DNA of 36,943 nt from Longimicrobiales bacterium (GCA_035764935.1 DASTYK010000149.1:1-36943); one strand, 5' to 3'. Numbered from the stretch's first letter, positions 1 to 36,943 are shown. Program-made: numbers and translations. Notes: generated by a model not told the origin, from the letters alone.

Positions 1-152
1 TCCCGTAGGGAAAACCCCCACCGCTGATTTCTGACGTTCTCCTGACAATTGGGGTTTCTTCCGACAGCCCTCTGGCTGCCGCTGGCGCATCATGCGGGGC
101 AAGGCGGGACGCGCGCGTGCGGCCGCCGATCACCCCGCGACAGGAAGGTCGG

Positions 153-656
153 ATGAGACGGTTTGTGAAGCTCGGGTTGCTGTTCGCTGCGGGCGCGCTG
201 CTGAGCGCGTGCGGCGGTGCGGCGGACGTGGACGACGCGGATTCGGATGCTGTGACTTCGTCCGCAGCGGCAGACGGTCTTACGGCGTTCGAGCGCGAGC
301 ACGGGATCGGGCCGATCAAGCAGCCGGTGGAGCTCGGTGAGCCGGACGCGACCCTGGCGAGCGCGGGCGAGGAGATCTTCCGGATGAAGTGCACGGCGTG
401 CCACCGCGTGGAAGAGCGCTACATCGGCCCCGCACTGGGCAACGTGCTCGAGCGCCGGTCCGCTGCCTACGCGATGAACATGATGATGAACCCGACGGAG
501 ATGACCCAGCGGCATCCTGTCGCGAAGGGACTGCTGGCGGAGTACCTGGCGCCGATGCCGTTCCAGGATCTGACGGAGCAGGATGCGCGGGCGATCGTCG
601 AGTACCTGCGGACCGTGGCTGACAGCGCGGCGAGCGCGCAGGCGGCCGCACAATGA
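153..656 (+). CDS. Monoheme cytochrome c lipoprotein, probable electron donor to NosZ
   Basis: This 167-residue protein starts with a lipoprotein signal (MRRFVKLG, hydrophobic stretch, lipobox LSAC), so it is probably anchored in a membrane facing the periplasm. After an acidic, low-complexity linker comes one class I cytochrome c domain with the heme motif CTACH at residues 80-84. A downstream APMPF could supply the axial methionine. The ATG at 153 is preceded by AGGAAGG at 142-148; an in-frame ATG at 117 would place extra residues before the signal peptide and is less likely. Its TGA overlaps an upstream in-frame nosZ ATG, and the preferred nosZ start lies 26 bases on. Position at the head of the nos operon suggests it passes electrons to NosZ, as small c-type cytochromes do in other clade II nos clusters. 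The donor role is inferred. The 152 bases upstream hold no gene and no clear FNR-type box. Confidence 0.88.
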   Translation: MRRFVKLGLLFAAGALLSACGGAADVDDADSDAVTSSAAADGLTAFEREHGIGPIKQPVELGEPDATLASAGEEIFRMKCTACHRVEERYIGPALGNVLERRSAAYAMNMMMNPTEMTQRHPVAKGLLAEYLAPMPFQDLTEQDARAIVEYLRTVADSAASAQAAAQ

Positions 657-682
657 ACACCCAACGATCTGGAGAGAACAGG

Positions 683-2671
683 ATGAGCATGCGCAATCGA
701 GTGCTGCTCGGTGCGGCTGCGGTCGGCGTGGTAACCGCGGGGCTGTGGGCATGCGGGAGTACGGGACGCAGTGGCCCCTCGCTGTCCGCGGCGGACGCGG
801 CGTCGGCCGTCTACGTGGCGCCGGGCGAGTACGACGAGTTCTACGCGTTCATGTCGGGTGGCTTCAGCGGCAACCTGACAGTCATGGGTCTTCCGTCGGG
901 CCGCCTGCTGAAGACGGTGCCGGTCTTCTCGCAGTTCCCGGAGAACGGCTGGGGCTACAGCGAGGAAACGAAGGCGATGCTGCAGACGTCGTACGGCTTC
1001 GCAGCGTGGGACGACGCGCACCATCCGGAGCTCTCCATGACGGACGGCGTGCCGGACGGCCGCTGGATCTTCATCAACGCGAACAACACGCCGCGCGTGG
1101 CGCGCATCGACCTGGCGGAGTTCGAGACCAAGGAGATCGTCGAGATCCCGAACAGCGCCGGCAACCACGGCTCCCCGTTCATCACCCCGAACAGCGAGTA
1201 CCTGGTCGCGACCAGCCGTTTCTCGGTGCCGGTGCCGAACCGCGACATGTCGATCAGTGAGTACACGGGCAACTTCAAGGGCATGCTCTCGTTCGTGCGT
1301 GCGGACCGGGCGGGTGAGATGGACGTCGCGTTCCAGATCCTGGTGCCGGGCTACAACTACGACCTGGCGCATGCGGGCAAAGGGCCGAGCGACGGCTGGA
1401 TGTTCTTCACCTCCTACAACGCGGAAGAGGCCCACACGCTGCTCGAGGTCAACGCCTCGAAGCGGGACAAGGACTTCATCGCGGCCGTGAACTGGAAGCG
1501 GGCAGAGGAGTGCGTCGCGCAGGGCAATGCGCGCAGCATGCCCGCCCGTTACGTACACAACGTGGTCGGCGATGACCATGTCGCGCGCTCGGAGCTGAAG
1601 GAGAGCGTGACGGTGCTCGAGCCGGCCTCGTGCGAGCGGCTCGTGTACTTCCTGCCGACGCCGAAGTCGCCGCACGGCGTGGACGTCGACCCGAGCGGCC
1701 GGTTCATCGTGGCGGGCGGCAAGCTGGCGACGGTGATCCCGGTGCATTCCTTCGAGAAGATGATCCAGGCGATCGAGGAGGAGGAGTTCGAGGACGTGAT
1801 CGATGGCATCCCGGTCCTCGAGTACGACGAGATCATCGCGGGTGAGGTGCAGGATCCGGGGCTGGGCCCGCTGCACACGGAGTTCGACGGCCGCGGCTAC
1901 GCATACACGACGGCGTTCATCAGCTCCGAGGTCGTGAAGTGGCGCCTGGAGGACTTCACGGTGGTGGATCGCATCCCGGTCTACTACTCGGTGGGCCACC
2001 TGATGATTCCGGGTGGCGACAGCCGCGAGCCGTGGGGCAAGTACCTCGTCGCGCTGAACAAGATGACCAAGGACCGCTACCTGCCGACGGGTCCCGAGCT
2101 CGCACACTCGGCGCAGCTGATCGACATCAGCGGTGACAAGATGAAACTCCTGCTCGACTTCCCGACGATGGGCGAGCCGCACTACGCGCAGGCGCTGCCG
2201 GCCGAGCTGCTGATGGAGAAGCAGGTCAAGCTGTACCGGCTGGACGAGAACACGAACCAGTACGCCGTGAAGAGCGAGGCGGACACGCGCGTGACGCGCA
2301 ACGGCCGGCGTGTCGACGTCTACATGACGGCGATCCGCAGCCACTTTGCGCCCGACAACATCGAGGGCATCGAGGTCGGTGACACGGTCTACTTCCACGT
2401 CACGAACCTGGAGCAGGACTGGGACGTGCCGCACGGCTTCGCCGCGCTGGGAATGGAGACGGCCGAGCTGCTGATCATGCCGGGCGCGACACGCACGCTT
2501 ACATGGGTACCGACACGCGTGGGCATCCACCCGTTCTACTGCACGGACTTCTGCTCGGCGCTGCACCAGGAGATGCAGGGCTACGTCCGGGTCAGCCCGC
2601 GCGGCAGCAACGTGCCGCTCGCGTGGGGCACGGGCGGCGCGCTCAGGTCGCAGCCCGTAGCGGCGCAGTAA
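683..2671 (+). CDS. nosZ: Nitrous oxide reductase, clade II (Sec-type)
   Basis: NosZ reduces N2O to N2 in the periplasm, the last step of denitrification. The 662-residue protein is a beta-propeller with histidines typical of the CuZ cluster (DDAHHPE, GNHGSPF, KSPHGVDVD), then a C-terminal cupredoxin domain with the CuA motif Cys620-x3-Cys624-x3-His628-x2-Met631 and an upstream VPHGFAA histidine. The leader (MSMRNRVLLG, then a hydrophobic stretch) lacks a twin-arginine motif, which is the clade II hallmark. It ends in LWAC, which resembles a lipobox, so the enzyme may be lipid-anchored. The ATG at 683 has GGAGAG at 671-676; an in-frame ATG at 653 overlaps the cytochrome stop but would add residues before the leader. 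Downstream come nosB, nosL, nosD, nosF and nosY in the order common for clade II clusters. All key copper ligands I looked for are present, so the enzyme should be active. Confidence 0.97.
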   Translation: MSMRNRVLLGAAAVGVVTAGLWACGSTGRSGPSLSAADAASAVYVAPGEYDEFYAFMSGGFSGNLTVMGLPSGRLLKTVPVFSQFPENGWGYSEETKAMLQTSYGFAAWDDAHHPELSMTDGVPDGRWIFINANNTPRVARIDLAEFETKEIVEIPNSAGNHGSPFITPNSEYLVATSRFSVPVPNRDMSISEYTGNFKGMLSFVRADRAGEMDVAFQILVPGYNYDLAHAGKGPSDGWMFFTSYNAEEAHTLLEVNASKRDKDFIAAVNWKRAEECVAQGNARSMPARYVHNVVGDDHVARSELKESVTVLEPASCERLVYFLPTPKSPHGVDVDPSGRFIVAGGKLATVIPVHSFEKMIQAIEEEEFEDVIDGIPVLEYDEIIAGEVQDPGLGPLHTEFDGRGYAYTTAFISSEVVKWRLEDFTVVDRIPVYYSVGHLMIPGGDSREPWGKYLVALNKMTKDRYLPTGPELAHSAQLIDISGDKMKLLLDFPTMGEPHYAQALPAELLMEKQVKLYRLDENTNQYAVKSEADTRVTRNGRRVDVYMTAIRSHFAPDNIEGIEVGDTVYFHVTNLEQDWDVPHGFAALGMETAELLIMPGATRTLTWVPTRVGIHPFYCTDFCSALHQEMQGYVRVSPRGSNVPLAWGTGGALRSQPVAAQ

Positions 2672-2710
2672 GCGATGACTGTCGAGCGTGAGCTGCACGG
2701 AGACAAGGAC

Positions 2711-3364
2711 ATGAAGACCAGACTGACGAACCGGACACGCGCCCTCGTTGCCATGGCAGCACTGCTGCTCGTGCCAGCGTTCTTCCTGCCACTGTGGACG
2801 ATCAATCTGGACGCGCCGCAGTACCCGGAAGGACTGGGCATGGACATCATGGTCAACACGATCCGCGGCCAGGGCGAGTGGGACCTGCAGAACATCAACG
2901 GGCTGAACCACTACATCGGCATGAAGGAGATCCATCCGGAGTCGATCCGGGAGCTCCAGGTCATGCCGTGGCTGCTCGGCGGGCTGGCTGCCTTCGGTCT
3001 CGTCGTGGCGGCAGCCGGCCGGCGCCGGCTGCTGCAGGGCTGGGTCATAGCCTTCGTGCTGCTCGCGCTCGCGGGCCTCGTCGACTTCTACATCTGGGGC
3101 TACGACTACGGGCACAACCTCAACCCCGACGCGGCGATCAAGGTGCCCGGCATGGCGTACCAGCCACCGCTGATCGGGAGCAAGCAGCTGCTCAACTTCA
3201 CCGCCTATTCATGGCCGGGCATCGGCGGGATGCTGATGATCGCGTCGCTGCTCATCGGCATCGTCATGCTGTGGCTGGACGGGCGCCGGAGCCCCCGCGC
3301 CCCCGAGGAGAAGGCTGCAACGGGACGCGTGAGCGTGGGAGAGCTGGGGCATGCGCGGGCCTGA
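2711..3364 (+). CDS. nosB: NosB-like membrane protein of the nos cluster
   Basis: A polytopic membrane protein of 217 residues with about four hydrophobic segments: one near the N-terminus (LVAMAALLLVPAFFLPL), two in the middle and one near the C-terminus. A periplasm-sized loop follows the first segment. Proteins of this size and topology lie directly after nosZ in many clade II clusters and are called NosB; their function is not established. I assign it by position and topology. The ATG at 2711 is preceded by a GGAGACAAGG stretch; an in-frame ATG at 2675, four bases after the nosZ stop, has no visible ribosome site. The 3' end overlaps nosL by 14 bases, so the two are probably translationally coupled. 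Confidence 0.72.
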   Translation: MKTRLTNRTRALVAMAALLLVPAFFLPLWTINLDAPQYPEGLGMDIMVNTIRGQGEWDLQNINGLNHYIGMKEIHPESIRELQVMPWLLGGLAAFGLVVAAAGRRRLLQGWVIAFVLLALAGLVDFYIWGYDYGHNLNPDAAIKVPGMAYQPPLIGSKQLLNFTAYSWPGIGGMLMIASLLIGIVMLWLDGRRSPRAPEEKAATGRVSVGELGHARA

Positions 3365-3920
3365 CACCCGGTGGGTGCTGCTGGTGGTCACCCTCGTTGT
3401 GACCGCCGGCTGCACACCCGAGCCGACACCCATCGTGTACGGCGACGACGTCTGCACACACTGCCGCATGAGCATCGTGGACGATCGGTACGGCAGCGAG
3501 CTGGTCACGCGCACGGGCCGGACGCACACCTTCGATTCGATCGAGTGCCTGGCCGACTACGTGCTCGAGATCGACGAGCCGGAATCAGTGCACTCACTCT
3601 GGGTCACGTCCTTCCAGCATCCCGGTGAGCTCGTTGCTGTCGAGGACGCCCACTTCCTGCACAGCGAAATGCTGCGCAGTCCCATGGGCGCGAACCTGAC
3701 GGCGTTCCGCAAGGACGCGATCACACCGACGGCTCTCGTCAATTCCTTCGGCGGCGTGATCATGAGCTGGGACGAGGTCCTGGAGCACGTGCGCCACAAC
3801 GGCCACGCGCATTCGGGTCGTGCCCCTTCTGCCGGACCGCAAGCGACTGGCGGCTCGGCCGATCACGTCGGGCATGCAGCGACCGGCGCGCACGCAGCCG
3901 GCGCCGGCATCGCTCCATGA
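3351..3920 (+). CDS. nosL: NosL copper-binding lipoprotein with histidine-rich tail
   Basis: NosL is an outward-facing lipoprotein that binds Cu(I) and helps supply copper to NosZ. This 189-residue protein has a signal peptide with lipobox TAGC (Cys21) and the diagnostic NosL motif CTHCRM at residues 35-40. The conserved core continues through FDSIECLADY, HSEMLRSPMG and the GGVIMSWDEV segment. After the core there is a tail of about 40 residues rich in His, Gly and Ala (HVRHNGHAH, then ADHVGHAATGAHAAG), which might bind extra metal. The start lies inside the end of nosB and has GGGAG upstream. Its TGA overlaps the nosD ATG (ATGA), so translation is probably coupled through this part of the operon. 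Confidence 0.93.
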   Translation: MRGPDTRWVLLVVTLVVTAGCTPEPTPIVYGDDVCTHCRMSIVDDRYGSELVTRTGRTHTFDSIECLADYVLEIDEPESVHSLWVTSFQHPGELVAVEDAHFLHSEMLRSPMGANLTAFRKDAITPTALVNSFGGVIMSWDEVLEHVRHNGHAHSGRAPSAGPQATGGSADHVGHAATGAHAAGAGIAP

Positions 3921-5137
3921 ATGCCGCACTGCTCCTGCTTGCTCTCGCACTGCCCGTCGGTGACACCCTGGTCGTCTCGCTAACGGGTTCCTACCGCACG
4001 GTCGGCGATGCGGTGGCCGCCGCGCCAGCCGGTGCCACGGTACTCGTCCGGGCAGGTGTCTACCGGGAGCCGACGATCCGGATCGGGCGCCGGCTGACTC
4101 TGCAGGGTGAGCCCGGAGCTGTGCTGGACGGCGAGGGCGAACGGCAGATCCTGCACGTGAGCGCGGACAGCGTGGTGATCCGTGGCCTCACGCTTCGCAA
4201 CGTGGGCCGCAGCTACATCGACGACCGTGCCGCAATCACGATCGAGGATGCGTCGTGGTGCGAGGTTTCGGATAACCACATCGAAGACGCGTATTTCGGC
4301 ATCTACCTGGCCAACGCCGGCTGGTGCGTGATCCAACGGAACGTGCTCATCGCGCGCGAGCCGCGCGAGACCGCGTCCGGCAACGGCATCCACCTCTGGT
4401 ACTCCAAGGAGATCGATGTCCGGGACAACATCGTGCGCGGGCACCGTGACGGCATCTACTTCGAGTTCGTGGAGGACAGCCGGGTGTCGGACAACCGTGC
4501 CGAGGGCAACCTGCGCTACGGGCTGCACTTCATGTTCAGCGACCGCTGCTCGTACGACAACAACGTGTTCCGTGCGAACGGCGCAGGCATCGCCGTGATG
4601 TACACGAAGCACGTCACCATGACGGACAACCTGTTCGAGCGAAACCGTGGCGGGGCCGCCTTCGGGCTGCTGCTCAAGGACATCACCGACAGTGAGCTGA
4701 CGGGCAACCGGTTCATCGAGAACAGCGTCGGCATCATGGCGGAAGGCCTGAACCGCACGCGCGTGGCGGACAACGCCTTCGTGCGCAACGGCTGGGCGGT
4801 CAAGCTGATGGCGAACAGCGAGGACAACGTGTTCACGGGCAACCGGTTCGACGGCAACACCTTCGATGTCGCGACCAACAGCCGCCAGAACTTCAGCACG
4901 TTCGAGGCGAACTGGTGGGACCGCTACCGCGGTTATGACCTGGACCGAGACGGTTATGGCGACGTCCCGTTCCGCCCCGTACGGCTGTTTTCACTGGTCG
5001 TGGAGCGGAACGCGCCGTCGCTCGTGCTGCTGCGCTCGATCTTCGTCACACTGCTCGACCTGGCGGAGCTGGTCGCGCCCGTGCTGACACCTGCGACCCT
5101 GATCGATGAGCGACCGCTGATGCGGAGGGCGTCATGA
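3917..5137 (+). CDS. nosD: NosD periplasmic beta-helix protein
   Basis: NosD works with the NosFY transporter in maturing the NosZ copper-sulfur centre; the accepted view is that NosDFY links ATP hydrolysis to copper or sulfur delivery in the periplasm. The 406-residue protein has a short signal peptide (MNAALLLLALALPVG) followed by many parallel beta-helix (PbH1, CASH-type) repeats with recurring N-x-F/I-x-x-N patterns such as DNLFERN, GNRFIENSVGI and DNAFVRNG. A typical NosD WWDRYRGYDLDRDGYGD segment lies near residue 335, and a hydrophobic stretch near the C-terminus may contact NosY or the membrane. The start overlaps the nosL stop by four bases and the stop overlaps nosF by four. Confidence 0.95.
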   Translation: MNAALLLLALALPVGDTLVVSLTGSYRTVGDAVAAAPAGATVLVRAGVYREPTIRIGRRLTLQGEPGAVLDGEGERQILHVSADSVVIRGLTLRNVGRSYIDDRAAITIEDASWCEVSDNHIEDAYFGIYLANAGWCVIQRNVLIAREPRETASGNGIHLWYSKEIDVRDNIVRGHRDGIYFEFVEDSRVSDNRAEGNLRYGLHFMFSDRCSYDNNVFRANGAGIAVMYTKHVTMTDNLFERNRGGAAFGLLLKDITDSELTGNRFIENSVGIMAEGLNRTRVADNAFVRNGWAVKLMANSEDNVFTGNRFDGNTFDVATNSRQNFSTFEANWWDRYRGYDLDRDGYGDVPFRPVRLFSLVVERNAPSLVLLRSIFVTLLDLAELVAPVLTPATLIDERPLMRRAS

Positions 5138-5859
5138 CCGTAAAGCTGTCGGGCGTGCGCAAGGCGTTCCGCGGCCGCACCGTGTTGGACGGGGTCGACC
5201 TGGACATCCGGCCCGGGCGCGTGAGCGCGATCCTCGGGCCGAACGGCAGCGGCAAGACGACGCTGATCAAGATGCTGCTCGGGCTGGTCCGTCCGGACGG
5301 CGGCACGATCGAGATCGGCGGCGAGCGCATCAACGGGGACTGTGCCTACCGCCAGCGCATCGGCTACATGCCGCAGGCCGCACGCTTTCCGGAGAACCTG
5401 AGCGGCCGCGAGATCCTCGCGATGCTGGAGGACCTCCGCGGGCCGGGCACCGCTGTGGACCGCACGCTCATCGATGAGTTCGCGCTCGAACCGGAGCTGG
5501 ACAAGCCGGTCCGCACACTGAGCGGCGGCAACCGGCAGAAGGTCAGTGCCGTGACGGCGTTCCTGTTCCACCCGGAGCTGGTGATCCTGGACGAGCCGAC
5601 GGCGGGGCTCGATCCGATCGCGAGTGGCGTGCTCAAGGACCGCATTCACCACGAACGGGAGAGCGGCCGCACGATCCTGATCACCAGCCACGTTCTCAGT
5701 GAGGTCGAGCAGCTCGCCGACGACATCGTGCTGCTGCTCGACGGCGGCGTGCTCTACTGCGGCGCGCTTGCGGAGCTGCGTGCCATGACGCAGGAGAAGT
5801 CGCTGGAGCGCGCCGTCGCTTCCCTGCTGATGCGTCGCGGCGTGAAGGAGGCGGCATGA
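5134..5859 (+). CDS. nosF: NosF ABC transporter ATPase
   Basis: This is the cytoplasmic ATPase subunit of NosDFY, which powers maturation of the NosZ copper site. The 241 residues hold a complete nucleotide-binding domain: Walker A GPNGSGKTT at residues 35-43, Q-loop in GYMPQAARFPE, signature LSGGNRQKVS, Walker B LVILDEP followed by TAGLDP, and the switch histidine in ITSHVLSE. The start overlaps the nosD stop (ATGA). At the 3' end a strong AAGGAGG (5845-5851) lies just before the stop and serves the next open frame, which begins one base ahead of the nosF TGA. The identity rests on both sequence and position between nosD and nosY. Confidence 0.95.
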   Translation: MTVKLSGVRKAFRGRTVLDGVDLDIRPGRVSAILGPNGSGKTTLIKMLLGLVRPDGGTIEIGGERINGDCAYRQRIGYMPQAARFPENLSGREILAMLEDLRGPGTAVDRTLIDEFALEPELDKPVRTLSGGNRQKVSAVTAFLFHPELVILDEPTAGLDPIASGVLKDRIHHERESGRTILITSHVLSEVEQLADDIVLLLDGGVLYCGALAELRAMTQEKSLERAVASLLMRRGVKEAA

Positions 5860-5900
5860 CGCTGCACGCCAACGGCCTTTACCAGCAGGGACAGCAATGA
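5856..5900 (+). CDS. Micro-ORF of 14 codons bridging nosF and nosY
   Basis: Between nosF and nosY is a tiny frame encoding MTLHANGLYQQGQQ. Its ATG (5856-5858) overlaps the nosF TGA as ATGA and sits four bases after a near-perfect ribosome site, GAAGGAGG at 5844-5851. Its own TGA (5898-5900) overlaps the nosY ATG (5897-5899) in the same ATGA fashion. The gap would otherwise be the only sizeable untranslated stretch between nosF and nosY, and the frame fits it exactly. It may serve as a translational relay that carries ribosomes from nosF into nosY. I do not recognise the peptide as any family. Chance is possible, since nosY also has its own weaker AGGGA at 5887-5891. Confidence 0.45.
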   Translation: MTLHANGLYQQGQQ

Positions 5901-6682
5901 CGACGCTCAAGATCCTGAAGTACGAGCTCGCGGACGTCGTGCGGGGCCGCTGGTTGCCTGCATACGCCGCCTTCTTCCTGCTCGCCACCGAGGCGCTGCT
6001 GCGCTTCGGTGGAACAGGCGAGCAGGCACTGCTGTCGCTGATGAACGTGGTCCTGTTCGTGTCACCGCTGATGAGCCTCATCTTCGGCAGTGTCTACCTG
6101 TACGGCGCCCGCGAGTTCAATGAGCTGCTGCTCTCTCAGCCGGTCAGTCGGCGCCAGCTGTTCGGCGGGCTCTATCTGGGATTGTCGCTGCCCCTCGCCC
6201 TGGCATTCGCACTCGGCGTCGGGATCCCCTTTGCCGCAAGGCTCGGTGCGACGGGTGGCATGGCCGCCCTGATGGTGCTGCTGGCGATCGGGTTCGTGCT
6301 GACCCTGGTGTTCACGGCGATCGCGTTCCTGATCGCCGTGCGGCTCGACGATCGCGCGCAGGGTCTCGGCGCCGCGGTGCTGCTCTGGCTGCTGGTCGCA
6401 GTGGTCTACGACGGGCTCGTCATGCTCGGGGCGGCCATCTTCATCGACTATCCGCTGGAGAAGCCGCTGCTCGCGCTGATGGTGCTGAACCCGCTGGACC
6501 TGGCGCGTGTGATCCTGCTGATGTCGTTCGATGCCGCGGCGCTCATGGGGTACACGGGCGCCGTCTTCCAGCGCTTCTTCGGAAGTCCGGCAGGGCTGGC
6601 GGTCGCCTCCGCAGCGCTCATGATCTGGATCATCGTGCCGCTCGCAGGTGCGCTGCGACTCTTCGGGCGGAAGGACTTCTGA
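5897..6682 (+). CDS. nosY: NosY ABC transporter permease
   Basis: NosY is the membrane subunit that pairs with NosF and NosD. The 261-residue protein has about six hydrophobic helices, including a first one around residues 20-35, LMNVVLFVSPLMSLIFG, LALAFALGVGIPFAARLG, a long GFVLTLVFTAIAFLIAV segment and a C-terminal ALMIWIIVPLAGALRLFG. The YLYGAREFNELLLSQPVSRR segment between helices is typical of ABC-2-type permeases in this family. The start overlaps the end of the preceding micro-ORF. It is the last gene of the nos operon; the next gene runs the other way and ends 45 bases downstream. That short convergent gap has GC-rich sequence but no convincing terminator with a T-run. Confidence 0.94.
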   Translation: MTTLKILKYELADVVRGRWLPAYAAFFLLATEALLRFGGTGEQALLSLMNVVLFVSPLMSLIFGSVYLYGAREFNELLLSQPVSRRQLFGGLYLGLSLPLALAFALGVGIPFAARLGATGGMAALMVLLAIGFVLTLVFTAIAFLIAVRLDDRAQGLGAAVLLWLLVAVVYDGLVMLGAAIFIDYPLEKPLLALMVLNPLDLARVILLMSFDAAALMGYTGAVFQRFFGSPAGLAVASAALMIWIIVPLAGALRLFGRKDF

Positions 6683-6727
6683 GGGTCCTCGCGGTGCGCG
6701 CGGCGGACGGCTTCCGCGGCTCCCGTC

Positions 6728-8074
6728 TCAATCGAACAGATCGAGTGTGTCGGGGGGCGCGTTCCGCCGGTCCGCGGACTCCTCCGGCTGCGGCGGCTCG
6801 TCCGGTTCCGGGGCGTCCGGCGCGGTCGGTGAGGTAACCGGTCGCCCTTCCGCGGGCGCCTCGGCCGCGGCGGTCTGTTCCACCCCCTCGTCCAGTGACG
6901 CCGCCTCCGCGTCCTGCAGAGACACCTGTCGCTGGTCCAGCTTGCCCACACCCGGCTGCGCGACGTCGCCTGTGTGCGGCGCCTGCTCCTGGCGCTCCTC
7001 GGCGACCCGGCCGCGGCCGTGTGCGCGGGCGGGCTCCCGCGCGTACGCGGTCTCCGAAGCATCATCGGCGCCCGGCCGATGCCGGTACAGCTCGCGGCCG
7101 AGCGACCGGTCGTAGCCCGTCCAGCCCGCCGGCCCCGCCACGGTCGCCAGCATGCTGATGGCGTGCTGCATCTTGGCGTCGAGGTCGTCCGCATAGTGGA
7201 GGATGTACGCCTCGAGCGTGCGCGGCTCGCGTGGCGACTGCCACTCGTAGCGCCCCTGGTGGCTCGCAACCAGGTGCTGCAGCAGCGTCAGCCGCTGCGG
7301 CGTGAGCTGTCGCACCGACTCCGCAGCCTCCACCACCATCTGCATGCCGAGCACGATATGCCCGAGCAGCTTGCCCTCGTCCGTATACGGGAATCCTGCC
7401 CGTGCCCCGATCTCGCGCACCTTGCCGACGTCGTGCAGCAGTGCGCCGGTGATCAGCAGGTCACGATCGATGTGCGGCTCGTAGTGCGCGGCGAGCATGT
7501 CGCAGACGTGAGCAATCGAGAGCGTGTGCTCGATCAGCCCGCCGAGGTACGCATGGTGGTTGTACTTGGCGGCAGGCGCGAGCCGGAACCCCGCGCCCAG
7601 GTTGGTCCCCGCACCCAGCATGGTCTCGAGCAGCGCCCGCAGCGCGTCGTCCTGCACGGACGCGATCAGCACGGCCAGCTCCCGATCCATCTCCTCCGGG
7701 TCGCGGGGCGAGCGCGGCATGAAGTGCTCGAGGTCGTCGAGACCGACGTGAATCTGCGCGATCTCCTCGACCTTGAGCTGCCGCTCGCCGTTGAACACCT
7801 CCACGCGGCCGCGCACGCCGACGTACATCCCGTCGCGCAGGGAATCCGCGATCTGCTCGGCCATCTCCCAGACACGCCCCTCGAGCGCACCGTGCACGTC
7901 CTGGAGCTGCAGGCGGAGGTAGGGCTTGTCGGTCTTGGTGCGGAGCGTCTGCACGCTCACGAGGAAGTAGCAGGCGTGATAGATGTCGCCTGGACGCACC
8001 GAGGCAGCGGGCGGCCACGGAAAAGGGCCGCCCGCGATCCAGTCGCGCGGGCCGGGCAGCGGACGCTCGTTCAC
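6728..8074 (-). CDS. YhaM-like 3'-5' exoribonuclease (OB-fold plus HD domain) with acidic/proline-rich tail
   Basis: The N-terminal part (about residues 25-110) looks like an OB-fold nucleic-acid-binding domain (YFLVSVQTLRTK, YLRLQLQDVHG, VEVFNGERQLKVEEI). It is followed by an HD phosphohydrolase domain with HHAYLGGLIEHTLS and the metal-binding motif HDVGK beginning at residue 214. This architecture matches Bacillus YhaM, a 3'-5' exonuclease acting on RNA and single-stranded DNA. The last 110 or so residues are low-complexity, rich in Ala, Pro, Glu and Asp, and end in DTLDLFD. I chose the GTG at 8074 (448 residues) because it overlaps the pyrC TGA as GTGA; longer in-frame starts would lie inside pyrC. 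The gene is the last of the pyr operon. Nuclease function is inferred from family resemblance. Confidence 0.82.
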   Translation of the reverse strand: MNERPLPGPRDWIAGGPFPWPPAASVRPGDIYHACYFLVSVQTLRTKTDKPYLRLQLQDVHGALEGRVWEMAEQIADSLRDGMYVGVRGRVEVFNGERQLKVEEIAQIHVGLDDLEHFMPRSPRDPEEMDRELAVLIASVQDDALRALLETMLGAGTNLGAGFRLAPAAKYNHHAYLGGLIEHTLSIAHVCDMLAAHYEPHIDRDLLITGALLHDVGKVREIGARAGFPYTDEGKLLGHIVLGMQMVVEAAESVRQLTPQRLTLLQHLVASHQGRYEWQSPREPRTLEAYILHYADDLDAKMQHAISMLATVAGPAGWTGYDRSLGRELYRHRPGADDASETAYAREPARAHGRGRVAEERQEQAPHTGDVAQPGVGKLDQRQVSLQDAEAASLDEGVEQTAAAEAPAEGRPVTSPTAPDAPEPDEPPQPEESADRRNAPPDTLDLFD

Positions 8075-9372
8075 GCGTTCCGGCGCCAGCGTACGGATCC
8101 GTCGACGATGGTCATCTCGGGTGCTCCGCGCAGTGTCATCCCCTCGAACGGTGTGTTCCGGCTCTTGGAGAGGAACCTGGTGCGATCCACGGTCCACTCC
8201 CGCGCGGGATCGAACACCGTCACGTCGGCGATGCTGCCGCGGCGCAGCGTACCACCCGGCAGCGAAAACGCACGCGCCGGCGCACAGCTCATTCGCTCGA
8301 TCAGCTGCGCAAGAGTGAGCACCTTCTTCTCCACGAGCTGGGTCACGGCGACCCCGAGTGCCGTTTCCAGCCCGACGAGGCCGAACGGCGCATCCTCGAA
8401 CGCCTGCTCCTTCTCGTCGTAGTGGTGCGGCGCGTGATCCGTCGCGATGACGTCCAGCGTGCCGTCACCGACGCCTTCGATCACAGCTGCACGATCTTCG
8501 GGGCGCCGCAATGGCGGGTTGACCTTGGCCTCCGTGCGGTACTGCTCACAGGCCTCATCGGTCAGCGTGAAGTGGTGCGGCGTGCCCTCGGCCGTGACGG
8601 ACACGCCCCGTGCCTTGGCATCACGGATCATCGCGACGCCGGCCCGTGTCGAGACGTGCTGGATGTGCAGCCGTCCGCCGGTCAGCTCCGCCAGCAGCAG
8701 GTCGCGCGCGATGACGACGTCCTCGGACGCGTTGGGAATGCCGCGGATGCCCAGCCGCGTCGAAACGATGCCTTCATTCATCGAGCCGCCCGCCGACAGC
8801 GAATGGTCCTCGCAGTGCTGCGCGACCGGGATGCCGAACGTGCGTGCGTACTCCAGGGCCAGGCGCATCAGGCCTGCATCGGCGACCGGCCTGCCATCAT
8901 CGGTAATGGCGACGGCGCCCGCTTCCGCCATCTCGCCGATCAGCGTGAGTCGCTCCCCTTTCATTCCGAGCGACACCGTTCCGGTCGGGTACACACGGGC
9001 GAAGCCTGCGCGGCGTCCTTCCGCACGCACGAACCCCACCGCCGCCGGATCGTCGATCGGCGGATCCGTGTTCGGCATCGCGCAGACGGCCGTGAAGCCG
9101 CCGGCCAGGGCCGCACGTGCTCCCGTCGCGATCGTTTCCTTGTGCTCCCCGCCCGGCTCGCGCAGGTGCACGTGCACGTCGATCAGGCCGGGTGCGACGA
9201 CGAGGCCGCTGACGTCGAGGACCTCGGCGTCGTCGGGCGTGCCGAAGCCGGTGCCGACAGCTTCCACCTGGCCCCCGACCAGCAGCACGTCCGCCGTGCC
9301 GTCCTGTCCTGTCGATGGATCGATGACGTGTCCGCCGCGCAGCAGCAGCGGCCGTGTCCCGTTGGTTGCCAT
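8071..9372 (-). CDS. pyrC: Dihydroorotase
   Basis: PyrC closes carbamoyl-aspartate to dihydroorotate, the third step of pyrimidine synthesis, in the cytoplasm. The 433-residue protein is an amidohydrolase TIM barrel of the class I type. Metal-site motifs are DVHVHLREPG (the paired histidines), AMPNTDPP, QHCEDHSLS, HIQHVSTRAGV and TDHAPHHYDEKE with the catalytic aspartate. The metal-bridging carboxylated lysine expected in some types was not pinned down. The ATG at 9372 lies 10 bases after the pyrB stop, with GAAGGG inside the end of pyrB as a possible ribosome site and GAGG touching the ATG. The gene sits between pyrB and the YhaM-like gene, which starts within its stop codon. Confidence 0.96.
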   Translation of the reverse strand: MATNGTRPLLLRGGHVIDPSTGQDGTADVLLVGGQVEAVGTGFGTPDDAEVLDVSGLVVAPGLIDVHVHLREPGGEHKETIATGARAALAGGFTAVCAMPNTDPPIDDPAAVGFVRAEGRRAGFARVYPTGTVSLGMKGERLTLIGEMAEAGAVAITDDGRPVADAGLMRLALEYARTFGIPVAQHCEDHSLSAGGSMNEGIVSTRLGIRGIPNASEDVVIARDLLLAELTGGRLHIQHVSTRAGVAMIRDAKARGVSVTAEGTPHHFTLTDEACEQYRTEAKVNPPLRRPEDRAAVIEGVGDGTLDVIATDHAPHHYDEKEQAFEDAPFGLVGLETALGVAVTQLVEKKVLTLAQLIERMSCAPARAFSLPGGTLRRGSIADVTVFDPAREWTVDRTRFLSKSRNTPFEGMTLRGAPEMTIVDGSVRWRRNA

Positions 9373-9382
9373 CCTCAGCGAC

Positions 9383-10348
9383 TCACCCTTCCGCCTTTGC
9401 AGCCTCCGCGCGGTCGGGCGCGCCACCGGCGAGGAGGTAGAGCACGGCCATGCGCACGGCGACGCCGTTCGTGACCTGGTTCAGAATTACCGACTGCGGA
9501 CCGTCCGCGACGTCGCTGTCGATCTCGACACCCCGGTTCATCGGGCCGGGGTGCAGGATCAGCAGATCACGAGGCGCTCGCTCGATCCGCTCGCGCGTCA
9601 CACCGAACACGCGGTTGTACTCGCGCAGGCTGGGGATGAAGCCCGCCTGCATCCGCTCCAGCTGCAGGCGCAGCACGTTCAGCGCATCCGCCCACTCGAT
9701 CGCCTCCTCAATGCGGTCGAACACCTGCACGCCGAGTTCCTCGACACCGATCGGCAGCAGCGTGCGCGGTGCGCAGACGGCCACTTCCGCGCCCAGCTTG
9801 GTCAGCCCCCAGATGTTCGAGCGCGCGACCCGCGAGTGCAGCACGTCGCCCACGATGCAGACCCGCAATCCCTCGATGCGGCCGAGGTGGTCGCGCAGCG
9901 TCAGCATGTCCAGCAGCGCCTGCGTCGGATGCTCGTGCCGGCCGTCGCCGGCGTTGACGACATTGGATGGGATGCGTTCCGCGAGGAACTGTGCCGCACC
10001 GGACGAGCCGTGCCGGATGACGACCATGTCGATGCGCATCGCCTCGAGGTTGCGCGCCGTGTCGACCAGCGTCTCGCCCTTCTGCACGCTCGAGCCGGTG
10101 CTCGCGATGTTGACGGTGTCGGCGGAAAGGCGCTTCTCGGCGAACTCGAAGGAAATGCGGGTGCGGGTGGACGCTTCGAAGAAGAGGTTGACGATCGTCT
10201 TGCCGCGCAGCACGGGCACCTTCTTGATCGCCCGTTCGCTGATCTCCTTGAAAGGATCAGCCGTATCCAGGATGCCGCGGATCTGTTCGGCCGTGAGCCG
10301 CTCGAGACCGATCAGGTCCTTGCCGAGCGGGGTTGCCGCAGGATTCAT
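9383..10348 (-). CDS. pyrB: Aspartate carbamoyltransferase catalytic subunit
   Basis: PyrB condenses carbamoyl phosphate with aspartate, the committed step of pyrimidine synthesis. The 321-residue length is normal for the catalytic chain. Motifs: the carbamoyl-phosphate loop STRTR at residues 60-64, [29 protein letters not shown] and the C-terminal [11 protein letters not shown]. The ATG at 10348 overlaps the pyrR stop (ATGA), so translation is coupled to pyrR. No pyrI regulatory subunit gene is present in the window, which fits control through PyrR and operon arrangements found outside the enterobacteria. Confidence 0.97.
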
Positions 10349-10905
10349 GGGCTGGCCTCCCCGCCGCGCAGCTCGACCGCGAGGCGATCGTCCAGCTCCG
10401 GCACCAGGACTTCCACGCGACCGCCCGGCCTCACCTGCACCACGCGACCCACCACGTCCGGCTGGATCGGCAGCTCGCGCCCGCCCCGGTCGACCAGCAC
10501 GCACAGGAAGATGCGAGCGGGCCGTCCGAAGTCGGCCAGTTCGTCCAGTGCGGCTCTCACGGTGCGGCCGGTGTAGAGGACGTCGTCGATGATCACCAGT
10601 CGGCGGTCGTCGATGCCGCCCTCGGGCAGACGCGTCTCGCCGAGCACCGGACGCGGGCCGATCGCCGTCAGGTCGTCGCGGTACAGGGTGATGTCGAGGG
10701 TGCCGACCGGCGGGCGCGTGGCCTCGGCGCCCTCGATCTCGCCGGCGATGCGTTCGGCGAGCTGCACGCCGCGCCGCTGGATGCCGAGCAGCGAGAGCCC
10801 TTCGACGCCTGCGTTCAGCTCAACGATCTCGCGCGCCATGCGCGCGAGCGTGCGCGTCACAGCGCGCTCGTCCATCAACTGCTGTCGCTGCGGTTCCGCG
10901 CTCAT
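10345..10905 (-). CDS. pyrR: PyrR, pyrimidine regulatory protein / uracil phosphoribosyltransferase
   Basis: PyrR belongs to the type I phosphoribosyltransferase fold. It senses UMP/PRPP and in many bacteria regulates the pyr operon through mRNA attenuation; it can also convert uracil to UMP. The 186-residue protein has the PRPP loop [12 protein letters not shown] and the typical [13 protein letters not shown] and DITLYRDDL segments. The first ATG at 10905 has no clear ribosome site; an internal ATG at 10875 (MDERAV) would also leave a normal PyrR. It is the first gene of pyrR-pyrB-pyrC-yhaM-like. The predicted transcript leader is only about 35 bases and shows no anti-terminator/terminator pair, so classical PyrR attenuation at this operon is not supported by what I see. 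Confidence 0.95.
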
Positions 10906-10946
10906 CAGGATGTGCCGGTGCGTGACAGGATTCTTCTTCGCGACGG

Positions 10947-10975
10947 AAGCTAGGCGGGGGGTCTGACAGCGTCAA
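10947..10975 (-). promoter_or_regulatory. Sigma-70-type promoter of the pyr operon
   Basis: On the minus strand TTGACG (10975-10970) is followed after exactly 17 bases by TAGCTT (10952-10947). The wider blocks GCGTTGACGCT and CTAGCTTCCG recur with the same spacing upstream of gltX. Transcription would start near 10940, giving a leader of about 35 bases before the pyrR ATG. The match to a sister promoter in the same window raises my confidence above what the -10 alone would justify. Confidence 0.7.
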
Positions 10976-10994
10976 CGCCACGCAGCGGCCACGC

Positions 10995-11023
10995 TTTACA
11001 CGATCGTCCCCGGCCCCTACTTT
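10995..11023 (+). promoter_or_regulatory. Probable promoter of the NhaC-type antiporter gene
   Basis: TTTACA (10995-11000), a 17-base spacer and TACTTT (11018-11023) form a plausible sigma-70 promoter, about 80 bases before the antiporter ATG. It lies back to back with the pyrR promoter, their -35 boxes 19 bases apart. The -10 shares the TA-N-N-TT-C pattern of the pyrR and gltX promoters. Confidence 0.5.
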
Positions 11024-11103
11024 CGGCGGCCAGCCCACTGCGCGATGGCGCGCCCGAGCCCGCCGCGCGACTGGTCCCATCGAATCCCGGAGCTGATCCG
11101 AAG

Positions 11104-12771
<1,668 letters not shown>

Positions 12772-12839
12772 ACGGCGTGGAATGGGCCTGAGTGCGAGCA
12801 GGCGAGGAGTGGCGGCCCCCCTCGCTCCGCTCGGCAGAT

Positions 12840-12874
12840 GCGCGGCTGATTCCGATTCTGAGGATCAGCCGCGC
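12840..12874. terminator. Bidirectional hairpin between the antiporter gene and tadA
   Basis: An 11-base perfect inverted repeat, GCGCGGCTGAT (12840-12850) and ATCAGCCGCGC (12864-12874), encloses a 13-base loop. It sits 68 bases after the antiporter stop and overlaps the last codons of tadA, in a convergent gap. No strong T-run follows on either side (only CTGTTTC on the plus side), so the terminator role is likely but not certain. Confidence 0.5.
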
Positions 12875-13374
12875 GCTGTTTCGCGGCGTGCGCGGAAGAA
12901 CGCCCGCAGGAGCTCACCGGCCGGCTCCGCCAGCACGCCGGCCGTCAGCTGCATCCGGTGATTCAGCCGCGGATCCTGCACGATGCAGCCGAGCGAGCCG
13001 CACATCCCGCTCTTCGGGTCCGCCGCCGCATAGATCAGCCGCCGGATCTTCGCCAGCACCAGCGCACCCGCGCACATCGCGCAGGGCTCGAGCGTCACGT
13101 ACATCTCCGCGTCGAGCAGCCGTGCACTGCCGACCTTTGCAGCTGCGCGCCGAAGCGCGACCAGCTCTGCGTGCGCGGTCGGATCATTGTGGGTGCGTGT
13201 CAGGTTCCAGGCTTCGGCGAGGATGCGATCGTCCTGCACGATCACGGCGCCAACGGGCACTTCCTCGACTGCGCGGGCGGCATGCGCGAGCTCGAGGGCA
13301 CGCTGCATCCACGCAGCGTCCCGCGAACCGGGGGGTGTGAGCACGACGTCGCCTGCCCGGGGCGCCGGTCGCAT
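12865..13374 (-). CDS. tadA: tRNA-specific adenosine deaminase (TadA type)
   Basis: TadA deaminates the wobble adenosine of tRNA-Arg(ACG) to inosine. The protein is 169 residues in the longest reasonable form. It has the zinc deaminase motifs TAHAE (His68, Glu70) and PCAMCAGA (Cys98, Cys101), plus MYVTLEPCAMCAGA and a C-terminal GELLRAFFRARR as in TadA. The ATG at 13374 lies six bases after the gltX stop and has no obvious ribosome site; the family normally starts about 8-15 residues before WMQRALELA, so a GTG or the ATG at 13308 is possible. Other cytidine/guanine deaminases share the motifs, but the C-terminal helix and length favour TadA. It is cotranscribed with gltX. Confidence 0.88.
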   Translation of the reverse strand: MRPAPRAGDVVLTPPGSRDAAWMQRALELAHAARAVEEVPVGAVIVQDDRILAEAWNLTRTHNDPTAHAELVALRRAAAKVGSARLLDAEMYVTLEPCAMCAGALVLAKIRRLIYAAADPKSGMCGSLGCIVQDPRLNHRMQLTAGVLAEPAGELLRAFFRARRETARG

Positions 13375-13380
13375 CGGGAC

Positions 13381-14835
13381 TCAGGCGTGCGCTGCGAGCT
13401 CGCCCAGCGCGCGATCGATGCGTGCAAGCACCCGCTCACGGCCGAGCACCATCGCGACTTCGAAGATCCCGGGCGAGACCGCCTGGCCGAGCAGGGCGAC
13501 ACGCAGCGGGTGGATCAACTTGCCTGCGCCCACACCGAGCGTTTCGGCACATGACCGCAGCGCTGCCTCGAGCGAGCTCTCACTCCACCCCTCCAGCCCG
13601 GCAAAGCACTCGTACAGCGCCCGCAGGCGGGCGCCCGTATCCGCATCCTTCCAGTGCTTCGCGACAGCCGCAGGATCGTATGTGAAATCGTCGCTCAGGT
13701 ACGCCGCACCGTATTTCGCGAAATCGTCGATCGTGCGCGCGCGGGTCTTCAGGAGGTCGATCACGGCGTGCAGCCTCGCGCCATCCTGCCGCAGCGTCGC
13801 AGGATCCAGCGTGCCGGCACGCTCGAAGGCATCGAGGACAAGGGGCTCCAGCTCCGCTGCACGCATGCGCTCGATATACTGCCCGTTCATCCACTCGAGC
13901 TTCGCCGGATCGAACACCGCGCTCTTGGCGTTGATGCCCTCGAGCGAAAAGCGCGCGACCAGCGCGTCGCGCGTGAACAGCTCTTCCTCCGTCCCGGGGT
14001 TCCAGCCCAGCAGCGCGAGGAAGTTGACCATCGCGTCCGGCAGGATGCCCTGGTTGCGGTACTCGCCCACCGCCGTGGCACCGTGCCGCTTGGACAGCCG
14101 CTTGCCGTCCGAACCGAGAATCATCGGCACGTGCGCAAACGTCGGGACGGGCTTCCCGAGTGCCCGGTACAGCAGGATCTGCTTCGGCGTGTTGGATACG
14201 TGATCGTCACCGCGGATCACGTGCGTGATCCGCATCTCGATGTCATCGCTGACCACCGCGAGGTTGTAGATCGGTGTGCCGTCGCTGCGCAGCACGACGA
14301 AGTCCTCGATATCCGCATTCGCGAACCCGATTCGACCGTGCACCGCGTCGTCCCATTCCGTACGCCCTTCCGGCACGTGGAAACGGATCGTGTGCGGCTC
14401 GCCGGCCGCAGCGCGCCGCTTGCCATCATCGGACGAAACGGTGCGCAGGCAGAGCCGGTCGTAGCGGAAGGCGTGCGGGTCCGTTCCTTCCGCTGCGCTC
14501 CGCCGCTCCTCCAGCTGCTCCGGCGTGCAGAAACAGCGGTACGCCCGTCCCCGCTCCAGCAGCATGTGTGCATCGGCGACATGCCGCTGCAACCCGTCGG
14601 CCTGGTGGTACGGCCCCTCGTCCCACGTGAGGCCGAGCCACTCCATCCCCTCCAGGATCGCGGCCGTGTGCGCATCACTCGAGCGTTCGCGATCCGTGTC
14701 CTCTATACGCAGCACGAACACGCCGCCGTGGCGACGTGCCAGCAGCCAGTTGAAGAGTGCGGTGCGCGCCCCACCGACGTGCAGATAGCCCGTCGGCGAA
14801 GGCGCGAACCGCACGCGCATTTCATCGGATGTCAT
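13381..14835 (-). CDS. gltX: Glutamyl-tRNA synthetase
   Basis: GltX charges tRNA with glutamate in the cytoplasm. The 484-residue protein is a full-length class I synthetase: the HIGH-type motif in PSPTGYLHVGGA at residues 13-24, RIEDTDRERS, the mid-domain YNLAVVSDDIEMRITHVIRGDDH, the KMSKS-type loop GKRLSKRHGA, and an all-helical anticodon-binding C-terminus. Whether it is discriminating or also charges tRNA-Gln cannot be read safely, and no gatCAB genes are in view. The ATG at 14835 begins only eight bases after a strong -10 box, so the mRNA may be leaderless; the next ATG (14820, MRVRFAPSP) is the alternative. tadA follows six bases after the stop. Confidence 0.96.
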   Translation of the reverse strand: MTSDEMRVRFAPSPTGYLHVGGARTALFNWLLARRHGGVFVLRIEDTDRERSSDAHTAAILEGMEWLGLTWDEGPYHQADGLQRHVADAHMLLERGRAYRCFCTPEQLEERRSAAEGTDPHAFRYDRLCLRTVSSDDGKRRAAAGEPHTIRFHVPEGRTEWDDAVHGRIGFANADIEDFVVLRSDGTPIYNLAVVSDDIEMRITHVIRGDDHVSNTPKQILLYRALGKPVPTFAHVPMILGSDGKRLSKRHGATAVGEYRNQGILPDAMVNFLALLGWNPGTEEELFTRDALVARFSLEGINAKSAVFDPAKLEWMNGQYIERMRAAELEPLVLDAFERAGTLDPATLRQDGARLHAVIDLLKTRARTIDDFAKYGAAYLSDDFTYDPAAVAKHWKDADTGARLRALYECFAGLEGWSESSLEAALRSCAETLGVGAGKLIHPLRVALLGQAVSPGIFEVAMVLGRERVLARIDRALGELAAHA

Positions 14836-14843
14836 GAAGGCGG

Positions 14844-14872
14844 AAGCTAGAGATGCCCTGCAGGAGCGTCAA
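14844..14872 (-). promoter_or_regulatory. Sigma-70-type promoter of gltX
   Basis: TTGACG (14872-14867), a 17-base spacer and TAGCTT (14849-14844) on the minus strand. The surrounding blocks GCGTTGACGCT and CTAGCTTCCG are identical to those at the pyrR promoter. The -35 contains the TGA stop of the small upstream gene. The -10 ends eight bases before the gltX ATG at 14835, so transcription should start at or within about two bases of the start codon. Confidence 0.7.
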
Positions 14873-15114
14873 CGCATGTTGGCGAGTGCCCGGCGCAGGT
14901 CGCGCACCAGCTCGGCCTCCCGGTCGTGCGCACGCTGCAGTGCATCGACCGCATCCTCGCGCCCCGCCGATGCCGCATCGCAGAGCAGACCGCGGTAGCG
15001 CGCAAGCCGGTCCAGGCGCTCGCACAGCTCGCGCTCGAGCGGATGATCGTCCAGCCCCTCATCGTCGGCCAGCGCCCAGAACGCCTCCAGTCCTGGTGGC
15101 ACGTCATTCTGCAT
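14869..15114 (-). CDS. Small hypothetical protein, 81 residues
   Basis: I do not recognise this protein. It begins [15 protein letters not shown] and is highly charged, with many Glu, Asp and Arg. From about residue 25 it is probably helical or coiled-coil ([18 protein letters not shown] and later [17 protein letters not shown]). No signal peptide or membrane segment is visible, so it should be cytoplasmic. The ATG at 15114 has GAGGGTGAG a few bases upstream, better than the more distant ATG at 15213. It lies on the same strand just upstream of gltX, and its stop codon is part of the gltX -35 box. Its coding status rests on the ribosome site, amino-acid pattern and fit between neighbours. Confidence 0.6.
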
Positions 15115-15218
15115 GTGCTCACCCTCGCGGCCGCGCCGCATTTCAGGAGTCCACCGGATCACCGACTTCTGGTGCAAGCCCCGTTCCCGCCACCCTGTCG
15201 CCCCCTCCCGCACTTCCC

Positions 15219-15224
15219 TATCTT
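15219..15224 (+). promoter_or_regulatory. Possible -10 element upstream of fhs
   Basis: CCTATCTTGCG contains TATCTT about 40 bases before the fhs start. It fits the TA-N-N-TT pattern of the pyrR, gltX and antiporter promoters, but no good -35 lies at the usual spacing (the nearest candidate is TGTCGC). Treat as tentative. Confidence 0.3.
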
Positions 15225-15265
15225 GCGCCCGCCTGTTCCGGACACCTTCCAGGAGCCCGCACTAC

Positions 15266-16933
15266 ATGCTCAGCGATATCGAAATCGCGCAGGCCGCCGA
15301 GCTGCAGCCGATCCACGCGATCGCTGCTCAGCTCGGCCTCTCCGATGACGAGATCATCCCCTACGGCCGCTACAAGGCCAAAATCCCGCTCGACGTCATC
15401 GCACACCGTGAAAGCGAGCCCGGTCAGCTCGTGCTCGTCACCGGCATCAGCCCCACCCCGGCCGGCGAAGGGAAATCCACCCTCTCCGTCGGTCTCGCCG
15501 ACGCCCTCCGCCAGCGCGGCCAGAAGGTCGTCATCGCCCTCCGGGAGCCGAGCCTCGGCCCCGTCTTCGGCATGAAGGGTGGCGCAACCGGCGGGGGTCA
15601 CGCCCAGGTCGTACCGATGGAGGACATCAACCTCCACTTCACCGGCGATTTCCACGCGATCACGAGCGCCAACGCACTGCTCGCCGCGATGCTGGACAAC
15701 CACCTCCAGCAGGGCAACGAGCTCGGCATCGACGTGCGGCGTATCACCTGGAAGCGCTGCCTCGACATGAACGACCGCGCGCTCCGCAGCATCACCGTCG
15801 GGCTCGGCGGCGTGGGGGACGGCGTGCCGCGCCAGGACCGCTTCCAGATCACGGCCGCGAGCGAGGTCATGGCCGTCTTCTGCCTGGCCAGCGATCGCAA
15901 CGACCTCGAAGCCCGCCTCGGTCGCATCATCGTGGGCTACGATCGGGGCAAAGCGCCCGTCCGCGCAGAGTCCCTCCGCGCCAACGGCGCCATGACACTC
16001 CTGCTCAAGGAGGCGATCGCGCCCAACCTGGTGCAGACGCTCGAGGGGACGCCCGCCTTCATTCACGGCGGACCGTTCGCCAACATCGCGCACGGCTGCA
16101 ACTCGCTGATCGCGACGCGTGCGGGTCTCGCGCTCGGCGACGTCGTGGTCACGGAAGCCGGCTTCGGCGCTGACCTGGGCGCGGAGAAGTTCTTCGACAT
16201 CAAGTGCAGGACGGGCGGGCTGCGCCCTGCTGCCGCGGTCGTGGTGGCGACGATCCGGGCGCTCAAGCTGCACGGCGACGTCGCACTCGCGGACATCACG
16301 GTGCCGAATGCGGCGGCCGTGCGGAAGGGATTCGTGAACCTGCAGAAGCACGTGGAGAACGTGCGCAAGTTCGGCGTACCGCCGGTCGTCGCACTGAACC
16401 GCTTCGCGACGGACACGCAGGAGGAGATGGCGGTGGTGATGGACGGCTGCCGCGAGATGGGGGTGGAGGTCGCGCTGGCGGACGTCCACGCCAGGGGTGG
16501 CGCTGGCGGGCTCGAGCTGGCGGACGTGGTGATCGAGACGCTGCAGGGTGGCGCTGCGGACTTCCGGCCGCTGTATGCGCTGGAGCAGCCGCTCATGGCC
16601 AAGATCGAGACCATCGCGCGCGAGATCTACGGCGCGGACGGCGTGGACTACGTCGGCACGGCAGCGCGCGACATCGCCCGCCTGGAGGAGATCGGGCTCC
16701 GCGACGTTCCCGTGTGCATGGCCAAGACGCAGTACTCGTTCTCCGACAATCCGACGCTGCGGGGGCGGCCCAGCGGCTTCCGCATCAGCGTTCGCGAGGT
16801 GACGCCGTCGGCGGGGGCGGGATTCGTCGTGGCGCACACCGGCGACATCATGACGATGCCGGGTCTGCCGCGTCGTCCGGCAGCGGAGGGTATGAAGGTG
16901 CTGCCGGACGGAAGTGTGACGGGGTTGTTCTAG
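15266..16933 (+). CDS. fhs: Formate--tetrahydrofolate ligase
   Basis: Fhs makes 10-formyl-tetrahydrofolate from formate, THF and ATP, feeding purine and formyl-Met-tRNA synthesis or one-carbon assimilation. The 555-residue length is standard. The P-loop-like TPAGEGKST is at residues 64-72, followed by [24 protein letters not shown], the [26 protein letters not shown] segment, [30 protein letters not shown] and the C-terminal [19 protein letters not shown] with [11 protein letters not shown]. The ATG at 15266 has AGGAG ten bases upstream. It is monocistronic, convergent with ccmH, which ends 28 bases beyond its stop. No folD or other one-carbon gene is adjacent. Confidence 0.97.
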
Positions 16934-16961
16934 GCGTTGTCAGCGACCGTGGGGTGGCGCG

Positions 16962-17423
16962 TCAGGCGATGTGGGCCCGCGCCTCCTCCTCGGCCGCTTC
17001 CTCCTCGGCGAGCTCGGCGTCCCCGCCCTGCCTCACCCACTTGCGGGCCGTGAGGAAGACGAACGCGGCGCCGGCGATGAGGCCGATGATGGGCAGGGCG
17101 TAGACGGCCAGGTTGAACCCCTCGGCCTTCGGCTCCATGAGGATCCACTCGCCGTATTTGCTGACGAAGTACGCCTTCACCTCTTCGGGGGTGCGTCCCT
17201 CGGCGAGCTGCTGGCGGATGACATCCTTCATCTCCTGCGACAGCTCGGAGGGCGAGTCCTGCAGCGACAGGCCCTGGCACACCGGACAGCGCAGCTCGGC
17301 TGCCAGCGTGCGCACATCGCGCTCGAGCTGGGTCTCGGCGACGTCGCCTGCGGGGGGTGTCGCCTGTGCTGCGGCGGCTGTCGGAGCGAGCACGCACAGC
17401 AACGCGATCAGCAATCGTCTCAT
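16962..17423 (-). CDS. ccmH: CcmH, cytochrome c maturation thiol oxidoreductase
   Basis: CcmH (CcmH/CycL family) keeps the apocytochrome CxxCH thiols reduced for heme attachment. The 153-residue protein has a signal peptide (MRRLLIALLCVLAPTAAAAQA) and the conserved LRCPVCQ motif with Cys46 and Cys49. The family sequence SLQDSPSELSQEMKDVIR and the VKAYFVSKYGEWILMEP stretch follow, then one C-terminal transmembrane helix and a Glu/Ala-rich tail. The start overlaps the ccmG stop (ATGA) and has GGGAGGT upstream. It is the last gene of the ccm operon. There is no fused or separate CcmI TPR protein in the window. Confidence 0.94.
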   Translation of the reverse strand: MRRLLIALLCVLAPTAAAAQATPPAGDVAETQLERDVRTLAAELRCPVCQGLSLQDSPSELSQEMKDVIRQQLAEGRTPEEVKAYFVSKYGEWILMEPKAEGFNLAVYALPIIGLIAGAAFVFLTARKWVRQGGDAELAEEEAAEEEARAHIA

Positions 17424-18034
17424 TCCGCACCTCCCTGCACGCGGGTGGCGTCCGCCGTGGACGCCACGGTCTCGGGTCCATCGGCAGCCGGCGGATCGAC
17501 CGCTTCGATGGCGAGCGCCTGGTCGATAGCGGCGGCCAGCTCGTCGAAGCTCCACGGCCCGATCTTCTTCTGCACGACGAGGCCGTTGCGGTCGATGATG
17601 AAGGTTTCGGGCACGCCGTAGAGACCGTAGTCGATCGCGGTACGCGATCCCTCATCGTGGAGCGCGGGGTACGGCTGCCCCCCCATCTGCTCGATCCAGC
17701 GGCGTCCCTTCTCGGGGGTGTCATTGTAGAGCACACCGAAGAACTGCACGCCGTGCGGCCCGTACATGCTCGACGCCATCGCGAGTGCGGCGTGCTCGTA
17801 GCGGCACTCCAGGCACCAGGACGCGAAGAAGTTGAGCACGACGACCTGGCCGCGGAGCTCCGCCAGCGAGACGGTCCCTTCGCCGTTCTCGATGACGGGC
17901 AGGCTGAACGCGGGCGCGGGCCGTCCCGGCAGCGGCGAATCGATGGTGCTCGGGTCGCGCGTGAGGCCGAACGCGAGCAGGCCGATCAGCGGCAGCGTGA
18001 AGACGAAGCTGAGGACGACGCGTTTCCAGTTCAT
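17420..18034 (-). CDS. ccmG: CcmG/DsbE thioredoxin-like protein
   Basis: CcmG is a membrane-anchored periplasmic thioredoxin that reduces the heme-binding cysteines of apocytochromes. The 204-residue protein has one N-terminal signal anchor (VVLSFVFTLPLIGLLAFGL), a TlpA/DsbE-like thioredoxin fold and the active site WCLEC with Cys74 and Cys77. GVPETFIIDRNG supplies the cis-proline loop typical of CcmG. The Leu-Glu pair between the cysteines is less common than Pro-Thr or Glu-Pro. The C-terminal 35 residues are Ala/Asp/Glu-rich and look unstructured. It overlaps both ccmF and ccmH by four bases. Confidence 0.92.
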   Translation of the reverse strand: MNWKRVVLSFVFTLPLIGLLAFGLTRDPSTIDSPLPGRPAPAFSLPVIENGEGTVSLAELRGQVVVLNFFASWCLECRYEHAALAMASSMYGPHGVQFFGVLYNDTPEKGRRWIEQMGGQPYPALHDEGSRTAIDYGLYGVPETFIIDRNGLVVQKKIGPWSFDELAAAIDQALAIEAVDPPAADGPETVASTADATRVQGGAE

Positions 18035-20025
18035 GCGACACCTGCCGCACGTTTGCGTGCGCCCGCCGGTGCGGGCGTGGCGCGCCGGCGTGGCCAGATC
18101 CCGAAGAGTGCGCCGATCGTGACCATGAAGCCGCCGACCCAGATCCAGCCCACCAGCGGTTCGACGATCACGGAGAGCGTTGCGGTGGAGCCGTCCTGCT
18201 CGTTGAAGGCGAGCAGTGTGAGGTACAGGTCGGCGTTTGGCCGCGTGCGGACTGCCGGCGTGGCGACAGGCTCCGCGCTCATGTTGTAGAAGTTGAGGCG
18301 CGGGAACATGGTCCCCACCGCCGTCCCCTCCACGAACACGGTCACGTGCGCGCCGACGACGAAGCGCTGCGGCTCCTGCTGCGTGCGCATGCCGTCGAAG
18401 CGGACCGTGTATTGCTCGATCGTCACGCTCTCGCCGACGCGCAGCGTCGCCTGCCGCTCTGCGCGGAACACCGTGGACGCGGTGATGCCGATCGCGGCAA
18501 TGATCAGTCCGACATGGGCGAAATAGCCGCCGTAGCGTCGCGGGTTGGCGTTGATGAGACCGCCGAATGCGCGCAGCCAGCCACCGCCCTGGGCGCGCCG
18601 GCGCGCGGCGGTTCCGCGGACATACTCCTGCACGTTGCCGGTCAGTGCGAACGCGGCAAAGGCGAACGCCAGCAGTCCCCAGAAGTCGCGCATGCCGAGC
18701 ACCAGCGCGGTGCCGAGCGTCAGCACCATTGCAAGCGTCGGGATGAGCAGCTTGCGCTTGAGCTCCTCCACGTTTGCGACGCGCCAGGGCAGCATCGGAC
18801 CGACGCCCATGAGGAACAGCAGCGCGACCATGATCGGCACGGTCATGCGGTTGAAGAACGGCGCACCGACGGTGACCTTCACACCCCTGACGGCTTCGGC
18901 GACCAGTGGGAACAGCGTGCCCAGCAGCACCGTGAAGGTGAACGCAGTGAGCAGCAGGTTGTTCACCATGAACACCGTCTCGCGGGACAGCAGGCTGTCC
19001 AGGTGGCCATGCTTGCGCAGCTCACTGGAGCGGCCGGCCAGCAGGGCGAGCGAGAAGATCAGCACGAATGCGATGAAGCTCAGGAAGTAGAGGCCGATCG
19101 TGCCTTCCGTGAACGCGTGCACCGAGGAGATCACGCCGCTGCGGGTCAGGAACGTCCCCAGGATCGTGAGCAGGAACGTCGAGATCACGAGCGACAGGTT
19201 CCAGACGCGCAGCATGTCGCGGCGCTCCTGCACCATCACGGAGTGCAGGAACGCGGTCGCCGTGAGCCAGGGCAGGAACGACGCGTTCTCGACCGGGTCC
19301 CACGCCCAGTAGCCGCCCCAGCCGAGCACCTCATAGCTCCACCACATGCCTGCCATGATCGCCAGCGAGAGCATCGACCAGGCAAACACCGTCCACTTCC
19401 GGCTCGCGCGCACCCACGTGTCGTCCAGCCGGCCGGAGAGCAGTGCCCCGATGGCGAAGGAGAACGGCACGGACATCCCGACGTAGCCCAGGTACAGGAA
19501 CGGCGGGTGGATCGCCATGAGCGGGTGGTTCTGCAGCAGCGGGTTCGGGCCGGGCCCGTCCATCGGTGCCGGCGAGACGAGTCCCCACGGATCGGCCGGC
19601 CGCACGAGCAGCAGATAGAAGAATGCGCCGATGCCGAGCATCGTCGCGTTCGCGTATGCGCCCATCGGCCCGAGCCGGTCCCTGGTGAAGTACAGCGCGG
19701 CCGCCGTGTAGCCGGCCAGCACCCACCCCCAGAAGAGAATCGAGCCCTCGAGCGCGCTCCACAGCGAAATGACCGTGAAGAACAGCGGCGTCGCCCTGCT
19801 CCCCACCTGCGACACGTACTCCACGCTGAAATCGTGGGTCACGAGCGCCGCGATCATCGCGAGGTTCGAGACTGTCATGAGCGCGAAGATCGTGTACGAC
19901 GCGGCGCGTGCGCTCCGGCTGAGCGCCGCATTGCGCGTGCGCACGCCGGCGATGCCCGCGATCATGCCGTAGACCGCAAGAGCAAGGGACGCCCAGACCG
20001 TGAACGAGCCAATCAACCGCAGCAA
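18031..20025 (-). CDS. ccmF: CcmF cytochrome c heme lyase subunit
   Basis: CcmF is the large membrane subunit of the heme lyase that joins heme to apocytochrome c. The 664-residue length is typical, with about 15 transmembrane helices. It carries the tryptophan-rich WWD heme-handling motif (MWWSYEVLGWGGYWAWDPVE, then NASFLPW) and conserved histidine regions, including HPPFLYLGYVGMSVPF and the HSVMVQERR loop. Near the C-terminus are a helix YFAHVGLIIAAIGI and a periplasmic domain (TVRFDGMRTQQEP). It follows ccmE after a 34-base gap, the only non-overlapping junction from ccmD to ccmH. ccmG starts inside its stop codon. Confidence 0.96.
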   Translation of the reverse strand: MLRLIGSFTVWASLALAVYGMIAGIAGVRTRNAALSRSARAASYTIFALMTVSNLAMIAALVTHDFSVEYVSQVGSRATPLFFTVISLWSALEGSILFWGWVLAGYTAAALYFTRDRLGPMGAYANATMLGIGAFFYLLLVRPADPWGLVSPAPMDGPGPNPLLQNHPLMAIHPPFLYLGYVGMSVPFSFAIGALLSGRLDDTWVRASRKWTVFAWSMLSLAIMAGMWWSYEVLGWGGYWAWDPVENASFLPWLTATAFLHSVMVQERRDMLRVWNLSLVISTFLLTILGTFLTRSGVISSVHAFTEGTIGLYFLSFIAFVLIFSLALLAGRSSELRKHGHLDSLLSRETVFMVNNLLLTAFTFTVLLGTLFPLVAEAVRGVKVTVGAPFFNRMTVPIMVALLFLMGVGPMLPWRVANVEELKRKLLIPTLAMVLTLGTALVLGMRDFWGLLAFAFAAFALTGNVQEYVRGTAARRRAQGGGWLRAFGGLINANPRRYGGYFAHVGLIIAAIGITASTVFRAERQATLRVGESVTIEQYTVRFDGMRTQQEPQRFVVGAHVTVFVEGTAVGTMFPRLNFYNMSAEPVATPAVRTRPNADLYLTLLAFNEQDGSTATLSVIVEPLVGWIWVGGFMVTIGALFGIWPRRRATPAPAGARKRAAGVA

Positions 20026-20059
20026 AGGATGCCTTCCCGCTTGAAAGTCAGTGCGACAC

Positions 20060-20509
20060 TCAGGTCTGGTCCTGCACCAGGCTCCTGTACTTCGTGTGCG
20101 GATCCTCGCCCGGCGCCGGCGGGCTGTACTCGTTCGAGTGCTTGACCATCAGGTTGCTCGCCTCGAACACGCCCGCGCGCGTCAGTCTGCCCTCGACGAT
20201 GACGCCCATGTTCTCACGGAACATCTGCGGCGGCGCCTTGCTGGAATGCACCTCGATGGTCTCGGTGCCGGTGCCCTTCATCTCGAAGCGGAGGTTGATC
20301 GCCTCGGCGTCCCACTCGACGGAGCCGGGCACGACCATGCCGCCGAGGCGCACCGGCGTGTCGTACGCCGCTTCACCGCGGGCGAGCAGCTCCGGCGGCT
20401 CGAGGAAGTAGACGAGGTTTTCGCCGATGCCGCCGTACACCATGTAGCCGAAGGCGCCGAGTACGAGCACGAGTGCGACGGCGAGCCCGATTCCCTTGCG
20501 CGATTTCAT
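20060..20509 (-). CDS. ccmE: CcmE periplasmic heme chaperone
   Basis: CcmE binds heme covalently and carries it from the CcmABCD complex to the CcmF/H lyase. The 149-residue protein has one N-terminal membrane anchor and a beta-barrel OB domain (VRLGGMVVPGSV, LRFEMKGTG, VIVEGRLTRAGVFEASNLMVKH). The heme-binding His124 is in KHSNEYSPP, the usual His-x3-Tyr form with Tyr128, so this is the histidine type and not the cysteine variant. The start overlaps the ccmD stop (ATGA). Confidence 0.95.
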   Translation of the reverse strand: MKSRKGIGLAVALVLVLGAFGYMVYGGIGENLVYFLEPPELLARGEAAYDTPVRLGGMVVPGSVEWDAEAINLRFEMKGTGTETIEVHSSKAPPQMFRENMGVIVEGRLTRAGVFEASNLMVKHSNEYSPPAPGEDPHTKYRSLVQDQT

Positions 20510-20646
20510 GAACGCTTCCTCCCGGTCGTGATTTCAGCCACCTGGTTTTCCGCGCGCCGGCGCCGCCGGTGCAGCGATACTGCATAGACTGCGAACGTGA
20601 TCCACGTCAGCGCGTAGGCGGCGTTCACATAGGTCCACTCAGACAT
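20506..20646 (-). CDS. ccmD: CcmD small membrane subunit of the heme exporter
   Basis: This 46-residue protein begins [18 protein letters not shown], has a single transmembrane helix and then a very basic run (HRRRRRAENQ), the standard CcmD form. CcmD stabilises the CcmABC complex and helps release heme-loaded CcmE. Its ATG (20646) overlaps the ccmC stop by eight bases and its TGA overlaps the ccmE ATG, so it is held in place from both sides. It is short enough to be missed by automated annotation. Confidence 0.88.
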   Translation of the reverse strand: MSEWTYVNAAYALTWITFAVYAVSLHRRRRRAENQVAEITTGRKRS

Positions 20647-21358
20647 GGATCGGCCCTCCCGCGAGCGCCGCTTCCTCGCGCCGTGCCTCGAGCGTGCGCT
20701 CGAGCCTGGCGAGGTAGTACCGGCTCGCGACGAAGTAGATGAACAGGAACAGGAACGCGAAGGCGTTCAGCCGCAGCGCCAGCGCATAATCCGAGTCCAC
20801 GGTCCCCGGCGTGGACTGCACCTGGTGGATGGTCCGCCACCAGCGCACGGACATGTAGACGATCGGCACGTTCAGGAACCCGAGGATGCCGACGGCGGCA
20901 CTCCAGCGCGCGCGCCGCTCCTCGTCTTCCGTGAAGGCCCGCAGCGACAGGTAGCTGATGTAGATCAGGAACAGGATCGCGGTCGTCGTGAGCCGCGGGT
21001 CCCACGTCCACCAGACCCCCCATGTCGGCCGTCCCCAGATCGAGCCGAGCGCCAGCGTCAGGCCGGTCATCACGGTGCCCACCTCGGCGGCCGAGGCAGC
21101 GGCGTAGTCGTACTTCTCCTGCCGCTTCCAGAGGTAGAGCACGCTCGCGCCGAAGACGACCGTGAACGCAATGAACGCGATCCACGCCGCCGGCACGTGC
21201 ACGTACATGATCTTCTGCAGGTTGCCCATGTCCCGCTCGGGCGCCGTTGCGAAGTAGCCGAACGCCTGTGCGGCGACGAAGAACAGCAGGCTCAGCACGC
21301 CGAATGGCTGGTGCCATTTCGGCCGCGCGGGCAGTGCTGCGGACTCGGTCGAGTTCAT
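20639..21358 (-). CDS. ccmC: CcmC heme exporter/heme handling protein
   Basis: CcmC presents heme to CcmE in the periplasm. The 239-residue protein has six predicted helices, the WWD motif [12 protein letters not shown], and the two expected heme-ligand regions MYVHVPAAW and [10 protein letters not shown]. The first residues ([19 protein letters not shown]) precede the first helix. The stop overlaps ccmD by eight bases; the start follows the ccmB stop by one base. Part of the ccmABCDEFGH run. Confidence 0.95.
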
Positions 21359-21359
21359 C

Positions 21360-22043
21360 TCATCCCTCGATCACGTACTCGAAAGCCAGGAATGCAGCAA
21401 CCAGGAACACCACGTCGAACACGACCAGCAGGCGCATCCATGCGCCGGCGTCACCCATGGCGTCACCGGCGAGCACCGCCCCGGTCGCTTCCACTGCGGC
21501 AACGAGCAGCGGGATCAGCATCGGGAACAGCAGCAGCGGCAGGAGCACCTCGCGCGCACGCAGCCGGCTCGCCATCGCGGCGTAGAATGTCCCGAGCGTC
21601 ACGAACCCCAGCGTGCCCAGCGCGATCACCGCGCCGAGCGGCAGCACGAACCGTGCGATCGGCAGGTCGTACAGGAACGCCGCGGTCGGCAGCAGGATCA
21701 CCTCGACCAGCAGCACGAATGCGAGGTTTGCGATCAGCTTGCCGACGAAGATCGAGCGCCGGTCGCCCGGGTAGAGCAGCAGCATGTCCAGCGCGCCGTT
21801 CTCCAGCTCCTGCTCGTAGCTGCGGTTGAACGAGAGTACCCCCGCGAACAGCACGGTCAGCCAGATCACGCCGCCGGCCGCCCGCTGCAGCGCCTCCACC
21901 TCCGGACCCAGCGCAAAGCCGAACAGCAGCAGGATCAGCGCGGCCAGAAAAACTACCGCGTTGAAGTTTGCCTTGGTTCGCCGCTCGGCGGTCGCGTCCT
22001 TCCAGGCGATCGCCGCCACGCGCCGCGCCTCGGTTGCCAGCAT
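21360..22043 (-). CDS. ccmB: CcmB heme exporter permease
   Basis: CcmB is the ABC permease partner of CcmA; the pair drives release of holo-CcmE. The 227-residue protein has about six transmembrane helices, beginning after a cytoplasmic IAWKDATAERRTKAN segment, the typical CcmB start. The SYEQELENGALDMLLLYPGDRRSIFVGK region is a conserved hallmark. I chose the ATG at 22043 because it overlaps the ccmA TGA as TGATG; an in-frame ATG at 22079 would extend into ccmA. Confidence 0.93.
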   Translation of the reverse strand: MLATEARRVAAIAWKDATAERRTKANFNAVVFLAALILLLFGFALGPEVEALQRAAGGVIWLTVLFAGVLSFNRSYEQELENGALDMLLLYPGDRRSIFVGKLIANLAFVLLVEVILLPTAAFLYDLPIARFVLPLGAVIALGTLGFVTLGTFYAAMASRLRAREVLLPLLLFPMLIPLLVAAVEATGAVLAGDAMGDAGAWMRLLVVFDVVFLVAAFLAFEYVIEG

Positions 22044-22795
22044 CAGGTGCCCCCCTCCACCGCCTGCAGGTGGCTCCACGCGAAGTCCTGCTCCGCCGCC
22101 AGCTCCTGCTGCGCGTCGCGATCCGCGAGCCGGCCGTCCTCGATCCGGACCACCCGGTCGATGAGGCCCCGACCACGCGCCAGCTCGTGCGTGGCAATGA
22201 TGACCGCGCCGCCCTCGCTTGCCGTGCGGGCCGCAAACCGGTTGACCAGCTGGATGCCGTCCACATCGAAGCTCGCGTACGGCTCGTCCAGCAGGAGCAG
22301 CCTGGGCGGCCGCAGCAGCAGCCGCGCGAGCGCGAGGCGGCGGCGCATGCCCGCCGAGAAGCCGCGCACCCGCTCGTCCCGCTCCTCCCCCAGCCCCACC
22401 TCCTCCAGTGCTTCACCGATGGCACTGGAATCCGCGCGCTGTCCGTACATGCGAAGTGCGAACGCCAGGTTTTCCCCTGCCGTCAGGTCCTCGTACAGTC
22501 CCGCGTGGTGCGCCAGGATGCCGACCGCATCGCGGACCCCCGGCGCCTCGCGCACCAGGTCCTGTCCGAAGACGCGACCGCTGCCACGCGTCGGCCGGAT
22601 CGCCGTCGTGATCAGTCGCAGCAGCGTCGTCTTGCCGGAGCCGTTCCGGCCCGTCAGCGCAAGCACGGCACCCGGCTCGAGCCGCAGGCTGATCCCGCGC
22701 AGCACCCAGCGGGTGCCGAAGCGTCGTACGATGCCCTCGAGCTCGAGCGCGGCGGGATCCGCCGCGGGTGCCGTCCTGGAACGTCCTTCACTCAC
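22043..22795 (-). CDS. ccmA: CcmA heme exporter ATPase
   Basis: CcmA is the ATPase of the heme-handling ABC complex. The 250-residue protein has Walker A GRNGSGKTTLLR, the Q-loop region GILAHHAGLYEDLTAGENLAF, signature FSAGMRRRLALARLLL, Walker B LLLLDEPYASFD and the H-loop in IIATHELARGR. The GTG at 22795 (VSEGRSRT) is chosen because AAGGGG lies nine bases upstream and a good promoter ends about 30 bases upstream. A much longer open frame continues into pntB but has no features of a real N-terminus. It is the first gene of the operon and overlaps ccmB by one base. Confidence 0.93.
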   Translation of the reverse strand: MSEGRSRTAPAADPAALELEGIVRRFGTRWVLRGISLRLEPGAVLALTGRNGSGKTTLLRLITTAIRPTRGSGRVFGQDLVREAPGVRDAVGILAHHAGLYEDLTAGENLAFALRMYGQRADSSAIGEALEEVGLGEERDERVRGFSAGMRRRLALARLLLRPPRLLLLDEPYASFDVDGIQLVNRFAARTASEGGAVIIATHELARGRGLIDRVVRIEDGRLADRDAQQELAAEQDFAWSHLQAVEGGT

Positions 22796-22825
22796 GCTGT
22801 TCAACCCCTTGAGCGACAAGCATAT

Positions 22826-22854
22826 ATCATAGCCGACCGGAGGCCCCTTCCCAA
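22826..22854 (-). promoter_or_regulatory. Promoter of the ccm operon
   Basis: TTGGGA (22854-22849), 17 bases and TATGAT (22831-22826) on the minus strand, in a short AT-rich island (TATGATATATG) that stands out from the GC-rich surroundings. It would start transcription near 22819, leaving a leader of about 25 bases that carries the AAGGGG ribosome site of ccmA. A nine-base repeat, AAGGGGTTG, occurs at the -35 (22860-22852) and again at the ribosome site (22810-22802). Confidence 0.65.
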
Positions 22855-22869
22855 CCCCTTGCGCCCCGG

Positions 22870-24282
22870 TCAGACTCCGCTCTTCAGCTCGGTGACGAGC
22901 GCCGTCAGCGACTTGCGCGCATCGCCAAACAGCATGCGCGTGTTTTCGTTGAAGAACAGCTCGTTCTCGATACCCGCGAAGCCCGGATTCATGCTGCGCT
23001 TCAGCACGATCACCGTCTTGGCCTTGTCGGCGTCCAGGATCGGCATCCCGTAGATCGGGCTGCCCTGGTCGTGGCGCGCCGCCGGGTTGACCACGTCGTT
23101 GGCGCCGATCACGACCGCGACGTCCGTGCGCTCGAACTCCGGGTTGATCGTGTCCATCTCGACCAGCTGCGGGTACGGCACGTTGGCTTCCGCGAGCAGC
23201 ACATTCATGTGCCCGGGCATGCGGCCGGCCACGGGATGGATCGCGTACTTTACCTCGACGCCGCGCCCTTCCAGCAGGTCCGCCAGCTCGCGGACCTGGT
23301 GCTGCGCCTGCGACACCGCGAGCCCGTACCCCGGCACGAAGATCACCGAGCGGGCATAGCCGAGCAGCACCGCGGCGTCGTCGGTCGTGAGCGAGCGCAC
23401 GACCTTGCCGTCCATCGCCGCCCCGCCCGTCGCCTGGACCTGGCTGCCGAACGCGCTGAACAGGACGTTCGCCAGCGACCGGTTCATCGCGCGGCACATG
23501 ATCTGGGTCAGGATGATGCCGCTCGCGCCGACCAGCGCACCGCTCACGATCAGCACGTTGTTGTCCAGCACGAAGCCCGTCATGCCCGCCGCGATGCCGG
23601 AGAACGAGTTCAGCAGCGAGATCACCACGGGCATGTCCGCGCCGCCGATCGGCAGCACGAACATCACGCCGATGATCAGGGCGAGCACGTTCAACACCAG
23701 GTACCACGGCAGGTTCGGGTCGACCGCAACCAGCCAGGCCGCCAGCAGCAGGGCGCCACCGAACACGACGGCGCTCACGAACTTCTGGCCAGCGTACGTG
23801 ATCGGCCGCCCGGTCATGACCTCCTGCAGCTTCGCCCAGGCCATCATGCTGCCCGAGAACGTCAGCCCGCCGATCAGCACGGACAGCATGATCGTGGTCT
23901 GGACGTCGTAGGACGGGCTGATCGCGCCTGCCGCGAAGCGCAGGTATTCGTCGCCCGCGACCAGCGCCGACGCAGCACCGCCGAAGCCGTTCAGCAGCGC
24001 GACCATCTGCGGCATCTCCGTCATCTGGACGGTGCGAGCCAGGAAGACGCCGAGACCGGTGCCCAGCACCAGCCCCACCACGATCCAGGTGAAGCTGACG
24101 ATCTCCCAGCTGAGCAGGGTCGCGACCACGGCCACCAGCATGCCGGACGCAGCATAGATGTTGCCCCGCCGGGCGGTCGCCGCCGACGAGAGCAGCTTGA
24201 GGCCGACGATGAAGAGGACGGCGGCGACCAGGTACGCCGCGTTGATCAGGAGGGAGAGGCCCCCCGCTTCGGCGCCGTTCAT
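22870..24282 (-). CDS. pntB: NAD(P) transhydrogenase beta subunit
   Basis: PntB forms the NADP-binding domain III and much of the membrane domain II of the proton-translocating transhydrogenase, which makes NADPH from NADH at the expense of the proton gradient. The 470 residues contain about nine helices in the first 270 (LINAAYLVAAVLFIVGLKLLS first, with VALLNGFGGAASALVAG and ISLLNSFSGIAAGMTGFVLDN) and a soluble C-terminal domain with VIFVPGYGLAVSQAQ, YAIHPVAGRMPGHMNVLLAEA, VVIGANDVVNPAA and SPIYGMPILD for NADP. The start overlaps the pntA2 stop (ATGA). Confidence 0.97.
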   Translation of the reverse strand: MNGAEAGGLSLLINAAYLVAAVLFIVGLKLLSSAATARRGNIYAASGMLVAVVATLLSWEIVSFTWIVVGLVLGTGLGVFLARTVQMTEMPQMVALLNGFGGAASALVAGDEYLRFAAGAISPSYDVQTTIMLSVLIGGLTFSGSMMAWAKLQEVMTGRPITYAGQKFVSAVVFGGALLLAAWLVAVDPNLPWYLVLNVLALIIGVMFVLPIGGADMPVVISLLNSFSGIAAGMTGFVLDNNVLIVSGALVGASGIILTQIMCRAMNRSLANVLFSAFGSQVQATGGAAMDGKVVRSLTTDDAAVLLGYARSVIFVPGYGLAVSQAQHQVRELADLLEGRGVEVKYAIHPVAGRMPGHMNVLLAEANVPYPQLVEMDTINPEFERTDVAVVIGANDVVNPAARHDQGSPIYGMPILDADKAKTVIVLKRSMNPGFAGIENELFFNENTRMLFGDARKSLTALVTELKSGV

Positions 24283-24557
24283 CGCTGTTCCTCCGGCCGC
24301 CGGCGGAACATCTGCAGCATCCGGTCAGTCACCAGGAAGCCGCCCACCACGTTGACCGTCGCGAGCACGATCGCGAGCACACCGAGCACGATCGAGAGCG
24401 TGGACTCGACCCGGCCGGCCACGACGAGCGCGCCGACAACCGTAATTCCGCTGATCGCGTTGGAGCCGGACATGAGCGGCGTGTGCAGCATCTGCGGGAC
24501 TTTGCCGATCACCTCGAATCCCACGAAGATCGCCAGCACGAACACGTACAGCGACAT
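24279..24557 (-). CDS. pntAB: NAD(P) transhydrogenase alpha subunit part 2 (membrane)
   Basis: A 92-residue membrane protein with three hydrophobic helices (MSLYVFVLAIFVGFEVIG, SNAISGITVVGALVV, LSIVLGVLAIVLATVNVVGG), followed by FLVTDRMLQMFRRRP. This is the separate membrane half of PntA found in bacteria with a split alpha subunit; in E. coli it is fused to the NAD-binding half. The ATG at 24557 is preceded by GTGAGG, nine bases off; a GTG at 24575 overlapping the pntA1 stop is an alternative. It overlaps pntB by four bases and completes the complex with the genes on both sides. Confidence 0.92.
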   Translation of the reverse strand: MSLYVFVLAIFVGFEVIGKVPQMLHTPLMSGSNAISGITVVGALVVAGRVESTLSIVLGVLAIVLATVNVVGGFLVTDRMLQMFRRRPEEQR

Positions 24558-24567
24558 CAGCAGCGCC

Positions 24568-25713
24568 TCACCCACGGGCAGCCTCCTGCGGCTGGGGCCG
24601 GCCGAGGACGACCTCGCCGGCGTGTGTGACCAGCGCACCCCGCGTGATCTCGTCGTCGAGATCGAGTGCGAGCGCACCCTCCTTGACCAGGTGCTTCAAC
24701 AGCGTCGTGACGTTCCGGGAGTACATCTGGCTGGCATGCAGAGGGACGGTGCTGACGAGACTCACGGGACCCAGCACGCGGACCCCGCCGTGGACGACCT
24801 CCTCGCCGGCACGGGTCAGCTCGCAGTTGCCGCCACTCTCGGCCGCCAGGTCAACGATCACCGAGCCCGGCCGCATCGCCTCGACCATCGGGCGTGTGAC
24901 CAGCCGCGGGGCCGGCCGCCCCGGTATCTGCGCCGTCGTGATCACGACGTCCGCGTCGCCGACGAGCTTCTGCAGATGCGCAGCCGCCTGCTGCTTCGCC
25001 TCCTCGCTCAGCTCCTTCGCGTACCCACCCGCGCCGACCGCCTCCTCCATCGCCATGCCGACCCACTGCGCGCCCAGCGACTCGACCTGCTCCTTCACCG
25101 CCGGCCGGATGTCGTAGCCCTGTACGACGGCCCCGAGCCGGCGCGCCGTCGCGATGGCCTGCAGCCCCGCGACGCCCGCACCGAGGACGAGCACGCGCGC
25201 CGGCGCGATCGTGCCGGCCGCGGTCATGAGCATGGGGAAGAACTTGCCGAGCGACGTCGCCCCGATCAGCGCCGCCTTGTAGCCGGCGACCGTGGCCTGG
25301 GAGGAGAGCGCGTCCATCGACTGCGCACGCGTGATCCGGGGGATCAGCTCCATCGAGAACGCCGTGATCTGCCGGGCCGACAGCGCCTCGACCAGGTCCT
25401 GGCGCTGCATCGGGTTCAGGAATCCCACCAGCGCCGCTCCCTCGCGCATGCCCTCGAGGTCGCTGCCCGGTCCGCCGAACGACGGAGCGCCGACCATCGC
25501 GACCAGGTCCGCTTCGCGGAGGACGGCCGCGCGATCGGCGCCCAGTTCCGCGCCCGCGTTCGTGTACTGTTCATCGGGGAAGCCGGCCTCGACGCCGGCG
25601 CCCGCTTCGACGACGACCGTCACCCCGTCCGCGGCCAGCTTCGCCACGCTCTCCGGCACCAGCGCAACGCGCCGCTCCGGACCGACTGCCTCCTTCAGCA
25701 CACCGACCTTCAT
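24568..25713 (-). CDS. pntAA: NAD(P) transhydrogenase alpha subunit part 1 (NAD-binding)
   Basis: This 381-residue soluble protein is domain I of the transhydrogenase and binds NAD(H). It resembles alanine dehydrogenase: MKVGVLKEAVGPERRVALVP at the start, VEAGAGVEAGFPDEQY, a Rossmann motif in RVLVLGAGVAGLQAIATARRLGA, and VITTAQIPGRPAPRLVT with VIVDLAAESGGNCELT later. The length and lack of membrane helices show the split alpha type. The ATG at 25713 has CGGGAG five bases upstream. First gene of pntA1-pntA2-pntB. The 170 bases upstream, shared with the end of the TolB-like gene, show TACGTTC as a possible -10 but no clear -35. Confidence 0.96.
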   Translation of the reverse strand: MKVGVLKEAVGPERRVALVPESVAKLAADGVTVVVEAGAGVEAGFPDEQYTNAGAELGADRAAVLREADLVAMVGAPSFGGPGSDLEGMREGAALVGFLNPMQRQDLVEALSARQITAFSMELIPRITRAQSMDALSSQATVAGYKAALIGATSLGKFFPMLMTAAGTIAPARVLVLGAGVAGLQAIATARRLGAVVQGYDIRPAVKEQVESLGAQWVGMAMEEAVGAGGYAKELSEEAKQQAAAHLQKLVGDADVVITTAQIPGRPAPRLVTRPMVEAMRPGSVIVDLAAESGGNCELTRAGEEVVHGGVRVLGPVSLVSTVPLHASQMYSRNVTTLLKHLVKEGALALDLDDEITRGALVTHAGEVVLGRPQPQEAARG

Positions 25714-25844
25714 GAACGCTCCCGGGTTCTCAGATGGCGGTTGCACCCGCTGGTTCCGACTTCAGGGAGAACGTATTCGCACCCCCGTGTCCGGAGTGTC
25801 GGGCGAATGAGGAAACATCCGTGTCACCTGACGACGCGCAGGTG

Positions 25845-25870
25845 GGGATTCGGCCTACAGCGTGAATCCC
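25845..25870 (-). terminator. Hairpin downstream of the TolB-like gene
   Basis: GGGATTC (25845-25851) and GAATCCC (25864-25870) form a seven-base stem with a 12-base loop, 13 bases after the TolB-like stop at 25884. There is no T-run, so a terminator or mRNA-stabilising role is only likely. Confidence 0.35.
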
Positions 25871-25883
25871 TCCCGCGGTGCGA

Positions 25884-26966
25884 CTATTCCACCCATTCCG
25901 CGATGAACACGTTGGTGTCGCCCTCCTGTGCGGCGCCGCGGTTCGAGGCGAACACGAGCAGGCTGCCGTCGGGGCTGAACATCGGGAACCCGTCGAACTC
26001 CGGGCTCTGCGTCACACGCTCCAGCCCGGTGCCGTCGAGGTTGATCAGGTACAGGTCGAAATCACGCCCCTGCGGGTCGTGCATGTTCGAGCTGAAGATG
26101 ATCTGGCGCCCGTTCGGGTGCGGAAAGGGAGCGAAGTTCGCCGCGCCATTGTCCGTCAGCCGGCGCTTGTCGGTGCCGTCCGCGTTCATGATGTAGATGT
26201 CCAGGACGCCCGGCCGGATCAGGTCCGCCTCGAGCAGCGAGCGGTAGTCCGCAAGCTCCTCCTCCGATTCGGGGTGGCGCGCGCGGAAAACGATCTGCGA
26301 GCCGTCGGCGGTGAAGAACGCGCCGCCGTCGTAACCCGGGGAGTCCGTCAGTCGCGTGACGTTGGCGCCGTCCGGATCCATGGTGTAGACCTCGAGGTCG
26401 CCGTCGCGGTCCGACGTGAAGACGATCCTGGAGCCGTCGGGCGAGATGGTGGCCTCGGCATCGTAGCCGGGCTCGTGCGTGATCTGCGTCAGGCCGGAGC
26501 CATCCGCATTGGCCACGAAGACGTCGTAGGGGAACAGTCCCCACACGTACCCGCGGCTGCGGTCCGGCGGCGCCGGGCACGCGGCATCGACGTGGTGCGT
26601 GGAGCTGTAGACGATGCGGTCGCCGGACGGGAAGAAGTAGGCGCACGTGGTGCGACCCTCGCCGGTGGAGACCCGCCGGATGTCCGTGCCGTCCAGGTCC
26701 ATCGTGAAGATCTGGTCGCACGGCGCAACGCCCTCGCGCGTCATCTGGAAGATCAGGCGCTGGCCGTCCGCCGAGAAGTACGCTTCCGCGTTCTCTCCGC
26801 CAAAGGTGAGCTGGCGGAGATTGCGCAGGCGCGGCTCGTCGGGGGAATCGGGATAGCTGGTAGCACCCTGGCTCTCGATCTCGAGCGCCGGCGCGTTTTC
26901 CTGTCGCCCTCCGCAGCTGACAGCGAGCAGCGCAAGCAGTGCGGTGGCTGTATTTCGCATGTTCAT
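25884..26966 (-). CDS. TolB-like WD40/PD40 beta-propeller lipoprotein
   Basis: A 360-residue exported protein with a signal peptide ending in LAVSCGG, probably a lipoprotein. The mature part is a run of PD40 beta-propeller blades, each with the pattern SPDG-x-x-I-V-F-x-S-x-x-D-G, for example ISPDGSRIVFTSDRDGDLEV, FSADGQRLIFQM and FSPDGSLLVFASNRG. TolB and many uncharacterised periplasmic proteins share this fold; it lacks the TolB N-terminal domain and no pal or tol genes are near, so I do not call it tolB. It may bind proteins or peptides at the surface. The start (26966, or ATG at 26960) has no ribosome site but TATTCT lies six bases upstream, so a leaderless mRNA is possible. It is divergent from the M28 peptidase gene. 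Confidence 0.82.
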   Translation of the reverse strand: MNMRNTATALLALLAVSCGGRQENAPALEIESQGATSYPDSPDEPRLRNLRQLTFGGENAEAYFSADGQRLIFQMTREGVAPCDQIFTMDLDGTDIRRVSTGEGRTTCAYFFPSGDRIVYSSTHHVDAACPAPPDRSRGYVWGLFPYDVFVANADGSGLTQITHEPGYDAEATISPDGSRIVFTSDRDGDLEVYTMDPDGANVTRLTDSPGYDGGAFFTADGSQIVFRARHPESEEELADYRSLLEADLIRPGVLDIYIMNADGTDKRRLTDNGAANFAPFPHPNGRQIIFSSNMHDPQGRDFDLYLINLDGTGLERVTQSPEFDGFPMFSPDGSLLVFASNRGAAQEGDTNVFIAEWVE

Positions 26967-27017
26967 GTCGGTAGAATAGGAGTATACCATGCCGCGCGTC
27001 CACCCGAGGAGGATCTG

Positions 27018-28313
27018 ATGCAGGTTTACGCCCGCCACGGGGCGGGACTCGCCCTGATTACCGCTCTGCCGCTGGTGTTCTCGCTGCCGCTTTCCGCACA
27101 GCAGTGCCCGGATCCGGCAGTGCTTGCGGCGGACGTGCCGCCCATCCTCGCACCCGTGCGCGTGCTCGCGGACGACGCGCTGCAGGGGCGCATGGCAGGG
27201 TCCGAAGGGGAACGCTGCGCGGGTGATTACATCGCCGCGCGCTTCCAGGACCTGGGGCTGGAACCGGCAGGCGTCGACGGCTACTTCCAGGAGGTGCCGC
27301 TCGCATCCGTGCTGAACCCGCACGCGCCCGGCGGCACCGGCCGCAACGTCGTCGCGCTGCTGCCTGGCAGCGATCCCTCACTTCGCGACCAGTACGTCAT
27401 CGTCGGCGCCCATTACGACCACCTCGGAAGCGGCGGCATGAACTCGCTGGCGCCGGGAGTGGAGGACGTCCACAACGGCGCGGACGACAACGCGTCGGGC
27501 GTTGCCGCGCTGCTGGACGTCGCCACGCGGCTCACGAGGGAGCCGCCCGCCCGCTCCGTGCTGTTCCTCGCGTTCACGGGCGAGGAGTCGGGGCTGCTCG
27601 GGTCGGCGTTCTGGACCGGGCACGCGACCAGGCCCCTCGAGGACGCCGTGGCGATGCTGAACATGGACATGGTCGGCCGGCTCGAGGACGGTCCGCTCAT
27701 CGTGTACGGCACGGGCACGGCCAGGGAATGGGAGCCGCTGCTCGATGAGCTGGGACGTGCACTGGACGTGGAGATGAGCTACCAGCCCGAGGGGTACGGG
27801 CCGAGCGATCACACCTCGTTCTATACGCGCGATGTGCCCGTGCTGCACTTCTTCACCAACACGCACGAGGACTACCACCGCCCGTCCGACGACTGGGAAA
27901 AGATCGATGTCGCGGGGCTGCAGACGGTGAGCACGCTGGTCGCCCGGACCGCGCGCCGCATCGCCGATGCTCCGCAGCGCCTGGCGCTCGTGCGGGGCGT
28001 CGGCCAGCCGCAGCAGCAGGCGGACAGCCGCGGCTTCGGCGCCTGGCTCGGAACGGTGCCCGACTACGCTGCGGTCGAGCGCGGTGTGCGGATCGGTGGT
28101 GTCACCCCCGGCTCGCCGGGCGAGGCCGCGGGCATGAAGGCCGGCGACATCCTCATTGGCATGGGGGGTCGGGAGATCGCCGACCTGCAGGGCATGACGG
28201 ATGTGCTGCGGAGCCACAAGCCGGGCGAAACGGTCGAGCTGGTCGTCCTGCGCGACGGCACGGAGCTCCGACTGCAGGCGACGCTCGGCAGCAGGAGCGA
28301 CCGCGGCAGCTGA
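27018..28313 (+). CDS. Secreted M28 family zinc aminopeptidase with C-terminal PDZ domain
   Basis: The 431-residue protein has a cleavable signal peptide (hydrophobic ALITALPLVFSLPLSAQ). An M28 peptidase domain carries the zinc-ligand motifs AHYDHLG (His132), HNGADDNASGV (Asp156), TGEESGLLGS (Glu189/190), NMDMVGR and the terminal histidine in THEDYHRPSD. After about residue 350 a PDZ domain follows (RIGGVTPGSPGEAAGMKAGD, GGREIADLQ, GETVELVVLRDG). M28 enzymes of this type remove N-terminal residues from peptides outside the cytoplasm; the PDZ part may recruit substrate. The ATG at 27018 has GAGGAGGA at 27006-27013. A strong terminator follows. The TATACC/TAGAAT-containing gap before it is shared with the divergent propeller gene. 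Confidence 0.9.
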   Translation: MQVYARHGAGLALITALPLVFSLPLSAQQCPDPAVLAADVPPILAPVRVLADDALQGRMAGSEGERCAGDYIAARFQDLGLEPAGVDGYFQEVPLASVLNPHAPGGTGRNVVALLPGSDPSLRDQYVIVGAHYDHLGSGGMNSLAPGVEDVHNGADDNASGVAALLDVATRLTREPPARSVLFLAFTGEESGLLGSAFWTGHATRPLEDAVAMLNMDMVGRLEDGPLIVYGTGTAREWEPLLDELGRALDVEMSYQPEGYGPSDHTSFYTRDVPVLHFFTNTHEDYHRPSDDWEKIDVAGLQTVSTLVARTARRIADAPQRLALVRGVGQPQQQADSRGFGAWLGTVPDYAAVERGVRIGGVTPGSPGEAAGMKAGDILIGMGGREIADLQGMTDVLRSHKPGETVELVVLRDGTELRLQATLGSRSDRGS

Positions 28314-28338
28314 CGCGACATGTTCGGCGGACACGATC

Positions 28339-28374
28339 CGGCCGGCCGCGGCATCCGTGGCCGGCCGTTTTCTT
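28339..28374 (+). terminator. Rho-independent terminator of the M28 peptidase gene
   Basis: CGGCCGGCCGCG (28339-28350) pairs with CGTGGCCGGCCG (28356-28367) in a 12-base stem with one G-U pair and a five-base loop GCATC, followed by TTTTCTT (28368-28374). It starts 25 bases after the peptidase stop. The T-run reaches the first base of the ROK gene stop codon on the other strand, so the hairpin may also protect or end that transcript. Confidence 0.88.
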
Positions 28375-29336
28375 CAGTGCGCGGTCCTGGCCCAGGCTGC
28401 CGCGCCGATCGCGCCGGCATCGCCGGCGAGCGCCGCACGCTCGACCCGCACCGCAGCCGCCGACACGGGCAGCGCCTGCAGCGACAGCCGCTGCCGGCAC
28501 TCCTCCAGCAGCTGCGGCAGCGCCTCGATCACGCCGCCACCCAGGATGATCACTTCCGGATTGAGCGCATTCGTGATCGAGCCGAGACCGGCGACCAGGG
28601 CATCCTCGATCTCGCGAACCAGCGTACGCGCCAGCGGGTCCCCCGCTTTCATCGCCTTCGCCAGGGCGGTTGCCGTGATGGCAGATGCGTCGCCGCCCGC
28701 AGCGTCGATGAGTGCACGACCGGCCAGCGGCCGCGCGACCACCGCATCGAACGACCGCCGCGCAATCGCCCAGCCACCGGCGTACGCCTCCAGGCAGCCG
28801 CGTCCTCCGCAGCGACACCCCGGCCCGTGCAGCGATACCACTGTATGCCCCAGCTCCCCCGCCGCCCCTGACTTCCCGCGGAACAGCTGGCCGTTCGAGA
28901 TGATCCCACCGCCCACGCCCGTGCCGATGAACATGCAGATCGCCTCGGTCGCACCGCGCGCCGCGCCGTAGGTCCATTCCCCGTACGTCGCGGCCTGCAC
29001 GTCGTTGAGCACTGCGACCCGGTGTCCGGTGGCGTCGTGGACGACGTCGCCCAGCGGGTAATCGTGCCAACGGAGGTTGGGCGCGTTCTGCACCGTCCCG
29101 TTGGCGCTGTCGACCTGCCCGGCCACACCGATGCCCACGCCGGCCACGGCGGACGGCGCGGCCGCCGCAAGCGCGCGGACCATCAGCGCGACCGTCTCCG
29201 CAACCGCGTCGGCGCCGCGCTCCGGCAGCGATGACGTCCGCTCCCGCGCCACGATGTGGCCACTCCGGTCAATCAGGACGCCGGCCACCTTGGTGCCGCC
29301 GAGGTCGATTCCGATCGTGTGCTGCCGCTCCTTCAT
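28374..29336 (-). CDS. ROK family sugar kinase, probable glucokinase
   Basis: ROK kinases phosphorylate glucose or other hexoses with ATP. The protein is 320 residues from the ATG at 29336. It has the phosphate motif GIDLGGTKVAG near the start, VLNDVQAATYGEW, FIGTGVGGGI, the ROK histidine and zinc motif ELGHTVVSLHG then CRCGGRGCLEAY, and a final ALAGDAGAIGAAAW. There is no N-terminal DNA-binding domain, so it is an enzyme and not a ROK repressor. Glucokinase is the best guess, but N-acetylglucosamine or other sugar kinases share these motifs. An ATG at 29345 (MGPMKER) is an alternative start. It stands alone; the sugar dehydrogenase is 2.6 kb away with no shared transcription. Confidence 0.88.
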   Translation of the reverse strand: MKERQHTIGIDLGGTKVAGVLIDRSGHIVARERTSSLPERGADAVAETVALMVRALAAAAPSAVAGVGIGVAGQVDSANGTVQNAPNLRWHDYPLGDVVHDATGHRVAVLNDVQAATYGEWTYGAARGATEAICMFIGTGVGGGIISNGQLFRGKSGAAGELGHTVVSLHGPGCRCGGRGCLEAYAGGWAIARRSFDAVVARPLAGRALIDAAGGDASAITATALAKAMKAGDPLARTLVREIEDALVAGLGSITNALNPEVIILGGGVIEALPQLLEECRQRLSLQALPVSAAAVRVERAALAGDAGAIGAAAWARTAH

Positions 29337-29360
29337 AGGCCCCATTTCATTGCAGATCCC

Positions 29361-29389
29361 TTGACGCCATAGATGCGGCAAGGTTCATT
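29361..29389 (+). promoter_or_regulatory. Possible promoter of the GGDEF/EAL gene
   Basis: TTGACG (29361-29366), 17 bases and TTCATT (29384-29389) lie in the divergent gap between the ROK gene and the cyclic-di-GMP gene. The -35 matches those of pyrR and gltX but the -10 is poor. It would give a leader of about 118 bases. Confidence 0.35.
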
Positions 29390-29513
29390 TGGAACAGGTC
29401 GTTCCCGTCCTGCCTCTCCCGCAACCCGTGCAGACCAGCGTCCGCGCTGCGCCCTCGAGCCGGGGCCCATCCCCTGGTGACGCGTTCCGCTGGTCAGAAG
29501 CTGTCGCATCGAA

Positions 29514-31901
29514 ATGGCCCAGGAGCAGAGAACCGGGAGACCACCCGGGGAACTCAGCGCCACCGCAGCCGCCCGTGCGCTGCATCGCGCTGTCGCCGGC
29601 GACCACTCCCAGCGCCAGGCGCTTGCCGGGGCGATGCACGACGCCGCCGGTCGCATCGAGGAACGCCATGCGTTTCTCGCGAAGCTCGGCGTCGCGGCTG
29701 CCTCTGCGCCTGATACCGGCACCCTCGCCGCCAGCATCGCCGGCCTGGTCGTGCCCGGCCAGGCGGACTGGTGCATCATCGAGGTCGTGGACACCGACGG
29801 TGCCCGCCGCTGCCTGGCGAGCACCCATGCCGACGCCGCCCACGAGAGCGCGGTCCGGGCGCGGATCGGCCGCATCGAGCCGGGCCCCGACGGCTCCCCA
29901 CTCGCCGAAGTGCTGCACACCGGCAAGCCGATGATCGGCGTGATCGGCGCGGACGGCGACTGGGTGGAGGGCACGCGTGAGCAGGACAGCCGGCTGATCC
30001 GTCAGCTCGGCATCCGCAGCTACATCGTGCACCCGCTGCTCTCGCGCGGCCATCCCGTAGGTGTCATGGCGTTCCTGGCCGCGGACGCTGCCCGCTATGG
30101 TGCCGACGAGCTGAACGCGACGGGAGACGTCGCCCGGCGCGTTGCCGCCGCCCTCGACAACTTCCTCCTCGCCGACACGCTCGAGGCCGCCCGTCGCGCG
30201 GAGGAGCGCGCCCAGCAGTCCGAACACTTCCTCCGCACGATCCTTTCCAGCGTGGACGAGGGGGTGATCGTATACGACCGTGAGTTGCGACACCAGATGT
30301 GGAACGCATTCATGGAGCAGCTCACGGGCCGGCGCGAGCAGGAGGTGCTCGGCAAGCGCGCCCTCGACGTCTTTCCGCACCTGCGGGAGTACGGCGTCGA
30401 TCTCCTGCTGCAGCGGGCGCTTGCGGGCGAGACTGTGAATGCGCCCGACACCCCCTACCGCGTGCCGCACACCGGGCGCAGCGGCTGGATGTCGACCAGC
30501 TACAGCCCGCATGTGGCGCCCACCGGCGAGATCATCGGCGTCGTGGGCATCGTGCACGATGTGAGCGAGCGCAAGCGTGCGGAAGAGCAGCTCATGCACA
30601 ATGCGCTGCACGACGTGCTCACCGGTCTGCCGAATCGTGCGCTGTTCCTCGATCGGCTGGACCGGCTGCTGCGTCACGGCACGCGCGACGCTTCCTTCGG
30701 CTTTGGCGTCGCGTTCCTGGATGTCGACCGCTTCAAGGTCGTAAACGACTCGCTCGGTCACGCCGCAGGCGACGAGATGCTGATCGCGATCGCACGGCGC
30801 CTGGAATCATGCCTGCGCCTGGGCGACACCGTCGCACGCTTCGGCGGCGACGAGTTCGCGATTCTGCTGAGCGGTGTGCACGACGTGGAGGGCACGACGC
30901 GCGTCGCCGAGCGCATCCTGCACGAGTTCGTGGAGCCGTTCGTGCTGAACGGGCAGGAGGTGTTCGCGTCCGCGAGCATGGGCATCTCCCTCTCCAGCAT
31001 GGGCTACTCGGACGGGGACGCGATGCTCCGCGACGCCGACACCGCCATGTACCGGGCCAAGGGCGTGGGCCGCGGGCGCTTCGAGATCTTCGACCGCACC
31101 ATGCACACGCAAGCCGTGCTGCAGCTCGAGCTCGAGACGGACCTGCGCAGGGCGCTGGAGCGGGAGGAGCTGGTCGTCCACTATCAGCCGATCGTCGACC
31201 TGCGCGACGGCCGTCTCGCAGGGTTCGAGGCGCTCGTGCGCTGGCAGCATCCACGACGCGGCCTGATGCAGCCGGCCGATTTCATTTCCCTCGCGGAGGA
31301 GACCGGCGCAATCGTGCCGATCGGGTGGTGGGTGCTGCGCGAGGCCTGTCGCCAGATGCGGGAATGGGACGATCTCTACCCTGACGGCGAGCTGACCGTG
31401 AGCGTGAACGTGTCGGGTCGGCAGTTCGCGCAGCCGGACCTCCACGAGCAGCTCGACCGCATCCTTGCAGAGACGCGCTTCGAGGCACGCCGGCTCAAGC
31501 TGGAGATCACCGAGAGCGCCGTTGTCCGCGATTCCGCCGCCGCCGCGATCACGCTTGCCACCCTGCGCGAACGTGGCGTGCAGCTGTGCCTCGACGACTT
31601 CGGCACCGGCTACAGCTCGCTGGGCTACCTGCACGCCTTCCCGCTCGATACGATCAAGATCGATCGCACCTTCGTCGCGGCGCTCGGGAACGATGCACCG
31701 ACGACCGAGCTGCTGCAGACGATCCTGGAGCTCGGCAGGACGCTCGGGATGGAAGCAATCGCCGAAGGCGTCGAGAGCGCCGAGCAGCTCGAGCTGCTGA
31801 AGGCGCTCGGGCCGCGCCACGTACAGGGCTTCTTCTTCGCTTCACCGCTGCTGCCGGCGGAGGCCGAGGCACTGATCCGCGAGGGCAGGAGCTGGCAGTA
31901 G
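29514..31901 (+). CDS. GAF-PAS-GGDEF-EAL cyclic-di-GMP signalling protein
   Basis: The 795-residue protein has no membrane helix and should be cytoplasmic. Residues about 55-225 look like a GAF sensor (DWCIIEVVDTDGARRCLA, YIVHPLLSRGHPVGVMAFLA). A PAS domain follows to about 350 (ILSSVDEGVIVYDRELRHQM, VGIVHDVSERKRAEEQL). The diguanylate cyclase domain has ARFGGDEFAIL with GGDEF intact at 444-448. The phosphodiesterase domain has GFEALVRW (EAL at 572-574), ITESAVV, DDFGTGYSSLGYL, IKIDRTFV and AEGVES, all intact. Both activities could therefore exist, or GGDEF may bind GTP to control EAL. An in-frame stop at 29478 limits the N-terminus; the ATG at 29514 lacks a good ribosome site and the ATG at 29637 is a fallback. 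The input signal is unknown. Confidence 0.93.
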   Translation: MAQEQRTGRPPGELSATAAARALHRAVAGDHSQRQALAGAMHDAAGRIEERHAFLAKLGVAAASAPDTGTLAASIAGLVVPGQADWCIIEVVDTDGARRCLASTHADAAHESAVRARIGRIEPGPDGSPLAEVLHTGKPMIGVIGADGDWVEGTREQDSRLIRQLGIRSYIVHPLLSRGHPVGVMAFLAADAARYGADELNATGDVARRVAAALDNFLLADTLEAARRAEERAQQSEHFLRTILSSVDEGVIVYDRELRHQMWNAFMEQLTGRREQEVLGKRALDVFPHLREYGVDLLLQRALAGETVNAPDTPYRVPHTGRSGWMSTSYSPHVAPTGEIIGVVGIVHDVSERKRAEEQLMHNALHDVLTGLPNRALFLDRLDRLLRHGTRDASFGFGVAFLDVDRFKVVNDSLGHAAGDEMLIAIARRLESCLRLGDTVARFGGDEFAILLSGVHDVEGTTRVAERILHEFVEPFVLNGQEVFASASMGISLSSMGYSDGDAMLRDADTAMYRAKGVGRGRFEIFDRTMHTQAVLQLELETDLRRALEREELVVHYQPIVDLRDGRLAGFEALVRWQHPRRGLMQPADFISLAEETGAIVPIGWWVLREACRQMREWDDLYPDGELTVSVNVSGRQFAQPDLHEQLDRILAETRFEARRLKLEITESAVVRDSAAAAITLATLRERGVQLCLDDFGTGYSSLGYLHAFPLDTIKIDRTFVAALGNDAPTTELLQTILELGRTLGMEAIAEGVESAEQLELLKALGPRHVQGFFFASPLLPAEAEALIREGRSWQ

Positions 31902-31969
31902 AGCAGCGGGCGCACCGATGCCAGCTGCCGACCGCGACTGCGTGGACCGCCCGGCACGAGCGCCGGCGT

Positions 31970-33139
31970 TCAGTCTGCTCCCTGCGTCTCGACCCGCACG
32001 AATTTGAACACGCGTCCACCCTCGCCGCCGCGCGTCAGCACGTACAGCTCCGATGCCGCATCTTCTCCGAACGAGAGCACGTTGCCGATCGCGCCGACGC
32101 TCCACTCCTGCTCATCCGTGACACCGTTGCCTACCACCCGGAAGCTGCGGATCCATCCCGCACAGAAGTCGCCGTAGAAGTAGTGGCCGCGCAGCTCCGG
32201 TATCGCGTCGCCCCGGTACACGTAACCACCGGTAACGGAGCACGTGGCGTCCCCGTTGGCGTACTCGAGCACGGGCTGCATCAGGTCGCTCGTATCACAC
32301 GACGATGCATCGAAGCAGTGACGGCCCTCCATGAGGTTCCAGCCGTAGTTGACGCCGGCGCGGCTCGTCGGCACCACGTTGATCTCTTCCCACGCGTTCT
32401 GTCCCACGTCAGCGATGTACATCCGGTCCGCCTCGCGGTCGAAGGAGAACCGCCAGGGATTGCGCAGGCCGTACGCCCAGATCTCGCCGCGTGCGCCCGC
32501 GACGGTCCTGAACGGGTTGTCGAGCGGTATCGCGTAGGGCTCCCGGCTGTCCACGTCCAGGCGCAGGATCTTGCCGAGCAGCGACGAGAGATCCTGCGCG
32601 TTGCCCTGCGGATCCCCGCTGCCACCACCGTCGCCCGTCGCGACATAAAGGGCACCGTCCGGGCCGAACGCGATCATGCCACCGTTGTGGTTTGCGAAGG
32701 GCTGCTCGATGGCGAGCACGAGCTCGGCACTCGCCGGGTTCGCGATATCGGGGTCCCCCGACACCTGGTAGCGCTCGATGCGCGTGTCGCCGTTGGTGTC
32801 GGTGTAGTTCACGTAGAACCAGCCGTTCGCGCCGTACGCCGGATGGAACGCCAGCCCCAGCAGCCCCTGTTCTCCGCCCGACCGGACCCGCCCGCGAATG
32901 TCCAGGAACGGCTCCGCCAGGACTGCCCCGTCCTCGATGATGCGGATCGTGCCTGTCTGCTCTACAATGAAGAGCCGATCGTCGCCCGGCGGTGCCGTCA
33001 GAAAGACCGGGGAGTCGAAGCCCTCCGCGACCAGCTCCAGCTCGGTCTCGTTGCCTGAGGGCGGGGGCGCGACGACGCCGCCGTCGTCGCAGGCGGCGAA
33101 AAGGACGGCCAGGACGAGCGGTCCGCGAATCCGTGTCAT
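31970..33139 (-). CDS. Sorbosone/glucose dehydrogenase-type beta-propeller lipoprotein (PQQ-type)
   Basis: The 389-residue protein is exported, with lipobox LFAAC (Cys17) and a short Asp/Pro-rich linker. The mature part resembles soluble aldose sugar dehydrogenases (GSDH family, like E. coli YliI): VAEGFDSPVFLTAPPGDDRLFIVEQ at the start, EQGLLGLAFHP, FANHNGGMIAFGPDGALYV with the catalytic-type histidine, DGGGSGDPQGNAQ for calcium, GLRNPWRFSFD, VGQNAWEEIN and VTGGYVYRG. These enzymes oxidise sugars using PQQ; no PQQ synthesis genes are in the window. Two cysteine pairs (HCFDASSCDTS and others) suggest disulfides. GGAGG lies six bases before the ATG. It is divergent from the hydrolase gene at 33253 and convergent with the GGDEF/EAL gene. 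Confidence 0.88.
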   Translation of the reverse strand: MTRIRGPLVLAVLFAACDDGGVVAPPPSGNETELELVAEGFDSPVFLTAPPGDDRLFIVEQTGTIRIIEDGAVLAEPFLDIRGRVRSGGEQGLLGLAFHPAYGANGWFYVNYTDTNGDTRIERYQVSGDPDIANPASAELVLAIEQPFANHNGGMIAFGPDGALYVATGDGGGSGDPQGNAQDLSSLLGKILRLDVDSREPYAIPLDNPFRTVAGARGEIWAYGLRNPWRFSFDREADRMYIADVGQNAWEEINVVPTSRAGVNYGWNLMEGRHCFDASSCDTSDLMQPVLEYANGDATCSVTGGYVYRGDAIPELRGHYFYGDFCAGWIRSFRVVGNGVTDEQEWSVGAIGNVLSFGEDAASELYVLTRGGEGGRVFKFVRVETQGAD

Positions 33140-33252
33140 GCAGTGCCTCCGTTGGCTGCGCCAACCCCATCCCCGGGCTGGCGCTGAACGTGCATTTGGC
33201 TTCCGTGCCGGCCGCAGCGCGCGCCGGCCCTCTGTACAACGAACGGGCAGGG

Positions 33253-34101
33253 ATGGGACTCAACACGCTGCGCCGGCAGATCCTCGGGATCGCCGATGAA
33301 GCAGGCGCGAAGGACGTCGCCGTAGCCTTCTACGACTTCGAGCACCGCGTCGAGTGGAGCCTCCACGCGGAACGGTGGTTCCATGCGGCCAGCACCATCA
33401 AGGTGCCCGTTCTCCTGGGCGTGTACGACGCGATCGAGCGCAGTGAGCTCGAGCCGCATTCCCGCGTTCATGTGCGCAACCGGTTCCTCAGTATCGTCGA
33501 TGGACGGCCGTTTCGCGTGGAGGGCGGACGCGACGCCAACAGTGCGGTCCACGCCGCCATCGGCAGGACCATGACCGCGCGTGACCTTGCCTTCCACATG
33601 ATCACGACCAGCAGCAATCTCGCGACGAACCTCCTCGTCGACATCGTCGGCATCGAGGCGATCCGGCAGACGATCGACACGCTGCGCCTGCCCGGCATCG
33701 AGTTTCACCGCGGCGTGGAAGACATGAGTGCCTGGGAGCACGACGTCAACAACCGGGTCACGGCCCGCGGCCTCCTCACGGCGCTGCGGCTCATCGAGGA
33801 GCGTGCAGCGATCTCGGAGGCAGCCAGCGAGGAGATGCTCGAGATCCTGCACGCACAGGAGTTCCGCAGCGGAATCCCCGCCGGGCTGCCCGATGCCGCA
33901 AGAGTCGCGCACAAGACCGGAGAAATGTCGACTGTCGCACACGACGCGGGCATCGTTTACCTGGCGGACCGGGCGCCGTACGTGCTGACCGTGCTGACCG
34001 AGTGGGAGCCCGATGCGTCCCGTCGCAGCGCCACCATCGCGAGCATTTCGCGAAGCGTATACGAACACGTGTCCGCGGAGCTCACGGTCGATGCCGATTA
34101 G
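33253..34101 (+). CDS. Class A beta-lactamase-like serine hydrolase without signal peptide
   Basis: The 282-residue protein has the full active-site pattern of class A beta-lactamase-like serine hydrolases (beta-lactamase2 family). These are S-x-x-K as Ser47-Thr-Ile-Lys50, S-x-N as Ser120-Ser-Asn122, an omega-loop-type Glu162-x3-Asn166 in WEHDVNNRVTARG, and KTG at 221-223. No signal peptide is visible at the ATG (33253), and in-frame extensions back toward 33190 (GTG) do not create a convincing one. It is thus probably cytoplasmic, unlike true beta-lactamases, which act in the periplasm. It could be an amidase, esterase or peptidase acting on an intracellular substrate. Upstream GGGCAGG is close to the ATG, so the start is not certain. 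Its stop overlaps the next gene by 11 bases, and an amidoligase-like gene follows. Confidence 0.78.
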   Translation: MGLNTLRRQILGIADEAGAKDVAVAFYDFEHRVEWSLHAERWFHAASTIKVPVLLGVYDAIERSELEPHSRVHVRNRFLSIVDGRPFRVEGGRDANSAVHAAIGRTMTARDLAFHMITTSSNLATNLLVDIVGIEAIRQTIDTLRLPGIEFHRGVEDMSAWEHDVNNRVTARGLLTALRLIEERAAISEAASEEMLEILHAQEFRSGIPAGLPDAARVAHKTGEMSTVAHDAGIVYLADRAPYVLTVLTEWEPDASRRSATIASISRSVYEHVSAELTVDAD

Positions 34102-34714
34102 CCTGAACGACCTGCCCGTCGTCGATGCGCACGAGCTGCCCCGCGACGTGCGCGCACTGCTCCGGCCCGGCGAGACGCTGCGCGACCGCGAAGGCACGGA
34201 GCACGTGCTGCCTCGCTGGTTCTACGAGGTCGACTCCTGGGAGACCGCGCTGGACACCGTGGTCGCGCCCCACTTCATGCTCTGGGAGTTCATGACCATC
34301 GACGTGCGGGAGGCCGAGCGCTTCCGGCAGCGCTTCCCCCGCTACGTGCCCTGTGCGATCGCACTGCTGGCGTCCTCTCTCGAAGTGTTCCGGCAGGCCG
34401 TCGGCACCTATGTCCACATCGCCGCCAACGGCGGTTATCGGACGCCCTCGCATCGTCTCACGCGCTCGGCTTCGCGTCACTGCTGGGGCAGCGCAGCCAA
34501 CATCTACCGCGTCGGCGATGACTGGCTCGATACCCGGGAAATGATCGAGAAGTACGCCACCATCGCCCGCAGCGTCCTGCCCGCCGTCTGGATCCGGCCG
34601 TACGGCCCCGAAGACGGGATGGCCGACGACCACCTCCACCTGGATCTCGGCTATGTCGCGGCACGCCCGACCGGCGCCACCGCCGCGTCCGAGGACTCCG
34701 ACGCCGCGGCCTGA
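34091..34714 (+). CDS. M15-like (DD-carboxypeptidase-fold) protein with altered metal ligand
   Basis: The C-terminal two thirds of this 207-residue protein resemble the M15 / D-Ala-D-Ala carboxypeptidase zinc fold. There is LWEFMTIDV, then a helix VPCAIALLASSLEVFRQAVG, the strand YVHIAANGGYRTPSH, the first metal motif SRHCWGSAAN with His130, and the second motif DDHLHLDLGY with His181 and His183. In M15 enzymes the first motif is normally H-x2-G-x-A-x-D; here the Asp position is Asn137, so zinc binding or activity may be changed. No signal peptide is present. The first 60 residues (LPRDVRALLRPGETLRDREG) match nothing I know. It begins inside the end of the hydrolase gene and ends 21 bases before the ligase-like gene, which suggests one operon. 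Confidence 0.65.
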   Translation: MPISLNDLPVVDAHELPRDVRALLRPGETLRDREGTEHVLPRWFYEVDSWETALDTVVAPHFMLWEFMTIDVREAERFRQRFPRYVPCAIALLASSLEVFRQAVGTYVHIAANGGYRTPSHRLTRSASRHCWGSAANIYRVGDDWLDTREMIEKYATIARSVLPAVWIRPYGPEDGMADDHLHLDLGYVAARPTGATAASEDSDAAA

Positions 34715-34735
34715 ACCCTGCACTGCTGTCCCGGC

Positions 34736-35968
34736 ATGTCGGGACAGAAGAAGAACGCGCTGCCGGACCTGGCGGCGGATCAGGAACGCCTTGCGCTCGC
34801 GGCAATCGGCATGGAAGCGGAGTTCGTCCTGCTTCTGGATGACGAGGCCGTGAAGCCCGAAGAGGTCTTCGGCTCGCCGCGCGATTTCATCCGCGGCGAG
34901 CTCATGCATCGCCGGGGCACCTCCTACCACCTGCCGAATGGCGGTGCCATCTACTTCGATACGGGCGTCATCGAGATTGCGACCCCCGTCATCGAGATCG
35001 AAAAAGGCTGCGCCGCGCGCGCTGCCCGCTCGCTCTGGGAAGGCATTCACTTCGTGCGTGCGGAGCTGGATGCCTGGGAACAGCAGGACGGCCGGCAGGC
35101 CCGTCTGGCCGGCTTCAGCACCCACTACAGCATCTCCTTCGACGCGGTCCCGAACGGCAACCCGGACAGGAACGTCTACCAGCTGGCGCACCTGCTGACC
35201 TACATCCTGCCCGCACCGGTCATGCTGCTCGCCGCGAACCGGCGCTCGACCGGCGTCGGCGTGCGGCCGCGCGGCGACCGCGTCGAGATCACGGTCGACT
35301 TCACGCCCAGTCCCGCGCTGATGGTCGCGACCGGCTCGGTGATCACCGGGATCGTGCGTGAAGTGATGAGCTGGGATTCCTTCGCGCTCGACGAGCTCGA
35401 GAAGCGAGGCATCCCCGTATTCGCGGGGTTCGCGCCCGTCCCGCATACCACGCGCAAGGGCTGGCTGGCACGCTTCAGCTCCTTCCCGGAGAATCCGTTC
35501 GCGACGTCGCCCAGTGCCGTGACCTGGCGCACCACTGACGGCAGGACCCGCAGCCTCCGAGGTATCGCACGGGACATCCTGCGCGTCTTTGCGAGGTCAA
35601 TCCGTCGCATCGCCGACCCCTTCACGTTCCGCTTCGTCCTGCGGGTGCTCGCGGGCGGTGCACCGTCGCTGCTCGATCTGCCAGACCGGCCGCCGGAATA
35701 CGAGGATGTCGGCCGCGCATGCGTGTGGGAGCAGCTCTTCCCGCGCCGGTGGATCAACCATTCGCGCTACGAGCGGGTCCTCATCCGCGCAATCGCTGGT
35801 CAGCGGCTGCACCTGTTCAACCGGTGGTACACGCCGGTGGGGATGCACGGCTGGTCGCGGGTCGTCTTCCGGCGGGACGACGATCGCACCCGACACACCT
35901 TCCCCATCGATTTCCTGCTTGCGCACCTGCGCCGCTGGGACGGCCGACGCGCACGCGCACGGGCATGA
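34736..35968 (+). CDS. Putative glutamine-synthetase-fold amidoligase (carboxylate-amine ligase)
   Basis: I do not recognise a named family, but several segments resemble the glutamine synthetase / glutamate-cysteine ligase fold. There is an early acidic GMEAEF (Glu27, Glu29), a YFDTGVIEIATPVIE strand with Asp75, Glu80 and Thr-Pro, FSTHYSISFD with His130, and a later Arg-rich strand VGVRPRGDRVEITVDFTPSP. These positions match where that fold holds its ATP and metal ligands. Such enzymes join a carboxylate to an amine with ATP (YbdK, GCS2, Dop/PafA and other amidoligases). The substrate is unknown. The 410-residue protein has no export signal and ends in a basic tail. The ATG at 34736 lacks a good ribosome site. 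It is the last gene after two predicted hydrolases, and its stop codon meets the T-run of an opposing terminator. Confidence 0.5.
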   Translation: MSGQKKNALPDLAADQERLALAAIGMEAEFVLLLDDEAVKPEEVFGSPRDFIRGELMHRRGTSYHLPNGGAIYFDTGVIEIATPVIEIEKGCAARAARSLWEGIHFVRAELDAWEQQDGRQARLAGFSTHYSISFDAVPNGNPDRNVYQLAHLLTYILPAPVMLLAANRRSTGVGVRPRGDRVEITVDFTPSPALMVATGSVITGIVREVMSWDSFALDELEKRGIPVFAGFAPVPHTTRKGWLARFSSFPENPFATSPSAVTWRTTDGRTRSLRGIARDILRVFARSIRRIADPFTFRFVLRVLAGGAPSLLDLPDRPPEYEDVGRACVWEQLFPRRWINHSRYERVLIRAIAGQRLHLFNRWYTPVGMHGWSRVVFRRDDDRTRHTFPIDFLLAHLRRWDGRRARARA

Positions 35969-36004
35969 AAAAGCGTGCGGCCGACCCGCAGGCCGACCGC
36001 ACGC
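35968..36004 (-). terminator. Rho-independent terminator of the RND pump gene
   Basis: On the minus strand GCGTGCGG (36004-35997) and CCGCACGC (35980-35973) form an eight-base stem around a 16-base GC-rich inner region that can fold further, followed by TTTTT (35972-35968). It lies about 94 bases after the pump stop. The T-run overlaps the last base of the ligase-like gene's stop codon on the opposite strand. Confidence 0.82.
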
Positions 36005-36097
36005 ACCACCACACCGCCACCACCCCACCTCGAACCACTGACGGACCGGCCCGGCCGTCCGTGACAGCACCTGGCCCGCCGGGCTCCGCTGCCGCGC

Positions 36098-36943
36098 TCA
36101 GAACAGCCGCAGCGCGGACCCCACCCGCTGGAGCAGTGCCGCTGCCTTGCGTCTTGGGCGTGCGACCACGCGCTCCTGCCCGACCGGGACGGACGCCGCG
36201 GCGCCGGCAGGAACCGCCGGGATCGCTCCGGCTGCCGCCAGTGCCGGGGACTGCGCGCCGGCGTGCGTGAAGTGCCGCGCGAACAGGAGCGCAACATCAT
36301 CCACGATGCTGTACAGCACCGGTACCACCACGAGCGTGAGCACCGTGGCAAACGAGAGACCCGCAATCACGGCGATCGCCATCGGTGCCCACCACGCCGC
36401 CTGCTCACCTCCCCAGTAGATATTCGGTGAGAGCGAAGTGTACAGGCCGAAGAAATCCAGGTTGAAGCCGGTCGCCAGCGGCACCAGCCCCAGCACCGTG
36501 GTGATCGCCGTCAGGATCACCGGCCGGAAGCGCGTGATGCCCGCCTGGATCAGCGCCTCGTCGCGACTCAGCCCATCCCGCGTGCGGAGCAGGTCGATGT
36601 AGTCGATCAGCACGATCGCATTGTTGACGACGATGCCGGCGAGTGAGATCACCCCCACACCGGTCATGATGATGCCGAACGGCATGCGGAAGACCATGAG
36701 ACCGAGCAGCACACCCACGGTCGACATGATCACCGACGTCATGATGATGAACGGCTTGATCACCGAGTTGAACTGCGACATCAGGATCAGCGCGATGAAG
36801 GCCAGCGCGATCATGAACGCAGTCATCAGGAACCGCATGGACTCCTGCTGCTCCTCCTGCTCGCCCGTGTAGCGGATCGTATAGCCGGCCGGCAGCGAGA
36901 AGTCGCGGAGCACCTGCTGCACCTCGGCGAGCACCGCATTGCT
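36098..36943 (-). CDS. RND efflux transporter, C-terminal part (cut by window edge)
   Basis: The frame stays open to the window edge (SNAVLAEVQQVL), so the N-terminal two thirds or more of the protein lie outside. What remains is the C-terminal membrane half of an RND pump of the AcrB/HAE1 kind. It has the porter-domain end LPAGYTIRYTGEQEEQQESM, then helices FLMTAFMIALAFIALILMSQF, SVIMSTVGVLLGLMVF, GVISLAGIVVNNAIVLIDYI, VILTAITTVLGLVPLATGF and FATVLTLVVVPVLYSIVDD. The GIVVNNAIVLID segment is the RND signature. A loop NIYWGGEQAAWWAPM and an Ala/Pro-rich cytoplasmic tail of about 70 residues follow. Such pumps export drugs, bile acids or lipids from the inner membrane outward; the substrate cannot be told from this part. 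A terminator follows the stop. Confidence 0.9.
   Translation of the reverse strand, partial: SNAVLAEVQQVLRDFSLPAGYTIRYTGEQEEQQESMRFLMTAFMIALAFIALILMSQFNSVIKPFIIMTSVIMSTVGVLLGLMVFRMPFGIIMTGVGVISLAGIVVNNAIVLIDYIDLLRTRDGLSRDEALIQAGITRFRPVILTAITTVLGLVPLATGFNLDFFGLYTSLSPNIYWGGEQAAWWAPMAIAVIAGLSFATVLTLVVVPVLYSIVDDVALLFARHFTHAGAQSPALAAAGAIPAVPAGAAASVPVGQERVVARPRRKAAALLQRVGSALRLF

Follow-up and report, generated by a model that had tools for sequence, protein, structure and literature searches.

We found that three adjacent genes in the window (the whole 36,943-nucleotide stretch of Longimicrobiales DNA that was analysed) are kept together across phyla, and that the third of them, LIG, represents an unnamed ligase family whose predicted fold is that of the glutamine synthetase (GS) superfamily. 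The LIG model resembles the Pup ligase and depupylase, but the gene has a partner set unlike theirs and is found in five soil-bacterial groups. We propose with moderate confidence that this new GS-superfamily ligase family serves murein-peptide processing. More specifically, we put at about even the chance that the trio forms an obligate cytoplasmic cassette acting on murein peptides, derived from peptidoglycan, once the cell has taken them up. Neither the trio nor the LIG family is described in the literature searched, which included few subscription papers.

The three genes, BLA, M15 and LIG in this order, occupy positions 33253-34101, 34091-34714 and 34736-35968, all on the plus strand. Re-reading the sequence returned the same coordinates and the same single strand as an earlier model-made reading of this DNA (the sequence-only reading), together with the 11-base overlap between BLA and M15 (34091-34101) and the 21-base gap between M15 and LIG (34715-34735) that it had reported. 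The borders it had drawn, a divergent dehydrogenase gene on one side and an opposing terminator on the other, also hold, the first matching PF07995 and the second forming a 14-pair stem on the minus strand. The features of the locus are the following:

31970-33139, minus strand: glucose/sorbosone dehydrogenase gene (PF07995, E = 9e-49), divergent, upstream border, outside the cassette
33253-34101, plus strand: BLA, class A beta-lactamase-fold serine hydrolase of 282 aa without apparent signal peptide (PF13354, E = 1.7e-47)
33391-33402, plus strand: codons S47 to K50 of BLA, SxxK motif with the predicted nucleophile, from sequence
33913-33921, plus strand: codons 221-223 of BLA, KTG motif, from sequence
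34091-34714, plus strand: M15, M15/hedgehog-fold protein of 207 aa (sub-threshold PF08291, phrog_894, fold match)
34478-34501, plus strand: codons H130 to N137 of M15, putative M15 zinc-ligand pair with Asn for Asp at 137, from conservation in 93 members
34628-34639, plus strand: codons D180-H-L-H183 of M15, putative catalytic Asp and third zinc-ligand His, from conservation in 93 members
34736-35968, plus strand: LIG, predicted GS-fold amidoligase of 410 aa whose C-terminal domain is of the Dop/PafA type (model, VIA Z)
34814-34822, plus strand: codons E27-x-E29 of LIG (G-x-E-x-E), putative metal-binding Glu of the GS fold, role assigned from the motif
34958-34960, plus strand: codon D75 of LIG (YFD), aligned by hhalign with the Dop/PafA catalytic Asp region
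35279-35287, plus strand: codons R182-x-E184 of LIG, GS-type R-x-E by conservation, putative role assigned from the motif
35973-36004, minus strand: intrinsic terminator of the opposing RND-type gene, a 14-pair stem followed by TTTTT, bounding the cluster

On inspection of the sequences, the N-termini of BLA, M15 and LIG are unlike signal peptides in the window and in relatives alike, in line with the earlier claim that export signals are absent. A sigma-70 scan, which says little for Gemmatimonadota, found no promoter at the locus.

The order and strand of the trio are kept in 39 of 41 Gemmatimonadota loci; the two exceptions, L015 and L021, are truncated where their contigs end. An alignment-based scan of an independent named collection returned 117 relatives, from which 80 loci were kept; the full trio is present in 78 of these, and both exceptions again lie at contig ends. 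A scan of genome contigs with a single window protein as query gave no match. The loci of the named collection span Gemmatimonadota, Burkholderiales (Ramlibacter), Verrucomicrobia, Acidobacteria and Rhodothermales. Carriers comprise Ramlibacter species, Caenimonas sedimenti, Chthoniobacter flavus, other Verrucomicrobia and Acidobacteria, as well as MAGs labelled Rhodothermaceae, Rubrivirga or Bacteroidetes. Conservation of the trio across phyla is far beyond chance. The sequence-only reading had named loss of adjacency in relatives as a result that would refute it, and this survey did not refute it.

Among 298 Gemmatimonadota genomes, M15 is present in 30 of the 31 that bear LIG (in the 31st, G023, LIG sits at a contig edge), and the LIG-free genomes gave one marginal M15 match only (E = 6.5e-6). 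The spread is patchy: the trio occurs in 31/298 Gemmatimonadota and in 1/195 sampled Verrucomicrobiota genomes. The pairwise distances of BLA, M15 and LIG are correlated with one another (0.78-0.88), and in the tree the copies from Burkholderiales fall within the window's own Gemmatimonadota family; the trio therefore seems to move as a unit, which suggests transfer of all three genes together. No LIG homologue was found in the plasmid and viral collections.

BLA belongs to the class A fold by its PF13354 profile match and by its SxxK, SxN (S120-S-N122) and KTG motifs, and proteins of class A-like type with known structures, TLL2115 among them, match it too. Since S47, K50, S120, N122, K221 and G223 are kept in its relatives (n = 90; T222 nearly so), BLA is likely a working serine hydrolase. 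Read from the sequence, the omega-loop region that holds E166 in class A enzymes would be R153-G-V-E/D156-D157 in BLA, with different spacing. Against NF033103, the curated model of true class A beta-lactamases, BLA scores 105.9 bits, below the cut-off of 200. Thus, of the earlier label of class A beta-lactamase-type hydrolase, the fold stands, with a score short of that required of true class A enzymes.

For M15, the predicted model (pLDDT 86) was placed by VIA-align, Foldseek alone giving no significant match. The closest fold is that of 1lbu, a zinc DD-peptidase from Streptomyces (Z = 8.6), followed by Sonic hedgehog (Z = 6.6) and the L-Ala-D-Glu peptidase ChiX (Z = 6.5). The PF08291 profile matches the window protein below threshold (E = 0.039) and 12 of 19 relatives, at best with E = 3e-4, and the endolysin family phrog_894 matches with E = 9.5e-6. 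We take H130-x6-N137 and D180-x-x-H183 to correspond to the zinc and catalytic residues of M15 peptidases, based on their spacing and on the S. albus numbering. H130 is kept in 93/93 members, D180 in 92/93 and H183 in 90/93, and position 137 is Asn in 78/93, the window included, and Asp in 15/93; the full His-Asp-His zinc triad of M15 peptidases is accordingly absent from the window protein and from 78/93 members. With Asn in place of the middle ligand Asp, most members have an altered metal site, and M15 may therefore lack peptidase activity. The M15-type peptidase of the sequence-only reading is therefore borne out in its M15/hedgehog fold, with weak support from profiles, but not in its zinc triad.

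LIG gave no match to Pfam or NCBIfam, and Pfam matched none of 20 members either; neither the Pup ligase/Dop profile (PF03136) nor the GCS2/YbdK profile (PF04107) recognises it. A Foldseek search with its predicted model (pLDDT 82.7, pTM 0.80) ranked PafA and Dop above all other structures (E = 1e-8). In VIA-align, the match to Dop (5lrt) has Z = 21.1 with 341 residues aligned (20-408 of the model), compared to Z = 17.9 with 253 residues, reaching residue 330, for YbdK, Z = 16 for plant GCL and Z of about 10 for glutamine synthetases. As the alignments reach residue 408 for Dop and 330 for YbdK, a small C-terminal domain is common to the LIG model and Dop/PafA and not to YbdK. By its model, LIG clearly has a GS-superfamily fold; the fold search could have overturned this part of the sequence-only reading and upheld it instead.

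Profile-profile alignment gave a weak match to the Pup-ligase set (E = 2e-4, probability 46%) and a poorer one to the GCS2 set (E = 0.066), using a local, mact 0 run of hhalign, as default and global settings returned empty alignments. In this weak alignment GMEAEF and NGGAIYFD of LIG are paired with GIETEY and NGARFYND of the Pup ligases; LIG D75 therefore falls on Dop D94, the aspartate that activates water (PMC8599861). Two positions ahead of the Dop Tyr, where Dop has Arg, LIG has Ala. Among 93 members, conservation is 97% or higher at eight residues (E27, E29, D75, E80, H130, R177, R182 and E184). Judging by their motifs, these residues would bind ATP and metal, and LIG is predicted to form amide bonds in an ATP-dependent manner.

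LIG is thus similar to the Pup ligase PafA and the depupylase Dop (PF03136) in its GS-type core and small C-terminal domain (Z = 21) and in the alignment of the G-x-E-x-E and NG-x-x-Y-x-D type motifs. It differs from both in being unrecognised by PF03136 and in having M15 and beta-lactamase-fold proteins as partners, and no Pup or proteasome context was seen among the neighbouring ORFs of at least 50 aa compared across phyla. With YbdK/GCS2 (PF04107) it shares the GS fold (Z = 17.9), but it has the additional C-terminal domain, and separate PF04107 genes exist in the window's genome. A ubiquitin-like C-terminal Gly-Gly of LIG was set aside as a candidate feature, since it occurs in 14/56 Gemmatimonadota members and in none elsewhere.

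The link to murein comes from the genomes that carry the trio. Mpl reattaches recycled murein peptide to UDP-MurNAc and is specific to murein recycling. It is present in 29/31 trio-bearing Gemmatimonadota genomes versus 22/267 others (Fisher test, p = 4e-24, ignoring kinship). Across the 298 genomes, Mpl was called when the best match had an E no higher than 1e-90, and two matches that were split or partial were also counted. Within genus g51, all 5 trio-positive genomes and none of the 4 trio-negative ones have Mpl. Outside Gemmatimonadota, 19 of 20 carriers have it, the exception being a Rhodothermaceae MAG (G323); in Verrucomicrobia it is found in 8/8 carriers compared to 61/195 in the background, again ignoring kinship. 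Ramlibacter adds little to this association because Mpl is frequent in Burkholderiales. Mpl is missing from two Gemmatimonadota carriers (G170 and G202), which counts against the murein reading, as does the Asn at a putative zinc-ligand position of M15. The co-occurrence is also confounded by phylogeny, and in g51, where Mpl and the trio are neighbours, the two could move together.

Members of the S66 family (LdcA) are found in 31/31 carriers and in 88/267 other Gemmatimonadota genomes (kinship ignored). In g51 S66 does not discriminate, being present in trio-negative members as well. Since all 31 carriers also encode an S66 member, replacement of LdcA by the trio was considered and rejected.

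Gene neighbourhoods point in the same direction as the Mpl counts in several lineages. Mpl, passing the NCBIfam mpl cut-off, is the commonest neighbour of the trio in Gemmatimonadota and lies inside the retrieved flanks in 15 genomes. In most loci it is downstream and convergent with the trio, but in genus g73 it is divergent, about 100 bp upstream. In a few loci, DapA or DapB genes are found within 5 kb of the trio. Counting against the murein reading, no murein gene adjoins the trio in the window itself, where Mpl has no match; in this genome (G000) Mpl is unlinked, on another contig (C56), and S66 likewise lies outside the window's contig. The trio of Verrucomicrobia has a gene resembling C26 gamma-glutamyl hydrolases next to it, in divergent orientation and within about 40 bp, and DUF885 and POT peptide transporter genes lie downstream. 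In g51, genes for a peptide-type (Dpp/Gsi) ABC permease and an SBP_bac_5 binding protein are found directly upstream on the same strand. An ABC transporter that imports muropeptides has been shown in Agrobacterium (PMC9790009), and by this family link SBP_bac_5-type systems may be able to import murein peptides. When ORFs of at least 50 aa were compared, no neighbour was conserved with the trio across phyla.

Based on these observations, we propose that the imported peptide is edited in the cytoplasm. BLA would remove D-Ala from stem peptides in the manner of a DD- or LD-carboxypeptidase, and M15 would bind or cut the same stem peptide, either as a weak or altered-metal peptidase or as a substrate-binding subunit. 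LIG would use ATP for the activation of a carboxylate on a side chain, the most likely one being the gamma-carboxylate of (D-)glutamate, and a gamma-glutamyl amide bond would thereby be made, amidated or reversed. The resulting peptide would then be reused via Mpl or degraded. GS-fold ligases characteristically activate the gamma-carboxylate of Glu, as do GS, GCL and PafA, the last of which acts on the Glu at the C-terminus of Pup. Because the murein bond is of the gamma-glutamyl type, the gamma-D-Glu-mDAP linkage, or its amidation, would be the first candidate target of LIG.

This proposal resembles murein recycling as described for E. coli (Mpl, LdcA) in that carriers nearly always have Mpl and S66 and in that Mpl or peptide importers adjoin the trio in several lineages. 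To our knowledge and in the papers searched, neither a GS-fold ligase nor such a trio is part of that pathway; if LIG acts on recycled murein peptides, cell-wall recycling would gain a step in which peptides are edited with the use of ATP. An amidating LIG would presumably act on the same stem-peptide Glu as MurT-GatD, the peptidoglycan Glu amidation system, but with a GS fold instead of the Mur-ligase and glutamine amidotransferase folds given for MurT-GatD (PMC3267633).

The sequence-only reading had offered two alternatives for the trio, an adduct that is made, attached and removed in the cytoplasm, or the recycling of wall-derived peptides. The second gained from the Mpl co-occurrence and the peptide-handling neighbours, and the first draws on the Dop/PafA-like fold. 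The same neighbours could also serve nutrient scavenging, in which the cassette would handle peptides from the diet or the environment, or gamma-glutamyl compounds of any kind, instead of murein. The peptide ABC and POT transporters, DUF885 and C26 genes that adjoin the trio fit this view, which we nonetheless consider unlikely: the commonest neighbour and co-occurring gene is the murein-specific Mpl, and the BLA and M15 folds are both typical of cell-wall peptidases. It is less likely still that LIG joins amino acids into a small peptide with a specialised role, as a signal, an antibiotic or an osmolyte, which the hydrolases then trim. GS-fold ligases are known to be able to make novel amides, and the patchy distribution, with Burkholderiales copies inside the window's Gemmatimonadota family, would suit such a product, but no transporter, regulator, carrier or precursor gene conserved across phyla was found. 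Self-protection against beta-lactams or antibiotics directed at D-Ala-D-Ala is suggested by the pairing of a class A beta-lactamase fold with an M15 fold. We regard it as extremely improbable, given the sub-cut-off class A score of BLA without an apparent export signal, the lack of a PADLOC match to the trio and the lack of a plasmid homologue of LIG. The defence-system reading was dropped for the same PADLOC result.

Conjugation of the Pup type would have LIG add or remove a peptide or small protein on the lysines of proteins, with the two hydrolases maturing or removing the tag. It is prompted by the structural matches, which are best for Dop and PafA and include the C-terminal domain, by the preference of hhalign for the Pup-ligase set, and by a lysine-rich disordered N-terminal tail that recurs among LIG members (K6 is present in 17/17 Burkholderiales). 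However, the hhalign score is weak, a PF03136 member is absent from the window's genome and 30 relatives, and Chthoniobacter flavus has canonical PafA/Dop-type genes alongside the trio. A tag gene of at least 50 aa was not seen among the neighbours either, as none of them is conserved across phyla. Taken together, we find this reading decidedly improbable. There is a very small chance that LIG is instead a third kind of Dop/PafA-type enzyme, which would reversibly conjugate a murein-derived peptide or Glu to proteins or to the lysine-rich N-terminal tail of LIG itself, and that BLA and M15 trim this adduct or take it off; that such protein modification would be based on cell-wall peptides and independent of Pup and the proteasome is, in our view, equally remote.

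The preferred reading, murein-peptide processing, would if true bear on the origin of PafA and Dop, which could go back to an ancestor that worked on gamma-glutamyl peptides and was later co-opted to tag proteins. The cassette can be tested since cultured carriers exist, namely Ramlibacter species, Caenimonas sedimenti and Chthoniobacter flavus.

A pair of lysines near residues 5-7 recurs in the disordered N-terminal tail of the amidoligase (LIG), both in the window protein and in its relatives, among which the rest of the tail is variable. Lys6 is found in 17 of 17 Burkholderiales and 28 of 56 Gemmatimonadota LIGs, with AAG as the main codon for the pair in both groups.

34736-34795, + strand: disordered LIG N-terminal tail (residues 1-20)

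At the other end of the protein, 14 of the 56 Gemmatimonadota LIGs terminate in Gly-Gly. These are found among Longimicrobiaceae-like relatives (for example at loci L013, L014 and L016), and the ending is absent from every non-Gemmatimonadota group compared. The window LIG ends in ...RARA.

In Acidobacterial LIGs the GS core is separated from the C-terminal domain by a basic, proline-rich insertion of around 100-150 residues.

L131:2846-4552: Acidobacterial LIG with insertion
L141:7896-9599: Acidobacterial LIG with insertion
L142:7944-9500: Acidobacterial LIG with insertion

The only f2-family carrier of LIG, locus L063, has a frameshift that splits the gene (7351-8510) into two overlapping pieces, reflecting either sequencing error or decay.

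Within the window, ARAGORN predicts a tRNA-Val(GAC) at 36592-36666 (+ strand), antisense to the RND transporter gene. Because this position falls inside a coding region, the call is probably a false positive.

Finally, Pup-type enzymes and the trio can coexist, since two Verrucomicrobial trio carriers each have two full-length copies of Pup-ligase family (PafA/Dop) genes.

L144-L147: carriers with Pup-ligase family genes (Chthoniobacter flavus; a Spartobacteria MAG)
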